A stretch of 64,000 nucleotides of DNA from assembly GCA_035999765.1 (NCBI GenBank), contig CP108521.1:930001-994000 (forward strand). Direction: 5' to 3'. The notes beneath the pieces were generated by a model. That model saw nothing but the letters and a program-made list of their open reading frames with translations, had not been told where the DNA came from and did no database searches. Below, piece after piece: positions 1 through 64,000 of the stretch. Positions within the stretch are counted from its first letter, which is position 1; each line of letters starts with the position of its first letter. This stretch comes from Streptomyces sp. NBC_01231 (GTDB taxonomy: Bacteria; Actinomycetota; Actinomycetes; Streptomycetales; Streptomycetaceae). The translations under genes were made by a program, and so were the position numbers.

Positions 1-2713
1 CCTTCTCGAGGCCCGCGAGGAACGCGTCCATGACCTCGCGGTAGCGCTCCAGCGAGAAGATCAGCGTGACGTTGACGCTGATGCCGAGGCCCATGACCTC
101 GCTGATCGCCGGGAGACCCGCCTCGGTGGCGGGGATCTTGATGAGGGTGTTGGGACGGTCCACCAGCCAGGCCAGTTGCTTGGCCTCGGCCACGGTTGCG
201 GCCGTACCGTGCGCGAGACGCGGGTCGACCTCGATGGAGACCCAGCCGTCATGGCCGTCGGTGGCGTCGAAGACCGGCCGCAGGATGTCGGCGGCGTCGC
301 GGACGTCCGCCGTCGTGATCATGCGGACCGCCTCGGAAACCGTCACCCCACGCAGCGTCAGGTCACGGATCTGGTCCGCGTAGTCGTCGCCTCTGCCGAC
401 CGCCTGCTCGAAGATGGTGGGGTTGGTGGTCACGCCGACCACATGCTTGTGCTTGATCAGTTCGGCGAGGTCGCCGGAGGTGATCCGCCTGCGGGAGAGG
501 TCGTCCAGCCAGATCGACACGCCTTCCTCGGAGAGGCGCTCGAGGGGGTCGCCGGTCATGGAAGCCGCTTCTCCTACCTGACGGCGTTTGCCGTCGCCGT
601 CGCCGTCGCTGTCCAGAGCAGGGAGAGTGTCATGGACTGCGGCGATCGATTCCCGGGCCTGGGCCGCCACGTTCTCGGCGGTGAAGCCGAACTCCTGGAA
701 GAGCACCTTGCCGTCCGCCGAAGCACCGAAGTGCTCCAGGGAAACGATGCGTCCGGCGTCTCCCACGTACTTGTGCCAGGTGAGACCGATCCCGGCCTCG
801 ACCGCGACACGCGCCTTCACCGCGGGCGGCAGCACACTCTCGCGGTACAGCGCGGGCTGTTCCTCGAACCACTCCACGCACGGCATGGACACGACCCGCG
901 TCGGCACACCGTCGGCTTCGAGCCGCTCACGGGCCTCGACGGCGACGTGCACCTCGGAACCGGTCGCGACGAGGATCGCCTCCGGTGTCCCGGTGGAGGC
1001 CTCGAACAGGACGTAACCGCCCTTGGCCGCGTCCTCGTTGTGCTGGTACGTCGGCACGCCCTGACGGGTCAGCGCGAGGCCGTGCGGGGCTCCCTTGCCG
1101 AAGACCTTGGTGTAGCGGCGCAGGATCTCGCGCCAGGCGATCGCGGTCTCGTTGGCGTCGGCCGGGCGGACCACGTTCAGGCCCGGGATGGCGCGCAGGG
1201 AGGCGAGGTGTTCGACGGGCTGGTGGGTGGGGCCGTCCTCGCCCAGGCCGATGGAGTCGTGCGTCCACACGTAGGTGACCGGCAGGTGCATCAGCGCGGA
1301 CAGGCGCACGGCGTTGCGCATGTAGTCGGAGAAGACGAGGAAGGTGCCGCCGTAGATACGGGTGTTGCCGTGCAGGGCGATGCCGTTCATCTCCGCGGCC
1401 ATGGAGTGCTCGCGGATGCCGAAGTGGATCGTGCGGCCGTACGGGTTCGCCTCCGGCAGCGGGTTGTCCCCGGGCAGGAAGGACGACGTCTTGTCGATCG
1501 TGGTGTTGTTCGAGCCGGCCAGGTCGGCCGAGCCGCCCCACAGCTCCGGGATCACCGCACCCAGCGCCTGAAGCACCTTGCCCGAGGCGGCACGGGTGGC
1601 GACACCCTTGCCCGTCTCGAAGACCGGAAGCTTGTCCTCCCAGCCCTTGGGCAGCTCACCCGCGGCGATCCGGTCGAACTCGGCGGCGCGCCCGGCGTTG
1701 TTGTTGCGCCACTCCTGGAAGGACTTCTCCCACTGGGCCCTGGCCTGACGGCCCCGCTCACTCAGCGCGCGGGTGTGGGTCAGGACCTCGTCGGCGACCT
1801 CGAAGGTCTGCTCGGGGTCGAAGCCCAGGACGCGCTTGGTGGCCGCGACCTCGTCGTCGCCCAGCGCGGAGCCGTGCGCGGCCTCGGTGTTCTGGGCGTT
1901 GGGGGCGGGCCAGGCGATGATCGAGCGCATCGCGATGAAGGAGGGCCGGTCCGTGACCTGCCTGGCGGCCTCGATGGCGTCGTAGAGGGCGTGCGGGTCC
2001 AGGTCGCCGTCCGGCTTGGCGGCCACCCGCTGCACGTGCCAGCCGTACGCCTCGTAGCGCCTGACGGTGTCCTCGGAGACAGCCGTCTCGGTGTCGCCCT
2101 CGATGGAGATGTGGTTGTCGTCCCACAACAGGACGAGGTTGCCGAGCTTCTGGTGACCCGCCAGCGAGGACGCCTCCGCGGAGATGCCCTCCTGCAGACA
2201 GCCGTCACCGGCGATCGCGAACACGAAGTGATCGAAGGGCGAGGTGCCTTCAGCAGCCTCCGGGTCGAACAGACCGCGCTCGTAACGGGCGGCCATCGCC
2301 ATGCCCACCGCGTTGGCCACCCCCTGCCCCAGCGGGCCCGTCGTCGTCTCCACACCCGTGGTGTGGCCGTACTCCGGATGCCCCGGCGTCTTCGAACCCC
2401 ACGTCCTGAACGACTTCAGGTCCTCCAGCTCCAGACCGAAACCGGCCAGGTACAGCTGGGTGTAGAGGGTCAGGGACGAATGGCCGGCAGACAGCACGAA
2501 GCGGTCCCGGCCCACCCAGTCGGCGTCCGCCGGGTCATGCCGCATCACCTTCTGGAAGAGGGTGTACGCGGCAGGCGCCAGGCTCATCGCCGTACCGGGA
2601 TGGCCGTTGCCGACCTTCTGTACGGCATCGGCGGCCAGGACGCGGGCGGTGTCGACGGCCCGCTGATCCAACTCGGTCCACTCGAGATCTGCGGTGGTCG
2701 AGTACGGATTCAC
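1..2713 (-). CDS. Transketolase-transaldolase fusion protein (partial, C-terminus off the left edge)
   Basis: The frame opens with GTG at 2713, seven bases after AGGAG, and stays open to the window edge (over 900 codons). Residues 1 to about 695 are a complete transketolase: thiamine-diphosphate motif GDGCLQEG near residue 171, then the pyrimidine-binding domain with [13 protein letters not shown], and the C-terminal end [16 protein letters not shown]. Instead of stopping, the frame passes through a linker rich in Asp/Gly (SDGDGDGK around residue 702) and reaches [13 protein letters not shown] (ATG at 559), the start of transaldolase, whose Schiff-base lysine lies in [11 protein letters not shown] checked every codon between 720 and 557: none is a stop. 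Transaldolase keeps its own ribosome binding site (AGGAG about ten bases before ATG 559), so a separate Tal could also be made. The two enzymes work successively in the non-oxidative pentose phosphate pathway. A single-base indel would restore a TAG at 574-576, so sequence error must be excluded. Confidence 0.85.
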
Positions 2714-2735
2714 GCGTGAGCTCCTGTGTCTGTGT

Positions 2736-2773
2736 GAGGACGGAGGAAGAAGAAGGGAGAGGGGAAGAGAAGG
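2736..2773. other. Polypurine/polypyrimidine tract in the tkt-tal leader
   Basis: Thirty-seven of 38 bases are purines on the + strand, so the minus-strand transcript leading into the Tkt-Tal gene is almost pure C and U with very little G. It lies directly between the importer operon terminator and the GTG start. Such C-rich, G-poor RNA resembles a Rho loading region, but this is inference only. Confidence 0.4.
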
Positions 2774-2788
2774 CCGTGGCTGAGGGAA

Positions 2789-2823
2789 AGGTCCCTCCCG
2801 TCGGGACGGACCGGGAGGGACCT
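2789..2823 (-). terminator. Hairpin terminator after the sugar importer operon
   Basis: A perfect 12-base inverted repeat (AGGTCCCTCCCG / CGGGAGGGACCT) with an 11-base loop lies 23 bases beyond the stop codon of the substrate-binding protein gene and is followed on the minus strand by TTCCCTC. It separates the importer operon from the Tkt-Tal gene. Confidence 0.75.
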
Positions 2824-2845
2824 GTGCCGGAGCCGACGGTGTCGG

Positions 2846-4003
2846 CTACTTGCCCCAGAGCTCGCGGTACGCCTCGCGGTATCCCGCCGGGTCCCAGGAG
2901 GAGCCACCGCTGCTGTTGGCCGCCGTCGTGATGTGCACCGGCGCGATGTAGCCGCTGGCGGGCTTGCCGGCGAAGGAGCGGTTGAACTCGTCGACGATCT
3001 GCCAGCCCTGCTCGGACAGCGGCTCGGGCACCGTGGCCGCCTGGAACGCCCTGCTGTTGATGCGCTGGAAGGCCGACGGGTCGCCGTCGCCCGCGCCGAT
3101 GTTGAACGGGGCACCGTTGCCCTGCTTGCCACCGGCCCGCAGCGCGGGTGCCGCGTCGGCGAAGTACAGGTCGTTGATGGCCACCGAGTACGTCCACTTG
3201 GAGCCGAAGCGGGACAGCAGCGCGGAGACCTCCTGCGGGGTGCGGCTGCTGGCGTCGGCGATCGGGATGTTGGAGGTGGACAGCACCTTGGTGTCGGAGC
3301 AGGTGGCGAGCTCCTTCTCGATCAGGTCCGACTTGCCCTTGGCGAACGGGATGGAGGCGTCGGTGAAGACCACCACGCCGGCCCGGCCGTTGGACTGACT
3401 GATGATCCAGTCGGCGCTGATCTTCGCGACGTCCTCGACCTTGGTGGTGATGTTGCTGAAGAGCTTCGGGTCCTTGCTGGGGCCGGGGGTGCCGACGGCG
3501 TGCCAGCCGATGAGCGGGATACCGGCGGCGTCGGCCTGCGCGACCTGCTGGGCGGTCGACTTGGGGTCGAAGCCGGACAGGACGATGCCGTCGGGCTTCA
3601 CGGCGACGGCCTGGCTGACCGCGGCCTGGATACCGGCCGGGGTGCCCTGGCCGTCGATGATCCTCACCTTCCAGCCGATGGTCTTGGCGGCCTCCCGGAC
3701 TCCGTCGGCGGCGCCCGCGACACCGGGGTTGGTCATGCTCTGGGCGACGTAGACGATCGTCTTGCCTGCGACCGCCTTGGGGCCGGTCTTCGGCCCGCCC
3801 CAGGGGGCGTCGACGGCCTCGGCGCCCGCAACCGCCTTCTTCGCCGTCGCCAGGACGGCCGGGCAGCCGGCTTTCGAGGATCCGCCCACGGCGGTGGAGC
3901 CGGTGCTCGCGGAACCCCGGGTGCAGCCTGCGACGGAAGCGGTGATCACGGCCAGGGCGGCCACGGCTCTGATGGTTGCCTTGCGGGTGGGGTGGTACGA
4001 CAC
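2846..4003 (-). CDS. Sugar ABC transporter substrate-binding lipoprotein (RbsB-like)
   Basis: A 385-residue extracytoplasmic binding protein. The N-terminus has two positive charges, a hydrophobic stretch and a lipobox ending SVAGC at Cys27, so the protein should be lipid-anchored outside the membrane. The remainder is a type 1 periplasmic-binding fold of the ribose/galactose class (IVYVAQSMTNPG near residue 85, then AVKPDGIVLSGFDP). The start is GTG at 4003, seven bases after AAGGAG. It is the last gene of a three-gene operon with permease and ATPase, the reverse of the common Rbs order. The ligand is unknown; because the importer sits beside idonate/gluconate genes I infer a sugar acid or its lactone rather than ribose. 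Confidence 0.85.
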   Translation of the reverse strand: MSYHPTRKATIRAVAALAVITASVAGCTRGSASTGSTAVGGSSKAGCPAVLATAKKAVAGAEAVDAPWGGPKTGPKAVAGKTIVYVAQSMTNPGVAGAADGVREAAKTIGWKVRIIDGQGTPAGIQAAVSQAVAVKPDGIVLSGFDPKSTAQQVAQADAAGIPLIGWHAVGTPGPSKDPKLFSNITTKVEDVAKISADWIISQSNGRAGVVVFTDASIPFAKGKSDLIEKELATCSDTKVLSTSNIPIADASSRTPQEVSALLSRFGSKWTYSVAINDLYFADAAPALRAGGKQGNGAPFNIGAGDGDPSAFQRINSRAFQAATVPEPLSEQGWQIVDEFNRSFAGKPASGYIAPVHITTAANSSGGSSWDPAGYREAYRELWGK

Positions 4004-4102
4004 AGCGGTGCTCCTTGAGGACGTACGGCAAGCGGGCGGCGAGACGGGCAGACGGACGGACAGGGAGAAGAAAGGGAGGTGCGGTCCTGGGTTGGGCCGC
4101 GG

Positions 4103-5326
4103 TCAGGGAGTGCGCGGCGCGACACCGTCGGACGAACCGGTGACGGACGAACCGGTGACGGCCGGCGTCGGCGGCTCCGTCGCCGGGCCAGTGCCGGGAG
4201 CGGAGGGTGAACGCGGGGTGGCACTGGCCCCGGCGCGCAGTCGGCGGCGGGCGGAGTAGCCGGCCAGGCCCACCGCGAGGAGCAGCGTGCCGCCGTTGAA
4301 CAGGGACGTGGCCCAGAACTCGGCGCCGAGTTGCTGGATGCCGGCCAGGCCGATGGCGAGGATCGCGACGGCCACGACGGTTCCGGCGGCGTTGGCGCGG
4401 CCCGGTTTGATGGCGGTGGAGCCGAGCAGGGCGCCGACGAAGGCGGGCAGCAGGTAGTCCATGCCGACGCTCGGGTTGCCGATCTGCTGCTGCGCGGCGA
4501 GCAGGACGCCCGCGAAGCCGACGACGAGACCGGAACCGGCGAAGGCGTAGATGCCGTACCGGCGGGTGGGGATGCCGACGAGGTCGGCGGCGCGGGCGTT
4601 GGAGCCGATGACGTAGAGGTAGCGGCCGAGCGGCAGGCGCTCCAGCAGCAGCCACAGCAGCACGGCGAGCGCGAGGACGTAGAAGGCGGGGACCGGCAGG
4701 CCGAGGAACTCGGAGTCGTACAGGTCGGTGAAGGCCGGGGGCAGTCCGTGCGGGCCGGGCACGATCCGGGCGCCGTCGGTGATCCAGCCGGTGCAGGCGT
4801 ACAGGAGGCTGCCGGTGCCGAGGGTGGCGATGAAGGAGTCGATCTTGGCGAACTCGACGAGCAGACCGTTGAGTACGCCGACGATGCCGCCTCCGAGGAT
4901 GACGGCTACGCAGGCGATCGGCCAGGACCAGCCGCTGTTCACGATGAGTTGCATGGCCAGGACGTGGGCGAAGCCGAGTCCGTAGCCGACGGAGAGGTCG
5001 AACTTGCCGGTGACGATGGGGATCATCGCGCCGAGGGCGAGGATCGCGGGAATCGACTGGTTGGACAGGATCGACGAGGCGTTGTCCATCGTCGGGAAGG
5101 TGTCCGGCAGGGCCAGCGCGAAGATCACGAACAGCAGGACGGTCAGGCCGAACAGGCCGTAGGTGCCGATAAGGTGGCCGCCGCGCACCCGGGCGGCGAT
5201 GGCGCCGCGGTCCGCACCCTTGTCGGTGCCGCCGGGTGGCTGCTTGCGCGACCCGCGGGGTATTCCTTTGGGCCGCTCGGCGGGCCCGCCGGCCTGCCGG
5301 CGGGCGGATTCGGTCTCGGTGGCCAT
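4103..5326 (-). CDS. Sugar ABC transporter permease (RbsC-like)
   Basis: A 407-residue integral membrane protein of the branched-chain/ribose permease class (BPD_transp_2). A charged cytoplasmic N-terminus of about 50 residues is followed by roughly ten hydrophobic segments; typical family stretches are PIVTGKFDLSVG near residue 105 and LGSTAIKPGRAN near residue 305. The last 50 residues are a Pro/Thr/Ser-rich cytoplasmic tail containing a VTGSSVTGSS duplication. The ATG at 5326 overlaps the ATPase stop codon (TGATG), so the two are translationally coupled. Confidence 0.88.
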   Translation of the reverse strand: MATETESARRQAGGPAERPKGIPRGSRKQPPGGTDKGADRGAIAARVRGGHLIGTYGLFGLTVLLFVIFALALPDTFPTMDNASSILSNQSIPAILALGAMIPIVTGKFDLSVGYGLGFAHVLAMQLIVNSGWSWPIACVAVILGGGIVGVLNGLLVEFAKIDSFIATLGTGSLLYACTGWITDGARIVPGPHGLPPAFTDLYDSEFLGLPVPAFYVLALAVLLWLLLERLPLGRYLYVIGSNARAADLVGIPTRRYGIYAFAGSGLVVGFAGVLLAAQQQIGNPSVGMDYLLPAFVGALLGSTAIKPGRANAAGTVVAVAILAIGLAGIQQLGAEFWATSLFNGGTLLLAVGLAGYSARRRLRAGASATPRSPSAPGTGPATEPPTPAVTGSSVTGSSDGVAPRTP

Positions 5327-6915
5327 CAGTTGTCCGCCGTTCCGGTCAGCGCCGGCATGGCCGACGCGGCGTGGGTGAGTTCGGTGACGGTGAGGGCCTC
5401 ACCGCTGAGTTCGGCGGTCACGTGACCCCGTACGAAGACCAGGGCGCGGTGACACACGTCGGCGACTTCCTCGAAGTCGGTGGAGATGAGGAGGACCGCG
5501 AGTCCCTGGGCGAGCGCGTCGTCGAGCAGGCGGTAGATCTCCGCCTTGGCACCGACGTCGACTCCCGCGGTCGGCTCCTCCAGGATCACGACGCGCCTGC
5601 TGAGGCGCAGCCAGCGGCCGATCATGACCTTCTGCTGGTTGCCTCCGGAGAGGGTCGCGATGGGTGCCTCGGGGTTGGCCGGGCGTACGCCGAACCTGTC
5701 GACCAGCGAGCGCGCCGCGGCGCGCTCGCGGGACGGGCTGATCCAGCGCCACGGGGAGCGGCTGTCGGCCCGCGGGTTGGCCAGGAAGTTCTCCCTGACG
5801 GTGAGTTCGAGGGCGCAGCCCTCCTCCTGGCGGTTGCTGGTGACGAAGCCGATGCCCGCGTCGACGGCCGCGGCGGGCGAGCCGGGCCGGTACGGCCTGC
5901 CGTCGAGCAGTGCCCGACCGTCCTGGATCGGCCGGGAACCGGCGAGGGCACGGCCGAGGTCCATGTGGCCCGCGCCGGTGAGGCCGACCATGCCGAGGAC
6001 CTCCCCGGCCCGCAGCTCCAGGTCGATGGGGCCCGCGCCGTCGGTGGTGACGCCGGTGAGGCGCAGCACGGTCGGGGCCTCGCCGGTGGGGGCCTTGGGT
6101 CCGGGCTCGGGGCGATGGCTCTCCGCCTCGTGGCCGACGATGTCGCGCACGATGCGGTCGGGACCGTGCTCGGCGAGGCGGCCCTCACTGATGAGGTGAC
6201 CGTCGCGCAGGACCGCGAAGCTGTCGGCGACCTGGTAGACCTCGTCGAGCCGGTGGCTGACGTAGACGATGCCGTGTCCGCGGTCGCGCAGGGTGTGCAG
6301 GACGTCGAAGAGGCGGGCGCAGTCCGCGGCGGGCAGGCTCGCGGTGGGCTCGTCGAGGACGATGAGCCGGGCCCGGGTGGACAGTGCGCGGGCGATGGCG
6401 ACGAGGGACCGCTCGGCGCGGGTGAGGTCCGCGACCGCGGCGTCCGGATCGAGGTGGCCGGCGACGATGTCCAGCGCCTCGGTGCTGCGCTCGCGGACCT
6501 GCCGCCAGGAGACGAGCCCGGCGCGGCGCGGGTAGCCGGTGCCCAGGGCGATGTTCTCGGCGACCGTCATCCATTCGACCAGACCGAGGTCCTGGTGGAT
6601 GAAGGACATCTCGGCGGAGGCGGCATCGGTGCCCAGCGGGTGGCCCGCGACGGAGACCTCGCCCTGGTCCGCTCGGTACACCCCGGCGAGGATCTTGATG
6701 AGGGTGGACTTACCGGCACCATTGTGACCCAATAGGGCCAGGATGCTGCCGGAGTGGATGTCGAGGTCGACATCGGCGAGGGCGAGCGTGCCGCCGAACC
6801 GCTTGCGCAGCCCGCGGATGCTCACCAGGGGTCGGTGTGGTTCCTGAGTGCCGTTCGGCGGACCGGGGTCCGGATCGGTTGCTGTGTCAGCTGTGTCATC
6901 GGGAGCGTCATACAC
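5326..6915 (-). CDS. Sugar ABC transporter ATP-binding protein, two nucleotide-binding domains (RbsA-like)
   Basis: A 529-residue duplicated ABC ATPase. The first domain has Walker A GHNGAGKST and Walker B IVLDEPTASL, but its signature reads DLTRAERSLVAIARAL instead of an LSGGQ form. The second has a degenerate Walker A (GLTGAGHMDLG) and a canonical signature LSGGNQQKVMIGRWL followed by LEEPTAGVDVG. This asymmetry is usual for the RbsA/XylG/MglA family. An in-frame codon lies further upstream, but I chose GTG 6915 because GGAG lies six bases before it and homology starts soon after. It is the first gene of the importer operon; a promoter with an overlapping operator-like motif lies about 70 bases upstream. 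Confidence 0.88.
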   Translation of the reverse strand: MYDAPDDTADTATDPDPGPPNGTQEPHRPLVSIRGLRKRFGGTLALADVDLDIHSGSILALLGHNGAGKSTLIKILAGVYRADQGEVSVAGHPLGTDAASAEMSFIHQDLGLVEWMTVAENIALGTGYPRRAGLVSWRQVRERSTEALDIVAGHLDPDAAVADLTRAERSLVAIARALSTRARLIVLDEPTASLPAADCARLFDVLHTLRDRGHGIVYVSHRLDEVYQVADSFAVLRDGHLISEGRLAEHGPDRIVRDIVGHEAESHRPEPGPKAPTGEAPTVLRLTGVTTDGAGPIDLELRAGEVLGMVGLTGAGHMDLGRALAGSRPIQDGRALLDGRPYRPGSPAAAVDAGIGFVTSNRQEEGCALELTVRENFLANPRADSRSPWRWISPSRERAAARSLVDRFGVRPANPEAPIATLSGGNQQKVMIGRWLRLSRRVVILEEPTAGVDVGAKAEIYRLLDDALAQGLAVLLISTDFEEVADVCHRALVFVRGHVTAELSGEALTVTELTHAASAMPALTGTADN

Positions 6916-6975
6916 GGACTTCTCCGGAGGGATTTGCCAGCCGAGGACCACTTCATCGGCTCGACCAGAATCCTG

Positions 6976-7002
6976 TACAGTCACCAGCATATTGGTCAAT
7001 AG
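6976..7002 (-). promoter_or_regulatory. Promoter of the sugar importer with overlapping IclR-type operator
   Basis: On the minus strand TTGACC (-35-like) is followed after about 18 bases by CAGGAT (-10-like). The spacer contains ACCAGCATATTGGT (+ strand, 6983-6996), a nearly palindromic motif that recurs at 7930-7943 and around 17531-17624. A protein bound there would block RNA polymerase, so I infer repression. Neither the promoter nor the binding protein has been tested. Confidence 0.5.
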
Positions 7003-7030
7003 GCTGGCTGACATTTATTGCCCCAAAGTT

Positions 7031-7068
7031 ACGGCGGCCGTACGGAAGGTTCTCCGTACGGCCGCCGT
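7031..7068 (-). terminator. Terminator of the IclR regulator gene
   Basis: A perfect 16-base stem (left arm ACGGCGGCCGTACGGA) with a six-base loop, 36 bases past the regulator stop codon. On the minus strand it is followed by AACTTTGGGG. It insulates the regulator from the importer operon. Confidence 0.8.
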
Positions 7069-7104
7069 GGTGACACCGAAGAGGGCCTGGCCCGGCCCTC
7101 GATC

Positions 7105-7899
7105 TCAGCCGACGCCAGGTGGCGCCCCCTGCGGGAGCATGGGGTTCTCCAGACCTGCCGCCACGGCTCGCAGGTCCTTCAGCAGGGCCTCGCGGAACTC
7201 GTCGTCGAGCCGGGCCTTGAGCACGGTGACGCTGATCGCGAAGGGCGCCGAGTCCGTACGGAAGCCGTTGACCGGTACGGCGAGGCAGAGGATGCCCGCC
7301 GTGGCCTCCTCGTCGTCGATCGCGTAACCGCGCTCCCGGGTCTCGGCCAGGTCCGCCATCAGGGCGGGCACGGAGGTGAGGGACCGCTCACTGAGCGCGG
7401 GCAGGGTGCGGCCACGCAGCCGGTCCTCGGCCACCGCCGGGTCGAGGGTCGACAGGATCGCCTTGCCCGTGGCCGTGCAGTTCGCGGGGAAGCGGTCGCC
7501 GATGTTGGCGGTCAGCCGCAACGGCTGCGCGCCGTCGTAACGCCCCAGATAGAGGACGTCGAGGCCGTCCAGTACGGCCACCCGCGCGGTCTCCCGCGAG
7601 ATGTGGGCACTGCGCCGGCACAGCTCGTAGAAGTCACGCAGCTGATCGACGGTGGCCAGGTAGCGGCCGCCGAGCTCCACGAGCTTGCGTCCCAGGCTGA
7701 AGCCCGAGCCGTTGCGCGTGATCATGCCGGCCGCCTCCAGCGAGGCGCACAGATTGCCCGTCGAGGACTTCGGCAGGCCGAGGGCGCGCGCGATCTCACT
7801 CACCGACAGCGGGCGCCCCTCTGCCTCGCCGAGTGCGTCGAGGATGGCCACGGCCCGCGTCACAGCGGGGACGAGACTACCCGGGTCACTTGCGCTCAC
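7105..7899 (-). CDS. IclR family transcriptional regulator
   Basis: A 264-residue regulator with an N-terminal winged helix-turn-helix (VTRAVAILDALGEA, then SVSEIARALGLPKSSTGNLC, about residues 10-60) and a C-terminal IclR effector domain with ANCTATGKAILSTLDP and YAIDDEEATAGILCLAVPV. GTG 7899 is preferred to GTG 7911 because GGAG lies six bases before it. It stands between the importer operon and the divergent cyclase operon, the expected place for the pathway regulator. A repeated motif in its own upstream region, before the importer and before the gluconokinase/dehydrogenase pair suggests autoregulation and control of the whole sugar-acid island. The effector is probably a pathway intermediate (inference). 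Confidence 0.87.
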   Translation of the reverse strand: MSASDPGSLVPAVTRAVAILDALGEAEGRPLSVSEIARALGLPKSSTGNLCASLEAAGMITRNGSGFSLGRKLVELGGRYLATVDQLRDFYELCRRSAHISRETARVAVLDGLDVLYLGRYDGAQPLRLTANIGDRFPANCTATGKAILSTLDPAVAEDRLRGRTLPALSERSLTSVPALMADLAETRERGYAIDDEEATAGILCLAVPVNGFRTDSAPFAISVTVLKARLDDEFREALLKDLRAVAAGLENPMLPQGAPPGVG

Positions 7900-7929
7900 C
7901 AGCAACTCCACCCATCATTCTGTTCGTCG

Positions 7930-7943
7930 TTCAGCATATTGGC
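7930..7943. promoter_or_regulatory. IclR-type operator between the IclR gene and the cyclase operon
   Basis: TTCAGCATATTGGC shares CAGCATATTGG (11 of 11 bases) with the motif before the importer and 9 of 11 with motifs near 17531 and 17592. It lies about 30 bases before the IclR start and about 150 bases before the cyclase start, so it could serve both divergent units. Confidence 0.5.
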
Positions 7944-8093
7944 TATTGTCTCTCGTGTGCCCCCGAACGACAATGCCGTCGGCGCACGCTTTGCCGTCGA
8001 GATTCTCCGCATCCCTTCGGGACCACTCGACCGTAGCGCGCCCTCCGGGTCGGCCGACGACACAACTGCGAGCCTTGGAGCGCTGAGCAGCAG

Positions 8094-9083
8094 ATGACCA
8101 GCAGCCCGCACGATCCATCTCCCCCGTCCGGCGGCGACGCCTCCGGCCACGAACCGGACAACGGACCCGCCCTGTCCCGCGCACAGTTCGACACGCTCTT
8201 CGACGAGCTGCGCACCTGGGGCCGCTGGGCTCCGGCCGACGCCGACCGCGGCGCGTGGAACCGGGTCACCCCCGAGCACGCACGCCGCGCCGCCGCCCTG
8301 GTCCGCACCGGCACGACCGTCCCCACGGCCCTGCCGTGGAACACGGCGCCCGGCCCGGACAACGGCAAGCCCGCCCTCCACTACATGTCCGACCTGGGTG
8401 ACGTCGAGGCCCCCGAACCGTCCTGCCACAAGGACTTCATCGCCGTCGACTACCACGGCAAGGGCGTCAGCCACCTCGACGCGCTCTCCCACATCGCCTA
8501 CCGCGGACAGCTCTACGACGGCCGCACCGCACGCGAGGTCGTCGATGCGGGCGGTGCCCGGTTCGGCTCGGTGTCCGCACTCGGCCCACTGGCCACCAAG
8601 GGTGTACTGATCGACATGCCCGCCGTCCTCGGTACCGACTGGCTGGAGCCCGGCCGGGCCGTGCACGCCGAGGACGTCACCGCGGCCGAGAAGACCCTCG
8701 GCGTCACCATCGGCGACGGCGACGCGGTCCTGCTGCGCTCCGGCCACTTCCGGCGCCGCGCCGCGCTCGGCGCCTGGAACCCCGACAACGCGAGCGCCGG
8801 CTTCCACGTGGACGCCATGCCGCTGTTCGCCGAGCGCGGGATCGCGCTGCTCGGCGGCGACGGCGACAGCGACGTACGGCCCTCCCCGGTCGAAGGGCTG
8901 CACTCCCCCGTGCATGCCCTCGCGATCACCGCCATGGGCGTGCCGCTGCTGGACAACCTCGACCTCGAGGCGCTCTCCGCCGCCTGCGCGCAGACCGGCC
9001 GCTACGAGTTCCTGTTCGTCGTGGCCCCGCTGAACGTCCCCGGCGGCACGGGTTCGCCCGTCAACCCGATCGCGGTGCTGTGA
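8094..9083 (+). CDS. Cyclase family protein (putative metal-dependent hydrolase)
   Basis: A 329-residue member of the cyclase/kynurenine-formamidase superfamily. The metal-binding segment is visible as HGKGVSHLDALSH around residues 121-133, matching the family's HxGTHxDxxxH pattern. Family members hydrolyse amide or ester-type bonds, including isatin hydrolase and kynurenine formamidase. Nothing nearby suggests tryptophan breakdown; the next three genes, coupled by overlaps or a six-base gap, are dehydrogenases for hydroxy or sugar acids. I therefore infer action on a sugar-acid lactone or a related ring, but substrate and reaction are unknown. The first 25 residues are Ser/Pro-rich and variable. 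It is the first gene of a four-gene operon. Confidence 0.75.
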   Translation: MTSSPHDPSPPSGGDASGHEPDNGPALSRAQFDTLFDELRTWGRWAPADADRGAWNRVTPEHARRAAALVRTGTTVPTALPWNTAPGPDNGKPALHYMSDLGDVEAPEPSCHKDFIAVDYHGKGVSHLDALSHIAYRGQLYDGRTAREVVDAGGARFGSVSALGPLATKGVLIDMPAVLGTDWLEPGRAVHAEDVTAAEKTLGVTIGDGDAVLLRSGHFRRRAALGAWNPDNASAGFHVDAMPLFAERGIALLGGDGDSDVRPSPVEGLHSPVHALAITAMGVPLLDNLDLEALSAACAQTGRYEFLFVVAPLNVPGGTGSPVNPIAVL

Positions 9084-10159
9084 TGAGCACCGCATCAGGC
9101 GCCGGGTTCAGAGTCGGCGTCAGCCGGGACTTCCTGGACGCCGACGGCCGCAACGTGTGGGGCGACATCCGGCTCGGCGAGCTCGACGCCGCCGGGGTCG
9201 ACTGGCACTACCTGCCGCGCGACACCCAGGAACTCCTCGCGTCGGACGTCGACGGCCTGGACGCCGTCCTGTTCGCCGGCCCCGCCGTCACGGCGCGCAC
9301 CTTCGAGGGTGCCGACCACCCCCCGCTCCTCTTCGCCCGCTTCGGCGTCGGCTACGACGCCGTCGACCTCGACGCGTGCACCCGCAACGGCGCCCTGGTG
9401 ACGATCACCCCCGACGGCGCCCGTCGCCCGGTCGCCACCGCCGCCCTCACGCTGCTCCTCGCCGTGCTGCACAACGTGACCGCCAAGGACCGACTGGTGC
9501 GGGAGGGCCGCTGGGCCGAGAAGGAACAGTGGATGGGCCTCGGGCTCACCGGCCGCCGTGTCGGACTGATCGGCCTCGGCAACACCGCCCGGGATCTGGT
9601 CGGACTAGTGCGGCCGTTCGAGGTCGACCTCGTGGCGTACGACCCCTACTGCCCGCCGGAGACCGCCGCCGCGCTCGGCGTACGGCTCGCGGACGTCGAC
9701 ACCGTGATGACGGAGGCCGACGCCGTGATCGTGATGTGCGCGCTGACGGAGGAGACCCGCCATCTCGTCGACGCGCGGCGGCTGTCCCTGATGAAGCCCA
9801 CGGCTGTCCTCCTCAATGTGGCCCGCGGACCCATCGTCGACGAGGCCGCGCTGATCGAGGCGCTGCGGGTACGTCGTATCAGAGGCGCCGGACTCGACGT
9901 GTTCGAGAGCGAGCCGCCGGCCCTGGACAACCCGCTGCTGGGCATGGACAACGTCGTGCTCAGCCCGCACGCCCTGGCGTGGACCGACGAGATGTCCGCC
10001 GGGAACGGCGGCAGCGCGGTCCGGGCCGTGCTGGAGGTGGCGGCGGGCCGGGTACCGCCCTTCGTCGTCAACCGGGATGTGCTCGAAAGTCCTCAACTGA
10101 TCGCTCGCCTCGCAGAGTTGACGGCTCGTCAGAACACTCCGGCGGGAGCCGGCGCATGA
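9083..10159 (+). CDS. D-isomer-specific 2-hydroxyacid dehydrogenase
   Basis: A 358-residue NAD(P)-dependent oxidoreductase. The Rossmann fingerprint is VGLIGLGNTARDL near residue 155, and the catalytic triad is in place: Arg in NVARGPIVDE, Glu in DVFESEPPA, His in LSPHALAW. Its start overlaps the cyclase stop (TGATG); a GTG immediately before is an alternative. The family reduces 2-keto acids or oxidises D-2-hydroxyacids. In this setting a keto-aldonate/aldonate or glycerate/hydroxypyruvate step is plausible. It shares only the family fold with the second member at 20752, so the two probably differ in substrate. Confidence 0.85.
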   Translation: MSTASGAGFRVGVSRDFLDADGRNVWGDIRLGELDAAGVDWHYLPRDTQELLASDVDGLDAVLFAGPAVTARTFEGADHPPLLFARFGVGYDAVDLDACTRNGALVTITPDGARRPVATAALTLLLAVLHNVTAKDRLVREGRWAEKEQWMGLGLTGRRVGLIGLGNTARDLVGLVRPFEVDLVAYDPYCPPETAAALGVRLADVDTVMTEADAVIVMCALTEETRHLVDARRLSLMKPTAVLLNVARGPIVDEAALIEALRVRRIRGAGLDVFESEPPALDNPLLGMDNVVLSPHALAWTDEMSAGNGGSAVRAVLEVAAGRVPPFVVNRDVLESPQLIARLAELTARQNTPAGAGA

Positions 10160-11091
10160 GTGTCGCCGACGTCGGCACCGGCACCGGCACCGGCACCGGC
10201 ACCGTCGGCTTCCTCGGGCTCGGCGCGATGGGACTTCCCATGGCGGAGAACCTCGCCCGGGCCGGTTTCGACGTACTCGCCTGGAACCGCGGCCGGGCCC
10301 CGCTGGAGGCAGCCAGCGCCGCCGGCTGCCGTATCGCCGACAGCCCGGAGCAGGTGGCTGCCACCGCGTCGGTCGTCCTCACCATGCTCCCCGACCTTCC
10401 CCAGGTGATCGAGCTGCTGGACCGCCCGGACGGACTGCGCTCCGGACGGCCGGTCATGGACACCCTGGCCGTCATGGGCACCGTCTCCCCCGTAGCGGTG
10501 CGCGCCCTGGCCGAGAAGCTGCGCCCGCAGGGCATCACGGTCGTCGACGCCCCCGTCAGCGGCGGGGTGACCGGAGCCCGCGACGCCACCCTGTCGATCA
10601 TGGCCGGGGGCCCGGCGGAGTCGGTCGCGCGGATCCGCCCCTACCTGGAGGCGATGGGCTCGACCGTACGGCGCCTGGGAGACACCGGCGCCGGCTCCCT
10701 CGCCAAGGCCTGCAACCAGCTCGTCGTCGCCGGAACCCTGGTCGCCCTCGCCGAGGCCGTCCTGCTCGGTGAGCGCGGCGGCCTCGAACCCGCCGCGCTG
10801 CTCGACGTACTGGCCGGCGGGCTCGCCTCCTCCGAGGTGCTCGCCCAGAAACGGCATCACCTGGCCGAGGGCGACTTCACCCCCTCGGGCCCCGCCCGCT
10901 ACCTCCACAAGGACCTCGGGTTCGTCCTGGACAGCGCCGCCGACGAAGGCGTCACGCTGCCGGTCTCCGAGACCGTCGCCGCGCTGTACGCGGCCATCGA
11001 GGCCCAGGGCCTCGGCGACCTGGACAACAGCGTCGTCCTCGGTCTGCTGCGCGACGGCTCGCCCAACTCCCCTCATTTCACGAAGGACTGA
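10156..11091 (+). CDS. Beta-hydroxyacid dehydrogenase (3-hydroxyisobutyrate dehydrogenase family)
   Basis: A 311-residue oxidoreductase starting with ATGA overlap on the preceding gene. It has the NAD-binding fingerprint GFLGLGAMGLPMAENLARAG, the substrate-binding loop VVDAPVSGGVTGARD and the catalytic lysine in LAKACNQLVVAG near residue 180. Family members include tartronate semialdehyde reductase, 3-hydroxyisobutyrate dehydrogenase and L-threonate dehydrogenase; the sugar-acid setting favours the first or last. The N-terminus is unusual: a GTGTGTGTG run from a tandem ACCGGC hexanucleotide repeat precedes the Rossmann fold. The same family occurs again at 17643. Confidence 0.85.
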   Translation: MSVADVGTGTGTGTGTVGFLGLGAMGLPMAENLARAGFDVLAWNRGRAPLEAASAAGCRIADSPEQVAATASVVLTMLPDLPQVIELLDRPDGLRSGRPVMDTLAVMGTVSPVAVRALAEKLRPQGITVVDAPVSGGVTGARDATLSIMAGGPAESVARIRPYLEAMGSTVRRLGDTGAGSLAKACNQLVVAGTLVALAEAVLLGERGGLEPAALLDVLAGGLASSEVLAQKRHHLAEGDFTPSGPARYLHKDLGFVLDSAADEGVTLPVSETVAALYAAIEAQGLGDLDNSVVLGLLRDGSPNSPHFTKD

Positions 11092-11097
11092 AGACAC

Positions 11098-12006
11098 ATG
11101 CAGGTAGGAATCGTCGGCCTGGGACGCATGGGCGGCAACATGGCCGCCCGCTGGCGGGACCGCGGCCACGAGGTGCTCGGCTACAGCCGTACCTCCCCCG
11201 ACCGTGACGCCGACTCCCTGGAGGAACTCGTCGCGAAGCTCGCCGGCCCCCGCGTGGTGTGGCTGATGCTCCCCGCGGGCGACCCGACCCGCGAGGCCCT
11301 GCGGCAGCTCGCGGAACTGCTGTCACCCGGTGACGTGATCGTCGAGGGCGGCAACTCCCGCTTCAGCGACGACACCGAGCACGCCAGGATGCTCGCCGAG
11401 CATGGCATCGGCTACGTCGACTGCGGTGTCAGCGGCGGCGTCTGGGGCCGGGAGAACGGCTACGCCGTGATGTGCGGCGGCCAGGACGAGCACGTGGAGC
11501 GCGTCTGGCCGCTGCTGGAGTCGCTCGCCCCCGACCAGGACGGGCTGTGCCACGCGGGCCCGGTCGGCGCCGGTCACTACTCCAAGATGGTCCACAACGG
11601 CATCGAGTACGGCATGATGCAGGCGCTCGCAGAGGGCTACGAGCTGATGGAGGCCAGCGAGTACGTGCCCGACGTGCCCAAGGTGCTCGCCTCCTGGCGG
11701 CACGGCACGGTCGTCCGCTCCTGGCTGCTCGACCTCCTGGTGCGTGCACTGGAAGAGGACCCGGGCCTGGCCACCCTCTCCGGCCGGGTCGACGACTCGG
11801 GCGAGGGTCGCTGGACGGTCGAGGAGGCGGTACGTCTCTCCGTGTCCGCCCCGGCCATGACCGCCGCCCTCTTCGCCCGCTTCGCCTCCCGCAAGCCGGA
11901 CGCCGACCAGCTCAAGGCCCTCGCGGCGATGCGCCGGCAGTTCGGCGGCCACGCGGTGCACGGCGCCGGCGTGGGCGCGGACGCGGGCGGAACGAAGGTG
12001 GGCTGA
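11098..12006 (+). CDS. gnd: 6-phosphogluconate dehydrogenase, decarboxylating (short GndA/YqeC type)
   Basis: A 302-residue enzyme of the short, usually NAD-preferring form, against about 470 residues for the classical long form. Visible motifs are the NAD fingerprint VGIVGLGRMGGNMA, VIVEGGNSRFSDD near residue 81, VDCGVSGGVWGRENGYAVM near 105 and GAGHYSKMVHNGIEYG with the catalytic lysine and substrate-binding residues. It oxidatively decarboxylates 6-phosphogluconate to ribulose-5-phosphate. That is the product step of gluconate catabolism once the gluconokinase at 15812 has acted, and feeds transketolase/transaldolase. It follows the preceding gene by six bases and closes the operon. Confidence 0.88.
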   Translation: MQVGIVGLGRMGGNMAARWRDRGHEVLGYSRTSPDRDADSLEELVAKLAGPRVVWLMLPAGDPTREALRQLAELLSPGDVIVEGGNSRFSDDTEHARMLAEHGIGYVDCGVSGGVWGRENGYAVMCGGQDEHVERVWPLLESLAPDQDGLCHAGPVGAGHYSKMVHNGIEYGMMQALAEGYELMEASEYVPDVPKVLASWRHGTVVRSWLLDLLVRALEEDPGLATLSGRVDDSGEGRWTVEEAVRLSVSAPAMTAALFARFASRKPDADQLKALAAMRRQFGGHAVHGAGVGADAGGTKVG

Positions 12007-12232
12007 CCGACCCGGCCGGACCCCGCCGAGCGCGCGCACCGCGGGTCCACGATGACCCCGGTCTCCGCCTCGCCCCCGCCCCTGCCAGCTGGGCGCTGGG
12101 GGCGTTGTTCAGCACGTCGTAGGGCCGCGCGACGTGCGGCCCGCGCACGGACCGCGCGCAGGCCGGCCGGTGTACGGCACCTCCTCGGAACGACCCGGAA
12201 TCCGGCGACACGGGATCGCCGGCCCGGGAACC

Positions 12233-12258
12233 CCCGCCGGGCTCGACAGCCCGGCGGG
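12233..12258. terminator. Strong hairpin after the 6-phosphogluconate dehydrogenase operon
   Basis: A perfect 11-base stem CCCGCCGGGCT / AGCCCGGCGGG with a CGAC tetraloop. It lies in the 355-base non-coding gap between the dehydrogenase operon and the multicopper oxidase gene, without a T-run, as is usual in actinomycete terminators. Confidence 0.7.
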
Positions 12259-12261
12259 ACA

Positions 12262-12299
12262 TCGCCCGGTCCCGAGGTGGATGCCCCGGGACCGGGCGA
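12262..12299. terminator. Second tandem hairpin
   Basis: A perfect 13-base stem TCGCCCGGTCCCG / CGGGACCGGGCGA with a 12-base loop, only three bases after the previous hairpin. The pair should isolate the upstream operon from the oxidase gene; the oxidase promoter must lie just after or inside this structure, because only 62 bases separate it from the start codon. Confidence 0.65.
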
Positions 12300-12361
12300 C
12301 CAGGAGCCGCAGCGGCGGACCGCCAGGGGCGGGCACGTCGCGGCGATGAGTGAAGGACACC

Positions 12362-14437
12362 ATGCGCACCCAGGACGGCAACAACCCGACGGGCGTGACC
12401 CGTTCGGCGCTCACCCGACGGGGCTTTCTCGCCACCGCGGCGGCGGGCGCCGTCGTCGCCACCGCTGACGGCGTGACAGCACCGACGACGGCGAGCGCGA
12501 CCACCGAGGCAGGAGCCGGGACCGGCACCGAGTCCGGGGCAGCCGGAACGACCGGCCCACCCCCGGACACGACGCACACGACGCGGCTCACCGACGACGA
12601 GCCCCGCCCACCCCGGGGCGGACCGACCGGACCCACCCCGGCCGCACCCACCTACCGCAGCCTCACCCCGTTCCGCGACCCCCTGCGCATCCCCGGGACG
12701 GTCGGGAAGACCCGGGCCGACCGCGTCTCGTACGCCACCGTCCGGATGCGGGCGACGACGACCCGCATGCATTCCCAGCTGCCGTCGACGCCCGTCTGGG
12801 CCTACGACGGCCAGGTGACCGGCCCCACCTTCGAGGTCCGCCGGGGCGAGAAGCTCCGTGTGACCTGGGCCAACGAACTGTCCGGCGATCTCCCGGTGAC
12901 GGTCGTCGAGGTGCCCAACGGCACGACGACGCCCGCACTCTGGGACCAGCCGGGGCGCGGCGGCGTCGCGGCGCGCGAGGATGTGGCGGCCCTGCGGCCG
13001 TGGACGGTGGTCCATCTGCACGGCGCGCTCACGGGCGGCGGCAACGACGGCTGGCCGGAGAACGGTGTGCAGCCGGCCACCTCACAGCTGTCGGAGTACC
13101 CCAACGAGCAGCGTGCGACGGCGCTCTTCTACCACGACCACGCCATGGGCATCACCCGGTGGAACGTGATGGCGGGTCTGTCCGGCATGTATCTGGTCCG
13201 GGACGAGGAGGAGGACGCCCTCGGCCTTCCCGGCGGGGCGTACGAGATTCCGCTGATGCTCGCGGACCGCAACCTGGAGACCGACAACGAGGGCCGTCTC
13301 ACCGGCCGGCTGCTGCACAAGACGATCGTCGTGCACAGTGAACCCCTCGTGCAGATGCGCGCGTTCACCGGCCCGTTCACCACCGTCAACGGGGTGATCT
13401 GGCCGTACCTGCGGGTCGAGCCGCGCTGGTACCGCTTCCGGGTCGTCAACGGCGCCAACACCCGCCAGTACCGGCTGACGCTGACCGACGAGAACGGGCA
13501 GGCCGTGCCGTCCGGCAGCGTGTACCAGATCGGCACAGATCACGGACTGCTGACGGAACCGGTGCCGGTGGACGGCGCCGACGGGCTGACGCTGGGCTCC
13601 GCCGAGCGCGCCGACCTGCTGATCGACTTCTCGGCGTTCCGTGGTCGCCGGCTGCGGCTGACGAACACCAACCCCAATCCCGACCCCGGGCCGTGGCCGC
13701 AGGTGATGGAGTTCCGGGTGGGCGAGCGCCCCGTGCGCGACCCCTTCACGCTGCCACGGCGGCTGAGCGACGGCTCCCTCGACGACGACGGGACCGGCAC
13801 CCCGGCCGCCCCTCAGCACCCGACGGAGCGGCTGGTGGTGCTGACGCCCATGGGCCCCGGTCAGGCCCTGTGCTGGGAGATGGAGAAGACCGAGGCGCCG
13901 TCCGGTGAGCTTCCCGCCGACGGCATCGTGCAGATCAAGGAGGACGACGGCACCCTGACCACGTACCGTCGCGCGGCGGCGGACTTCCACGACCCGGTGC
14001 GCTTCTTCGTCCGTACCCGCGGCTGGGAGCGGTGGCGGTTCCTGCACGTGGCGCCGTCGGGCTGGCCGCATCCCATGCACATCCACGCCACGAGCTTCCG
14101 GGTGGTCAGCAGGGAGTCGTACGACATCAGCGGGTTCACGTCGTTCTCGATGCCGGACGGCGGCATCGGCTGCGGCACCACCGCCCCGCTGCGCCGGACC
14201 GGCGCCGGGACCGTGCCGCCCAGCGAGCGGGGCTGGAAGGACACCGTGCGGGTCGGAGCAGGTGAACTGGTCACGGTGGACGGCTACTTCGGGGACTGGG
14301 CGGGGAAGTTCGTCTACCACTGCCACATGCTCGAACACGAGGACATGGGCATGATGCGGCAGTTCGCCGTCCTCCCCGGGCAGATCCAGGACATCGGCAT
14401 GTCGTCGGGACCGCACGGTATGGAGACGATGCAGTGA
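12362..14437 (+). CDS. Multicopper oxidase, Tat-exported (CotA/bilirubin oxidase-like)
   Basis: A 691-residue enzyme, long for a CotA-like oxidase (about 510). The N-terminus has a twin-arginine motif (TRRGFLATAAAGAVVA) followed by a Thr/Pro/Gly-rich spacer to about residue 100. All four copper-binding segments are visible: VHLHGALTGGGNDGW, FYHDHAMGITRWNV, HPMHIHATSF and YHCHMLEHEDMGM, the last with the T1 Cys-His pair and an axial Met. Such enzymes couple one-electron oxidation of phenols, metals or pigments to reduction of oxygen. ATG 12362 follows AAGGA by four bases; an upstream in-frame GTG lacks a site. It overlaps the following exporter gene by four bases. Confidence 0.88.
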   Translation: MRTQDGNNPTGVTRSALTRRGFLATAAAGAVVATADGVTAPTTASATTEAGAGTGTESGAAGTTGPPPDTTHTTRLTDDEPRPPRGGPTGPTPAAPTYRSLTPFRDPLRIPGTVGKTRADRVSYATVRMRATTTRMHSQLPSTPVWAYDGQVTGPTFEVRRGEKLRVTWANELSGDLPVTVVEVPNGTTTPALWDQPGRGGVAAREDVAALRPWTVVHLHGALTGGGNDGWPENGVQPATSQLSEYPNEQRATALFYHDHAMGITRWNVMAGLSGMYLVRDEEEDALGLPGGAYEIPLMLADRNLETDNEGRLTGRLLHKTIVVHSEPLVQMRAFTGPFTTVNGVIWPYLRVEPRWYRFRVVNGANTRQYRLTLTDENGQAVPSGSVYQIGTDHGLLTEPVPVDGADGLTLGSAERADLLIDFSAFRGRRLRLTNTNPNPDPGPWPQVMEFRVGERPVRDPFTLPRRLSDGSLDDDGTGTPAAPQHPTERLVVLTPMGPGQALCWEMEKTEAPSGELPADGIVQIKEDDGTLTTYRRAAADFHDPVRFFVRTRGWERWRFLHVAPSGWPHPMHIHATSFRVVSRESYDISGFTSFSMPDGGIGCGTTAPLRRTGAGTVPPSERGWKDTVRVGAGELVTVDGYFGDWAGKFVYHCHMLEHEDMGMMRQFAVLPGQIQDIGMSSGPHGMETMQ

Positions 14438-15864
14438 GCGACGGGGGCCGCCGGGGGCTGGCGCTGCTGGTCGCCGGGGCCTTCTTCATGGAGAACCTGG
14501 ACGGCACGATCATCTCGACGGCCGCCCCCGACATGGCCGCCTCCTTCGGGGTGCGGCCGGCCGACATCGGCATCGCCATGACGGCGTACTTCGTCGCGCT
14601 GGCCGTGTTCATCCCGGTGAGCGGCTGGGCCGCCGACCGTTACGGCGCACGCCGGGTCTTCGTCTGGGCGATCGCCGTGTTCACCCTCGCCTCGGCGCTC
14701 TGCGCGGCGGCGGACGGGCTGGCCGAGCTCGTCGTGATGCGCGTCGCGCAGGGCATCGGCGGGGCGATGATGGTGCCCGTCGGCAGGCTGGCGGTGCTGC
14801 GCACCACCAGGAAGTCGGATCTGCTGCGGGCGATCGCCTGGCTGACCTGGCCCGGTCTGCTGGCTCCTGTCCTGGCACCCGCGCTGGGCGGGCTGTTCAC
14901 GACGTACGCCTCATGGCACTGGATCTTCCTGGTGAACGTGCCGTTGGGCGTGCTGGCGCTGCCGCTCGCCCTGCGGCTCGTCCCCGATCTCCGGCAGCCG
15001 GAGCGACCTCGACTCGACTGGGTGGGCTTCGGGGTCGGCGGCGCAGGGCTGGCGGCACTGGTGCTGGGCCTGGAGCGGCTCGGGGATGCGCCCGCCGCGT
15101 GGGGATCGGGCGCGTCCTGGCTCACCGCGGGCGTCGCCCTCTGTTTGGTGACGGTGCGTCATTTCCGGCACAGCCGGAGCCCGTTGCTGGACCTCGACGC
15201 CCTGAGGGTGGACACCTTCCGGGTGTCCAACGCGGGTGGCGCCCTGTTCCGTGCGGCGGTCACCGCCGTTCCGTTCGTGCTGCCGCTGATGTTCCAGGAG
15301 GCCTTCGACTGGAGCGCCGCGACCGCCGGTGTGGTGCTCATCGCGGTGTTCGCGGGCAACGTCGCCGTGAAGCCGTTCACCACCCCGCTGCTGCGCCGCT
15401 ACGGCTTCCGGACGGTGCTGCTGGTGAACGGAGTCGCGACGGCGGTGACCTTCGTGCTGTGCGGGCTGCTCGGGCCGCACACGCCGCCGACCGCAGTGGT
15501 GTGCGTGCTGTTCCTGAGCGGAGTGTGCCGGTCCGTCTCGCTCAGCGCGTACGCGACGATCGGCTTCGCAGACATCGCACCGGAGCGCAGCAGCGACGCC
15601 AACGCGCTCTCCAGCACGGTGCAACAGCTCGCCGCCGGCCTCGGAGTCGCCTTCGGCGCCCTCGCGCTGCGCGCGGCGGGCCCGGTCGCGCCGCTCCTCG
15701 GACTGGCGGGCCCCACCGGCCCCTACCGGGTGGCGTTCGCGCTGCTCGCCGTGGTTCCCCTGGTCACGGTCGCGGAGGCCGCACGGCTACGGCGGGACGC
15801 CGGGGCGGTGGTCACCGGTGCGGCCCATGCACCTCACGCAGGAGCTGGTACAGGTGTTCGCTGA
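14434..15864 (+). CDS. MFS transporter, DHA2 (multidrug) family
   Basis: A 476-residue membrane protein starting with GTG in an ATGA-type overlap with the oxidase stop. The N-terminal half has ENLDGTIISTAAPDMA (the D in helix 1 typical of DHA2) and the loop motif GWAADRYGARRVF; there are many hydrophobic segments (12-14). It probably exports a small molecule by proton antiport. Translational coupling to the multicopper oxidase suggests that the exported compound is a product or substrate of that oxidase (inference). Its last 53 bases overlap the convergent gluconokinase gene. Confidence 0.85.
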   Translation: MSDGGRRGLALLVAGAFFMENLDGTIISTAAPDMAASFGVRPADIGIAMTAYFVALAVFIPVSGWAADRYGARRVFVWAIAVFTLASALCAAADGLAELVVMRVAQGIGGAMMVPVGRLAVLRTTRKSDLLRAIAWLTWPGLLAPVLAPALGGLFTTYASWHWIFLVNVPLGVLALPLALRLVPDLRQPERPRLDWVGFGVGGAGLAALVLGLERLGDAPAAWGSGASWLTAGVALCLVTVRHFRHSRSPLLDLDALRVDTFRVSNAGGALFRAAVTAVPFVLPLMFQEAFDWSAATAGVVLIAVFAGNVAVKPFTTPLLRRYGFRTVLLVNGVATAVTFVLCGLLGPHTPPTAVVCVLFLSGVCRSVSLSAYATIGFADIAPERSSDANALSSTVQQLAAGLGVAFGALALRAAGPVAPLLGLAGPTGPYRVAFALLAVVPLVTVAEAARLRRDAGAVVTGAAHAPHAGAGTGVR

Positions 15865-17299
15865 GTCCGCGGGTCTCCGCCAGCCGCCGTGCCGCCACCG
15901 GATCGGGGGTCACGGTGCGGTGGGCGCGCGCGCCGGGCATCGGAGAGGTCAGCGAGGGCAGGGCGCCGAGCGCGTGCCGGGCGAGCACCGCGGCGCCGAA
16001 GCCGGAGCCCGCAGTGTCGTCGGTGATCTCCAGAGACATGTCGAGCGCGGCGGCGGCGATCTCCGCCCACAGGGTGGAGCGCAGGGCGCCGCCGGTGGCC
16101 CGCACCGAGGTGATCGGGGCGTCGGCGGCCAGCAAGGAGTCGCGTACCAGGGCGAGTTGCTGGCCGACGCCCTCGATCATGGCCCGGGTCATATGGGCCC
16201 TGCCGTGGCCGCGGCGCAGTCCGATCAGGGCGCCGCGTGCGTCCGGGTCCCACCAGGGTGCGCGTTCCCCGAGGAGGTGCGGCAGGGCGATCAGCCCTTC
16301 GGCGCCGGGCTCGACCTCGCCCGCCTCCTTCAGCAGGTCGCCCACGTCGACCCCGCCGAAGGACTCGGCCGCCCACTGCGCGACGACCCCGGCGTTGCTG
16401 ACCGCCCCGCCGAGTACCCACAGCCCGTCCGCGAGGTAGTAGCAGAACACCCGGCAGCGTTCGTCCACGCCGGGCCGGTCGCGTACGACACGGAGGGCAC
16501 CGCTGGTGCCGAGCGACAGCGCGGCCGTGGCCGGCGCGGTGGCTCCGACGGCGAGGTTGGCCAACGGGCCGTCCCCGGCGCCCGCCACCACGGGCAGCCC
16601 GACGGGCAGGCCAAGGACGGCGGCGACGTCGGGGAGGAGCGTGAACCGGGCGGTCGGCGGCACCAGTTCGGGCAACCGGTCGGCGCTCACCCCGGCGATG
16701 TCGAGGGCGGGTCCGTGCCATCGGGTGGTGCGCATGTCCAGCAGACCGGTGGCGGAGGCGCAGGACAGGTCGGTGACCAGACTGCCGGTGAACCGCGAGA
16801 GGACGTAGTCCTTCAGGCCGCACCACGTGGCCGTACGCCGGACGAGTTCCGGCTCGTGTGCCGTGAACCAGGCGAGTTTGCTGAGCGGGGCCATGGAGTG
16901 CACGGGGGTTCCGGTCGCCCTGTGCAGGGCGTCGGCGATCCCGGCCGACCGCAGACCTCGGGCGATGCCGGCGGCCCTCGTGTCCGCCCAGCTCAGCGCC
17001 GGGGTCAGCGGTTCACCAGAGGAGTCCAGAGCGAGCAGGGTGTGCAGGGCCGCGCTGAAGGACAGGGCGACGACCGTGAGACCGCGCCCGGCGCAGACAC
17101 CGGCGCTCTCCCTGACCGCTTCGATCGCTCCGGCCAGCACCGTCTCCGGGTCGTGGACGGCCTCCCCGTGCCGCCCGGTGCGCAGGGGCGCGGGACGCTC
17201 GACGGTCGAGACCACCCGGTGGGCACCGTCCACCGCGACCACTTTGGTCGCGGTGGTACCCAGGTCGATCCCGAGCACCACCTGGGCCTCGTCCTTCAT
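15812..17299 (-). CDS. gntK: Gluconokinase (FGGY family)
   Basis: A 495-residue FGGY sugar kinase: N-terminal phosphate-binding GIDLGTTATKVVAVD, then TGTPVHSMAPLSKLAWF near residue 145, which matches the PVHPMSPLxKLxW pattern of gluconate kinases, and the ATP-binding LSLGTSGALRV and GGAVSNAGVV in the C-terminal half. Reaction: D-gluconate + ATP to 6-phosphogluconate, which the dehydrogenase at 11098 decarboxylates. ATG 17299 was chosen because GGAG lies six bases before it; the GGAGAC site is itself part of a short hexanucleotide repeat (ACGGAGACGGAGAC). The long in-frame upstream extension has no homology. The 3' end overlaps the MFS gene convergently by 53 bases. A xylulokinase-like specificity is possible but less likely. 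Confidence 0.8.
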   Translation of the reverse strand: MKDEAQVVLGIDLGTTATKVVAVDGAHRVVSTVERPAPLRTGRHGEAVHDPETVLAGAIEAVRESAGVCAGRGLTVVALSFSAALHTLLALDSSGEPLTPALSWADTRAAGIARGLRSAGIADALHRATGTPVHSMAPLSKLAWFTAHEPELVRRTATWCGLKDYVLSRFTGSLVTDLSCASATGLLDMRTTRWHGPALDIAGVSADRLPELVPPTARFTLLPDVAAVLGLPVGLPVVAGAGDGPLANLAVGATAPATAALSLGTSGALRVVRDRPGVDERCRVFCYYLADGLWVLGGAVSNAGVVAQWAAESFGGVDVGDLLKEAGEVEPGAEGLIALPHLLGERAPWWDPDARGALIGLRRGHGRAHMTRAMIEGVGQQLALVRDSLLAADAPITSVRATGGALRSTLWAEIAAAALDMSLEITDDTAGSGFGAAVLARHALGALPSLTSPMPGARAHRTVTPDPVAARRLAETRGLSEHLYQLLREVHGPHR

Positions 17300-17530
17300 C
17301 ACTGTCTCCGTCTCCGTTTCCGTGACTGTCCCGACTCGGTGTGCTGTTCCGTGGGTTCGGATGGATGCCGGCCCCGCGCCCAGGGGCAGGGGGCAGGGTG
17401 CGGGGCCGGCTGTCTCAGAGCCCGCCGCCTCGGGGCCGGGCCACCGAAGGGGCGGTCGGATCGCGCAGCGGGCGGGTAACACGCCGTACATCTGCGGACC
17501 TCCAGGACGGTAACAGTATGTGAGACTCAA

Positions 17531-17544
17531 GCCAACATACTGAA
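17531..17544 (-). promoter_or_regulatory. IclR-type operator upstream of gluconokinase
   Basis: GCCAACATACTGAA, whose reverse complement TTCAGTATGTTGGC matches the site at 7930-7943 (TTCAGCATATTGGC) at 12 of 14 positions. It faces the gluconokinase gene about 230 bases upstream of its start, in the 343-base divergent intergenic region, and is inverted relative to the sites at 17592 and 17615. Confidence 0.5.
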
Positions 17545-17591
17545 CACGAAAGCCTGCACACTTCCGGACAGTTGCACAACATCATCACCAT

Positions 17592-17624
17592 GGTTCAGTA
17601 TGTTGTTCTGTGTACAGCATTTGG
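17592..17624 (+). promoter_or_regulatory. Two IclR-type operator copies upstream of the 17643 operon
   Basis: GGTTCAGTATGTTG (17592-17605) and CAGCATTTGG (17615-17624) repeat the same motif in the same direction, their CAG cores 19 bases apart (about two helical turns). They lie 20 to 50 bases before the GTG start of the dehydrogenase operon. Further upstream, to 17300, the intergenic region shows no gene; the stretch 17340-17510 is GC-rich without clear motifs. Confidence 0.5.
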
Positions 17625-17642
17625 TTCAGAAAGTAGGTCAAC

Positions 17643-18593
17643 GTGTCAGGTCATCCGGAGGTGGGCGTCGCCGGCCTCGGAGTCATGGGTTCGGCCATCG
17701 CCCGCAGACTGCTGCGGCGTGAACGCACCGTGCGGGTCTACGACGTCCGACAGGACGCGATGGCGGAGCTCGTCAGGGACGGGGCGGCCCCGGCGGACTC
17801 GGCGGCGCAGCTCGCCTCGTCCTCCGTGGTGATCCTCTCCCTCAACACCGCCGACATCGTCGAGCAGGTGGTCTTCGGCCCCGACGGGGTCCTGACCGCG
17901 GCACCCGAGGGCGTACTCGTCATCGACATGTCCAGCATCGACCCCGGGCGCACCCGCGACTTCGCCGAACGCGCGGCGAAGCTCGGCGCCGGCTGGGTCG
18001 ACGCTCCCCTCTCGGGCGGCGCGCCGGGCGCGGAACGCGGCGAGCTGACACTGATGCTCGGCGGCGAGGACGACCAGGTGGAACGGGCGCTGCCCGTGCT
18101 CGGCGCCCTCTCCTCCCAACTCACCCACCTCGGCCCGGCCGGCTCGGGGCAGCTGGTCAAGTCCGTCAACCAGGTGCTGGTCGGCTGCGGATTCGCCGCC
18201 CTCGCCGAGGCCGCCGCGCTGATACGGGCGGCCGGTCTGCCGGCACGGCAGGTACAGGCGGCGCTCACCGGAGGAAGGGCCGACTCGGCGCTGCTCCAGG
18301 AGTTCTTCGTGAAGTTCGCCGAACTCGATCTCACGCCCACCGGACGGGTCAGCAACATGGTCAAGGACCTGGAGGCGGCCCGCGACTACGCGCGCTCGGC
18401 GGGAGTGCCACTGCCGGTCACCACCGCCGTCTCCGAACTCCACCGCTGGCTGGCCGCGGCGGGCCATGGCGACGCCGACAACGCGGCGCTCATGCATTAC
18501 TACGGAACCGGAAGCGGAACCGACACCGGCACCGGCACCGACACCGACACCGGCATTGGAACCGGAACCGGTCCGACGGGAGGCCAGTCATGA
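17643..18593 (+). CDS. NAD(P)-dependent beta-hydroxyacid dehydrogenase, second copy
   Basis: A 316-residue paralogue of the 10156 protein: fingerprint VGVAGLGVMGSAIARRLL, substrate loop VDAPLSGGAPGAERGELTLM and catalytic lysine in LVKSVNQVLVGCG. GTG 17643 follows AAGTAGG. The body ends near MHYYGTGSG; the last 25 residues are a low-complexity Gly/Thr/Asp tail encoded by a degenerate hexanucleotide repeat. It opens an operon with the IdnO- and IdnD-like genes and overlaps the next gene by four bases. By family it oxidises or reduces a short beta-hydroxy acid such as threonate or tartronate semialdehyde; the substrate is not visible. Confidence 0.85.
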   Translation: MSGHPEVGVAGLGVMGSAIARRLLRRERTVRVYDVRQDAMAELVRDGAAPADSAAQLASSSVVILSLNTADIVEQVVFGPDGVLTAAPEGVLVIDMSSIDPGRTRDFAERAAKLGAGWVDAPLSGGAPGAERGELTLMLGGEDDQVERALPVLGALSSQLTHLGPAGSGQLVKSVNQVLVGCGFAALAEAAALIRAAGLPARQVQAALTGGRADSALLQEFFVKFAELDLTPTGRVSNMVKDLEAARDYARSAGVPLPVTTAVSELHRWLAAAGHGDADNAALMHYYGTGSGTDTGTGTDTDTGIGTGTGPTGGQS

Positions 18594-19375
18594 CGGTTTC
18601 AGCCAAGGGTCCTTCCCTGTTCGACCTCTCCGGGCGGTTGGCCCTGGTCACCGGCTCCAGCAAGGGCATCGGATTCGCCCTGGCTGCGGGACTGGCCGAG
18701 GCGGGCGCCGAACTCGTCCTCAACGGCCGCGATCCCGAGGCCCTGGAACGCGCTCGTGCCGAACTCGCCGAACGCACCGGGACCACGGTGCACGCCGTGC
18801 CCTTCGACGTCACCGACGAGACGTCCGTGCAGACGGCGGTCCAGGAGATCGAGAACGGGATCGGCCCGCTGGACATCCTGGTCAACAACACCGGCGTACA
18901 GCACCGCGAACCACTCCTCCAGGTATCCGCCGAGAACTTCGAGCGGGTCCTGCACACCAACCTCACCAGCGCCTTCCTGGTCGGCCGCACGGTGGCCGCG
19001 GGCATGGTCGGGCGCGGCCGCGGAAAGATCGTCAACATCTGTTCCGTACAGACCTGGCTGGCCCGCCCCGGCATCGCGGCCTACGCGGCCTCCAAGGGCG
19101 GCCTCGCGATGCTGACCCGGGGCATGTGCGCGGAGTGGGCCGGATCGGGGCTGACGGTCAACGGACTGGCACCGGGGTACGTGGTCACCGAACTGACCCG
19201 CCCGCTCGTCGACGACCCGGACTTCGACTCCTGGATCCGGGGCCGCACCCCGGCCGGGCGCTGGGCCTCGGTCGAGGATCTCGTCGGCACGCTGGTGTGG
19301 CTCGCCGCCCCCGCGTCGGACTTCGTCAACGGCCAGGTGATCGCCGTCGACGGCGGCCTGACCGCGGTCATCTGA
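18590..19375 (+). CDS. idnO: Gluconate 5-dehydrogenase (IdnO-like SDR)
   Basis: A 261-residue classical short-chain dehydrogenase. Cofactor motif LVTGSSKGIGFALA, NNTGVQHREP (usually NNAG), catalytic Ser in CSVQTWLARPG and Tyr/Lys in YAASKGGLAMLTRGMC. The C-terminal segment RTPAGRWASVEDLVGTLVWL followed by SDFVNGQVIAVDGG is very like enterobacterial IdnO, which interconverts 5-keto-D-gluconate and D-gluconate. ATGA overlap with the gene before; the L-idonate dehydrogenase follows after 14 bases. The product gluconate would be phosphorylated by the divergent gluconokinase. Confidence 0.85.
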   Translation: MTVSAKGPSLFDLSGRLALVTGSSKGIGFALAAGLAEAGAELVLNGRDPEALERARAELAERTGTTVHAVPFDVTDETSVQTAVQEIENGIGPLDILVNNTGVQHREPLLQVSAENFERVLHTNLTSAFLVGRTVAAGMVGRGRGKIVNICSVQTWLARPGIAAYAASKGGLAMLTRGMCAEWAGSGLTVNGLAPGYVVTELTRPLVDDPDFDSWIRGRTPAGRWASVEDLVGTLVWLAAPASDFVNGQVIAVDGGLTAVI

Positions 19376-19389
19376 GAGGGACCGAGAAC

Positions 19390-20502
19390 ATGAACGCAGC
19401 AAACTCATCAAGCTCGAACTCATCAGACTCGGCCTCATCGGCCTCATCGACGATGCGAGCGGTCGTGGCCCACGGGGCGGGCGACCTGCGCCTGGAGGAG
19501 CGGCCGGTGCCGGAGCCCGGCCCCGGCGAGGTGGCGGTCGACATCCGCTACGGCGGGATCTGCGGCTCCGACCTGCACTACTGGCGACATGGCGCGGTCG
19601 GAGAGTTCCGGCTGCGCGAACCACTGGTCCTCGGTCACGAGATCGTCGGCCGGGTACGCGCGGCGGGCCCCGGCACGCAGGCCCCGCCGCCCGGGACCTC
19701 GGTGGCCGTGCACCCCCTGGCCTCCTGCGGCACGTGCCGACAGTGCGCAGCGGGACGGCGCAACACCTGCCTGGACACCGGCTATCTCGGCAGCGCCGCC
19801 CGAAACCCCCACGTCCAGGGCGGGTTCGCCGATGTCCTGGTCGTGCCCGCCGAACGGGTCCTGCCGCTGCCCGAGGGCCTTGACCTGCGGCTCGCCGCGC
19901 TCGCCGAGCCGGCTGCGGTCGCCTGGCACGCGGTACGGCAGGCCGGCGACGTGCGCGGCAAGCGGGTCCTGGTCACCGGTGCCGGACCGATCGGCTGCCT
20001 GGTGGTCGCGGCCCTGCGCGCCGCCGGGGCCGGTGAGATCACCGTGACCGATGTGCACGAGGCGCCGCTGGCCGTCGCCAAGCAGGTGGGCGCCGACTCG
20101 ACCGTACGGATCGGCGGTCCCTCAAGTGGCGGGGACGGCCTGGAAGGACTGGCGGCGGACATCGCCATCGAGTCCTCGGGCAGCCCCGCCGGACTGCGCA
20201 CCTGCGTGTACGGAGTGGACCGGGGTGGTCTGGTGGTGGGGCTCGGCCTGCTCCCGCCCGGGGACACCCCGGTCGCAGCGAACGCGCTGATCACGCGGGA
20301 GCTCCGGCTGGTCGGCTCCTTCCGTTTCGACACCGAACTCGGCGAGGTGCTCCGGGCGTTGGCCGACGGCCGCCTTCCGGTCGACCCGGTGGTGACCTCC
20401 GTACTCCCCGTGACACGCACCGCCGAGGCCTTCGAACTGGCAGCCGACCCGGCGCGTTCCTGCAAGGTGCTCCTCGACTTCGCGGGTCCGACAACAACCT
20501 GA
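19390..20502 (+). CDS. idnD: L-idonate 5-dehydrogenase (IdnD-like zinc alcohol dehydrogenase)
   Basis: A 370-residue zinc-dependent medium-chain dehydrogenase. The catalytic-zinc segment GGICGSDLHYWRHGAVG and PLVLGHEIVG closely follow E. coli IdnD; the four structural-zinc cysteines are in CGTCRQCAAGRRNTC. The coenzyme fold GAGPIGCLVVAALRAAG lies near residue 200. It oxidises L-idonate to 5-ketogluconate, the substrate of the upstream IdnO. ATG 19390 gives a 21-residue Ser/Asn-rich leader before MRAVVAHG; the internal ATG at 19453 is an alternative start where homology begins, but the better ribosome binding site (GAGAGG) precedes 19390. It ends the operon, followed by a strong hairpin. Confidence 0.85.
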   Translation: MNAANSSSSNSSDSASSASSTMRAVVAHGAGDLRLEERPVPEPGPGEVAVDIRYGGICGSDLHYWRHGAVGEFRLREPLVLGHEIVGRVRAAGPGTQAPPPGTSVAVHPLASCGTCRQCAAGRRNTCLDTGYLGSAARNPHVQGGFADVLVVPAERVLPLPEGLDLRLAALAEPAAVAWHAVRQAGDVRGKRVLVTGAGPIGCLVVAALRAAGAGEITVTDVHEAPLAVAKQVGADSTVRIGGPSSGGDGLEGLAADIAIESSGSPAGLRTCVYGVDRGGLVVGLGLLPPGDTPVAANALITRELRLVGSFRFDTELGEVLRALADGRLPVDPVVTSVLPVTRTAEAFELAADPARSCKVLLDFAGPTTT

Positions 20503-20588
20503 GCAGGCAAAGGGTCGGCCCACATGACGGCAATGACGCTCACCGCCCGACTCCGGCCGACCACCCGGCCGCGGACCCGCAGTCGCAG

Positions 20589-20618
20589 CCGTCCCGAGCC
20601 GCGTGCGGCTCGGGACGG
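20589..20618 (+). terminator. Terminator after the idonate operon
   Basis: A perfect 14-base stem CCGTCCCGAGCCGC / GCGGCTCGGGACGG with a two-base centre, 87 bases past the idnD stop, followed by TT. Just downstream is a direct repeat of CGGTTCCAGGTCGC (starting at 20616 and 20634), spaced 18 bases, which could be a binding site for control of the next gene. Confidence 0.75.
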
Positions 20619-20751
20619 TTCCAGGTCGCCCGCCGGTTCCAGGTCGCAGTCCAGCAAGGCGACCTGACGCCCTGCCCGGCCGGGCCGCCCCTCGCCCGGC
20701 CGGACAGACTCCCCTACCCGCCACCGCCTCCTCCGATCAAGGGAGTTCAGC

Positions 20752-21795
20752 ATGTCCGACGCCCCCGTGCCCCGTCCACGCGTCGCCGTCAGCCGCAGCG
20801 GTCTGCCAGGGACCGCCGTCCGGCGGCTGGCCTCGCGGTACGACGTCATCGCCTGGAAGGGGACGGCGCCGCCCACCTCGGCCGAGCTGTGCGCGCTGGT
20901 CCGGGGCTGCGAGGGACTGCTCGTCCTCGGCAGTGACCGGGTGGACGCCGCCCTGCTGGACGCCGCCGGCCCCGGCCTCCGTGTCGTGGCGCTGGCGTCG
21001 ATGGGCTACGACGGCGTGGACGTCGACGCCGCCGCCGCGCGCGGTGTGGTCGTCACCCACACCCCCGACGTACTGGCCGACACCACCGCCGACGTGGCCA
21101 TGGCACTGATCCTGATGGCGCGACGGCGCCTCGGGGCCAGCATGGACGCGTTGCGGCGCGGCGAGTGGGGCGCCTTCAGGATGGACGCCTTCCTCGGACT
21201 CGACGTGCAGGGCGCGACGCTCGGGCTCATCGGCTACGGGCAGATCGCCAAGGCCCTCGCGCGTCGGGCTGCCGGATTCGGCATGCGGGTCCAGCACCAC
21301 CATCCCCGCCGCAAGGAGGACGGCGAGTTGTCCCGCTGGGTCACCTTCGCCGACCTGCTGCGTACCAGTGACGTGGTGTCCGTGCACACCCCGCTGACGC
21401 CCGAGACCGCCGGCATGATCGGCGGGCCCGAGCTGGCTCTGATGAAGCCGACGGCGACGCTCGTCAACACCGGACGGGGCGGCATCGTCGACGAGGAGGC
21501 TCTGCTCACCGCGCTGCACGACGGGACACTGCACTCGGCGGGGCTGGACGTGATGACGGACGAGCCGCGAACGGACCCCGCCGATCCGCTGTTCGCCGAG
21601 CCGCGCCTGGTGGTGCTGCCGCACGTGGGCTCGGCGACGGAGGCAACACGGGCGGCGATGGTGGACCTGGCGGCACGCAACATCGAGGCCGTACTGGACG
21701 GGGAGAGAGCGCCGACTCCGGTGCCGGCGACCATGGGGCGGCCCCGTCCGGTCGCCGCGAGGGACGCCGGCGGAGTGAACGTCGTGCTGCCCTGA
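20752..21795 (+). CDS. D-2-hydroxyacid dehydrogenase (glyoxylate/2-ketogluconate reductase type)
   Basis: A 347-residue NAD(P)-dependent dehydrogenase with GLIGYGQIAKALA near residue 162, Arg in VNTGRGGIVDE, Glu in DVMTDEP and His in LPHVGSATEATR. The last motif with the following Arg is typical of the GhrB/TkrA/GyaR branch, whose members reduce glyoxylate, hydroxypyruvate and 2-ketogluconate. Coming after the idonate operon it would supply gluconate from 2-ketogluconate (inference). Nothing downstream up to the MarR gene suggests further operon members. The start ATG follows AAGGGAG by about seven bases. Confidence 0.83.
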   Translation: MSDAPVPRPRVAVSRSGLPGTAVRRLASRYDVIAWKGTAPPTSAELCALVRGCEGLLVLGSDRVDAALLDAAGPGLRVVALASMGYDGVDVDAAAARGVVVTHTPDVLADTTADVAMALILMARRRLGASMDALRRGEWGAFRMDAFLGLDVQGATLGLIGYGQIAKALARRAAGFGMRVQHHHPRRKEDGELSRWVTFADLLRTSDVVSVHTPLTPETAGMIGGPELALMKPTATLVNTGRGGIVDEEALLTALHDGTLHSAGLDVMTDEPRTDPADPLFAEPRLVVLPHVGSATEATRAAMVDLAARNIEAVLDGERAPTPVPATMGRPRPVAARDAGGVNVVLP

Positions 21796-21900
21796 AGGGG
21801 CATGGCCCCGCCGCCGGTTCTGTCGGCGCAGGCGCTTGTCCGGCCCTGCTCGAACGACTCGGGTTCGTGAGGCCCCGGCGACGATCCGGGCGCGGGCCCG

Positions 21901-22341
21901 TCAGCCCAGCCGCCTCGAGGCCCGTTGCAGCAACGTCCGCAGCAGGGCCGTCTCCTCGGTGCCGAGGACCGTCACGATGTGCTCCTGCTCGCGTTCGACC
22001 GCCGCGGTCCAGCGTGTCAGCGCCTCGCTGCCCCGCTCCGACGCGAACACCAGGACGCGCCGCCGGTCCGCGTCGTCCACCCGGCGCAGGACGAGATTGA
22101 GGGACACCATCCGGTCGACGACCTTGGTCAGGGTCGGTGCGGTCAGCAGGGCGGACTCGGCGACCTCCGTCATCGGATGTCCGGCGCCGTCGCCGAGGAA
22201 CGACAGCACGCGCCACTCCTCGAGCGTCGCGCCTTCCGCCTTCAGTGCCTCACCGAGCCTTTGGACGACGGTCCGCTCCACGAGCGTGAGGGCTCGCGCC
22301 AGGTCGAGGTCGGCTGCGATCGTGGGGGTGGTCGTGGTCAT
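21901..22341 (-). CDS. MarR family transcriptional regulator
   Basis: A 146-residue winged-helix regulator: LEEWRVLSFLGDGAGHPMTE followed by ALLTAPTLTKVVDRMVSLNLV (recognition helix) and the wing RRVDDADRRRVLVFAS, then a dimerisation helix. ATG 22341 was chosen (AGGG three bases before; upstream codons have no homology). It is divergent from the formamide gene cluster with 158 bases between, so it is the likely regulator of that cluster. An imperfect inverted repeat lies in the shared promoter region. Confidence 0.83.
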   Translation of the reverse strand: MTTTTPTIAADLDLARALTLVERTVVQRLGEALKAEGATLEEWRVLSFLGDGAGHPMTEVAESALLTAPTLTKVVDRMVSLNLVLRRVDDADRRRVLVFASERGSEALTRWTAAVEREQEHIVTVLGTEETALLRTLLQRASRRLG

Positions 22342-22454
22342 CGCCCTGCCAAGATTCGTGGGTGTGTGTGGGCTGCAGCGGTCGTTCGTGGGGAGCTCGC
22401 GCGGCAGACAGGGTTCGCCTGAGGCGGTTCCCACGATACAGTCATTTCCTTATC

Positions 22455-22476
22455 GCTGCGAAATATTCTCGTAGCA
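22455..22476. promoter_or_regulatory. Candidate MarR operator between the regulator and the amide cluster
   Basis: GCTGCGAAATATTCTCGTAGC reads as an imperfect inverted repeat (GCTGCGA / TCGTAGC, one mismatch) around an AT-rich centre, unusual for this GC-rich DNA, 25-45 bases before the AmiC-like gene start. A related half (ATCGCTA) occurs on both sides. Candidate only. Confidence 0.4.
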
Positions 22477-22499
22477 ACCAATCGCTAGTGTGACCGCCT

Positions 22500-23597
22500 A
22501 TGATCGAGAAGGCGTCTGTCCGGCTCGGCTCTCCGGCAGGCCGGACCGGGGACGCGCTGGATGTCGCCCTGGTGGTTCCGCTCCAGGGCCCGGCCGGGAT
22601 CTTCGGCCCGTCCTGCGAGTGCTGTGCCCAGCTCGCGGCCGAGGAGGTCAACGCCGAGTCCGGCGTGCTGGGCAGGGAGCTGCGGCTCACGCTCGTCGAC
22701 GGCGGGGCGCCGCCCGAGCAGGTGGCGAGCGAGGTCGACGCGCTGATCTCCGGCGGCGTCATCGACGCGGTGGCCGGCTGGCACATCTCCGCCGTCCGCG
22801 AGGTCGTCGCCCCGCGCATCGACGGCCGCGTGCCGTACGTCTACACGGCGCTCTACGAAGGCGGCGAGCGGTCCCCGGGCGTGTTCCTCACGGGCGAGAC
22901 CCCGGGCCGCCAACTGCGGCCCGCGTTGCAGTGGTTCGCCTGCGAACTCGGTATCCGGCGCTGGACCATCGTCGGCGACGACTACGTCTGGCCCCGCTCC
23001 TCCGCCCGCGCCGCCCGCCGCTACCTGCGCGAACTCGGCGGCGAAGTCTGCGACGAGATGTACGTGCCGCTCGGCACCAAGGACTTCGGCCCGGTTCTGG
23101 CCCGGGTCGCGGCCAGCGACTGCGAGGCCGTCCTCATGCTGCTGATCGGTGACGACGCCGTCCTCTTCAACCGCGCGTTCACCGCGGCCGGGCTCGACCG
23201 CGACCACATCCGGTTCAGCTCGCTGATCGAGGAGAACGTCCTGCTGGCGACCGGACCGGAGAACACCCGGGGCCTGATGACCTCGGCCGGCTACTTCGAG
23301 GACCTGCCGACCGCTTCGGGTCTCGACTTCGCCGCCGCGTACGGACGCCGGTTCGGGCCCCGGGCTCCGGTGCTCAACAGCCTCGGCGAGTCCTGCTACG
23401 AGGGTGTCCGCATGCTCATCGAGCTGCTGCGCCGGGCCGGAACCGTGGATGTGCCCCGAATCCAGGCGGCCGCCGAGGGACTCGAGTACGAGACTCCGCG
23501 CGGCACGGTCCGGATACAGGACCGCCACCTCGAACAGCGCGTGTTCCTTGCCGCGGCCGACGGTCTGCGGTGGGACGTGCTCCAGCAGCTGCCCTAG
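22500..23597 (+). CDS. AmiC/UrtA-like ligand-binding protein without signal peptide
   Basis: A 365-residue type 1 periplasmic-binding fold protein of the amide/urea branch (VALVVPLQGPAGIFGPSCEC at the start, AGWHISAVREVVAP near residue 96, YVWPRSSARAARRYL near 162). There is no hydrophobic signal or lipobox at the N-terminus, so it should be cytoplasmic, like AmiC, the amide sensor of Pseudomonas that controls the antiterminator AmiR. No AmiR-like gene is nearby; the divergent MarR regulator is the only visible partner. As the first gene before FmdB and formamidase it most likely senses an amide or urea-like ligand. No strong ribosome binding site precedes the ATG. Confidence 0.75.
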   Translation: MIEKASVRLGSPAGRTGDALDVALVVPLQGPAGIFGPSCECCAQLAAEEVNAESGVLGRELRLTLVDGGAPPEQVASEVDALISGGVIDAVAGWHISAVREVVAPRIDGRVPYVYTALYEGGERSPGVFLTGETPGRQLRPALQWFACELGIRRWTIVGDDYVWPRSSARAARRYLRELGGEVCDEMYVPLGTKDFGPVLARVAASDCEAVLMLLIGDDAVLFNRAFTAAGLDRDHIRFSSLIEENVLLATGPENTRGLMTSAGYFEDLPTASGLDFAAAYGRRFGPRAPVLNSLGESCYEGVRMLIELLRRAGTVDVPRIQAAAEGLEYETPRGTVRIQDRHLEQRVFLAAADGLRWDVLQQLP

Positions 23598-23707
23598 CAG
23601 GAACCGCGGCGCTGCCACCTTTTACACGTACGTAACACGCCCAACCCTTGCCCAATTACTTCGGTCAGAAATACTTTTTTCTCGAAGCTTTTGGAGGTTG
23701 GTTGTCC

Positions 23708-23989
23708 ATGGCCACCTATCGCTACCGCTGCGCCCACTGCGGCCCCTTCGACGTGATCCGTCCGATCGGCCGCGCCCTGCCCGAAGAACCCTGCGAAACC
23801 TGCTCCGACCAGGCCCGCCGGGTCTTCACCCCTCCGATGCTCAGCCGCACGTCCGCTCCGCTGGCCCGCGCCCTGCGCGCCCAGGAAGCCAGCGCCCACG
23901 AACCACGCGTCGTCACCGAGGTGCCGCCGACCCACCGCCGTCCCGGCCCGCACGCCGATCCCCGTCACGCCCAGTTGCCGAAGCCCTGA
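23708..23989 (+). CDS. fmdB: FmdB family zinc-ribbon protein
   Basis: A 93-residue protein with the FmdB signature: MATYRYRCAHCGPFDV, then a second CxxC (CETCSDQARRVFTPP), forming a small zinc ribbon. The C-terminal third is a Pro/His/Arg-rich tail. FmdB was named for its position next to formamidase in Methylophilus and was suggested to be regulatory. The start is the ATG with GGAGG ten bases before, not the longer in-frame start upstream. A short AT-rich stretch (23650-23690) just before it is unusual for the region and may carry a promoter. Confidence 0.85.
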   Translation: MATYRYRCAHCGPFDVIRPIGRALPEEPCETCSDQARRVFTPPMLSRTSAPLARALRAQEASAHEPRVVTEVPPTHRRPGPHADPRHAQLPKP

Positions 23990-24024
23990 CCCCCGCTCGG
24001 CACACCTGTCCTTGGAGGCACCCC

Positions 24025-25272
24025 ATGCCCGAAGTCGTCTTCAGCGTCGACCAGGCCATGTCCATGCGCGACCAGAAGGTCCCCGGCCACAACCGTTGGC
24101 ATCCCGACATCCCGCCCGCCGTCACCGTGAAGCCGGGCACGGACTTCCGCATCGAGTGCCGCGACTGGACCGACAACCAGATCGGCAACAACGACTCGGC
24201 CAACGACGTCCGTGACGTCGACCTCACCCACGCCCACATGCTCAGCGGCCCGATCGCCGTGGAGGGCGCCGAGCCCGGTGACCTGCTCGTCGTCGACATC
24301 CTCGACCTGGGCCCCGTACCGCAGGCGCAGGGCGAGGGCTCCGGGGAGGGCTGGGGCTACACCGGCGTCTTCGCCAAGAACAACGGCGGCGGCTTCCTCA
24401 CCGACCGCTTCCCCGACTCGTACAAGGCCGTCTGGGACTTCCACGGCCAGCAGGCCACCTCACGCCACCTCCCCGGCGTCCGCTACACCGGCATCACCCA
24501 CCCCGGCCTCTTCGGCACCGCGCCCTCCGCCGAGCTGCTGGCCCGCTGGAACGCCCGCGAGCAGGCCCTCATCGACACCGACCCGCACCGGGTACCGGCG
24601 CTCGCCCTGCCGCCGCTCGCCGACAACGCGCTGGCCGGCACGGCGACCGGCGAGACCGCCTCCCTCATCGCCGCCGAAGGCGCCCGCACGGTCCCCGCCC
24701 GGGAGAACGGCGGCAACCACGACATCAAGAACTTCACGCGCGGCTCGCGGGTCTTCTACCCCGTCCTCGTCCCGGGCGCCCTGCTGTCCGGCGGCGACCT
24801 GCACTTCAGCCAGGGCGACGGCGAGATCACCTTCTGCGGTGCCATCGAGATGGGCGGCTTCATCGACCTGCACGTCGACCTGATCAAGGGCGGCATGGAG
24901 AAGTACGGGGTCACCACCAACCCCATCTTCATGCCGGGCAACGTAGCTCCGCAGTACACCGAGTTCATCTCGTTCGTCGGCATCTCCGTCGACCACGAGA
25001 CCGACACCAACCACTACCTCGACGCGACGATGGCGTACAAGAACGCCTGCCTCAACGCCGTCGACTACCTCACGACCTTCGGCTACAGCGGAGAGCAGGC
25101 CTACCTCCTGCTCGGCTCGGCACCCATCGAGGGCCGGCTCAGCGGCGTCGTGGACATACCCAACGCGTGCAGCACCCTCTACCTCCCCACGGCGATCTTC
25201 GACTTCGACATCCGGCCGACAGCCGAGGGGCCGAGGAAAGCAGACCGCGGCCAGTGCGCCGTCACGTCCTGA
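24025..25272 (+). CDS. fmdA: Formamidase (acetamidase/formamidase family)
   Basis: A 415-residue cytosolic amidase that hydrolyses formamide to formate and ammonia. It is full length and very typical of FmdA: VFSVDQAMSMRDQKVPGHNRWHPDIP at the start shortens to the family pattern with the conserved HNRWHP, then DLTHAHMLSGPI, GRTHPGLFG-type segment ITHPGLFGT, GGNHDIKNFTRGSRVFYPV with a likely active-site lysine, and LHFSQGDGEITFCGAIEMGG. ATG 24025 has GGAGG seven bases before it. It is followed by an alpha/beta hydrolase and a membrane protein, giving an amide-as-nitrogen-source unit. Confidence 0.9.
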   Translation: MPEVVFSVDQAMSMRDQKVPGHNRWHPDIPPAVTVKPGTDFRIECRDWTDNQIGNNDSANDVRDVDLTHAHMLSGPIAVEGAEPGDLLVVDILDLGPVPQAQGEGSGEGWGYTGVFAKNNGGGFLTDRFPDSYKAVWDFHGQQATSRHLPGVRYTGITHPGLFGTAPSAELLARWNAREQALIDTDPHRVPALALPPLADNALAGTATGETASLIAAEGARTVPARENGGNHDIKNFTRGSRVFYPVLVPGALLSGGDLHFSQGDGEITFCGAIEMGGFIDLHVDLIKGGMEKYGVTTNPIFMPGNVAPQYTEFISFVGISVDHETDTNHYLDATMAYKNACLNAVDYLTTFGYSGEQAYLLLGSAPIEGRLSGVVDIPNACSTLYLPTAIFDFDIRPTAEGPRKADRGQCAVTS

Positions 25273-25316
25273 AAGCCCTGCGAGGCCCGGTTCCGTACCT
25301 CCTGAAAGGCAGTCCC

Positions 25317-26351
25317 ATGAGCGACCATCTCACCTTCCAGCTGGGTGACTTCACCACCCAGCACAGCGCCACCCTGCGCGGCGCCACGCTCGCCTACACC
25401 ACCTACGGCGAACTCAACGCCGACAAGTCCAACGTGATCGTCTACCCCACCTGGTACTCCGGGCGGCACTGGGACAACGAGTGGCTCATCGGCTCCGGCA
25501 TGGCCCTCGACCCGGCCGAGTACTTCATCATCGTCCCGAACATGCTCGGCAACGGCCTGTCCACCTCGCCGAGCAACACCCCGCCACCGTACGACCGCGC
25601 CCGCTTCCCGCACATCACGGTGTACGACCAGATCGAGGCCCAACACAAGCTGGTCACCGAGGAGTTCGGCATCGAGAAGATCGCGCTCGTGACCGGCTGG
25701 TCGATGGGCGCGGGGCAGACCTTCCAGTGGGCTGTCAGCTACCCGGAGATGGTCGAGCGGATCGCCCCCTTCTGCGGCTCCCCGCGCACCAGCCTCCACA
25801 ACAAGGTCTTCCTGGAGGGCGTCAAGGCCGCGCTGACCGCCGACGCGGTCTACAACGGCGGCTGGTACGACGCGGACAAGTGGCCTACCACCGGACTGCG
25901 CGCGCTCGCCCGGGTGTACGCGGGATGGGGATTCTCGCAGGCGTTCTACTGGGAGAAGGAGTACGAGAAGCTCGGCTACACCTCCCTGGAGGACTTCCTC
26001 GTCGGCTTCTGGGAGGGCTTCTTCCTCGACGGCCGCGACCCCAACAACCTGCTCACCATGCTCTGGACCTGGCAGAACGGCGACGTCGGGCTCACCCCCG
26101 GCTTCAACGGCGACACGGAGGCGGCGCTCGGCTCCATCAAGGCGACCACGCTCGACATGCCCGCCGAGAAGGACCTCTACTTCCCGCCGGAGGACGAGGC
26201 CTGGGCCGTCGGCCACATACCGGGCGCCGAACTCCGCGTGATCCCCGGTATCTGGGGTCACTTCGCCGGCGGCGGCAGCAGCCCCAAGGACACCGAGTTC
26301 ATCGACACGGGCATCAAGGAACTGCTGGCCAAGCCGGGCGGGTTGGCGTAG
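25317..26351 (+). CDS. Alpha/beta hydrolase, homoserine acetyltransferase-like
   Basis: A 344-residue alpha/beta hydrolase. The nucleophile serine is in TGWSMGAGQTFQWA near residue 128, the acid probably Asp in PAEKDLYFPP near 283, and the histidine in GIWGHFAGGG near 319. The overall pattern (NVIVYPTWYSG in place of the usual TxHxxTG, VPNMLGNGLSTSPSNT) is that of the MetX/homoserine O-acetyltransferase branch, but key acyltransferase context genes are absent. Members often sit beside formamidase genes; substrate unknown, perhaps an ester or amide precursor of formamide. Starts 44 bases after fmdA and precedes the membrane protein by two bases. Confidence 0.75.
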   Translation: MSDHLTFQLGDFTTQHSATLRGATLAYTTYGELNADKSNVIVYPTWYSGRHWDNEWLIGSGMALDPAEYFIIVPNMLGNGLSTSPSNTPPPYDRARFPHITVYDQIEAQHKLVTEEFGIEKIALVTGWSMGAGQTFQWAVSYPEMVERIAPFCGSPRTSLHNKVFLEGVKAALTADAVYNGGWYDADKWPTTGLRALARVYAGWGFSQAFYWEKEYEKLGYTSLEDFLVGFWEGFFLDGRDPNNLLTMLWTWQNGDVGLTPGFNGDTEAALGSIKATTLDMPAEKDLYFPPEDEAWAVGHIPGAELRVIPGIWGHFAGGGSSPKDTEFIDTGIKELLAKPGGLA

Positions 26352-26353
26352 CC

Positions 26354-26947
26354 ATGAGCAGCGTACGTACCGTCCGTACCGGACGCATCAGACTGCCGCA
26401 CGAGGTCAGCGCGTCGATCGTCGCCTTCGCCACGGTCTTCCTGCTCCTCAGCCCGCTCCACATGCCGACCTGGGCGATCTTCATCACCTGGGCCGGAACG
26501 TTCATGCAGGGCGGCCCGAGCATCGCCAACGCCATCTCCATGATCACCGCCACTACGACAGGGGCGGGGTTCGCCGTGGTGGCCGTCCTGCTCAACCGGG
26601 AGACGGGCACCATGTTCGGCACCGGGGAGTTCGCCCAGACCGTGGCCCTGGGTGTGGTGATCTTCGTCGTCAACGGGACCCTGCTGGCGACCGGCCGGCT
26701 GAAGCCGTTCGCTCTCATCCCGGCGATGTTCTTCGGCTTCGCGTCGACCTTCGCCACGTACTTCGGCGGGTTCGGCTATGACGCGGGGAATCTGGGCGCC
26801 TCGTTCGTCAGCGCCGCCGCGATGTGCGCCCTGGGCCCGCTCGCGGCCACCCTCGGCCTCCGGCTGATGTTCGCCCCGCCGGCCGCCGCACCCGAACCCG
26901 AACCCGAATCCGCGAAGGAGTACGAGAACGCGGAGGTGACACCCTAG
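26354..26947 (+). CDS. Small multipass membrane protein (DUF1097-like)
   Basis: A 197-residue protein with about six hydrophobic segments, e.g. VSASIVAFATVFLLLSPL and FALIPAMFFGFASTFATYFG, and short polar loops. The segment MPTWAIFITWAGTFMQGG resembles DUF1097 proteins of the YcdZ type. It begins two bases after the hydrolase stop, so they are co-translated. In this position an amide, formate or ammonium channel is the natural guess (compare AmiS in other amide clusters), but there is no sequence evidence for the substrate. The C-terminus is a PEPEPES repeat from a CCCGAA hexanucleotide repeat. Confidence 0.65.
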   Translation: MSSVRTVRTGRIRLPHEVSASIVAFATVFLLLSPLHMPTWAIFITWAGTFMQGGPSIANAISMITATTTGAGFAVVAVLLNRETGTMFGTGEFAQTVALGVVIFVVNGTLLATGRLKPFALIPAMFFGFASTFATYFGGFGYDAGNLGASFVSAAAMCALGPLAATLGLRLMFAPPAAAPEPEPESAKEYENAEVTP

Positions 26948-26961
26948 GACGGCTCACTGAG

Positions 26962-26990
26962 GGGGGCGGGCCGAACACCGGCCCGCCCCC
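26962..26990. terminator. Bidirectional terminator after the amide cluster
   Basis: A perfect 12-base stem GGGGGCGGGCCG / CGGCCCGCCCCC with a five-base loop between two convergent genes (stops at 26947 and 26992). Confidence 0.8.
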
Positions 26991-26991
26991 G

Positions 26992-27663
26992 TCAGCGTCC
27001 CGGCCGCTTGAAGTGGGCGTAGGGCGGATACGGCTTGAAGCAGATCAGCACCTCGAGGGGATGCCCGCCGCCCGGCGCCTGGACCAGCGTCGGCAGCGAC
27101 GACATCAACACCGAGTGGCCTTTGACGACGCGCTTCTGGCGCGGGCCCCAGCCCGCCGCCCGGGCGAAGCCCATGGCGGTCTCGGCGAAGACGTCCCGGC
27201 TGCCGAACAGGAAGAACGTCCGCGCGTGGGTGGCGTGCCGCAGCTCGTCCCGGAAGTCGACATGCTCCCAGCCCTCTCGCCAGGAGGCGGCGTCCCGGGC
27301 GGTGCGGGCCTCGTCGGTGCGGACGGTCAGCGGAGGGCCGTTCACCAACTTGCGCCGCAACTCGGGCCACTTGCTGGGACGCAGGCCGAGCGTGTGGTGG
27401 GCCAGGACGAGGTCGACTTGCTCACCGAAGCCCTCGTCGGGCGGGACGCCGTCGCGCAACGGTATGTGGACGATGGTGTGCCGGGAGTAGGCGGCGAAGG
27501 AGAACAGGCCCGCGAGCCGGTTCAGCCCGTCGTGGTCGCCGAGCAGCAGACCGATGGGCTCGGGGGCGGTCAGGGAAGTGTGGCGAAGTGGCTGTCGGGG
27601 CTGGACGATCCGATGCTCGTGCGGCCCGGTCCGGGGCCTGAACTGGCGCAGCCTCAGCCGCAT
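26992..27663 (-). CDS. Hypothetical protein
   Basis: A 223-residue soluble protein I do not recognise. GLLLGDHDGLNRLAGLFSFAAYSRHTIVHIPLRDG near the start, VDLVLAHHTLGLRPSKWPELR near residue 90 and TFFLFGSRDVFAETAMGFARAAGW near 150 read as a mixed alpha/beta fold with conserved-looking His and Trp residues, but no catalytic motif stands out. ATG 27663 follows GAGG by eight bases. Codon use is like its neighbours. It is monocistronic and convergent with the amide cluster. Confidence 0.7.
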   Translation of the reverse strand: MRLRLRQFRPRTGPHEHRIVQPRQPLRHTSLTAPEPIGLLLGDHDGLNRLAGLFSFAAYSRHTIVHIPLRDGVPPDEGFGEQVDLVLAHHTLGLRPSKWPELRRKLVNGPPLTVRTDEARTARDAASWREGWEHVDFRDELRHATHARTFFLFGSRDVFAETAMGFARAAGWGPRQKRVVKGHSVLMSSLPTLVQAPGGGHPLEVLICFKPYPPYAHFKRPGR

Positions 27664-27881
27664 ATGACGTACCTCATGGCCTCAGGATCACGGGCGGCGC
27701 TCCTCCCCGGCAACAGAGATTCGGCCCGGCAGCGGTCAGTTGGGGTCCCTGCCATGACTGAATACTTCAGCGGGCGGTTTCCACCGAGTACCGCGCCCTG
27801 GGCGTGCCCGGGTGTCACCGACAACTCGGATGACGCGGAAATCCTGAGCCGATCGGTCACGGTCCAGGCAGGATGCCTTCC

Positions 27882-29417
27882 GTGAATCATCTCCTGTGCG
27901 GGCTCGCCGCCAATACGGCTCTTTCGTCCGCGCTGGTCAACCGGCTGATCGCGGTCGCGGACTCCGACATCGCCGGAGACCTCGCCGGTCGGGCGGACCT
28001 CAGCCATGCGCAGGCGGTCGCGTTGTTCTCGCGCGTGGCGGAGAGCGGTGTACACCTTGCCTACGAGGGCCTGCTGACCGCCGCCGACGTCGATCCTGCG
28101 GCACAGCCGTACGTCGCTCTCGCCCTGCTCGACGAGCAGGCAGGCAACCCGGAGTGGGCGCGCCTCCTCGCGGCGGATCCGGTCATGCGGCACCGGGAGA
28201 AACTGGCTGCCTGCCCCGGTCTCCCGGCCGACGTGGTGGAGGCGCTCGTCGCGGACCCGGACGTAGGCGTCGTCGCGGAGCTCGCGTTGTGGACCACACC
28301 CGAAGTGGCCGCCAGGCTTGCGGGGCATCCGCATGCCGAGGTCCGCCGCGCGGTGGCCGTCCACGAGGCGACGCCCCCGGAGGTACTGGCGGCGCTCGTC
28401 ACCGGCGAGGGGCTGCCTCCGGCGCGGCGATGCCTGGTCTGCGATCGTGAAGCGACGCCGTTCGTCCACGATCCGCAATGCCCTCGGCCCGACTGCGAGC
28501 TGCGGACCGGCGCCTCCTGCGACGGGTCCCACGAGTCCACCGTGCACGACATACGGGAAGCGGCACTGCAGAACCCGGCGACACCCGTCGAAGCCGTCGT
28601 CGGCTTCCCCGACGATCCTTCGACGCTCGTGCGCTGGGCGCTCGCCGCCCGCACCGACCTGCCCCCGGAGGCGTACAGACGGCTGGCCACGGACCCCGTT
28701 CCCGGTGTCCGAGCGGACCTCGCCGAGAACCCCGCGATCGACGACGCCCTGATCCGCACCCTGGCGGACGACCGCGGCCACGATGTGCGGCGCAGGCTCG
28801 CACACAACCCACAGGTGCCGCTCGACGTGCTCTCCCGCCTGGCCGGAGCCACCAGGATCGGTGCCACCCTGCTGCCGAGGGTCGCCGCCGCATCGCCCGC
28901 CGAGGTGCAGCAGCTGGCCCGGTCGGCGAACCCGGCCATGCGCATGCTTCTGGCCCAACGACGCGATCTGCCGCCTGAGCTCCGCGACGCGCTGGCCACC
29001 GACCCCGACGCGAGAGTGGTCAAGTCCATCGCTCCGCACCCGGGCCTCACCGATGCGCGGTTGCGCGCCATGGTCGACCGATACGGAGTCCAGGTCCTGG
29101 CCGGGGTGGCCACCAACCCGGACGCGAGTCCGGCGCTGCTGGAGGACCTGACCCGCCACGAACCATCGGCGCAGAAGGCGTTCCTCGAGATCGCACGGCA
29201 CCCAAACGCGACGGGCCAAGCTCTGCTCGCCTGCCTGGCGGACAGACGGGCGAGGCCCATAGCCGCCGGCCATCCGGCGCTGCCGCCGCCGGTCATCGTG
29301 GAACTGCTCACCGACGCCGACTGGCAGGTGGTGGAAGCAGCAGCCGCCAACCCCTCTCTGCCGTCGGCCGTGATGTCCGGCCTGGTGTCCCAGATGTGTG
29401 ACCCAGCAGCCGAGTGA
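27882..29417 (+). CDS. Leucine-rich-variant (LRV) repeat protein with Cys-rich insertion
   Basis: A 511-residue all-helical repeat protein. Units of 22-24 residues with the pattern LAxNPxxPxxLLxxLAxD recur throughout (AAHPGLTDARLRAMV, ATNPDASPALLEDLT, ARHPNATGQALLACLAD), as in LRV/HEAT-like scaffolds. Between the N- and C-terminal repeat blocks, residues about 188-220, is a cysteine-rich insertion CLVCDREATPFVHDPQC plus two further Cys and two His within 25 residues, able to bind zinc or an iron-sulfur cluster. GTG 27882 is favoured over ATG 27873 (AGGA eight bases before it). Function unknown; a protein-binding scaffold is likely. It stands alone between unrelated genes. Confidence 0.78.
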   Translation: MNHLLCGLAANTALSSALVNRLIAVADSDIAGDLAGRADLSHAQAVALFSRVAESGVHLAYEGLLTAADVDPAAQPYVALALLDEQAGNPEWARLLAADPVMRHREKLAACPGLPADVVEALVADPDVGVVAELALWTTPEVAARLAGHPHAEVRRAVAVHEATPPEVLAALVTGEGLPPARRCLVCDREATPFVHDPQCPRPDCELRTGASCDGSHESTVHDIREAALQNPATPVEAVVGFPDDPSTLVRWALAARTDLPPEAYRRLATDPVPGVRADLAENPAIDDALIRTLADDRGHDVRRRLAHNPQVPLDVLSRLAGATRIGATLLPRVAAASPAEVQQLARSANPAMRMLLAQRRDLPPELRDALATDPDARVVKSIAPHPGLTDARLRAMVDRYGVQVLAGVATNPDASPALLEDLTRHEPSAQKAFLEIARHPNATGQALLACLADRRARPIAAGHPALPPPVIVELLTDADWQVVEAAAANPSLPSAVMSGLVSQMCDPAAE

Positions 29418-29442
29418 AGGGGGCAGCGGGGTGTCGTCATTT

Positions 29443-30204
29443 TCACGCCTGCCGCGTCGGCAGCACGATCGCCTGACGCAGGTTCACATGCCGGGCGCGG
29501 CTCGTGGTGTAGGCGATCAGGTCGGCGATGCCGTCCGCGGAGAGGCCGGTCAGCGCGTCGAACATGCCGTCCAGTTGACCGGCGAGCTCGACGTTGTCGA
29601 TGTGGCCGCCCAACTCCGTGCTGGTGAGGCCCGGTTCGATGTTGGTGACGCGGACGTCTCGCGGGCCCAGTTCTGTGCGCAGGGACTCCGACAGGTACGT
29701 GAGGGCGGCCTTGGTGGCTCCGTACACCGCGTAGGTGGGGAACGCGATGTGCGCTCCGATCGAGGAGATGTTCACCAGGTCCGCCGTCCGCCCGTCCTGC
29801 GCCACCGCGATCAGGTCCGGGGTGAAGGCGCGGATGACCCGCAGGGCGCCCGCCACGTTCGTGTCGAGCATGCGCTGCCACTCGTCGGTACGGCCCTCGG
29901 TGATCGGGTTCGGGAGCATGACGCCCGCCGAGTTGACCACCAGGTCGACCTGACCGTACGTGGCGTGCACCCGTTCCGCCGCCGCGTCCACGGAAGCCTG
30001 GTCGGTGACGTCGGCGGCGATCGCGAGGGCCTGCCCACCATCGGCTTCGATCTTGGCGGCCAGTTCGGTCAGCCGTTCGACACGGCGTGCGAGCAGCGCC
30101 ACTCGCACGCCGTGCGTGGCGAGCAGCCGGGCCGTGGCCTGGCCCATACCGCTGGCGGCTCCGGTGACGACGGCGGTGCGGCCGGTGAGGGTGTCGTACG
30201 ACAT
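29443..30204 (-). CDS. SDR family oxidoreductase
   Basis: A 253-residue classical short-chain dehydrogenase: VVTGAASGMGQATARLL, VNSAGVMLPNPI (NSAG for NNAG), catalytic ISSIGAHIAFPTYAVYGATKAAL reduced here to the Ser of SSIG and YGATK. The region TEWQRMLDTNVAGALRVIRAF-type helix follows the family. ATG 30204 with AGGAG five bases before it replaces a longer frame. It is divergent from a MmyB-type regulator 150 bases away, a common actinomycete pairing in which the regulator controls the reductase. Confidence 0.85.
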   Translation of the reverse strand: MSYDTLTGRTAVVTGAASGMGQATARLLATHGVRVALLARRVERLTELAAKIEADGGQALAIAADVTDQASVDAAAERVHATYGQVDLVVNSAGVMLPNPITEGRTDEWQRMLDTNVAGALRVIRAFTPDLIAVAQDGRTADLVNISSIGAHIAFPTYAVYGATKAALTYLSESLRTELGPRDVRVTNIEPGLTSTELGGHIDNVELAGQLDGMFDALTGLSADGIADLIAYTTSRARHVNLRQAIVLPTRQA

Positions 30205-30283
30205 GGGGGCTCCTGGATCGGTCGGTGCGGTGACCGGGCGTCCGCCGGCCACGGCAACCACCCTGTGTCCGGCCGCCGTTCCT

Positions 30284-30323
30284 ACCCAGGGCTGCCGTTT
30301 TCCTGGGTCTGGCAGTACCAGGA
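30284..30323. promoter_or_regulatory. Nested inverted repeats between SDR and MmyB-type regulator
   Basis: ACCCAGG (30284) pairs with CCTGGGT (30302), CTGCC with GGCAG inside and outside it, and TCCTGG (30301) with CCAGGA (30318). These overlapping repeats sit 30-70 bases before the TTG start of the regulator and about 80-120 before the SDR start: a good candidate binding site for the regulator itself. Confidence 0.45.
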
Positions 30324-30353
30324 TCGGATCGGCCCCGGCACATAGGATCGGCG

Positions 30354-31247
30354 TTGGACATTTCCATCAACGCGGGGCTCGGCGACTTGCTGCGCTCCCG
30401 GCGGGCCCGCATCCGCCCCGAGGAGGTCGGGCTGCCGGGGCACGGCAGGCGGCACGTGCCGGGCCTGCGCCGCGAGGAGGTCGCCCAGCTCGCGGGCGTC
30501 AGCGTCGACTACTACATCCGCCTCGAACAAGGCCGTAGCCCTTCCGTGTCGGATGCCGTGCTCGACGCCATCGCGCGCGTCCTGCGCCTCGACGACACCG
30601 AGCAGGAGTATCTGCGTACGGTGGCCAGGCCCGCCGTCACCCGCCGCACGTCCTCCCCCCCCGGGCCCGCGTCCCAGAAGGTCCGCCCCGGACTGCGCAT
30701 CCTTCTGGACACCATGGACAAGGCCCCCGCGTTCGTCCTGGGCCGCCGGATGGACGTCCTGGCGTGGAACGCGCTGGGCGACGCCGTCGTCGGGTTCTCG
30801 CAGATACCGCCCGGGGAGCGCAACATGCCGCGTCAGGTGTTCCTCAACCCGCAGGCGCGCGAACTGTATCCGGACTGGCCCGCGGTGGCCGCGGAGACGG
30901 TCGCGTATCTGCGCCTGGACGCCGGGCACCACCCGCACGACAAGCAACTGGCCACGCTGGTGGGCGAACTGTCACTGGGCAGCGAGGACTTCCGCCGCCT
31001 GTGGGCGGACCACCAGGTCAAGGAGAAGACGTACGGGGCGAAGCGCATGGTGCACCCCGTGGTGGGCGAACTCAGCATGCCGTACGAGACGTTGACCGTC
31101 ACCGGGGAGCCGGATCAGATGCTGGTGGTCTACACACCGGAACCGGGTTCTCGGACGGAGGAGCGCTTGAGGCTCCTGGCCAGCTGGGCAGCGACCCCAC
31201 GATCAGTGGGCGCAACGTCCGGTGAGCGATCTCCGGACCGGTCTTGA
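30354..31247 (+). CDS. XRE/MmyB-type helix-turn-helix regulator
   Basis: A 297-residue protein with an N-terminal Cro/CI-type helix-turn-helix (GDLLRSRRARIRPEEVGL, REEVAQLAGVSVDYYIRLEQG, residues 8-80) and a C-terminal MmyB-like ligand-binding domain (FVLGRRMDVLAWNALGDAV near 125, then KRMVHPVVGELSMPYETL near 230), which in the family binds small hydrophobic molecules. The start codon is TTG 30354, six bases after AGGA. It is divergent from the SDR gene, its likely target. Two relatives occur nearby: a broken copy at 32462 and an intact one at 35523. Confidence 0.85.
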   Translation: MDISINAGLGDLLRSRRARIRPEEVGLPGHGRRHVPGLRREEVAQLAGVSVDYYIRLEQGRSPSVSDAVLDAIARVLRLDDTEQEYLRTVARPAVTRRTSSPPGPASQKVRPGLRILLDTMDKAPAFVLGRRMDVLAWNALGDAVVGFSQIPPGERNMPRQVFLNPQARELYPDWPAVAAETVAYLRLDAGHHPHDKQLATLVGELSLGSEDFRRLWADHQVKEKTYGAKRMVHPVVGELSMPYETLTVTGEPDQMLVVYTPEPGSRTEERLRLLASWAATPRSVGATSGERSPDRS

Positions 31248-31358
31248 TCTTGTCCTCGGCGAACGGTCCACGGCGTCGGCAGGAAGACCGCGCGCACGCG
31301 GGCGGTCGAGCTCCTTGAGCAGGTCGGCATGCCCGACGTACCGACGGACGACCGATGC

Positions 31359-32288
31359 CTATCCGACGGGGGAGGCCAGACGATCCACCTCCTGCGAAGC
31401 GTCCTGCGCCGCTTGCTCGGCCCGGGCCACGGCGTCAGCCTCCGCCCGGCACCGTTCCTCGGCTGCCTGCTGTTCTTGCTCCGCCTTCCGAAGCCCCTCG
31501 CGTGCCTGCCGCAGCTGCTCCTCGGCCGCGGACACCTGCTGGCGGGCCTGCTCGTGCCGGTCGCGTGCCTGCTCCATCGCCGCCTCAGCGTCCTCTTGGG
31601 CGGCGCGCTGCCTGCGAAGCCGCTGATCGGCCGCTTTGGCGGCCTTGCGGGCCTGGGCCAGCTGTTCTCTCCTCTGGCGGCGGCGCTGGACGAGTTCGTC
31701 CTTCGCCGGCGTCCGCGAGGACCGCGTCACAGTCGGCGCTCGTGTCGACTTCGGCTGTGCGCCGGCTGGGGCGGCGGTGCTGGACGGAAAGTCCGCAGGC
31801 GGGGTGAGGGCGCTCTGCAGTCGGCCGGTGGCCCACCGATCCGCCGCGTCCTGATCGGCGAGCACGGCGTGCAGTGTGGATGCGACGTCCTGTTGCGCCG
31901 CGTCCGACAGCGGGTGACCAGCTTCGCGGGCAAGCGCGGCAGCCTGCCGGGACAGGGTTGAGACGATGCTCCGGCGCTGGTCGGACAGGTCTTTGATGCC
32001 GTCGGCATCCAGGGTTCGGTAGGCCTCGCGCAACGCCCGCCCGAGTTCCAGGAACCGCTGGCTCGCCACCGGCTGCGAACGCAGCAGCACGTTCGCTGCC
32101 CAGGCCGCGAGCGTGGGGCGGCGAGCGGCATGGATCAGGCGGGCGTCCTCGATGCGCCCTTCCGCCTTGGCCTCGGCAGCCAGCTCCTCACGGCGGGAGA
32201 CGAAGCCAGGAGGCGGCGTCGCGTAGAGCTCGTCCAGAAGCCCCTCTGAGTCGTGCCCTCCGCTTTTGCGCACACCCTTACGCTGCAT
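31359..32288 (-). CDS. Coiled-coil hypothetical protein
   Basis: A 309-residue soluble protein of a conserved actinomycete type without known function. The first half is helical (GLLDELYATPPPGFVSRREEL, then RPTLAAWAANVLLRSQP). From about residue 190 there is a long heptad-rich region full of Gln, Glu, Arg and Ala (RRRQRREQLAQARKAAKAAD, AAEEQLRQAREGLRKAEQEQ) that should form a continuous coiled coil of about 110 residues. ATG 32288 was chosen because upstream in-frame sequence is not protein-like. It may be a structural or nucleoid-associated protein; this is a guess. Confidence 0.7.
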   Translation of the reverse strand: MQRKGVRKSGGHDSEGLLDELYATPPPGFVSRREELAAEAKAEGRIEDARLIHAARRPTLAAWAANVLLRSQPVASQRFLELGRALREAYRTLDADGIKDLSDQRRSIVSTLSRQAAALAREAGHPLSDAAQQDVASTLHAVLADQDAADRWATGRLQSALTPPADFPSSTAAPAGAQPKSTRAPTVTRSSRTPAKDELVQRRRQRREQLAQARKAAKAADQRLRRQRAAQEDAEAAMEQARDRHEQARQQVSAAEEQLRQAREGLRKAEQEQQAAEERCRAEADAVARAEQAAQDASQEVDRLASPVG

Positions 32289-32461
32289 GACCAACAGATT
32301 CCAACGAGCCGGGCCATCGCGCACCTCGGGCCGCGCCCCCGGTACGGCAGGGCAGGGCAGACCCAGGCGAGTACCGCTCGTACAGAGGACCGGTGGCAGC
32401 CATGGACGCTGCCGCACCCGGACCGTGCCCCATGACACGGATGACAGTGGCGGCCTGTCGG

Positions 32462-32767
32462 TCAGTCGGGTGTCTCGGCCGAGTCGGCCGGCTCGGAGTC
32501 GTCGGCCGGCGCGGACCGCTCGATGTCCTCGTTGACCGCGGCCCAGCCGGCCAGCAGGTTCAGGGCGTCCTGCGAGGGTGAGTCGGGCTCGGCGGAGTAG
32601 GTGAGGAGGACCTGGCTGGGGTCGCCGCCCACCGGGAAGGTCTCGAACGGCAGGTCGAGGTCGCCGACGACGAGGTGGTGGAGGAGGAGCCTCACGCCGG
32701 TGGTGTGGATCCGGACGTCGTGGGCCGCCCAGCGATGGCGGAACTCCTCGCTGCGGGTGGACAGTTC
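32462..32767 (-). pseudogene. C-terminal remnant of a MmyB-type regulator
   Basis: About 100 codons, read from 32767 down to the stop at 32462, encode LSTRSEEFRHRWAAHDVRI then LLLHHLVVGDLDLPFETFPV and a Glu/Asp/Ser tail. This is the end of the ligand-binding domain of a MmyB-type regulator like those at 30354 and 35523 (compare KRMVHPVVGELSMPYETL). The DNA-binding domain and two thirds of the protein are missing; to the right the sequence changes abruptly to an SDR fragment on the other strand. Confidence 0.7.
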
Positions 32768-32826
32768 GAGGCCGCCGCGCAGGCAGCCGTCGACCGCTTC
32801 GGCCGCATCGACGTCCTGGTCAACTT
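32768..32826 (+). pseudogene. Internal remnant of an SDR reductase
   Basis: The + strand encodes AAAQAAVDRFGRIDVLVN, the segment just before the NNAG motif in classical short-chain dehydrogenases, then the similarity ends. It abuts the MmyB remnant. The orientation (regulator leftwards, SDR rightwards) is that of a divergent SDR/MmyB pair whose middle has been deleted. Confidence 0.5.
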
Positions 32827-32888
32827 CGTATGGTGCGCGGTAGCCGCAGACCGCTTCCCGGAGCGTCTGTGGAGTCGAAGCTGTCGAG

Positions 32889-33380
32889 TCACTCGATGTG
32901 CTTGTGCAGGACGTCGAGGTAGAACCGATCGCGGTGCGGCACCTCGTGGTCGCCCCTTGGCAGGCTGAAAACCGCGCAGACGTCAGCGGGCTCGGTACGA
33001 ATGCTCGACTGCCGACCGAAGGTGAGAACGCTGTTGATCGCGTGTCCGCATCCCGCGGTGTCGAGGGCGGCGATCAGTTCCTCCCGGAGCACGGTCGCCG
33101 AGTACGACTCGGCACCCGGGAGGACAAGGGACGGCAGCGTGACTGTCGAGCCTGGCGAGAGCCTTATGCAGATCCCGCTGACCTGCCGCTGGGTGACGGA
33201 AAGCTCCAGCCCGTCCCAGGAATACGGGTAGCCATCGAGGTCTGGGCCGAACATCCGGATGGCAGGATGCGCACGCCCGGGACCGAGGAGGTCCTCGGCC
33301 CCGGCCAGGGGCATCCCGCAGTGGAGGGGCCCGATCTGGCCGGTCGAGGCGAACTCGACGAGCATGTCTACCAAGGTCAC
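32889..33380 (-). CDS. Hypothetical protein
   Basis: A 163-residue soluble protein beginning with GTG. Distinct stretches are LHCGMPLAGAEDLLGPGRAHP, FGPDLDGYPYSWDGLELSV and, at the end, HEVPHRDRFYLDVLHKHIE. It resembles a small family of streptomycete orphans, perhaps with a SUKH/immunity-like fold, but I cannot assign a function. No good ribosome binding site is visible, and it sits next to pseudogene debris, so it may be a mobile or decaying gene, although the frame is intact. Confidence 0.6.
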   Translation of the reverse strand: MTLVDMLVEFASTGQIGPLHCGMPLAGAEDLLGPGRAHPAIRMFGPDLDGYPYSWDGLELSVTQRQVSGICIRLSPGSTVTLPSLVLPGAESYSATVLREELIAALDTAGCGHAINSVLTFGRQSSIRTEPADVCAVFSLPRGDHEVPHRDRFYLDVLHKHIE

Positions 33381-33529
33381 GCGGTGACTGTCGCATCTTC
33401 CGGGGCTGCTCCGCAGCTCGATATAGGAGGGCGCGCATCCCCGTGCCTCCCTGTGGGCCTCGACAATCAGAAGCGGACCCGAGACCGATGCGAAGCCCTC
33501 GGCCTGACCATCCTGTGCAGACCGCCCAC

Positions 33530-33574
33530 GAAGACCTACGCCGTGAAGAAGAAGACCTCTACGCCGTGAAGAAG
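33530..33574. repeat. Tandem duplication at the hydrolase 3' end
   Basis: GAAGACC-(T/CT)-TACGCCGTGAAGAAG occurs twice in tandem (about 33530-33550 and 33551-33574). The second copy contains the last codons and stop of the hydrolase gene at 33559; the first is an extra copy just past the stop. Confidence 0.75.
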
Positions 33575-34398
33575 TCGATGAGCGCGCGGGCGACCTGGCT
33601 GGGCGCGTTCTCCGTAGGGATGTGCCCCGCGTCCGGGATACGCAGGAGTGTGGTGTGGGGGATCTCCGAGGCGAACCGCTCGGCGTACTCCACCGTCTCG
33701 AAGGCGTCGTCCTCGCCCCAGATCAGCAACTTGGGCGTCGTGGACCGCCGCAGCGCGGGAAGGAGATCAAGGGTGTAACGGCTGTCGGCCGCACCTGCCA
33801 TGGCCATCCAGGAGCGGCGAACCCGCGAAGCGGTCCACGGATCCAGATAGTCCGCGATCCTCCGCTCGGTGGCGGCACCGGCCAGCGCCGCCGTCACCGC
33901 CTGCCGGCGGGCGGCGAGAACGTCGTCGGCGGTGGTCCCCGCGGCGACCCCCGGACCCCGGAACCGGGCCACGTGGGGTGCCGGCCAGGAGTCGTAGGTG
34001 ACCGAGTTGACCAACGCGAGCCGGGACACCTCCAGCCGGTCGTGGACGAGGAGATGCTGGGCGACGGCGCCGCCGATGTCATGGCCCGCCACGGCGATCG
34101 GCCCGGAGATCTGCAGCGCGGAGACGAATCGCGCCACCCAGTCCGCAAGGGCCGGGACCGTGGCCGTTTCCAGGGTGAGTTCGCCTTCCGAGCGCCCCAG
34201 TCCGGGGAGATCGACCGCCAGGGGCCTGAGCCCCGCCTCAGCGAGTCGGCCCAGCACCGGGAGCCAGACCCGGCTCCAATACGTTCCGTGCAGCAGCAAC
34301 ACGGCCGGGCCGTCCTGCTCCACGGCCAGGTAGCTGGCCTTTTCGCCGTCTACCTGGACTGCGGTCCTCAACACTCCCGTTTCGGTGGTTTCACTCAT
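33559..34398 (-). CDS. Alpha/beta hydrolase (epoxide hydrolase/dehalogenase-like)
   Basis: A 279-residue alpha/beta hydrolase. The oxyanion segment is LLLHGTYWSRVWLPVL, the nucleophile elbow AGHDIGGAV carries Asp instead of Ser as in epoxide hydrolases and haloalkane dehalogenases, the acid is in LIWGEDDAFE and the histidine in PDAGHIPTENAP. ATG 34398 (MSETTETG) was chosen over a longer frame that would run into the divergent gene. It is divergent from a GlxA-type regulator 70 bases away, which may control it. Confidence 0.82.
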   Translation of the reverse strand: MSETTETGVLRTAVQVDGEKASYLAVEQDGPAVLLLHGTYWSRVWLPVLGRLAEAGLRPLAVDLPGLGRSEGELTLETATVPALADWVARFVSALQISGPIAVAGHDIGGAVAQHLLVHDRLEVSRLALVNSVTYDSWPAPHVARFRGPGVAAGTTADDVLAARRQAVTAALAGAATERRIADYLDPWTASRVRRSWMAMAGAADSRYTLDLLPALRRSTTPKLLIWGEDDAFETVEYAERFASEIPHTTLLRIPDAGHIPTENAPSQVARALIDFFTA

Positions 34399-34468
34399 GG
34401 GACCACTGTGACGGGGGCCGACCTCCCGGCCGAGAGTCCAGAAAGACACCCATGGGTACATTCCTGCC

Positions 34469-35419
34469 ATGAACCTCCATCGGGTGGTGGCCCTGCTCCA
34501 CCCGCCCCAGTCACCTTTCGAACTCGCCTGTGCCGCCGAGGTCTTCGGCCCAGTTCCGCAGGACGTGCCGGCCCGCTACAGCTTCCGGATCTGCGCCGAA
34601 CGCCCCGGCCTCCTGCAGACCACCGTCGGCTACCCGATGCTGGTCGACGCGGGGCTGGCGGCCCTGCGGGAGGCGGACACCGTGGTCGTCCCCGGCTGGC
34701 AGCCGCCCGGCACCCCCGTGCCGCCGAAGGTCACCGAGGCGCTGCGGGCCGCCCACCGGCGCGGGGCGAGGATCGTCGCCATCTGCACGGGGGCCTTCGT
34801 CCTCGCTCGGGCCGGACTGCTCGACGGCCGGCGCGCCACCACCCACTGGCGCAGCACCGCCCAACTCGCCGCCGCCTTCCCCGAGGTACAGGTAGACCGG
34901 GACGTGCTGTATGTGGACCACGGCGACGTGGCGACCAGCGCCGGAACCGGCGCGGGCATCGACCTGTGCCTGCACCTCGTACGTTCCGACCACGGTGCGG
35001 CCTACGCCGCCCAGATCGCCCGGCACATGGTCCTGCCGCCGCACCGGGAGGGCAGCCAACTCCAGTACGCCTCCCAGCCCGCACCGGCCAGGGCGGACGA
35101 GTCATTGGCGCCGCTGCTGGAGTGGGCCACCTCCCGGCTCGACACCCGACTGACCCTCGCTCGCCTCGCCGAACGCGCCGGGCTGTCCAGCCGGACCCTC
35201 GCCCGGCGGTTCACCGAACAGCTCGGCACCAGCCCGGGGCAGTGGCTGCTCGGCCGGCGCCTCGACGCGGCACGGGTACTGCTGGAGCAGACCGACCTGT
35301 CGGTCGAAGCCATCGCCACCCGGGTAGGACTCGCCTCGGCGGTCAACCTGCGCCGCCGTTTCCGGGCGCATCTCGGCACCACACCGGGCGCCTACCGACG
35401 AACCTTCAGCGAAACCTGA
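34469..35419 (+). CDS. GlxA family regulator (DJ-1/PfpI domain plus AraC DNA-binding domain)
   Basis: A 316-residue regulator. Residues 1-180 form a DJ-1/PfpI-like domain with the conserved Cys in AICTGAFVLARAGLLDG and the segment GTGAGIDLCLHLV; residues 210-316 hold two AraC-type helix-turn-helices (LARLAERAGLSSRTLARRF, EAIATRVGLASAVNLRRRF). It is divergent from the alpha/beta hydrolase, a likely target. A second GlxA-type gene is cut by the right edge of the window at 63296. Confidence 0.88.
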   Translation: MNLHRVVALLHPPQSPFELACAAEVFGPVPQDVPARYSFRICAERPGLLQTTVGYPMLVDAGLAALREADTVVVPGWQPPGTPVPPKVTEALRAAHRRGARIVAICTGAFVLARAGLLDGRRATTHWRSTAQLAAAFPEVQVDRDVLYVDHGDVATSAGTGAGIDLCLHLVRSDHGAAYAAQIARHMVLPPHREGSQLQYASQPAPARADESLAPLLEWATSRLDTRLTLARLAERAGLSSRTLARRFTEQLGTSPGQWLLGRRLDAARVLLEQTDLSVEAIATRVGLASAVNLRRRFRAHLGTTPGAYRRTFSET

Positions 35420-35486
35420 CGGCGGAGCCGGGCGCCACATGACTGCGGGGTCGGTCTGCGCCGGGACCACTGGAGTGGGTGTGGGA

Positions 35487-35507
35487 ATGTCACTTCCCAA
35501 GTGACAT
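35487..35507. terminator. Inverted repeat between convergent genes
   Basis: A perfect ATGTCACTT / AAGTGACAT repeat with a three-base centre, between the stop codons at 35419 and 35523. Its position suggests a bidirectional terminator, but the arms are AT-richer than other terminators here and could equally be a protein-binding palindrome. Confidence 0.5.
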
Positions 35508-35522
35508 CCTCCTGGGCGTTCG

Positions 35523-36404
35523 TCAGGACTGTGTGCGCCGTTGCTGTTCGGCCCACGTGTCCGGATGCCCGGTCGGCTGCGGCGCGGTCATGTCGAGCAG
35601 GAGCATGGTGTCGTGGTCGGGGGTGCCGGGTTCGGCGGTATAGACGCCTAGGCGTTGGCCAGGGGTGTCGTCGAGATGCATGCTCTGGCTGCTGAGGGTG
35701 AGGATCCCGACCTGGGGGTGGTGGAAGGTCTTCTGCGTTTTCTTGCGGCCGACAACGTCGTAGCGCTCCCACAGCTTGGCGAAGTCGGGGCTCTTGAGAA
35801 GGAGTTCACCCACCAGACTGGTGAGGTCGGGTGCGTCCGGGTCGGTGCCGGCGACGGCGCGGAGCCGGGCGACACAGCCGCGGACCTGGTACTCCCAGTC
35901 GGGGAAGACAGTGCGGGCGGTGGGGTGGAGGAACAGGTAGCGGGCGAGGTTGCGCTGGGTGGTGGGCCAGTCGGCGAGGCCCGCGTACAGGGCGAGGCCG
36001 CCGGGGTTCCAGGCGAGCAGGTCCATGCTGCGGCTGATGACATAGGCCGGGTTGGGCCGCATCGTCTCCAGGACCAGCTTCAGGTGCGGGCGCACGGTGC
36101 GGCTCGGCGGCGGCGGGGGTTCGGGGGCGTACCGCGCGGCCCGGGCGGCGAGTTCGCGCAGGTGCTGGTGCTCTGCGTCGTCCAGGTGGAGGGCGCGGGC
36201 GAGCGCGTCCAGCACGGAAGGACTGGGGCGGGTCTCCTTGCCGCGCTCCAGGCGGACGTAGTAGTCGATGCTGATGCCGGCGAGCGTGGCCAGCTCCTCG
36301 CGGCGCAGACCTGGGGTGCGGCGCAGGCCGGTGCCCACGGTGAGGCCGACCTGGTCGGGGCTGGTCTGGGTGCGGCGCGCGTGCAGGAACCGGCCCAGTT
36401 CCAT
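35523..36404 (-). CDS. XRE/MmyB-type helix-turn-helix regulator
   Basis: A 293-residue relative of the protein at 30354: N-terminal helix-turn-helix (LGRFLHARRTQTSPDQVGL, REELATLAGISIDYYVRLERG) and C-terminal MmyB-like domain (YVISRSMDLLAWNPGGLALY, FHHPQVGILTLSSQSMHL). The start at ATG 36404 is set by GGAGGAG seven bases before. No partner reductase is adjacent; its 5' side faces the 490-base gap before the GH43 gene. Confidence 0.85.
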   Translation of the reverse strand: MELGRFLHARRTQTSPDQVGLTVGTGLRRTPGLRREELATLAGISIDYYVRLERGKETRPSPSVLDALARALHLDDAEHQHLRELAARAARYAPEPPPPPSRTVRPHLKLVLETMRPNPAYVISRSMDLLAWNPGGLALYAGLADWPTTQRNLARYLFLHPTARTVFPDWEYQVRGCVARLRAVAGTDPDAPDLTSLVGELLLKSPDFAKLWERYDVVGRKKTQKTFHHPQVGILTLSSQSMHLDDTPGQRLGVYTAEPGTPDHDTMLLLDMTAPQPTGHPDTWAEQQRRTQS

Positions 36405-36546
36405 GTCGGCGCTCCTCCTGCTGCTCTGCTCGGATGCCATCTCACCAGTGTCACACCGCGCTGACCTGAGCGGCGGGCGGGTGGGGGCCCTGTCACACCC
36501 CTGAACGTCGCTCCCCCCGCTCGACCGGGTGGGCTCAGCACCACTG

Positions 36547-36560
36547 TCGAAGCGCTTCGA
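36547..36560. promoter_or_regulatory. LacI-type operator 1 upstream of GH43
   Basis: TCGAAGCGCTTCGA is a perfect 14-base palindrome with the central CG usual for LacI-family operators. It lies in the 490-base gap between the MmyB-type regulator and the GH43 gene. The same gap holds a tandem 12-base repeat AGTTCGAGCAGA (36601-36624) and AT-rich stretches, unusual for this DNA. Confidence 0.6.
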
Positions 36561-36672
36561 TTAGATCGGAAACATAACGGCGAGCAAGGGCGCCTACAAG
36601 AGTTCGAGCAGAAGTTCGAGCAGAGAGTTTTATGCTCTTAAGGCACTTTAAAAGCCTTCTCTTCAGGACCCA

Positions 36673-36716
36673 TTGACACATCGCCAATCAGCGTGCGACC
36701 TTTCGAAGCGCTTCAA
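36673..36716 (+). promoter_or_regulatory. Putative GH43 promoter and LacI-type operator 2
   Basis: A consensus -35 hexamer TTGACA stands at 36673-36678. The palindrome GAAGCGCTTC (36705-36714, context TCGAAGCGCTTCAA) repeats operator 1, placed where the transcription start would be. A repressor bound to both sites 156 bases apart could loop the DNA. The transcript would have a leader of about 180 bases before the GH43 start. Confidence 0.5.
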
Positions 36717-36896
36717 CAGATTCCGGTCACCGAGGGGTTGCCCGCTGTGCGTACCGCATCCGTGCCTGCCGGCCTGCCCTCCGAGCCCCATGCCGACCCG
36801 CTCCCGTTCCGCGACCCGGCCGCCCGCTCACCGGCTGGCCCCGCGGGGACGATTCCTCGTGGCGTATTTCCCCCGACCCCACTCCTCAGGACGGAC

Positions 36897-38429
36897 ATGG
36901 CCTTCTTCGACAACCCCGTCATACCCGGCTTCAGCCCCGACCCGAGCATCTGCCGGGCAGGCGACGACTACTACCTGGCCACGTCCAGCTTCGAGTACGT
37001 ACCCGGCGTGCCGATCTGGCACAGCCGCGACCTGGTGCACTGGCGGCTGATCACAAACGCCCTCGACCGACCCTCGCAGCTCGCGCTGCCCGACACGGCC
37101 CCCTCCTCCACGGGGGTGTACGCACCCACCCTGCGCCACCACGACGGCCGGTTCTGGCTGATCACGACCGTGGTCGCCGGGGCGGGCAGCGTCCTGGTGA
37201 CCGCCGAGGACCCCGCTGGACCGTGGTCGGACCCGGTGCCCGTCGGCGTACCGGGCATCGACCCCGACCTCGCCTGGGAGGAGGACGGAACCTGTTGGTG
37301 CGTGTTCTCGTCGGACGGCATCCGCGGGGTCCGCATCGACCCGGAGTCCGGCGAACTGCTCGGCGAGCCGGTGCCGATGTGGTCGGGCAGCGGACTGCAG
37401 TATCCCGAGGGGCCGCACCTGTACCGGATCGGCGACTGGTGGTACCTGCTGCTGTCGGAGGGCGGCACCGAACGCGGCCATGCGCTGTCGGTGGCCCGGG
37501 CCCGCACGCTGCCGGGGCCGTTCGAACCGCACCCGGACAACCCCGTGCTGTCCCACCGCAGTACCGACCATCCGGTGCAGAACACCGGCCACGGCGATCT
37601 GGTGCAGGCGGGCGACGGCACCTGGTGGATGGTGCTGTTGGGCACGAGGCCGCGCGGCGACACCCCGATGTACCACGGCATGGGCCGGGAGACGTTCCTG
37701 GCGCCGGTGCGGTGGGAGGACGAATGGCCGCTGCCCGGGCCTCTGGAACTGCGTGCGCAGGCCCCCGCGCTGCCGCCGCACCCCTGGCCGCACCAGCCGG
37801 ACCTGGACGACTTCGACTCCCCCGCGCTCGCCCCGAGTTGGGTGTCGCCGCGACGGCACGACCAGGAGGCCGTACGTCTCGACGAGCGACCGGGTCACCT
37901 GGTGCTGCACGCCCGCGCCGACAGCCTCGACACACCCGGCGCGCTCCTCGTCGGACAACGACAGCGCCACGCCGACTGCACCGCACGCACCCTCGTCGAG
38001 GTCACCGAAGGCGGCCGGGGCGGACTCGCCGTACGGCTGGACGAGGCGCACCACTACGAGGTGGAGGTGGGTGACGGCACGGTCCGGGCGGTGGCCAGGA
38101 TCGGTCCGCTGCGTCACGCCGTCGCCGAACGGGCCGTACCCGCCGGTCCTTTGAGGCTCCGGATCGACGTCACGACCTCCGACGTGCTGCCACCCACGGT
38201 CACGTCCCGCGTCCCGGGGGCCGCTCCCCCGCCCGGCCTCCGCGTCGGCGGTCCCGACACACTCCGTCTGGGCTACGAGACGGAGGGCGGTGACTTCGAG
38301 ATCCTCGCCGAACTCGACGGCCGCTACCTCACCACCGAGGTCGCCGGCGGTTTCACCGGCCGGGTCTTCGGCATGTACGCCACGCGGGGCAGCGCGGCCT
38401 TCGACTGGTTCGAGCTGCGGCCCGCCTGA
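36897..38429 (+). CDS. GH43 beta-xylosidase/alpha-L-arabinofuranosidase
   Basis: A 510-residue glycoside hydrolase family 43 enzyme. The five-bladed propeller starts with NPVIPGFSPDPSICRAGDDYY, containing the base Asp; the transition-state Asp is probably in GIDPDLAWEEDG near residue 121 and the acid Glu in YPEGPHLYRIGDWWYLL near 170. After about residue 310 comes a beta-sandwich domain typical of XynB-like xylosidases. There is no signal peptide, so it acts in the cytoplasm on imported oligosaccharides. ATG 36897 has AGGA five bases upstream; the longer in-frame start would run through the operator. Expression is probably controlled through the two GAAGCGCTTC palindromes. Confidence 0.88.
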   Translation: MAFFDNPVIPGFSPDPSICRAGDDYYLATSSFEYVPGVPIWHSRDLVHWRLITNALDRPSQLALPDTAPSSTGVYAPTLRHHDGRFWLITTVVAGAGSVLVTAEDPAGPWSDPVPVGVPGIDPDLAWEEDGTCWCVFSSDGIRGVRIDPESGELLGEPVPMWSGSGLQYPEGPHLYRIGDWWYLLLSEGGTERGHALSVARARTLPGPFEPHPDNPVLSHRSTDHPVQNTGHGDLVQAGDGTWWMVLLGTRPRGDTPMYHGMGRETFLAPVRWEDEWPLPGPLELRAQAPALPPHPWPHQPDLDDFDSPALAPSWVSPRRHDQEAVRLDERPGHLVLHARADSLDTPGALLVGQRQRHADCTARTLVEVTEGGRGGLAVRLDEAHHYEVEVGDGTVRAVARIGPLRHAVAERAVPAGPLRLRIDVTTSDVLPPTVTSRVPGAAPPPGLRVGGPDTLRLGYETEGGDFEILAELDGRYLTTEVAGGFTGRVFGMYATRGSAAFDWFELRPA

Positions 38430-38554
38430 CAGGCACGTTCCCACCACGGCCGTACTCACCTGACGGTGCGGCCGGGGTGCGGCTTGTGGACCGGATGGCG
38501 CACGGGCCCCTCCAGGACGGGTGACGTGCCGGGCAACTACCTACCAACAGAATG

Positions 38555-38586
38555 GAAAGTTTCGCGGTTTCTACAACGAAAGTTTC
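38555..38586. promoter_or_regulatory. Orphan pair of GAAAGTTTC operators
   Basis: GAAAGTTTC occurs at 38555-38563 and 38578-38586, 23 bases apart. It resembles the GAAAnTTTC-type operators of streptomycete xylanase genes. The pair lies between the convergent ends of the GH43 and LacI genes, where no promoter is needed. The surrounding 239 bases show no gene. Confidence 0.55.
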
Positions 38587-38668
38587 CTCGTGGACACCGG
38601 CGCGCGTCAATGACCCGCCGCCCACTCTCTTCTCAAGTGCGGGCGACGGACAGGAAACTGAGGTCAGG

Positions 38669-39721
38669 TCAGTTCTTCGGCGGCGCGGTGCTGGCGCGGA
38701 CGGTCAGGGTCGTCCCGATCTCCAGTCGAGCCTGCGGAGCGTTCTCGCCGCGGCCGAGGGCCAGCGCCATCTCGGTCGCCGCGACGGCCATCTCGGTCAG
38801 AGGCTGATGGACGGTGGTCAGCGGCGGATCCACCCACGCGACCACCGGCAGGTCGTCGAATCCGACCACGCTCAGGTCCTCCGGAACCCGCAGTCCGGCC
38901 TCGCGCGCGGCCTGGTAGACACCGAGCGCCTGGAGGTCGTTGGCGGTGAAGACGGCGGTCGGGGGCTCCGGAAGGGCCAGCAGGGAGCGGGCGGCGGCGC
39001 ATCCGTCGTCGCGGGTCAGTCCGGCGTGCACGACGAGTTCGGGAGCGAGCGGCAGGCCCGCGCTGTGGAGCGCGGAACGGTAGCCGTCCAGGCGGGCGCA
39101 GCAGCACAGCACGTCCTCGGGTCCGCTGATCATCGCGATGCGGCGATGTCCCAGTTCGGCCAGGTGACGGGTCGCGGCCCGGCCTCCGGACCAGTTGGTC
39201 GCGCCGACGAACGGGACGTCGTCCGGCAGCTCGACGGTCGGGTCGAAGACGACGAACGGGATCCCCTTCGCCCTCAGCTGGTCACGCTCGGCCTCGGACA
39301 ACTGGGCTACGGACAGCACGCAGTTGGGGCGTCGGGACACGGTGTCGTCCCAGGTCGCCGGAGTGGTGTCGTGCAGACCGAACTCGGAGACAAGGACTCC
39401 GACGCCGTGCTGACGGGCCACCCGTTCCACGCCTCGGATGATCTCCACCGCCCACATGCTCTCCAGCTCGCGGAAGACGAGTTCCACGGTGTTGCTGCGG
39501 CCGGCCCCCGCCGGTTTGCGGTAGCCGTACCTGTTGACCAGTTCCTCGACCCGGGCACGGGTGTCCGCCGACACCCCCGACTTGCCGTTGATCACCTTGG
39601 ACACGGTCGGAACGGACACTCCCGCCGACTCGGCGATGTAGGCGATGGTGACCGGCCGGGCCGGGTCGCCGCCTCGCGGGCGTTCCTGATCTGTCAGTCC
39701 GTCAGTGCCGCGGTCCGCCAA
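38669..39721 (-). CDS. LacI family transcriptional regulator
   Basis: A 350-residue LacI/GalR-type repressor. After a charged 24-residue leader the helix-turn-helix reads TIAYIAESAGVSVPTVSKVI with hinge RYGYRKPAGAGRSNTVELVF, followed by a periplasmic-binding-like sugar-sensing domain (GVERVARQHGVGVLVSEFG, VDPPLTTVHQPLTEM). It is divergent from the GH5 cellulase gene, with a GAAAGTTTC motif between them, and is close to XlnR/BxlR-type regulators that respond to xylo-oligosaccharides. I infer that it binds GAAAGTTTC. Confidence 0.86.
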   Translation of the reverse strand: MADRGTDGLTDQERPRGGDPARPVTIAYIAESAGVSVPTVSKVINGKSGVSADTRARVEELVNRYGYRKPAGAGRSNTVELVFRELESMWAVEIIRGVERVARQHGVGVLVSEFGLHDTTPATWDDTVSRRPNCVLSVAQLSEAERDQLRAKGIPFVVFDPTVELPDDVPFVGATNWSGGRAATRHLAELGHRRIAMISGPEDVLCCCARLDGYRSALHSAGLPLAPELVVHAGLTRDDGCAAARSLLALPEPPTAVFTANDLQALGVYQAAREAGLRVPEDLSVVGFDDLPVVAWVDPPLTTVHQPLTEMAVAATEMALALGRGENAPQARLEIGTTLTVRASTAPPKN

Positions 39722-39883
39722 GGTCGTCTTCCCCCGTCACCGGCCCGATCTCGCCCGGTTCGGGCGGTGAACGAAAGCGGACCGAACAAGTCACCTGTGT
39801 GTACGGCAGCATTCTGGCACTTCGCCTGGACGAACGGGTAGGCAACGGCACGCCCCCTTGTTACATTCTCCGGCGCGATCGAC

Positions 39884-39892
39884 GAAAGTTTC
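39884..39892. promoter_or_regulatory. GAAAGTTTC operator between LacI and the cellulase
   Basis: CGAAAGTTTCC occurs once in the 272-base divergent intergenic region, about 100 bases before the cellulase ATG and 160 before the LacI start. It is identical in its nine-base core to the pair at 38555-38586. Confidence 0.6.
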
Positions 39893-39993
39893 CCACGTCT
39901 TCGTTCGACGCGTGATGGTCGCGAGTCCGACCCGGCTTCACCTCGGCACCCCCGCAAGCCCTTCGCTGTCCCCCACCGTGGAAGGCGCACCTG

Positions 39994-41733
39994 ATGACGA
40001 GACTGACCAGACTCCTTGCCCGGCGACGCGGGTCCTCGCGGCCCGTGCGGCGCCTGGCGGCGCTCGCCCTGGCGATCGTCCTGCTCCCCCTGGCGCCGGT
40101 CGCCGCTCACGCCGATACGCCGTCGTCGGCGTCGGCCGGTTCCCCCGCGGCCCGCAGCGCGGTGGCCGCGATGCAGCCCGGCTGGAACATGGGCAACACC
40201 TACGACGCCATTCCCGACGAGACGTCCTGGGGCAACCCGCCCGTGACCCAGGCGCTCCTGAAGAAGGTCAAGTCGCAGGGCTTCAGGAGCATCCGACTGC
40301 CCGTCACGTGGGGCACCCACCAGGGCGCGGCGCCGGACTACACGATCGACGCGGCCTGGATGGCGAAGGTCAGACAAGTCGTGGACTGGGCACAGGCCGA
40401 GGGTCTGTACGTCCTGATCAACATGCACCACGACTCGTGGATGTGGGTCAACCAGCTGCCGGCCGACCACGACACCGTCCTCGCCAGGTACGACGCGACC
40501 TGGACCCAGATCGCGGCGACGTTCCGTGACACCTCGTCCAAGGTGGTGTTCGAGAGCATCAACGAGCCGACGTTCAGCGGCACTTCGGGCGACGACGAGA
40601 ACTACCGGCTGCTCAAGGAGCTCAACGGCGAGTTCCACCGGATCGTCCGCGCGTCCGGCGGCCAGAACGCCACCCGGCTGCTCGTACTGCCCACCCTCTA
40701 CACCAACGCGGACCAGTCGCGGCTGGACGCGCTGGCCGCCGAACTGACCACCCTGAACGACCCCATGGTGGCCACGACCATCCACTTCTACGGGTTCTGG
40801 CCGTTCAGCGTGAACATCGCCGGGTACACCCGCTTCGACGCCACCTCTGAGCAGGACCTCACCGGCACCTTCGACCGGGTCTACAACACCTTCGTCGAGC
40901 GCGGCATCCCGGTCATCATCGGCGAGTACGCGCTGCTCGCCTATGACCACAACCGCCCCGGCATCATCGAGCGGGGTGAGCAGCTCAAGTACTTCGAGTT
41001 CCTGGGCAACTACGCCCGCCAGCGCAACCTCACCACCATGCTGTGGGACGCCGGGCAGTTCCTGAACCGCAACACCCTGCAGTGGCGCGACCCGGAGCTG
41101 TTCGCCCAGATCAAGTCGAGCTGGAGCACCCGTTCGGGGACCGCCTCCAGCGACCAGGTGTTCCTGCCGAAGTCGAGCGCCACCACCAGCCAGACGCTCA
41201 CGCTCAGCTCCAACGGCACCACCTTCCAGGGACTTTGGTACGCGGGTCGTGCGCTGGTCAATGGCACCGACTACACGGTCTCCGGCGACCGGCTCACCCT
41301 GACGGCCGCCGCGCTCACCCGGCTGGCCGGCGATCGGGCGTACGGAGTCAACGCCTCGCTGGAGGCCAGGTTCTTCCGGGGCGTCCCGTGGCCGATCGAC
41401 GTCATCACCTACGACACCCCCGTGCTGTCGGACTCCACCGGGAGTACCGGCTCGTTCGCCATCCCCACCCAGTTCCGTGGTGACCTGCTGGCGACAATGG
41501 AGGCCAGGTACGAGGACGGAGGCAACGCCGGCCCGGCCGACTGGACCCCCTACCAGCAGTGGGACACCGCCTTCTCGGCGTACACCGGCGACGCCGTCAA
41601 ACTGACCCCTGAGTTCTTCAACGCGCTCAAGGACGGCTCGCGCGTCACCCTCACCTTCCACTTCTGGAGCGGCGCCACGGTGACGTACCACGTCACCAAG
41701 TCCGGAACCTCGGTGACCGGCACGGCCGCCTGA
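39994..41733 (+). CDS. Secreted GH5 endo-beta-1,4-glucanase with X2 domain
   Basis: A 579-residue exported cellulase. A signal peptide (RRLAALALAIVLLPLAPVAAHA) ends near residue 44. The GH5 barrel (45-380) begins with GWNMGNTYDA, has LPVTWGTH, MHHDSWMW, the acid/base Glu in INEPTFSG and the nucleophile Glu in IIGEYALLAYD. From about 385 follows an immunoglobulin-like X2 module (PKSSATTSQTLTLSSNG, GTDYTVSGDRLTLTAAAL), which in clostridial and actinomycete cellulases binds the cell wall or cellulose. There is no separate CBM2. A hairpin terminator follows. Confidence 0.9.
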   Translation: MTRLTRLLARRRGSSRPVRRLAALALAIVLLPLAPVAAHADTPSSASAGSPAARSAVAAMQPGWNMGNTYDAIPDETSWGNPPVTQALLKKVKSQGFRSIRLPVTWGTHQGAAPDYTIDAAWMAKVRQVVDWAQAEGLYVLINMHHDSWMWVNQLPADHDTVLARYDATWTQIAATFRDTSSKVVFESINEPTFSGTSGDDENYRLLKELNGEFHRIVRASGGQNATRLLVLPTLYTNADQSRLDALAAELTTLNDPMVATTIHFYGFWPFSVNIAGYTRFDATSEQDLTGTFDRVYNTFVERGIPVIIGEYALLAYDHNRPGIIERGEQLKYFEFLGNYARQRNLTTMLWDAGQFLNRNTLQWRDPELFAQIKSSWSTRSGTASSDQVFLPKSSATTSQTLTLSSNGTTFQGLWYAGRALVNGTDYTVSGDRLTLTAAALTRLAGDRAYGVNASLEARFFRGVPWPIDVITYDTPVLSDSTGSTGSFAIPTQFRGDLLATMEARYEDGGNAGPADWTPYQQWDTAFSAYTGDAVKLTPEFFNALKDGSRVTLTFHFWSGATVTYHVTKSGTSVTGTAA

Positions 41734-41753
41734 CCACATCTCATGGCCCACTG

Positions 41754-41790
41754 GGCCGGCCGGGGTCCTGCTCTCGGATCCCGGCCGGCC
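41754..41790. terminator. Bidirectional terminator between cellulase and rhamnosidase
   Basis: A 15-base stem (GGCCGGCCGGGGTCC / GGATCCCGGCCGGCC, one G-T pair) with a seven-base loop between convergent stop codons. It is followed by short CTCAGTCGGC-like direct repeats up to the rhamnosidase stop. Confidence 0.75.
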
Positions 41791-41824
41791 TGAGTCGGCC
41801 TCAGTCGGCCTCGGCGGGCCTCGG

Positions 41825-44800
41825 TCAGCGAAGCGTGGAGGTGATGCGGTACCGGCCGGACGTCAGCCGGCAGGCGTACATGCCGTCGGTGTAACCGATG
41901 AAGCGCACGCCCTCCGCTCGTGCCAACGGGGTTCGTCCTTCGCGGACGGAGTCGGCCGAAACCGCCGGAAGTCGCAGTACCGCCTCGCTGTTCGCGGGCA
42001 CCACCACGTCGTACACCAGGTCCCTCCCTCTGCCCTCCAGCTGCCACTCGCTCCTGATCTCGCCGTACGGGGACTCGTACGTGCCCGACACCCGCGTGAT
42101 CCTGCCGGTCGGGTCGATGTGGGGTTGGAGCAGGAAGTGCTTGAAGCCGGGGCTGGCCGGGTCACGGGCGATGCCGGCCATGTAGGCGTACATCCACTCC
42201 ATGATCGCGCCGTAGGCGTAGTGGTTGAAGGAGTTCATGCTGACCGGGCCGAACCCGTCGTCCTTGGAGTAGGAGTTCCAGCGCTCCCAGACGGTGGTGG
42301 CACCGTTCTTCACGGAGAAGAGCCAGGACGGCAACGCGTCCTGGTGCAGCAGCTCGTAGGCCAGGTCCGCGCGGCCCTCGTCCGTGAGGACGGGGGCGAG
42401 GACGTTGACGCCGAGGAAGCCGACGGACAGCGTGTTCTCGGCGTACCTGACCCGGCTGCTCTTCGGATGCGCCGCCTTGTAGGCCGCGTCGTTGCCGATG
42501 TTGTCGGCGAGATGCCCGACGAGCGCACGGCGCTGCGCCTCCGTCTCGTAGAAGCCGAGCTTGAGGACCCACAGCAGCGCTGTCTGGCTGTTGTCCTCCG
42601 TCTTCTCGTCGGGGTCGGCGCCCGGCTCGATCGGAGAGGCCTCGCCCAGGCTGGACTTGACGGTGACGGTGCCGCCTTCGGTGCTGAGGTACTTGGTGAT
42701 GAACGCCTGCCTGATGCGTCCGAAGAGCCGTTCGTACGCCTCTCCCTGAGCCGCCTTGCCGATCGCGCGGGCCAGCTGCGCCATCAGCTGTGCGACATAG
42801 CCGTAGTAGACGTCGCTCATCATCTGGGCGCTGGTCTTCTGAGGCGCCAGCCAGTCACCGGTGAGGGAGCCCTGTCCGGCGTAGGTGTCGCCGGTCTGCT
42901 CCCGGATCCAGTCCAGGTAGCGGGTCATCGCCGGCCAGTTGTCCTCGACGATGGTCGCATCACCGGTCATCTGCCACACCGTCCACGGCACGATGACTCC
43001 GGCGTCCGCCCAACCGCTGCCGCCGCCCGGGAAGTTGAACCGTCCCGTGGGGGCGACCCCGGTGAACTGCGCCTTGTCCGCACCGTAGATGCCCTGGGAG
43101 TCGACCACGGTGTCCTGGAAGTGGCTGAGGAAGACACCCGCGTCCACGTTGTACAGGCCGGTCGTGGAGAAGACCTGCGTGTCACCGGTCCAGCCGAGGC
43201 GTTCGTCGCGCTGCGGGCAATCGGTGGGCACCCAGAGGTAGTTGCCACGCTGGCCCCACCGTATGTTGCTCGCCAGCTGGTTGATGTCGGGATCGTCGGT
43301 GGTGACGGTGCCGATCTCGCGGATCGCGGACGTGGCGACCTTGCCGGTCAGGCCGGTGATCGTGACGGTGTCCGTGGCGGTGACGGAGACGTGGCGGAAG
43401 CCGTAGAAGGTCAGGGAGTCCTGGTGGGTCTCGCCGTTCCGGTCGCCTTTCAGGACGTACGTGCTGGTGGCCTTGGCGCTGCGGAGGTTGGCCCGGTAGA
43501 GGGAACCCTCGGGGCCGTCCGCGCCCGCGCTGTCGTCGTTGAGCATCTCGCCGAACCTGAACTCGACCGTGGCTCCGGCCGGGCCGCGCAGACTGTAACG
43601 GGCCACTCCGACCATGTTCTGACCGAGGTCGAAGACGGCGGTCTCGCCCTTGCCGATCGTGACCGGGGCGGAGGCCGCCTGCGCGGGGTCCGACACCGTG
43701 CGGGCCGGGTCCACGACGATGCGCCCCCGGCCGCCCGAACTGCCGTCCTGTCCGGTCACCCCGGTGGCGACGGTGATCGACCGCGGTCGGCGGTCCCACT
43801 TCGGCATCAGGCGCGCGGTCTCACCCGGGTAGGCGACGAGTCGTGCGTCGGGGAACGTGTCGTCGAAGGCGACTCGTTCCACGTCCGACCACGCGGAGTC
43901 GTCGAATCCGTGGGCCGTCCAGCCCGGCAACTCCATCCGGGCGTCGTAGGTCTGGCCGTCGTAGATGTCGTCGGCACGGCAGGGGCCGGTGTCCGTGGCC
44001 TTCCAGCCGTGGTCCGGTCCGCTGACGACCGTCTGCGACGTCCCGTCGGCGTACCGGATCAGCAGCTTGGCCTTGACGGCCAGCGCGTTGCCGTCCTTCG
44101 AGTAGTAGGTACTGCCGTCGGAGATGTGGCCGTTGTACCAGCCGTTGCCGAGGACGAACGCGAGGGTGACGTGCGACGTTCGCGTCACGAGGTCGGTGAC
44201 GTCGTAGGTCATGTAGTTGACGCGCGCGTCGTAGTTCGTCGAGCCCGGGGGCAGCAGTTCGGTCGTGGTGCCGCCGTCCTGCGGCACGGTCACTTGGCGT
44301 CCGTTGATGTGGGCCTCGTACACGCCGAGGGCGGAGACGTACAGCCGCGCCTCACGGACCGGCGGGCGGTTCCTTCCGGGGCCCGCGCTCCTGAGGGGTT
44401 CCTCCTTTCGCAGCATCGGCGCGCCGGCCGAGTTGGGGGTCTTGCCCTTCATCCCGATCCACTGCGCACCGTCCCATCCGGCCACGCCGTCGGTGCTCAT
44501 CAGTCCGGTCTCGAAGAAGGCGGGGGACGCGGTGCCGACCGGACGGCCCTCGGCATCCCATACGGTGACGGTCCAGTGGTAGCGGGTCGAGGCGTGCAGC
44601 GGGCTGCCTACGTAGCGGACGGCCACGGAATCGGAGGAGCGGACGTGGCCGCTGTTCCAGACGTCCGCGCGGGCGGCGGTCAGCCTGTCCGGTGAGCTCG
44701 CCACCAGGATCTGGTACGCACCTTGGCTCCGGCCGCGGACCGACGACCGCATGCGCCAGCCGAAGCGCGGGCGGGCGGCGTCCACGCCCAGGGGATCCGT

Positions 44801-45025
44801 GCGGTGTTCCACGGTCAGACCGAACACGGCGGCCCGCTCCGTACCGCGGGAGGGTGCCGCGTACACGGTGCCTTGGCCGCCCAGGGCGCCCGCCGCTACC
44901 GGCACCGCGACCGCCGACGCGGCGAGCACGCTCCGTCGGCGGACTCCCCTGCCGTCTCGGCGGGAGCTGTCGCCGTTCGCTGCCTCACGGTCGGGGCCGC
45001 CCCCGTCGTGTTGTGCATGGCTCAC
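41825..45025 (-). CDS. GH78 alpha-L-rhamnosidase, Tat-exported
   Basis: A 1066-residue glycoside hydrolase. The N-terminus carries a twin-arginine signal (GVRRRSVLAASAVAVPVAAG). Then come the N-terminal beta domains (TVEHRTDPLGVDAARPRFGW, ALGVYEAHINGRQV) and the catalytic alpha/alpha barrel with TDCPQRDERLGWTGDTQVF, which holds the conserved acidic residues, GSGWADAGVIVPWTVWQ, and FNHYAYGAIMEWMY. Length is typical for the family. It removes terminal rhamnose from plant polysaccharides or flavonoid glycosides outside the cell. Its neighbours are an ABC importer in the same direction, which probably takes up the released sugar; the stop of the binding-protein gene is only 39 bases upstream of the ATG. 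Confidence 0.92.
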   Translation of the reverse strand: MSHAQHDGGGPDREAANGDSSRRDGRGVRRRSVLAASAVAVPVAAGALGGQGTVYAAPSRGTERAAVFGLTVEHRTDPLGVDAARPRFGWRMRSSVRGRSQGAYQILVASSPDRLTAARADVWNSGHVRSSDSVAVRYVGSPLHASTRYHWTVTVWDAEGRPVGTASPAFFETGLMSTDGVAGWDGAQWIGMKGKTPNSAGAPMLRKEEPLRSAGPGRNRPPVREARLYVSALGVYEAHINGRQVTVPQDGGTTTELLPPGSTNYDARVNYMTYDVTDLVTRTSHVTLAFVLGNGWYNGHISDGSTYYSKDGNALAVKAKLLIRYADGTSQTVVSGPDHGWKATDTGPCRADDIYDGQTYDARMELPGWTAHGFDDSAWSDVERVAFDDTFPDARLVAYPGETARLMPKWDRRPRSITVATGVTGQDGSSGGRGRIVVDPARTVSDPAQAASAPVTIGKGETAVFDLGQNMVGVARYSLRGPAGATVEFRFGEMLNDDSAGADGPEGSLYRANLRSAKATSTYVLKGDRNGETHQDSLTFYGFRHVSVTATDTVTITGLTGKVATSAIREIGTVTTDDPDINQLASNIRWGQRGNYLWVPTDCPQRDERLGWTGDTQVFSTTGLYNVDAGVFLSHFQDTVVDSQGIYGADKAQFTGVAPTGRFNFPGGGSGWADAGVIVPWTVWQMTGDATIVEDNWPAMTRYLDWIREQTGDTYAGQGSLTGDWLAPQKTSAQMMSDVYYGYVAQLMAQLARAIGKAAQGEAYERLFGRIRQAFITKYLSTEGGTVTVKSSLGEASPIEPGADPDEKTEDNSQTALLWVLKLGFYETEAQRRALVGHLADNIGNDAAYKAAHPKSSRVRYAENTLSVGFLGVNVLAPVLTDEGRADLAYELLHQDALPSWLFSVKNGATTVWERWNSYSKDDGFGPVSMNSFNHYAYGAIMEWMYAYMAGIARDPASPGFKHFLLQPHIDPTGRITRVSGTYESPYGEIRSEWQLEGRGRDLVYDVVVPANSEAVLRLPAVSADSVREGRTPLARAEGVRFIGYTDGMYACRLTSGRYRITSTLR

Positions 45026-45064
45026 ACCTACATCCCTTCTGTATTCACACGTGTCCCACTGCGG

Positions 45065-46327
45065 TCAGGAACCGGCCTCGTAGTCGGCGTCCATGTCGTC
45101 GAGGAGCTTTTCGGGCGTGGACTGTCCGCTGAAGATCTCCTGGAGGCCGCTGAGCATGGTCTGCTGGATCTTGGCGTTGGGCCAGAGCTGGTCCATGAAC
45201 GGCACCGTTCGGTCAGCCTCGACGAACTGCGAGAGTGCGGTCAGCGAGGGGTCGACCGCGTAGCCCGTGTCGGGCAGGGAGGGCAGGCCGCCCTGCTTCT
45301 CGACGAACAGGTTCATGCCCTCGGGCGACATCACGAAGGTCACGAACTTCAGGGCGAGTTTTTCGTTCTTCGCCTTGGCGTTGACGCCGTAACCGGCGCC
45401 CGCCGCGGCCGGTATGAGGGTCTCGGACGGGTCGTCGGTGGCCGGAAGGGCCCGGAGCGTGAACGTGCCCTTCGGATTCTTCTGCTTGAGGAGGGCGATC
45501 ACCCAGTTGCCCTGGATGATGCCGAGCGTCCTGCCGGTGGCGGCGAGGCCTTGGCCGACTTCGTAGGTGGTGCCCAGCGGGTTCTTCTGGAAGCAGCCGG
45601 TCCTCTCCATCGTCAGGTACTTGTCCAGGGCGGTGGTCCACGGCGACTGTGCGAAGGTGGCCCGGCCCGCCCGCATCCGCTGGTCGAAGTCCCGGTCGTC
45701 GCCGTAGACGGTCGTGGCGACCAGCGCGTACAGGACGAGTTGGGTCACCCAGTTGTCCTGGTTGCCCAGCGCGAAGGCGGGGGTTCCCTCGGCCTTCGCC
45801 GCCCGGCAGAAGGCCAGCAGCTTCGTCCAGGTGTCCGGCGGGGTGAGCCCGGCCTTCGTCATGGCCTCCTGGTTGTAGACCGCGCCGATGCCGTTCTGCC
45901 CGAAGATCGCGTTGTAGGTCTTCCCGTCGTACTGGGCGACGCTCTTGATCGCGTCGGGCATTCTGGCGGCCCAGGGCTGGTCCGAGAGGTCCCGCAGGTA
46001 ACCGGGTTCGGCCAGGACGTGGGTGGCGCCCGGGCTGCCGTTGCCGGGCCAGACCGACATCACGTCGGGTGCGGTCCCGGAGGACAGCTGGGTACGGATC
46101 TGCTGCTGGTACTGGTCGGCGCCGCTGGTGGTGTAGCGGACCTTGACGCCCGGGTTGGCCTTCTCGAACGCCTTGACGACGTCCTCGACCGAGCCCTGGT
46201 CGACCGAGGCGAGCGTCAGGGTCCGGGAACCGCCGTCCGAACCGGCCTTGGTGCCGCCGCTGCACGCGGCAAGTACGGCTCCCGCCGTCAACGCGGCGAT
46301 CAGGACCGGGAGTGTGCGTGTCTTCAT
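45065..46327 (-). CDS. Sugar ABC transporter substrate-binding lipoprotein
   Basis: A 420-residue family 1 extracellular solute-binding protein. The signal RTLPVLIAALTAGAVLAAC has the lipobox Cys at residue 21. VKAFEKANPGVKVRYTTSGAD and AEGTPAFALGNQDNWVTQLV are typical of CUT1 oligosaccharide-binding proteins. It precedes the rhamnosidase gene and follows the two permease genes, so it most likely binds rhamnose-containing oligosaccharides or rhamnose (inference). Confidence 0.88.
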   Translation of the reverse strand: MKTRTLPVLIAALTAGAVLAACSGGTKAGSDGGSRTLTLASVDQGSVEDVVKAFEKANPGVKVRYTTSGADQYQQQIRTQLSSGTAPDVMSVWPGNGSPGATHVLAEPGYLRDLSDQPWAARMPDAIKSVAQYDGKTYNAIFGQNGIGAVYNQEAMTKAGLTPPDTWTKLLAFCRAAKAEGTPAFALGNQDNWVTQLVLYALVATTVYGDDRDFDQRMRAGRATFAQSPWTTALDKYLTMERTGCFQKNPLGTTYEVGQGLAATGRTLGIIQGNWVIALLKQKNPKGTFTLRALPATDDPSETLIPAAAGAGYGVNAKAKNEKLALKFVTFVMSPEGMNLFVEKQGGLPSLPDTGYAVDPSLTALSQFVEADRTVPFMDQLWPNAKIQQTMLSGLQEIFSGQSTPEKLLDDMDADYEAGS

Positions 46328-46382
46328 GAAGTCCCCCTCGGGGAAGAGCCACCGGGCATCGGAAAAGGGCGGGCGTCGGGTG

Positions 46383-47204
46383 TCATCCGCGCAGCCCTCC
46401 CGCGAAGCCGTTGATGATGCTGCGCTGCAACAGGAAGTAGACGAGCAGGACGGGCAGGATGCTGATCACCAGTGCGGCGAGGATGAGGTTCCAGTCGGTG
46501 ACGTACTGGCCGACGAAGCCCGCGATCGCGACCGGCATGGTCTGCTGGGCGCTGCCGCTGAGGTACAGCAGCGGGGTGAAGAAGTCGTTCCAGACGGCGA
46601 CCGTGTTGAGCACGAGGGCCGTGACCGTGACCGGTTTGAGCATCGGCAGGACGACGTGACGGAAGCCCTGCAGAGGTGTGCAGCCGTCGATCAGGGCAGC
46701 GTCCTCGAAGTCGCGGGGCAGGGCGCGCAGAAAGCCGACGTAGAGGAAGACGGTGAACGGCACCTGCAGGCCTGAGTAGAAGAGGACCAGTGCCCACGGA
46801 GTGCCGAGCAGGCCGAGGTCGCGCATGGTCTGGTAGAGCGGCAGCGAGGCGAGCTGGAAGGGCAGGACGAGGCCCAGGAGGAAGAACAGATACGTGCGCC
46901 GGGACCAGCGGGACGCCACGCGGGCGAGCGGGTACGCCGCGAGCGACGAGACGGCCAGCACGATGAGGACGCTGCACGCCGTCACCAGCAGGCTGTTGCC
47001 CAACGCCCCGCCCAGCGCGCCCTGTTGCCACGCCTGCGAGAAGTTGTCCAGGGTGGGCGCTGTGGTCGGACTGATCGGCGACGACGTGTCCGACGCCGGC
47101 CGCACGGCCAGGTTGACGAGGACGTACACCGGGAAGCCGACGATCAGGGCGGTGGCGGTCATCGCCAGCTCCAGCGCGAACGTGCGGCGGCGGTAGCGGT
47201 TCAC
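46383..47204 (-). CDS. Sugar ABC transporter permease (MalG-like)
   Basis: A 273-residue CUT1 inner permease with about six membrane segments and the cytoplasmic EAA motif in RDFEDAALIDGCTPLQGFRHVVLPMLKP (the EDAALIDGC core contacts the ATPase). ATG/TGA overlap of four bases with the upstream permease. No ATPase gene is present in the operon; streptomycete CUT1 importers usually share the multitask ATPase MsiK encoded elsewhere. Confidence 0.88.
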   Translation of the reverse strand: MNRYRRRTFALELAMTATALIVGFPVYVLVNLAVRPASDTSSPISPTTAPTLDNFSQAWQQGALGGALGNSLLVTACSVLIVLAVSSLAAYPLARVASRWSRRTYLFFLLGLVLPFQLASLPLYQTMRDLGLLGTPWALVLFYSGLQVPFTVFLYVGFLRALPRDFEDAALIDGCTPLQGFRHVVLPMLKPVTVTALVLNTVAVWNDFFTPLLYLSGSAQQTMPVAIAGFVGQYVTDWNLILAALVISILPVLLVYFLLQRSIINGFAGGLRG

Positions 47205-48148
47205 GACGCGGCCCTCTCGCTGCGGGCGAGCGCGGCGTACTGTCCGGTCGAGACGACCGCCACGATGATCGTGAGGACGACCGCGAGCGCGATGCTGTAG
47301 CCGAACTCACCGAGCGTGAAGGCGTCCTTGTAGATGAGCGTCGAGAGGGTGTCGGTGGCGTGTCCCGGCCCGCCGCCCGTCAGCGCGTACACCTGGTCGA
47401 AGAGTTTGATGCCGCCGATGATCGACAGCATCAGGTTGACGGTGAGGGCCGGAGCCAGCAGCGGGCGCGTGACCGACCAGAAACGCCGTACCGGGCCCGC
47501 TCCGTCCATGGCCGCCGCCTCGTGGACCTCCTGGGGCACCGACTGGAGCCCGGCCAGGAAGATGACCATCGAGTAGCCGGCGAACTGCCAGACGACCACC
47601 CCCACCACCGCCCACAGGGCCACCCGTGGACTGCCGAGCCAGTCCTGCCGCAGGCCGTCCAGGCCTACCGCGCCCAGCAGGCTGTTGACCGCGCCGTCGG
47701 GTCCGAGCAGGTTGCGCCAGAGGTAGGCGGTGACGATCGGAGTGATCACCGCCGGGGCGAAGAAGAAGACCCGGAGCAGGTTCCGGGACCTGATGGCCGA
47801 GTTGACCCCGAGGGCCAGCAACAGGCCCAGCGCGTTCTGGATCACGGTGATCGACACGGCGATCAGCAGCGTGTGCCAGATCGCCCGCACCGCGTCGGGG
47901 TCGCGAAACACCTCGGCGAAGTTGTCCAGGCCCACGAAGGAGAAGCTGGGATCCAGGCCGTCCCAGTCCGTGAAGGCGTAGTAGACACCGCGAGCGCTCG
48001 GCACCAGCGCGACGAAGGCGAACAGGACCAGTGCGGGAAGCGCGAACCACCAGGGCGGGGCCGTACGCGCCCGTCGGACTCGTGGCGGGGGCGTGGCGTC
48101 CGGCGGCCGGTCGTGATCCGGGAGTTGCTCGTTCGGAGCGAGAGCCAC
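47201..48148 (-). CDS. Sugar ABC transporter permease (MalF-like)
   Basis: A 315-residue CUT1 permease: hydrophobic ALPALVLFAFVALVPSARGVY after a 40-residue charged leader, about six helices and the EAA loop EVHEAAAMDGAGPVRRFWSV. GTG 48148 is set by GGAGG seven bases upstream; a longer in-frame start would include the operator TGAAACGTTTCA in the coding part. First gene of the importer-rhamnosidase transcript. Confidence 0.88.
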   Translation of the reverse strand: MALAPNEQLPDHDRPPDATPPPRVRRARTAPPWWFALPALVLFAFVALVPSARGVYYAFTDWDGLDPSFSFVGLDNFAEVFRDPDAVRAIWHTLLIAVSITVIQNALGLLLALGVNSAIRSRNLLRVFFFAPAVITPIVTAYLWRNLLGPDGAVNSLLGAVGLDGLRQDWLGSPRVALWAVVGVVVWQFAGYSMVIFLAGLQSVPQEVHEAAAMDGAGPVRRFWSVTRPLLAPALTVNLMLSIIGGIKLFDQVYALTGGGPGHATDTLSTLIYKDAFTLGEFGYSIALAVVLTIIVAVVSTGQYAALARSERAAS

Positions 48149-48165
48149 CGGCGGACCTCCTGTAC

Positions 48166-48177
48166 TGAAACGTTTCA
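48166..48177. promoter_or_regulatory. LacI-type operator before the importer
   Basis: TGAAACGTTTCA is a perfect 12-base palindrome with central ACGT, 18 bases before the first permease start, so it would overlap the transcription start or leader. The pattern is classic for LacI/GalR repressors. Confidence 0.65.
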
Positions 48178-48286
48178 ACAACGGTGCTGTGTCAGGGCTC
48201 CGATCAGCGCGAGCGTGGGGTGTCTGTCCGGCCTCCACGTCCGAGGAGGGTGTGGTCCGATGGCGGGTCGGGTGGTTCGGGGGCCG

Positions 48287-48302
48287 ATGGGTAACGTTAC
48301 CC
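48287..48302. promoter_or_regulatory. Second palindrome in the divergent importer/LacI region
   Basis: TGGGTAACGTTACCCA is a perfect 16-base palindrome, again with central ACGT, about 140 bases before the importer start and 170 before the LacI start at 48475. Its arms differ from the TGAAACGTTTCA site, so it may be recognised by a second protein. The rest of the 326-base gap shows no gene. Confidence 0.6.
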
Positions 48303-48474
48303 AAAGGGGTGTGGCCAGACCCTAGGGAGCGACTCGCGTGACGTCAAGATGCCGCGCACGCTGCGCGGTTGTCACGGCGGCGATCCCGCGCCGCCCCTGA
48401 TCAACCGCGCCTGGGGCCACGGAATCCGTCCGTACACTCGGCGACAGCGCTTTTGCCGAAGGGGAGGGATCAGG

Positions 48475-49512
48475 ATGGAACCGTCGACACCGCCCCGCCG
48501 CGTCACCATCGTCGACGTGGCGCGGCACGCCCAGGTGTCCACGACCGCCGTGTCCAAGGTGCTGCGCAACGCCTACGGCGCCAGCCCCGAGATGCGCGCG
48601 AAGGTGCGCCGCGCGATCGACGAACTCGGCTACCGGCCTCACGCGGGCGCCCGGGCCCTGCGCGGGCAGACGTACACCATCGGCGTGATGCTGCCCGACA
48701 TCCGCAATCCCTTCTTCCCCGAGGTCCTCGACGGCGTCACACATTCGCTGGAGGACACCGAGTACCAGGTACTCCTGGGACCGGGCTGCAACGGGGAGCA
48801 GGCGGAGGCCCGGGTCACGGAGTCGATGATCGACCGCGGCATGGACGGCATGATCCTGGTCGCGCCCGTGTCACCGCGCGCTCACCTCGAACGCATCGCC
48901 TCCACCGTGCCGACCGTCGTCGTCGGGCGGCACGGATCGTCTCCGGTGTACGACACGGTGGTGAACGACGACGTCGAAGGAGCCTCCCTGGTCGTCGGCC
49001 ACCTTGCCGGTCTGGGGCATCGGCGGATCGCCCACATCGAGCACCTCGAAACCGATCCGACGCGCCTGGCGGAGATGCCCAACGCCCGGCGCGCCGACGG
49101 ATACCGGCAGGCCATGCGGACCAAGGGACTGGCGGAGTGGACCGACGTGGTCTCCACCAGCTACACCCAGGAAGGCGGCTGCCGGGGCGCGAAGGAACTG
49201 CTTGCCCGAGCCCGCCGGCCCACGGCCGTCTTCGCCGGCGCGGACATCGTCGCGATGGGCGTGCTGGAAGTCGTCGCGGAGGCCGGGCTCTCCGTTCCGG
49301 GTGACATCTCGGTGGCCGGTTACGACAACACCGCGTTCGCAGCGCTCGGACCCATCTCGCTGACCAGCGTCGACCAGGCGGGCCACGAGATGGGCAGCAA
49401 TGCCGCCCGTCTGCTTCTCGACCGGATCGCCGACCGGCAAAGACCCTCGGCGCAGGTCAGCCTGTCCCCCACGCTGGTGCCGCGCCGGACAACCGCTCGG
49501 CCAGCGACGTAG
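48475..49512 (+). CDS. LacI family transcriptional regulator
   Basis: A 345-residue repressor: helix-turn-helix VTIVDVARHAQVSTTAVSKVL with hinge GYRPHAGARALRGQTYTIGV, then a sugar-binding domain (MLPDIRNPFFPEVLDGV, SVAGYDNTAFAALGPISLTS). ATG 48475 follows GGGGAGGG. It is divergent from the importer-rhamnosidase operon and presumably represses it through TGAAACGTTTCA or TGGGTAACGTTACCCA until a rhamnose-type inducer is present. Confidence 0.88.
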   Translation: MEPSTPPRRVTIVDVARHAQVSTTAVSKVLRNAYGASPEMRAKVRRAIDELGYRPHAGARALRGQTYTIGVMLPDIRNPFFPEVLDGVTHSLEDTEYQVLLGPGCNGEQAEARVTESMIDRGMDGMILVAPVSPRAHLERIASTVPTVVVGRHGSSPVYDTVVNDDVEGASLVVGHLAGLGHRRIAHIEHLETDPTRLAEMPNARRADGYRQAMRTKGLAEWTDVVSTSYTQEGGCRGAKELLARARRPTAVFAGADIVAMGVLEVVAEAGLSVPGDISVAGYDNTAFAALGPISLTSVDQAGHEMGSNAARLLLDRIADRQRPSAQVSLSPTLVPRRTTARPAT

Positions 49513-49644
49513 GCCGACGGCACCGGGCCCGGGGGCGTTCTCGATCTCATCCCGTAGCGGCGAGGCGGCCGTTTCCGTCGTCACCTCGGCGCCCGAGGCG
49601 TGATCGGTACGGTGGTACCCGGGACGACGAAGGGGCGGCGAGCT

Positions 49645-50139
49645 GTGGGCGAGCAGGCGGGGATCAAAACGGCGAAGGAGGCCGCGGACCACGGGCTGAT
49701 CCTGGCGTTCGGACGGCTGCAGGGGGCGGCGAACCGGCTGGAGTACATCCTCGGTCGGGCGCTCGAGGAGGAGTGCGGGATCAGCCATCTGATGTTCGAG
49801 GTGCTGCTGATTCTCGGGCGGGCCGGCGCGCCCGGCCTTCCGATGCGGGCCATCGCCCAGGAACAGGTCCTGACCACGGGCGGCGCCACCCGGCTCGTGG
49901 ACCGCATGGAGGCGGCGGGACTCGTGGCGCGCGCGGAGTCCCCGGACGACCGGCGCGGAAAGCTGGTGCGACTCACCGAGCTGGGCGAAAGCACGACAGT
50001 CCGCGCTTCCCGGGTCCACGTGGAGAACATCGAGCGGTACTTCGTACAGCCACTCCCCCCGAAGGACCGTGCACGGTTCGCGGAGGACCTTCGCATCCTC
50101 AGCCACACGGCTCGGGATGTGTTGCCTCGCCTGCCCTGA
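49645..50139 (+). CDS. MarR family transcriptional regulator
   Basis: A 164-residue winged-helix protein: HLMFEVLLILGRAGAPGLPM, recognition helix VLTTGGATRLVDRMEAAGLV and wing ESPDDRRGKLVRLTELGE. Start uncertain: GTG 49645 (GAAGGGG upstream) or GTG 49600. It is followed after 154 bases by a DsbA-like gene whose promoter contains an inverted repeat suited to a MarR dimer. Such regulators commonly respond to phenolics or oxidants. Confidence 0.82.
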   Translation: MGEQAGIKTAKEAADHGLILAFGRLQGAANRLEYILGRALEEECGISHLMFEVLLILGRAGAPGLPMRAIAQEQVLTTGGATRLVDRMEAAGLVARAESPDDRRGKLVRLTELGESTTVRASRVHVENIERYFVQPLPPKDRARFAEDLRILSHTARDVLPRLP

Positions 50140-50218
50140 CCTGGCGCTTCACCGAAGGACCTTGATCCAACAGCGTCAGCCACAGGTTGCGTGACCCATG
50201 TCACACACCTCGGGAAAT

Positions 50219-50249
50219 ATCTGACACGTCAGTTACTGTTTTGTCAGAT
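50219..50249 (+). promoter_or_regulatory. Inverted repeat before the DsbA-like operon, likely MarR operator
   Basis: ATCTGACA (50219-50226) pairs with TGTCAGAT (50242-50249), and CTGACACGTCAG (50221-50232) is itself nearly palindromic. The repeat lies 45-75 bases before the DsbA-like start in an AT-rich pocket, where the promoter is expected. Confidence 0.55.
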
Positions 50250-50293
50250 GATCGCTCGCACCAGGTGGGCGTCACACCCTGTCGAGGTCGTCG

Positions 50294-50920
50294 ATGAATC
50301 TCGTCTACGTTTTCGATGCCTACTGCGGCTGGTCCCACGGCTTCTCCGGCACCCTGCGCGAGCTCGTCTCCCGCCACCCCGGAGTGCCGGTGGACGTGGT
50401 CTCGGGCGGGCTCTTCACCGGGCAACGCCGGGTGCCGATGAGCCGGTTCGGCCACATCGAGGAGGCCAACGGTGCGATCAGCCGGCTGACCGGCGCCACG
50501 TTCGGCCCGGCGTACCGGAGGCTCGCCGCAGAAGGCTCGTTCGTGATGGACTCCGAGGCCGCCGCCCGCGGCGTCGCGGCCCTGCGCCAGACCGCCCCCG
50601 ACCGCGCGGTGGAACTCGCTCTGGCGCTGCAACAGGCCTTCTACGCCGACGGACGCAGCCTGTCCGATCCCGAGACCTATCGGCAGGTGGCCGAGACGGC
50701 AGGCCTGGACGCCGAAGCCGTCCTCGCCTCCTTCGCGTCGCCCGCGACTCAGGACGCGGCCGAGGCCGACTTCCGCCGCACCGCCGAACTGGGCGTCACC
50801 GCCTTCCCCACCCTCCTCGCCGTCGTCGGCTCGCGCACCGTTCCCCTGGCCCAAGGCCACGCCACCGCCGACGAGGTGGACCGCCGCCTGGCGCACCTCG
50901 GCGTCACCGCCACATCCTGA
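50294..50920 (+). CDS. DsbA family protein (FrnE-like) with altered active site
   Basis: A 208-residue thioredoxin-fold protein of the DsbA/FrnE group: VYVFDAYCGWSHGFSGTLREL at the start and GVTAFPTLLAVVG (cis-proline loop) near residue 172. The active-site motif is Cys-Gly-Trp-Ser, lacking the second cysteine of CxxC. It can therefore not form the usual disulfide and may act as an isomerase, reductase with a mixed disulfide, or glutathione/mycothiol-transferase-like enzyme. No signal peptide, so cytoplasmic. Heads a probable operon with the metallo-beta-lactamase-fold and SnoaL-like proteins, under the MarR regulator. Confidence 0.82.
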   Translation: MNLVYVFDAYCGWSHGFSGTLRELVSRHPGVPVDVVSGGLFTGQRRVPMSRFGHIEEANGAISRLTGATFGPAYRRLAAEGSFVMDSEAAARGVAALRQTAPDRAVELALALQQAFYADGRSLSDPETYRQVAETAGLDAEAVLASFASPATQDAAEADFRRTAELGVTAFPTLLAVVGSRTVPLAQGHATADEVDRRLAHLGVTATS

Positions 50921-50983
50921 TCCGTTGCCCCTACCTGCCCGTGCTGTCCCCGCTTGTCCCCAGTAACCCGCACAGGAGCCCCC

Positions 50984-51790
50984 ATGAGCACCCTCGCCTT
51001 CAAGGTCCTCGACCTCGACTTCCCCGCCGGCGTCAAGAACAAGACCGCCACCCTCGTCACCGGTGAGAGCGAGGCACTCCTCGTCGACGCCGCCTTCACC
51101 CGAGCCGACGGCCACCGGCTGGCCGCCGAGGTACTCGACTCCGGCAAGAAGCTGACCACCGTCTACGTCAGCCACGGCGACCCCGACTTCTACTTCGGCG
51201 CCGAAGTCCTCGCCGACGCCTTCCCCGAGGCCCGGTTCGTCGCCACCCCGATCGTCATCGAGCACATCCAGCACTCCTACGAGGGCAAGCTCAAGGCCTG
51301 GGAGGCGCTCGGCCCCAACCTGCCGACCCGTCTGGTCGACCTCACTCCCCTGACCGGCGACCTCACGCTGGAGGGCCACCGCTTCGAGCTCAAGGGCGGC
51401 CCGGACGACCTGCCCGACCGCCACTACCTGTGGCAGGCCGAGCACCGCGCCGTCCTCGGTGGCGTCCTGCTCTTCCAGCGGGAGCACGTCTGGGTCGCCG
51501 ACACTCCCACCCCCGAGGACCGCTCCGCCTGGATCACACTTCTGGACGAGATGGCCGCCCTCGACCCGGAGTTGGTCGTCCCCGGTCACCGCCTGCCCGA
51601 CAGCCCTGCCGACGCTTCCGCGATCACCGCCACCCGCGACTACCTCCTCGCCTTCGAGGAGGAACTCGGCAAGGCGGCCGACGGTGCCGCGCTGACCGAA
51701 GCCCTGGTGAAGCGCTACCCCGACAACGGCATGCTGATCGCCGCCCAGCTCGGGGCGAAGGTCGCCAAGGGCGAGATGAAGTGGGGCTGA
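50984..51790 (+). CDS. Metallo-beta-lactamase-fold protein with degenerate metal site
   Basis: A 268-residue MBL-fold protein: LLVDAAFTRADGHRLAAEVL, then VYVSHGDPDFYFGAEVL where most members have HxHxDH, HRAVLGGVLLFQ where an Asp ligand is usual, and VVPGHRLPDS. The first His and one Asp remain; the second and fourth ligands are replaced (Asp, Phe). This variant occurs in proteins annotated as MBL hydrolases in actinomycetes; a changed metal or a non-catalytic role is possible. ATG 50984 follows AGGAG by seven bases. Next gene begins five bases later. Confidence 0.78.
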   Translation: MSTLAFKVLDLDFPAGVKNKTATLVTGESEALLVDAAFTRADGHRLAAEVLDSGKKLTTVYVSHGDPDFYFGAEVLADAFPEARFVATPIVIEHIQHSYEGKLKAWEALGPNLPTRLVDLTPLTGDLTLEGHRFELKGGPDDLPDRHYLWQAEHRAVLGGVLLFQREHVWVADTPTPEDRSAWITLLDEMAALDPELVVPGHRLPDSPADASAITATRDYLLAFEEELGKAADGAALTEALVKRYPDNGMLIAAQLGAKVAKGEMKWG

Positions 51791-51795
51791 CCACC

Positions 51796-52218
51796 ATGAC
51801 CTCACCGAACGCCGACTTCGCGACCTCCACCGCCCCCGCCGACGTGGTGCGCCGCCAGTACCTCGCCTCGGCGGCCGCAGACCTGGCGGCCCTGCGCGCC
51901 ACGCTCGCGCCCGACGTGGAGTGGACCGAGATGGCCGGCTTCCCGCTCGCCGGCACCTACCGCACGCCGGACGGCGTCACCGAGAACGTGATGGAGCGCC
52001 TCGGCAAGGAGTGGGACGACTGGACGGCCCACGACGACACCTACGTCGTCGACGGCGAGAACGTCGTGGTCCTGGCCCGCTACACCGCCACCAACAAGGC
52101 CACGGGCAAGGACATCGCCGTACGCGTCGCCCACCACTTCGTCGTACGCGGCGGACTGATCGTCCGCTTCGAACAGTTCGTCGACACGGCACTCGTACGC
52201 GAGGCCATGACGAGGTGA
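51796..52218 (+). CDS. SnoaL-like/NTF2-fold protein
   Basis: A 140-residue cone-shaped alpha+beta barrel protein of the SnoaL-like ketosteroid-isomerase superfamily: RRQYLASAAADLAALRATLAPDVEWTEMAG shortened here, then HHFVVRGGLIVRFEQFVDTALV at the end. Such domains act as isomerases, hydrolases or binding proteins. Five bases after the MBL gene, followed by a strong terminator; its role with its two neighbours is unknown. Confidence 0.8.
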   Translation: MTSPNADFATSTAPADVVRRQYLASAAADLAALRATLAPDVEWTEMAGFPLAGTYRTPDGVTENVMERLGKEWDDWTAHDDTYVVDGENVVVLARYTATNKATGKDIAVRVAHHFVVRGGLIVRFEQFVDTALVREAMTR

Positions 52219-52290
52219 GCACTCCCGCCGGGCTCGCGACGCCGCCCGGCGGGGAGACAGCGCCGCCTGGACGACCGTAGGTGCCACCCC

Positions 52291-52330
52291 CGGAGCGGCC
52301 GTCCCGCACACACGCGGGACGGCCGCTCCG
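52291..52330. terminator. Very strong bidirectional terminator
   Basis: A perfect 17-base stem (left arm CGGAGCGGCCGTCCCGC) with a six-base loop ACACAC, between the convergent SnoaL-like and MFS genes. Confidence 0.88.
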
Positions 52331-52337
52331 TACGCGC

Positions 52338-53528
52338 TCACGCCCTCGCTCCTACCGGCCGCCGGCGCAGGTAGACGGCCGCGATCGAGACCAGGACGGC
52401 CATGCACGCGATGAACACCAGCCCGGCGCCCTCCAGGCCGATCGGCCCCGTCAGTACACCCACACCGATCACCGGTACCGAGATGCCCGTGTAGGCCACC
52501 ACGAACAGCGTCGAGATCACTGACGCGCGGCGGTCCGCGGGAGACACCTGAGCCACTGCGGACAGCGCCCCGCGAAACGCCAGCCCCTGCCCGCACCCGC
52601 CGACGACCGCGCTCAGGACCACCAGCGACAGCAGGTCCCACCGCAGCGCGCCCGCAAGCAGCGCCAGCCCGGCGAAGAGCCCCGCGCAGCCCAGCGGCAG
52701 CGATCGTTCCGTCCCGACCCGGCCGACCGCCAGTTGCCCCGCGGTCGAGGAGAAGAACGCGAGCGCGACGACGAGTCCGCTCAGGGCGTGGTTGTGCACG
52801 TCCAGGGACTGCTCGAGGAACGCCGGGCTGACCGAGGTGAACACCCCGAACAGCGCGAACCCCACGAACGAGGCGATCGCCGCCGGCGCGAACACCGACC
52901 GCACCTGTGGGGGCAGGGCCGGCCGCTGCGGCCGTACGGTGCTCAACGGCCGGGCCTCGTCCACGGTCTCCGGCAGCCACAGCAGGACGGCGACCGAGGC
53001 GGTCACCAAAGCGAGGTGTACGGCGAACGGCAGGTACAGCGGTGGGACGGCGTACTGGGCGAGCACTCCGGCGAGCAGCGGACCACAACCCAGCCCGCCC
53101 ATGTTGGCGGCGGTCGCCACGAAAGTGGCCCGGGACGTGCCGCCTTCGGGCGCCAACTCCATCACGTAGACCGTGGCGGCCCCGGTGAACAGGCCGGCGG
53201 ACACACCCGACAACAACCGCCCCGCGTACAGCCAGCCCAGCCCGGTGGCACACAGGAAACAGACGGCACTCGCCGCCGCGAATCCCAGGCCCACCAGCAG
53301 CACCGGCCGCCTGCCCACGGCATCCGAGACGTTGCCCGCCAGCAGCAGCACGCCGATGACCCCGAAGGCGTACACGGCGTACACCACGGTCACCGTCAGC
53401 TCGGAGAACCCGAACTTCTCCTGATAGAGGCCGTAGAGGGGCGTCGGCAGCGTGGTACCGACCATGCACACGGCGAACACGGCCCCACTCAGCACACACT
53501 GGCGCCACCCTCGGCGATCACCGACCAT
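52338..53528 (-). CDS. MFS transporter
   Basis: A 396-residue transporter with about 12 membrane segments, beginning with QCVLSGAVFAVCMVGTTLPTPLYGLY and motif A-like LAGNVSDAVGRRPVLL. Belongs to the sugar-efflux/drug-efflux type (AraJ-like). The start was set at ATG 53528 although its ribosome binding site is weak; GTG 53555 is possible. It is convergent with the MarR-DsbA unit and divergent from the AraC/GyrI-type regulator at 53720, which could sense its substrate. Confidence 0.82.
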   Translation of the reverse strand: MVGDRRGWRQCVLSGAVFAVCMVGTTLPTPLYGLYQEKFGFSELTVTVVYAVYAFGVIGVLLLAGNVSDAVGRRPVLLVGLGFAAASAVCFLCATGLGWLYAGRLLSGVSAGLFTGAATVYVMELAPEGGTSRATFVATAANMGGLGCGPLLAGVLAQYAVPPLYLPFAVHLALVTASVAVLLWLPETVDEARPLSTVRPQRPALPPQVRSVFAPAAIASFVGFALFGVFTSVSPAFLEQSLDVHNHALSGLVVALAFFSSTAGQLAVGRVGTERSLPLGCAGLFAGLALLAGALRWDLLSLVVLSAVVGGCGQGLAFRGALSAVAQVSPADRRASVISTLFVVAYTGISVPVIGVGVLTGPIGLEGAGLVFIACMAVLVSIAAVYLRRRPVGARA

Positions 53529-53719
53529 GCCGCCGACGGTAACCCCGCGCGCCACCCCGGCCGGCCCGGCAAGCCGCCGGTACGGGAAATTCGAGGGGGA
53601 CCCGCCGAACAGCGGAACCGTTCCGGGGCCGGCTCACCCGACCGGACCGGGCACAGGATGTCGGGTCCGGCAGGGTGGGTCCTTCCTAACGTGAGTGAAC
53701 GAAAGGGAAGGAGGCCGGG

Positions 53720-54586
53720 GTGCTGGAGCGGCTGAACCAGGCCATGGAGCACATCGAGCGCCACCTCGATCAGCGGATCGAGGTGGCAGACCTGGCGCGC
53801 ATCGCGGTGACGTCGGAGTACCACTTCCGTCGGCTGTTCTCCGCGCTGGCGGGGATGCCGCTGTCGGAGTACGTCCGTCGCCGACGGCTGACGATCGCGG
53901 GTGCCGAAGTACTGGCCGGGGAGCGGACGTTGCTGGAGGTCGCGGTGCGTTACGGCTACACCTCCGGGGAGGCGTTCGCGCGTGCGTTCCGTGCGATGCA
54001 CGGCGTCGGACCCGGCGAGGCCAGGCGGGTCGGTGCGAGTCTGCAGTCCCAGCCACGGATGTCCTTCCGCCTCATCGTCGAAGGGAGCAGCAGCATGCGG
54101 TACAGGGTCGTGGAGAAGGAGGAATTCCGTGTGGTCGGCAGGAAGGCGCGGGTCCCCCTCGTGCACGAGGGGATGAACCCGGCCATCGCCGCCTTCATCC
54201 GCGGCATCGGCCAGGAGACGATTCAGCGGATCCAGAGCCTGTCAGATCAGGCGCCCGAAGGGATCGTCGCGGTGAGCGACAACCTGGACGAGAGCCGGGC
54301 CGAGGGAACCGAACTCGACTACTACCACGGCGTGGTGACCCGGGCCGCCGTGCCTGAGGACATGGACTCGCTCACGGTCCCGGCCGGTACGTGGGCCGTC
54401 TTCGAGAACTCCGGGCCGTTTCCGCAGGCACTCCAGTACCTGTGGCGGGACGTGTTCACCCAGTGGTTCCCGTCCAACCCGTACCGGAGCCGTCCAGGGC
54501 CCGAGATCCTGCGGACCCGGCTGTCGCAGGACGCGGCGCAGGCGGACGCCGAGCTGTGGATTCCCGTGGAGCGGACTGGGGTCTGA
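53720..54586 (+). CDS. AraC family regulator with GyrI-like effector domain
   Basis: A 288-residue regulator of the Rob/SoxS-BmrR hybrid type. Residues 1-105: two AraC helix-turn-helices (RIEVADLARIAVTSEYHFRRL, LLEVAVRYGYTSGEAFARAF). Residues 125-288: GyrI-like small-molecule domain (YRVVEKEEFRVVGRKARVPL, AGTWAVFENSGPFPQALQYL, ELWIPVE). GTG start with GGAAGGAGG eight bases upstream. The divergent MFS exporter at 53528 is the probable target. Confidence 0.87.
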   Translation: MLERLNQAMEHIERHLDQRIEVADLARIAVTSEYHFRRLFSALAGMPLSEYVRRRRLTIAGAEVLAGERTLLEVAVRYGYTSGEAFARAFRAMHGVGPGEARRVGASLQSQPRMSFRLIVEGSSSMRYRVVEKEEFRVVGRKARVPLVHEGMNPAIAAFIRGIGQETIQRIQSLSDQAPEGIVAVSDNLDESRAEGTELDYYHGVVTRAAVPEDMDSLTVPAGTWAVFENSGPFPQALQYLWRDVFTQWFPSNPYRSRPGPEILRTRLSQDAAQADAELWIPVERTGV

Positions 54587-54636
54587 GCGCCGGCGCGCGG
54601 CGGCCCTCGGCCGCCGCGCGCGACGCCCGGTGACGG

Positions 54637-55698
54637 TCAGCCCTGTCGCTCGTCCTGTGCGCGCTGTGCGTCGCCCGGCTGCCGGCCGGCCGCGTCGACG
54701 ACGGCGTGTTCCAGTTCGGCCTCGCTGGAGAGCAGCGCGCCCGCCTTCGCGTATGAGGCGTCCTTGGTCAGATAGGTGCGGGAGCCGAGGAAGGAGAAGT
54801 CCTTCTTGTCGAAGACCCACTCGGTGCGCAGGCCGTAGCGTGTGTCGTCGCGGGCGATGCCGAGGCCCTTGCGGCCGATCGCGTCGCGGGCCTGAGGGGC
54901 CGGGGTGACACCGGGGATCTTCGCCGCGGCCCGGTAGAGGGCGGCGGCGGTACGAGGCGGCATCATCCCGCCGAGCAGGGATCCGATCTGCTCGAACACC
55001 GCCTGGTCGCGTTCCCGGCCCTCGGGACGCGGGGTCTTGGCGTACAGATAGGTCAGCAGTTTGTCGGGGTCGGTGGGCAGTGAGCTGAGCCAGTGGTAGG
55101 TGGGCCTGTTGATGCCGGCCGGTGTGCCGTTGGTGTCACCGAGTTCGGCGTTGATGGGGAGGGTCTCACCGTCCTCGCGCATCAGGCCGAGCTTCCGCAG
55201 GGGCCTCGGGTCCTGTGCGGCCCACACCTCACGTTCCACCAACGGGTCGAGGACAGCCTTCCCGCTGGTCAGGTCGGCCCCTTGGAGCTTCTCCCGGGTG
55301 TACACGAACTGGTCGTCGCGCACCGTGGGGTCGGTGCGCGTCTCCGTGGCGTCGGAGATCCGGTCCAGGAGCGCGGCGGCGGGCTGCATGTCGGCGGCCG
55401 CACGGTGCGACGCGGTGCCGGCGGGCCCCCGGTCACTGCCGGTCAGTGTGATTCCCGCGGTCACGGCGCAGGCCAGGGCCAGGGCGGTCGCCGGCGCCAG
55501 CACCGCGGGGCGCAGCAGCCGACGAGCCGGCCGGGTACGGGTGACCTGGTCGTGGTCCATGTGATGCATCAGAAGGTCCTTGTGCCGAAGGTGCTGCTCG
55601 CGCGGAAGGTCCCAGTCGGCAGGGGCCGGCAGCAGGCGGGCGATCTCGTCGCGGTCGCCGTGGCGCTCAGGGGAAGCCCCCGTGGCCTTGTCGTTCAT
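54637..55698 (-). CDS. CU044_5270 family membrane protein, partner of the ECF sigma factor
   Basis: A 353-residue protein: cytoplasmic N-terminus of about 55 residues (PADWDLPREQHLRHKDLLMHHM), one membrane helix (AVLAPATALALACAVTAGITL near 65-85) and a large extracytoplasmic domain rich in charged residues with FVYTREKLQGAD and GTPAGINRPTYHWLSSLP. This architecture and the four-base overlap with a sigma-factor gene are typical of CU044_5270 proteins, which likely act as anti-sigma or sensing partners. ATG 55698 with GGAGGAG six bases upstream; the longer frame is not used. Confidence 0.85.
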   Translation of the reverse strand: MNDKATGASPERHGDRDEIARLLPAPADWDLPREQHLRHKDLLMHHMDHDQVTRTRPARRLLRPAVLAPATALALACAVTAGITLTGSDRGPAGTASHRAAADMQPAAALLDRISDATETRTDPTVRDDQFVYTREKLQGADLTSGKAVLDPLVEREVWAAQDPRPLRKLGLMREDGETLPINAELGDTNGTPAGINRPTYHWLSSLPTDPDKLLTYLYAKTPRPEGRERDQAVFEQIGSLLGGMMPPRTAAALYRAAAKIPGVTPAPQARDAIGRKGLGIARDDTRYGLRTEWVFDKKDFSFLGSRTYLTKDASYAKAGALLSSEAELEHAVVDAAGRQPGDAQRAQDERQG

Positions 55699-56321
55699 GT
55701 GAGCTCCTCCCGTACGGGCAGGGCCGCGATCGCGGCCGCACTTGTCATCTCTCCGCGGGCCGTGGGTGGTTCCCGCTCTTCTGCCGCGAGTCGGGCGAGC
55801 TTCTTGCGGGCACGTGACAGACGGGAACGCACGGTTCCCACGGCGATGCCCAGGGCTTCGGCCGTCTGCTGGTAGTCCAGGCCGGACCAGACACACAGGG
55901 CGAGAACCTCTCGCTCCTGGCGTCTGAGTCGGCCCAGGGAGGCCTGGACAGCGCGCAGGTACCGTGCGTCGTCGATGCGCCCGACTGTTCGGGGCGCGAA
56001 ATCCTCTTCCACGCGTGGCTGCGGCTGACGTGCCAGGAACAGTTGCCGTCTGCGCACTCCCCGGCGGGCGTTGTCAGCCTTGTGTGTGGCGATGCCCAGC
56101 AGCCAGGGCAGCAGGGAGCCGCCGTCCTCCAGCACACGTTCGCGGGTCCGCCACGCGGTCAGGAACGTGTCGGACATGATCTCTTCGGCCGTCGACCAGT
56201 CGCCGGTCAAGCGCAGCCCGTGGTTGTACACGGCTCGGGCGAACTCCTCGTACAGCTGGGCGAACGCCTCCCGGTCCCCCTCGCGCACTCGGCGGCGCAC
56301 ATCGTTTTCTGAATCCCTCAC
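55695..56321 (-). CDS. ECF-type RNA polymerase sigma factor
   Basis: A 208-residue sigma-70 factor of the ECF class: region 2 (FAQLYEEFARAVYNHGLRLTG, AEEIMSDTFLTAWRTRER) and region 4 (REVLALCVWSGLDYQQTAEALG then VRSRLSRARKKL with its helix-turn-helix). GTG 56321 is the likely start; GTG 56369 would add 16 residues without homology. It overlaps the CU044_5270 partner by four bases, the usual sigma/regulator unit. The signal it answers is unknown. Confidence 0.87.
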   Translation of the reverse strand: MRDSENDVRRRVREGDREAFAQLYEEFARAVYNHGLRLTGDWSTAEEIMSDTFLTAWRTRERVLEDGGSLLPWLLGIATHKADNARRGVRRRQLFLARQPQPRVEEDFAPRTVGRIDDARYLRAVQASLGRLRRQEREVLALCVWSGLDYQQTAEALGIAVGTVRSRLSRARKKLARLAAEEREPPTARGEMTSAAAIAALPVREELT

Positions 56322-56693
56322 GACCACTTCTCTCCGCGACACGGGAGGAGTTCCTGTGGCCTGAGTCACGCACTGATGTCACCGCTAGGTCTCCGTCGCC
56401 ACCTGCCGAGGGATCCTCGCACACCGGCCGCCGGCACCGGAGACATGGCTTCCGGCACGGTCCGCCGGGCAGTTGGACGACTCGCGTGCGCAGGTCCCGC
56501 CATCACCCACAGAACACTGATGTCAGTGCGGGGATCTGCGCGAAGAGAACAACCCGCCCTTGTTGTCCGTACTATCGCTACGACAGGGCACTGCGCCTTG
56601 TATGTGACTGCCGCCCCGTAGCAATCGTCCGAGACACACTCGTGCGGCAGTCCCGTCGACTCCGGCCTCGAGCCGAGGAAAGGTTGTGCACTC
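56322..56693. other. Non-coding divergent region
   Basis: 372 bases between the sigma factor and the Ala/Lys-repeat protein. I see no gene, strong hairpin or convincing palindrome. The right part (56540-56640) is less GC-rich, with CCTTGTTGTCC and TACTATCG, and probably carries the promoter of the gene at 56694. Confidence 0.4.
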
Positions 56694-57491
56694 ATGTCGC
56701 AGAACACCTCAGTCACCGAACTGACATCGCAGTACACCACCCAGGTAGCCACCGACCTCGAACGCAACACCAAGGAGCAAGAACGCATCGGTGGGGAAAT
56801 CGCCGCGCTGCAGGAGCAGTTGGCGGCCCTCCAGCGTGACCACGCGGTGCTGACCAACATCCAGCAGGCGATCGGCACGGCACCGGCATCCGCGCAGCCC
56901 TCGGTCCCGTCGGACAGTGTCGCGGTACCCGCTCCTCGCAAGAAGACGGCCACCGGGTCCGGCACAGGCAAGCGAGCGGGAACGAAGAAGACCGCCCCTC
57001 AGCCCGGTCGGGCCGCAGCCGGCAAGACCGCAGCCAAGTCCACTGCCGGCAAGTCCACTGCCGAGAAGCCGGCTGCCGCCAAGGCGACGGCGGGGAAGTC
57101 GGTTGCCGACAAGGCGGTCGCCGGCAAGGCGACTGCCGGGAAGACGGCTGCCGGCAAGTCCGCTGCCGAGAAGCCCGCGGGGAAGCCCGAAGCCGCGAAG
57201 TCGGCCCAGCCGACGCTTGTCGACCTGGTCCGCCGCCACCTCACCGAGCAGAAGGAACCGCGTTCGGCCGCGGAGATCACCACTGCCCTCGACAAGTCCC
57301 ACCCCGAGCGCGGCGTCAAGACGACCGTGGTGCGCACGACACTCGAAGGGCTGGTCGCCAAGAGCCAGGCGCAGCGCTCGAAGCAGGGAGCATCCGTCTT
57401 CTACACCGCTCCCGACGCGCCGAAGCAGGCCGCACCCAAGCAGACCGCACCCAAGCAGGCCGAGGAGCAGCCCGCAAAGGCCGACGCATAA
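56694..57491 (+). CDS. Coiled-coil, Ala/Lys-repeat, winged-helix-like protein (histone H1-like)
   Basis: A 265-residue protein in three parts. Residues 1-65: a coiled coil (RNTKEQERIGGEIAALQEQL, AALQRDHAVLTNI). Residues 75-175: a basic low-complexity tail built on KTAAGKS/KSTAEKP/KATAGKS units, as in bacterial histone H1-like and HupS/Lsr2-related tails, expected to bind DNA non-specifically. Residues 178-245: PTLVDLVRRHLTEQKEPRSA, ITTALDKSHPERGVKTTVV, RTTLEGLVAKSQAQRS, which reads as a winged helix. The last 20 residues are PKQ/PAKADA repeats. I infer a nucleoid-associated or DNA-bridging protein that oligomerises through its coiled coil. Confidence 0.75.
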   Translation: MSQNTSVTELTSQYTTQVATDLERNTKEQERIGGEIAALQEQLAALQRDHAVLTNIQQAIGTAPASAQPSVPSDSVAVPAPRKKTATGSGTGKRAGTKKTAPQPGRAAAGKTAAKSTAGKSTAEKPAAAKATAGKSVADKAVAGKATAGKTAAGKSAAEKPAGKPEAAKSAQPTLVDLVRRHLTEQKEPRSAAEITTALDKSHPERGVKTTVVRTTLEGLVAKSQAQRSKQGASVFYTAPDAPKQAAPKQTAPKQAEEQPAKADA

Positions 57492-57508
57492 CCGACGCGC
57501 CGCACAGT

Positions 57509-57640
57509 GTGGCACCTGACCGCGGCGTAGGCCTACGCGTCTCCGTCGCGCTCAACGACATCGCCGCCGCGCCCGCAGAACTCGACCGCGCGGTCGGCGA
57601 GTTGGGGGCGCACGGCGCGCAGATGCACACCCCGTCAAGG
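57509..57640 (+). pseudogene. Possible amidohydrolase remnant
   Basis: VSVALNDIAAAPAELDRAVG followed by ELGAHGAQMHT resembles a short internal stretch of amidohydrolase-2 (ACMSD-like) enzymes, where xLPLQDPxxAxxELxRAVxELGxxGVQ is common. No start, metal motifs or continuation is visible; after position 57640 the similarity stops. Weak evidence. Confidence 0.3.
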
Positions 57641-57756
57641 GCTGCACGCGGCGGGCCCGGTCGGTGGACGGCCGGCCATCTCTGCCGACCGACACACGTA
57701 TGTGCCATACCGGGTGGAGACCCGCACACCATGACCGCGTCAGGAGGAGCCACCAC

Positions 57757-58347
57757 GTGACCAGTCGCGTCACCTTCGTCTCACCCGCGATGAGTTCGTC
57801 CCTGCGCCAGGCCCGCTTCGACGACGGGGGCTCGATCGACGCCGACGGGGCGGCGCGGGCCCGTGCCGCGGCGGGGTCCCTGCCGGCGGCCGTGCGTGTC
57901 GTGGTCTCTCCCACTGTGCGTTGTCAGGAGACGGCTGCCGCACTCGGTCTCGACGGCGCGCAGGCAGCGGAGTTGGCGGCACTGGAGGTGGGACTCTGGC
58001 GGGGCCTGACTCTGGCCGAGGTCGGCGCCGGTGAGCCGGAGGCGGTGACCCGCTGGCTCACCGACCCCGCGTCCGCGCCACACGGCGGGGAGTCCGTGGA
58101 GGATATGTGCGGCCGGGTGACGCGCTGGCTCGTGGCCTCCCAGGACGCGGGCGGCCGTACGCTCGCCGTCGTCGAGCCGGAGGTCGTGCGGGCCGCGGTG
58201 GTCCACGTGCTGGGAGCGCCCTCAGCGGCCTTCTGGCGTCTCGACGTGCCACCGCTGACGGCCACCACCATCAGTGGACGCAATGGCCGCTGGAACCTGC
58301 GGCTCGGGCACCCGTTGGACTCGGCCGAGGCAGTGGCGGACCACTGA
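57757..58347 (+). CDS. Histidine-phosphatase-fold protein lacking the catalytic His
   Basis: A 196-residue protein aligned in pattern with the phosphoglycerate mutase/CobC superfamily: SSSLRQARFDDGGSID, VVVSPTVRCQETAAALGL, GESVEDMCGRVTRWLV, TLAVVEPEVVRAAVVHVLG. The first RHG motif is replaced (FVSPAMSSSLRQARF) and the second catalytic His region reads VVEPEVVRA instead of VxHGxxI. Both active-site histidines thus seem lost while fold-forming parts remain. GTG 57757 follows AGGAGGAG. It is convergent with CbtA; such proteins recur beside CbtAB, so a role with cobalt/cobalamin is likely, but not as a classical phosphatase. Confidence 0.72.
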   Translation: MTSRVTFVSPAMSSSLRQARFDDGGSIDADGAARARAAAGSLPAAVRVVVSPTVRCQETAAALGLDGAQAAELAALEVGLWRGLTLAEVGAGEPEAVTRWLTDPASAPHGGESVEDMCGRVTRWLVASQDAGGRTLAVVEPEVVRAAVVHVLGAPSAAFWRLDVPPLTATTISGRNGRWNLRLGHPLDSAEAVADH

Positions 58348-58376
58348 GCGACGCCGGCCCAACGGGCCCCACGTCA

Positions 58377-59132
58377 TTACGGAGCGGCTACGGTCGTCCC
58401 CGCGGACACCGTGGCCGGCTTCGGGTGCAACAGCCGCTGGGCCAGTTCACCGAAGACGAGGCCGAAACCTCCCCACAGCGTGATCTGCATGGCGAGGGCC
58501 GACAGACGGAACCGCCACAGCAAGGCGGCCGGGAAGTCGCTCGGCACCTCGTTGATGGCGGGCAGGAACGCGTACGCCAGCCCGATCACGACGGCGAAGC
58601 CGAGGACGGCGACGACGGTGGCGTACCAGGTGCCCAGCCTCGGCGCGAGCCGCTTGCCCGCGATCACCGCGGCGACCGCGAGAAGCACCCCGAGCACCAT
58701 CATCAGGAAGTACAGCGTGGTGCGCTTGCCGATGGTGTCGTGGTCCCCTACCGCGGGCGGGTTGGCCGGGTACTTCAGGAACGGAACGACGTACACGGCG
58801 AGCAGCGCGGCCCCCGACAGCAGCAGCGCCGTGGCCCGCGGGGTGAAACGGCCCACGCGGCCGAGCGCGAAGCAGAAGGCGAGAGCGGCTATGCCGCCGA
58901 ACGCCACCCCGTAGATCAGCACGCCGGTGGCGAGGCCCGCGGTGGACTGCAGGGAACGGGAGACGAGTTCGACCTCGTGCTCGTGGGCGGGGGCATGGGA
59001 CTCCTCGAAACCGATGGCGCTGTCGACATTCGGTTCACCGAGGAAGTAGGCGACGATCAGGGCGAGCACGCCGGCGCCGAGGCCGGCGAGCATGCCCCGA
59101 ACGAGCAGGTTTCTTACTGTCGCGGAGTTCAT
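58377..59132 (-). CDS. cbtA: Cobalt transporter subunit CbtA
   Basis: A 251-residue membrane protein with about six helices (LLVRGMLAGLGAGVLALIVAYF at the start). A short His/Glu-rich segment after the first helix (ESHAPAHEHEVELVSRSLQS trimmed to ESHAPAHEHEVEL) may bind the metal, and the family stretch GLATGVLIYGVAFGGIAALAF follows. It lies 21 bases after cbtB on the same transcript behind a cobalamin riboswitch, which supports a cobalt-uptake role. Confidence 0.88.
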   Translation of the reverse strand: MNSATVRNLLVRGMLAGLGAGVLALIVAYFLGEPNVDSAIGFEESHAPAHEHEVELVSRSLQSTAGLATGVLIYGVAFGGIAALAFCFALGRVGRFTPRATALLLSGAALLAVYVVPFLKYPANPPAVGDHDTIGKRTTLYFLMMVLGVLLAVAAVIAGKRLAPRLGTWYATVVAVLGFAVVIGLAYAFLPAINEVPSDFPAALLWRFRLSALAMQITLWGGFGLVFGELAQRLLHPKPATVSAGTTVAAP

Positions 59133-59153
59133 GGGGTGTGCGGCGTCCCTAGA

Positions 59154-59375
59154 TCAGTGGCAGGGGAAGCCGAGGAGGTGGCGGGCGTCGTGAACCCACT
59201 CGTGGACGTCCCCGCCGGAGACGACTGAGGTCGCACCCTGTTCGGCGCCGACGAAGTAGAGCAGGACCAGCATCAGGATGCCGAAGAAGACCGCCCAGGG
59301 GGCGATGGCCTTCAGCGGGAGCTTGGCGGGAACGACGGGCGTGGTGGTTGTCGGCTGGGCGACATGCTGAGCCAT
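59154..59375 (-). CDS. cbtB: Cobalt transporter subunit CbtB
   Basis: A 73-residue protein with one membrane helix (PWAVFFGILMLVLLYFVG) and the typical C-terminal His cluster HEWVHDARHLLGFPCH, which is thought to bind cobalt. GAGGAGG lies six bases upstream of the ATG. The riboswitch ends about 55 bases before this start. Confidence 0.9.
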   Translation of the reverse strand: MAQHVAQPTTTTPVVPAKLPLKAIAPWAVFFGILMLVLLYFVGAEQGATSVVSGGDVHEWVHDARHLLGFPCH

Positions 59376-59430
59376 GGCAGGGCCTCCTCTGGGAGTTCGC
59401 GTCCCATCTCGGTGGTGCAGATGACGACGG

Positions 59431-59550
59431 ACACGGGTCTGACTCGCGGTGCGCCCCCTCGGGGGACACCGTCCACAGTGGCGCGACCGTGCCGGGTTCT
59501 CACCGGCTTCCGTGTGCCGTCGTCGATATCAGAGCGACGGTACCGTGTGT
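59431..59550 (-). ncRNA. Cobalamin riboswitch
   Basis: On the minus strand the B12 box region reads GAAGCCGGTGAGAACCCGGC, then GGTCGCGCCACTGT (59474-59511 on +), followed by GAGTCAGACCCG. These are the conserved core elements in the right order. ACACGG near 59543-59548 can pair with CCGTGT at 59431-59436 to close P1. Binding of adenosylcobalamin would lower cbtB/cbtA expression when B12 is plentiful. The rest of the 312-base gap (59551-59687) shows nothing. Confidence 0.88.
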
Positions 59551-59687
59551 CGGGTCCACCGCCAATACCGCCCCACCTGGCGTGATCGCGTTCTCCCCCG
59601 CCAGGTGACCCGGATCACCGACCGCTCACCGGTCACACGCGAACGAGACAGGAGCACGCGGCGCTGCCACGTGCGGTCGCACGCCGG

Positions 59688-62030
59688 TCATGCGGGCAGT
59701 CCCCAGCGCGGCGCTTCCTCGTTCGGCTCGACGGGGGTGATCCGCAGGTCGGGACGGTCGCCCTTCGCGGTGATGAGGGCGGACTCGCCCTTGCGCAGAG
59801 CGACCTGGATCGTCCCGTCACCCAAGGACTCGTAGCGCAGCGGCCTCCCGCCCCCGTTCCGTACCTCGATCGGGCCGGGGACGCCATGCCGTACGACGCA
59901 GGGGGCGCCCGCCTCGCTGACCAGCCGGACCCAGCGGGTCACCCCGTCCTCGCGTACGGCACTGAGCAGGAACGCCCCCTGGGTACGGAAGTTGTGCACC
60001 GCCAGCTCCGCCCAGGCGGCGGGCAGCGCGGGGAAGACGCGGACGGTGTCGCCCCAGGACTGGCAGACCATGTCGTGGAGGGACTGGGCGGCCGAGAGGG
60101 GGGTCTCGATGACCGGGCCCGATTCCTTGTACATGGTGTTGGGCTGGATGAAGCGGGTCATCAGCTGTCCGAGGTAGCTGAGCGCGTCCTCGCCCTTTCC
60201 CAGCATGGCCGACATCGAGGCCGCGCCCGTGAACGTATAGCCCTGGAGGGCGCCTTCGAAGCCCACCCAGTGCGCCAGCGACTTCTCGATCAGGGCCTTT
60301 TCGTCGGGCGTACGGCCGGTGAGTTCGTACAGCGGGTACACCGCCAGGAGGTGTGAGTAGTGACGGTGCGACTTCGCGAAGGGGATGTCGGCGCCGATCA
60401 TGAAGCCGTTGTCGTCGGTCGGATACGCGACCCGTCGGGTCAGGACGTCCCGCCAGCGCGGCGCCGACTCGTCGTCGATACCGAGGAGTTCGGCGGAGTC
60501 GAGGAGGGTGCGGCAGCCCCACGTCAGCAGCATCAGGTCGAAGTTGCAGTCCCGTGAGTTCCCCCCGTACTCGGGCGAGAAGGTGGCCGGCAGGTGCAGT
60601 TTGCCGTCGGCGCCCGGCTCCAGGAAGTGCAGGTAGTAGTTGATCGCCTTGCGGAGGAGGGGGAAGAGGACGTCGCGGAGGATCGACTCGTCCATCGTGT
60701 GGCGATAACTGAGCCAGACGTTGTGCAGGGCCCAGGTGAGGTTGCCGACCTCGGGAGTCGGCGGGTCCTGGCCGGGGATGCCGACGCCGTAGCCCAGTGC
60801 GGGGTCCGTCGCGCCGCCGTTGACCAGCGAGGCGTCGGTGGTGCGCGGGATGCCCAGTGAGTCGGCGCGGTACGCGGGCGCCATCTCCGCCCTGAGGTTG
60901 TCCCGGAACTCACTCAACGCCCTTGTCACGGCGTCGAGTTCGAGGTGGTTGGAGCCGTGGATCAGCCAGTACTCCAGTTGCACGTTCAGGTTCCACCAGG
61001 TCGCCGGCCATGGCGTGGGCTCCAGCCAGGGCCCGCTCGTGGCCATCGCGGGCGCGTCGCGCCGTGCCGCGGATGCCGTCTTGTACAGCTGGATCCAGTA
61101 GAAGCGCTGCATGCGGGCATCGGGCAGCGAGAGGAAACTCTTCCGGTAGTAGGCGTGCCACCAGGCGCGATGCGTCACCGCCAGCGCGTCGTACGAGAGT
61201 TTCGAGGCGTCCCGCACCGAGGCCAGCGCGCGCCCGAGCGCCGTCGACTTCGGATACGAGTGCGCGACATGCACGTACAACGTCCGACCACGCCCCCGCG
61301 TGCGCTCCCGCCACGCGGTGGCGTGCTGGCCGCCGGAGAGCAGCGGCTGCACGGCGGCGGAGATGCCGTCGTACAGCCCGGTCTCGGCCGGCGGGTTGGC
61401 CTCGTACCCCTGAGGTATCGGCTTGAACGCGGCGCGCGGGCTGATCGCCTGCGCCGGGTGGAACTCCCACGTGAAGTCGCGCTCCCCCTCGCTCGGCGTC
61501 ACCTCGACGGCCAGCACGGAGCGGGAGTTGTGCACCAGGGCGCGGATCGTGAGCGTGCCTCGGTCCGTGGTGAGCGTGCCGGTCAGCTCGGCGTCGTGCA
61601 GCCCGAGTCGCCAGTCGAGGCCGGTGATCGTGCCCACCGGCTCCAGCGTCAGGTAGCCGATCGGCAGTCGTGCGAGGCCGAAGAGCGACCCGAACTGCGG
61701 GCGGTGATCCTGGACTTCGGAGTGCTGCACGTTGAAACGGACGGCCTGGAAGGTGTCGGCCTCGGCGCCCGGCTCGGCGTAGATCCCCGAACCGAGGAAA
61801 CCATTGCCCAGATACGGGCCCTCGTACCAGGTCTTCGGCATCCGCTGCCAGACCAGGTCGGCATCGTCGAGGACGGTGCGCCAGGGGTCGGAGCCCTGCG
61901 GGGCGGAGCTCGCCGCCGCGGCAGGGGCGGGCAGGCCTCCCGCGAGCAGTGTCCCGCCGAGCGCGGAGCCGGTGGCAAGTACCGTACGTCTGGACGGACG
62001 GCTGGAACGACGGCTGGACGGGCTGGGCAT
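59688..62030 (-). CDS. GH95 alpha-L-fucosidase-like hydrolase, Tat-exported
   Basis: A 780-residue glycoside hydrolase family 95 protein. Twin-arginine signal SRRTVLATGSALGGTLLAGG. N-terminal beta domain with MPKTWYEGPYLGNGFLGSGIY, an alpha/alpha barrel with SRDCNFDLMLLTWGCRTLL and GFMIGADIPFAKSHRHYSHL, and a C-terminal beta domain. ATG 62030 has AGGAGG five bases before it. It acts outside the cell on fucosides (or galactosides/xylans in some members). It is downstream of a GapA paralogue and separated from it by a terminator-like hairpin. Confidence 0.85.
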   Translation of the reverse strand: MPSPSSRRSSRPSRRTVLATGSALGGTLLAGGLPAPAAAASSAPQGSDPWRTVLDDADLVWQRMPKTWYEGPYLGNGFLGSGIYAEPGAEADTFQAVRFNVQHSEVQDHRPQFGSLFGLARLPIGYLTLEPVGTITGLDWRLGLHDAELTGTLTTDRGTLTIRALVHNSRSVLAVEVTPSEGERDFTWEFHPAQAISPRAAFKPIPQGYEANPPAETGLYDGISAAVQPLLSGGQHATAWRERTRGRGRTLYVHVAHSYPKSTALGRALASVRDASKLSYDALAVTHRAWWHAYYRKSFLSLPDARMQRFYWIQLYKTASAARRDAPAMATSGPWLEPTPWPATWWNLNVQLEYWLIHGSNHLELDAVTRALSEFRDNLRAEMAPAYRADSLGIPRTTDASLVNGGATDPALGYGVGIPGQDPPTPEVGNLTWALHNVWLSYRHTMDESILRDVLFPLLRKAINYYLHFLEPGADGKLHLPATFSPEYGGNSRDCNFDLMLLTWGCRTLLDSAELLGIDDESAPRWRDVLTRRVAYPTDDNGFMIGADIPFAKSHRHYSHLLAVYPLYELTGRTPDEKALIEKSLAHWVGFEGALQGYTFTGAASMSAMLGKGEDALSYLGQLMTRFIQPNTMYKESGPVIETPLSAAQSLHDMVCQSWGDTVRVFPALPAAWAELAVHNFRTQGAFLLSAVREDGVTRWVRLVSEAGAPCVVRHGVPGPIEVRNGGGRPLRYESLGDGTIQVALRKGESALITAKGDRPDLRITPVEPNEEAPRWGLPA

Positions 62031-62073
62031 CGCGCCTCCTGGCTCGTACGACTCACAGAGATTCATCGGAGCT

Positions 62074-62096
62074 ATCTCTGACCGAAAGGTAGAGAT
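62074..62096 (-). promoter_or_regulatory. Inverted repeat upstream of GH95
   Basis: ATCTCT and AGAGAT flank an 11-base centre, 44-66 bases before the GH95 start, where a regulator could control the fucosidase. Modest evidence. Confidence 0.4.
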
Positions 62097-62147
62097 GGCG
62101 CGAGGAGTCGTCAACGCTTAGGAAGAGATCCGATGTGTTGGTTGCGT

Positions 62148-62169
62148 GGGCGGATCCAAGGACCCGCCC
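62148..62169 (-). terminator. Hairpin after gapA paralogue
   Basis: GGGCGG pairs with CCGCCC around a ten-base loop, 26 bases beyond the stop codon of the GapA gene. Confidence 0.5.
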
Positions 62170-62194
62170 GTTGCCCGTTCCAGTTCCCGCTCGG

Positions 62195-63193
62195 TCAGGG
62201 GGCGGCGAGGAGCTCGAGCGTGTCGATCACACGGTTCGAGAAGCCCCACTCGTTGTCGTACCAGGCGACCACCTTCACATGCCGGCCGTCGACCCGGGTG
62301 AGTTCCGAGTCGAAGATCGAGGAGGCCGGATTGCCCGTGATGTCGGAGGACACCAGCGGGAAGTCCGAGTACTCCAGGACCCCGGCGAGCGGCCCCTGAG
62401 CCGCGGAGCGGTACGCGGCCAGCACGTCCTCTCGCGTCACGTCGCGGGAGACGGTCGTGTTGAGTTCGACGATCGAGCCCACCGGAACAGGCACGCGGAT
62501 CGAGTCACCCGAGAGCCTGCCCTCCAGGTTCGGCAGCACGAGGCCGATCGCCTTGGCGGCGCCCGTCGTGGTCGGCACGATGTTGACGGCGGCGGCTCGG
62601 GCACGACGTGCGTCGCGGTGCGGGCCGTCCTGGAGGTTCTGCTCCTGCGTGTACGCGTGCACCGTCGTCATGAAGCCGTGCTCGATGCCGGCGAGCTCGT
62701 CGAGCACCGCGGCCAGTGGTGCCAGCGCGTTGGTCGTGCACGAGGCGTTGGAGACGATCGTGTGCACGGCCGGGTCGTACGCGTCGGTGTTGACTCCGAA
62801 CGCGAGCGTGACGTCGGCGCCGTCGGACGGCGCGCTGACGAGGACCTTCTTCGCGCCCGCGTCGAGGTGCGCGCGGGCGGCCTTGGCCGAGGTGAAGCGA
62901 CCGGTCGCCTCGAGGACGATGTCGACGCCGAGTTCGGCCCACGGCAGTTGCGCCGGCTCACGCTCGGCCAGAACCGTGATGCGGCGGCCGTCGACCACCA
63001 GGGCGTCCCCGTCGGCGGTCACCGGACGACCGAGCCTGCCGGCCGTGCTGTCGTAGGCGAGTAGTCGCGCGAGTGTGGCCGGCTCCGTGAGGTCGTTGAC
63101 GGCGACGACCTCGAGGGCGCTGTGGCGTTCGAGCAGGGCACGCAGCACATTGCGTCCGATGCGGCCGAATCCGTTGATGGCGATGCGAGTCAT
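62195..63193 (-). CDS. gap: Glyceraldehyde-3-phosphate dehydrogenase, type I
   Basis: A 332-residue tetrameric glycolytic enzyme: INGFGRIGRNVLRALLE, catalytic Cys in VSNASCTTNALAPLA (about residue 150), the His in HAYTQEQNLQDGPHRD, and the C-terminal KVVAWYDNEWGFSNRV. Fully canonical. ATG 63193 with AAGGGA eight bases upstream. It lies beside a GlxA-type regulator and a fucosidase, not with pgk and tpi, so it is probably a paralogue of the main glycolytic copy. Confidence 0.92.
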   Translation of the reverse strand: MTRIAINGFGRIGRNVLRALLERHSALEVVAVNDLTEPATLARLLAYDSTAGRLGRPVTADGDALVVDGRRITVLAEREPAQLPWAELGVDIVLEATGRFTSAKAARAHLDAGAKKVLVSAPSDGADVTLAFGVNTDAYDPAVHTIVSNASCTTNALAPLAAVLDELAGIEHGFMTTVHAYTQEQNLQDGPHRDARRARAAAVNIVPTTTGAAKAIGLVLPNLEGRLSGDSIRVPVPVGSIVELNTTVSRDVTREDVLAAYRSAAQGPLAGVLEYSDFPLVSSDITGNPASSIFDSELTRVDGRHVKVVAWYDNEWGFSNRVIDTLELLAAP

Positions 63194-63295
63194 GAATGGT
63201 GTCCCTTCCGTTCGCCATCCAGCCTCGCTCGCGCCCGCGGCCGCTGACAGCGGCGCGATCGCCACCGTTCAAAAGGATCGCGCCAGGTGGTGCGC

Positions 63296-64000
63296 CTACT
63301 CGCCCTGGGCGAAGGTGCGCCGGTACTCGCTCGGTGTGGTGGCGAGGATGCGCTGGAAGTGCGACCGCAGATTCGCACCGGTGCCGAGGCCGACGTCGGC
63401 GGCGATCTGCTCGATGCCGCGCTGCGAACGTTCGAGCAGTTCGCGGGCCATGTCGATACGGGCGCGCATCACCCACTGCATCGGCGTGTACCCGGTCTCT
63501 TCGACGAAGCGCCGCGAGAACGTGCGCGGCGAGACCGCGGCCCGCCGCGCCAGCACCTCCAGGGTGAGGGGCTCGCCGAGCCGCCGCAGCGCCCACTCGC
63601 GGGTGGCGGCGAAGCGCTCGCCGAGCGGCTCGGGCACGCTGCGCGGCACGTACTGCGCCTGGCCACCGCTGCGGTAGGGGGCCGCGACCAGGCGTCTGGC
63701 CGCGTGGTTCGACGCGGCCACCCCGAGGTCGCCGCGCAGGATGTGCAGGCACAGGTCGATGCCGGATGCGGCACCTGCCGACGTCAGCACGCTGCCCTCG
63801 TCGACGAACAGGACGTTCTCGTCGACCTGTACGAGCGGATGCCGCGCCATCAGCGCCCGCGTGTAGTGCCAATGCGTCGTGGCCCGCTTACCGTCCAGCA
63901 GACCCGTGGCCGCGAGCGCGAAGGCTCCCGTCGAAATGGCGGCGAGCCGTGCGCCCCGCTCGTGGGCGGCGATCAACGCGTCGGCGACGGCCGGCGACGG
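63296..64000 (-). CDS. GlxA family regulator (partial, N-terminus off the right edge)
   Basis: The visible 234 residues are the end of a DJ-1/PfpI domain (ARLAAISTGAFALAATGLLDG, Ser where the relative at 34469 has Cys) and two AraC-type helix-turn-helices (LEVLARRAAVSPRTFSRRF, IEQIAADVGLGTGANLRSHF). It is 100 bases upstream of gap on the same strand and might regulate it or the fucosidase. Confidence 0.85.
   Translation of the reverse strand, partial: PSPAVADALIAAHERGARLAAISTGAFALAATGLLDGKRATTHWHYTRALMARHPLVQVDENVLFVDEGSVLTSAGAASGIDLCLHILRGDLGVAASNHAARRLVAAPYRSGGQAQYVPRSVPEPLGERFAATREWALRRLGEPLTLEVLARRAAVSPRTFSRRFVEETGYTPMQWVMRARIDMARELLERSQRGIEQIAADVGLGTGANLRSHFQRILATTPSEYRRTFAQGE

Follow-up and report, generated by a model that had tools for sequence, protein, structure and literature searches.

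The window analyzed here (the whole stretch of 64,000 nucleotides, genome bases 930001-994000 of one 11.34-Mb contig) begins with a reading frame on the minus strand that starts at GTG 2713, shows no stop up to the left edge of the window, and ends at a stop at genome position 929444, for a total of 1089 codons. The gene and the elements of its junction are as follows.

1 to 2713, continuing leftward to genome 929444, minus strand: fused transketolase-transaldolase gene, GTG start at 2713, 1089 amino acids in total
644 to 2713, minus strand: transketolase part, residues 1-690, DNA nearly identical to the housekeeping tkt at genome 2508258-2510324
551 to 643, minus strand: linker, residues about 691-721, from the junction comparison and AlphaFold
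590 to 607, minus strand: three GACGGC hexanucleotides encoding Asp-Gly-Asp-Gly-Asp-Gly, read in the sequence
574 to 576, minus strand: TAG, out of frame in the window; the equivalent triplet is the in-frame stop of tkt in G108 and S. flaveus
571 to 575, minus strand: AGGAG, ribosome-binding site of tal, 11 nt before the tal ATG
557 to 559, minus strand: ATG, presumed ancestral start of tal, in frame within the fusion (residue 719)
1 to 559, minus strand: transaldolase part within the window, the rest lying at genome 929447-930000

An earlier note on this DNA had described a transketolase running in one frame through an Asp/Gly linker into a transaldolase, together with the out-of-frame TAG, the AGGAG, and the ATG, and all of these are as it described them. 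The protein contains the Pfam domains Transketolase_N (residues 16-355), Transket_pyr (370-534), Transketolase_C_1 (565-678), and TAL_FSA (734-1078), all above cut-off. It also belongs to two NCBIfam families, matching the full models of transketolase TIGR00232 (residues 19-689, 798.1 bits versus a cut-off of 682.25) and transaldolase TIGR00876 (residues 731-1077, 422.6 bits versus 233.75). The transketolase part aligns along its length with PDB 3rim, and a motif search found the thiamine-diphosphate and substrate motifs of the enzyme, to which we presumptively assign individual roles; the GDG search pattern failed in 5 of 10 fusions, and the DG pair was nonetheless invariant in the alignment. 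In the transaldolase part, the lysine K859 of the LIKIPAT motif, which we take to be the catalytic (Schiff-base) residue, was invariant in all 10 fusions, and the motif aligned with its counterpart in PDB 3r5e. An AlphaFold model built on 10 sequences had a mean pLDDT of 59 for the whole fusion, with a poorly modelled TKT half, a well-modelled TAL part (blocks of pLDDT 75-97 except at the end), and values of <50, with no confident structure, for linker residues 692-720. This prediction fits a flexible tether joining two folded enzymes.

The length of the open frame was dropped as proof of the fusion, since the opposite strand is itself open over 1059 codons. Chance is excluded instead by the domain content and by an open junction common to two related species (see below), and the fusion is real and probably yields a bifunctional enzyme, perhaps together with free transaldolase. 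The antisense frame (plus strand, window 1-2719, the 1059 codons including a part outside the window) is probably a high-GC shadow frame and not a gene.

Three tkt-tal pairs are present in the genome, and the fused one, the only pair in the window, is an accessory third copy. The locus, which could be taken from the earlier note for the housekeeping tkt-tal genes, is thus corrected to an accessory paralogue, with two unfused pairs located elsewhere. Unfused actinobacterial pairs, including these two, have the same families in the same gene order and differ from the fusion by a stop codon between the genes. In this genome, a frame resembling glucose-6-phosphate dehydrogenase by eye comes after each of the two pairs, and neither is preceded by the transporter island found next to the fusion, whose genes are listed below.

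2846 to 4003, minus strand: substrate-binding protein of a sugar ABC transporter (Peripla_BP_4), immediately upstream of the fusion
4103 to 5326, minus strand: ABC permease, ribose/arabinose type, below named-transporter cut-offs
5326 to 7014, minus strand: ABC ATPase, ribose/arabinose type, below named-transporter cut-offs
7105 to 7911, minus strand: IclR-family regulator, below named-regulator cut-offs
11098 to 12006, plus strand: 6-phosphogluconate dehydrogenase (decarboxylating), above the cut-offs of NF007161 and TIGR00872
12350 to 14437: multicopper oxidase, best match O-aminophenol oxidase PhsA (715.2 bits versus a cut-off of 950)
15812 to 17530, minus strand: FGGY kinase, best match gluconokinase (347.7 bits versus a cut-off of 648.55)
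18590 to 19375, plus strand: SDR oxidoreductase, gluconate 5-dehydrogenase models among the best matches, all below cut-off
19450 to 20502 (start approximate), plus strand: Zn dehydrogenase, best match L-idonate 5-dehydrogenase (273.7 bits versus a cut-off of 469)

Facing away from the fusion are a cyclase-family gene, a hydroxyacid dehydrogenase, and a hydroxyisobutyrate-dehydrogenase-like gene, followed by the 6-phosphogluconate dehydrogenase. The island genes appeared in largely the same order in seven of the eight genomes fetched (S. stelliscabiei, G108, G009, S. tuirus, S. cellulosae, G125, and G140), while in the eighth, S. turgidiscabies, the contig starts at the ABC gene. In some of the seven islands, no match was found for the multicopper oxidase, the MFS transporter, gnd, or the kinase; S. 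tuirus has the oxidase and MFS genes in swapped order, and the stretch fetched from G009 stops short of the last island genes. In S. tuirus (L184/L209), the binding protein, the ABC ATPase, and the FGGY kinase were each matched in two pieces, and this island may be decaying or carrying sequence errors. Where the binding protein of a transporter locus was less similar (G177 C36, G014, G054, G228, and G239 C317), the fetched stretches gave no match to tkt or tal. We infer that the island degrades a gluconate- or idonate-like acid via 6-phosphogluconate and ribulose-5-phosphate.

To compare the accessory locus among relatives, a pattern search was used that found 33 stretches, 30 of which were searched further (L120, L132, and L142 were excluded); the junction or the tal start was read in 12 Streptomyces loci and one Actinomyces MAG, and the others were compared by tblastn alone. 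Eleven accessory tkt-tal junctions were read in DNA, seven of them fused and four separate, the latter in G108, S. flaveus, S. turgidiscabies (TGA further upstream), and S. tuirus (ATGA overlap). In G108 and S. flaveus, the accessory tkt TAG falls inside the ribosome-binding region of tal (CAGTAGGAG), and tal is in another frame. Looking at sister strains, as the earlier note had proposed, revealed a stop-free junction of the same build as that of the window in S. europaeiscabiei and S. fulvoviolaceus, and a fusion that recurs at the locus. Compared with the separate genes, insertions before the TAG and one spacer base place the two parts in one frame in these two species and the window, and in S. 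fulvoviolaceus the position of the TAG reads CAG. The distance between the GFT and IWLD motifs is 142 nt in G108 and S. flaveus, with separate genes, versus 147 nt in S. europaeiscabiei and S. fulvoviolaceus and 174 nt in the window, all three divisible by three; the window linker is thus 27 nt longer, in frame, than those of the other two. These three fusions clustered together at 97/93 in a transaldolase tree built on 165 TAL columns, with the linker excluded.

The remaining fusions have a different anatomy. Other linkers join the two parts in S. stelliscabiei, S. resistomycificus, and S. phyllanthi, all three of which have lost the tal ATG; an in-frame GTG remains in S. resistomycificus, preceded by AGGA at a distance of one base, and S. 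phyllanthi, like the window, has a GTG inside the TAL part. The fusion of S. stelliscabiei is complete. P0003 (a 20-member cluster) has exactly the same TAL part and was for this reason omitted from the tree. G009 is fused with the ATG present and without an AGGA-type site, and P0002 and P0005 are fused at the protein level. On the tree as drawn, at least three changes between the fused and separate states are needed, of which the well-supported branches force only one. Since the two fused groups differ in junction anatomy, at least two origins of the fusion in this locus seem likely, although a single origin with later splitting may also explain the pattern. Fused, overlapping, separate, and tkt-less versions of one locus in related species form a natural series in which to look for effects of fusion.

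The tkt-less version is found in S. cellulosae, S. sp. SA15, and S. aurantiogriseus, which have tal without tkt at the accessory locus; in the S. cellulosae island (L211/L075), gnd was also unmatched. Neither tkt nor tal was found in the fetched stretches of G125, G140, G291, and one G239 locus. Some of the fused copies are damaged or incomplete. The accessory tkt of G009 has an internal frameshift (L078, about 7728-7740), with the junction to tal still open, and the fused TAL of S. fulvoviolaceus (L191) is short by about 34 residues, in frame, and possibly inactive. Four of the fused species (S. europaeiscabiei, S. fulvoviolaceus, S. resistomycificus, and S. phyllanthi) are seen from the junction side alone, their contigs breaking off within tkt; contigs stop within the accessory tkt in L185, L186, L188, L190, and L191, probably because near-identical tkt copies break short-read assembly. 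S. sp. 7-21 was not counted as an accessory copy, as it groups with canonical genes, and a 1093-codon frame in the Actinomyces MAG G408 was rejected as a fusion because no transketolase precedes tal.

The two halves of the gene show different histories. Over the last 460 codons of tkt (1380 nt), compared in six genomes, the DNA identity between the accessory gene and the housekeeping gene of the same genome was 98.6% in the window, 98.8% in G108, and 99.5% in both S. stelliscabiei and S. turgidiscabies, but lower in G009 (92.9%, over the longer of its pieces alone) and in S. tuirus (89.0%); the window set against three other genomes gave 85.7-87.8% in seven comparisons. Paralogues within a genome were thus more alike than copies between species in four of the six genomes, the pattern of concerted evolution, and in a tkt tree the copies of these four paired with each other, while the tree did not resolve those of G009 and S. 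tuirus. In blocks of 60 nt, identity between accessory and housekeeping genes was mostly 93-100% inside tkt and dropped at the junction in all six genomes. Lower tkt blocks were found in the window (80% near the tkt end), in G108 (87% in the last block), and in G009 and S. tuirus (several blocks at 58-92%), while the two canonical copies in the genome of the window, taken as a control, gave 57-95% over the same stretch. The window TAL contains a second tract, about 420-900 nt past the IWLD motif, with 97-100% identity.

These identities suggest that gene conversion overwrites the tkt half and leaves the fusion point in place. Repeated conversion would explain the tkt pattern better than repeated duplication, given the syntenic location and the split of accessory TAL from three canonical-type rows at 100/98 in the transaldolase tree. 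Conversion running past the junction would restore the canonical stop, and selection may block it; alternatively, the flanking DNA, most of TAL included, may be too dissimilar to pair. Such a half-converted gene would be a clean case of gene conversion stopping near a domain boundary.

These observations can be put together as follows. The starting point would be an accessory tkt-tal pair that closed a transporter operon within a sugar-acid catabolic island and became one gene. Its ancestor would have resembled G108 and S. flaveus, with the tkt TAG overlapping the ribosome-binding site of tal and tal in another frame, and small indels ahead of the TAG and within the spacer, adding a net 5 nt in S. 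europaeiscabiei and S. fulvoviolaceus and 32 nt in the window over the separate relatives, would let ribosomes read through into a transketolase-linker-transaldolase polypeptide. The AGGAG and ATG that were kept could additionally start free transaldolase. The fusion would recycle ribulose-5-phosphate, produced by the 6-phosphogluconate dehydrogenase of the island, to fructose-6-phosphate and glyceraldehyde-3-phosphate. Conversion with the housekeeping tkt would keep the TKT half like the main enzyme, with the junction and the start of TAL staying lineage-specific. We regard this overall explanation, an indel-made fusion in a sugar-acid island with dual products possible and a TKT half kept by conversion, as probable; it rests on the open frame, domains, motifs, shared junctions, synteny, and identity pattern, and from these we infer the ancestral state, expression, dual products, island substrate, and role of the fusion. 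More tentatively, the recurrent fusion might be a dedicated pentose-recycling enzyme of the island, its TKT half continually rewritten from the housekeeping gene and its stop-free junction kept by selection, with one half evolving in concert and the other diverging.

The survival of the transaldolase ribosome-binding site, claimed in the earlier note, is borne out, with the AGGAG 11 nt before the ATG, the same spacing as in the housekeeping copy. The retention of AGGAG, spacing, and ATG in the window and two related fusions would suit an internal start that makes free transaldolase the main functional product, with the read-through fusion as a by-product; yet the tal ATG is absent in S. stelliscabiei, S. 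resistomycificus, and S. phyllanthi (GTGs remain in the latter two), and we consider this reading unlikely. The proposal that free transaldolase might be made beside the fusion may hold for the window, where both signals are kept, but free transaldolase is not an expected product in the three species that have lost the ATG.

When successive enzymes are fused, channelling is classically suspected, and transketolase and transaldolase act in succession, so the fusion could exist to pass erythrose-4-phosphate or sedoheptulose-7-phosphate between active sites. The recurrence of fusions with unlike linkers agrees with this purpose, but the linkers vary in length and sequence, that of P0010 being very long, and we doubt that channelling is the reason for the fusion.

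Measures of selection bear on whether the fusion is real but a nearly neutral decay stage of a redundant accessory copy, with the housekeeping enzymes doing the work. Comparing the window with S. europaeiscabiei gave a TAL dN/dS of 0.31, and four further pairs of fused genes gave 0.26-0.34, versus 0.18 and 0.23 in two pairs of separate accessory genes; the ratio was 0.29 between G108 and the window, 0.19 between G108 and S. europaeiscabiei, and 0.50 between the window and its own housekeeping copy (a mosaic comparison), the window figures being blurred by conversion in part of its TAL. The fused TAL therefore appears to be under purifying selection, perhaps somewhat relaxed. Values somewhat above those of the separate copies and the repeated absence or damage of tkt or tal in the island would be expected of decay. 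With two other tkt-tal pairs in the genome, the locus is dispensable. However, the persisting purifying selection (0.26-0.34), the recurrence of complete fusions, and the conservation of the motifs make such a fate quite improbable.

Least of all do we credit a base-calling or assembly indel joining genes that are separate in the organism, as the earlier note feared: the frame hinges on a single base next to the TAG, several look-alikes in the database (P0001, P0004, P0014, P0016, P0025, P0028, and P0036) resemble frameshift artefacts by eye, and a stop-free pair in G338 has a garbled tkt tail, but the independently sequenced S. europaeiscabiei and S. fulvoviolaceus show the same open junction in other assemblies, the extra 27 nt of the window preserve the frame, the tal ATG is lost in other species, and the longest run of identical bases in the linker is three, all of which makes sequencing error a very unlikely source of the fusion.

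Two adjacent genes with a stop between them, which the earlier note had given as the usual state, were indeed the rule among the matches listed from 384 genomes of the class and 392 of the genus. In the class sample, searched with P0043, only the window's own match among those listed was full-length without a stop. In the genus sample, two of the matches listed were full-length and stop-free, the window and G338; the latter was set aside, as its tkt tail is read in another frame than the related copy, and the fusion of G009 was hidden from this count by its tkt frameshift. The proposed search for a transketolase plus TAL architecture in a protein database (the best 120 of about 8000 scored candidates, in each of two listings) recovered complete-looking fusions. 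Among the matches listed, those of the Streptomyces type were P0002, P0003, and P0005, and the distant ones P0010, P0013, P0043, P0044, P0048, P0049, P0051, and P0052, whose different linkers suggest, at the sequence level, that they arose separately. The look-alikes named above, with scrambled middles by eye, were not counted. The annotation of P0002, P0003, and P0005 names transketolase alone, and the transaldolase half is easily overlooked in such cases.

Among known systems, the bifunctional transaldolase/phosphoglucose isomerase (NF007080) is likewise a pentose-phosphate fusion with a related transaldolase, but there the transaldolase is N-terminal and its partner an isomerase; the window protein falls outside this family, scoring 428.5 versus a cut-off of 712 and matching only model positions 3-372 of 949. 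According to PMC11237513, the N-terminal part of Tkt is fused to ribulose-phosphate 3-epimerase in Thaumarchaeota; both that fusion and ours join transketolase to an enzyme of the non-oxidative branch, but there the partner is another, the transketolase partial, and the hosts archaea. Repeated independent fusions of pentose-phosphate enzymes, G6PD-6PGL and G6PD-6PGD, are described in PMC3148214 and differ from ours in belonging to the oxidative branch and to eukaryotes; the terms transaldolase and transketolase are absent from the portion of that text searched. Other pentose-phosphate fusions are described in PMC4470864. A limited phrase search found no paper on a complete transketolase joined to a transaldolase, and the searched portions of PMC4470864, PMC3148214, and PMC11237513 contain none. 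The closest counterparts in arrangement are database proteins P0010, P0013, P0043, P0044, P0048, and P0049, in which transketolase is followed by transaldolase in one protein of 1081-1211 amino acids, 58-62% identical to that of the window and with other linkers; one of them, P0013, is named transketolase/transaldolase by JGI.
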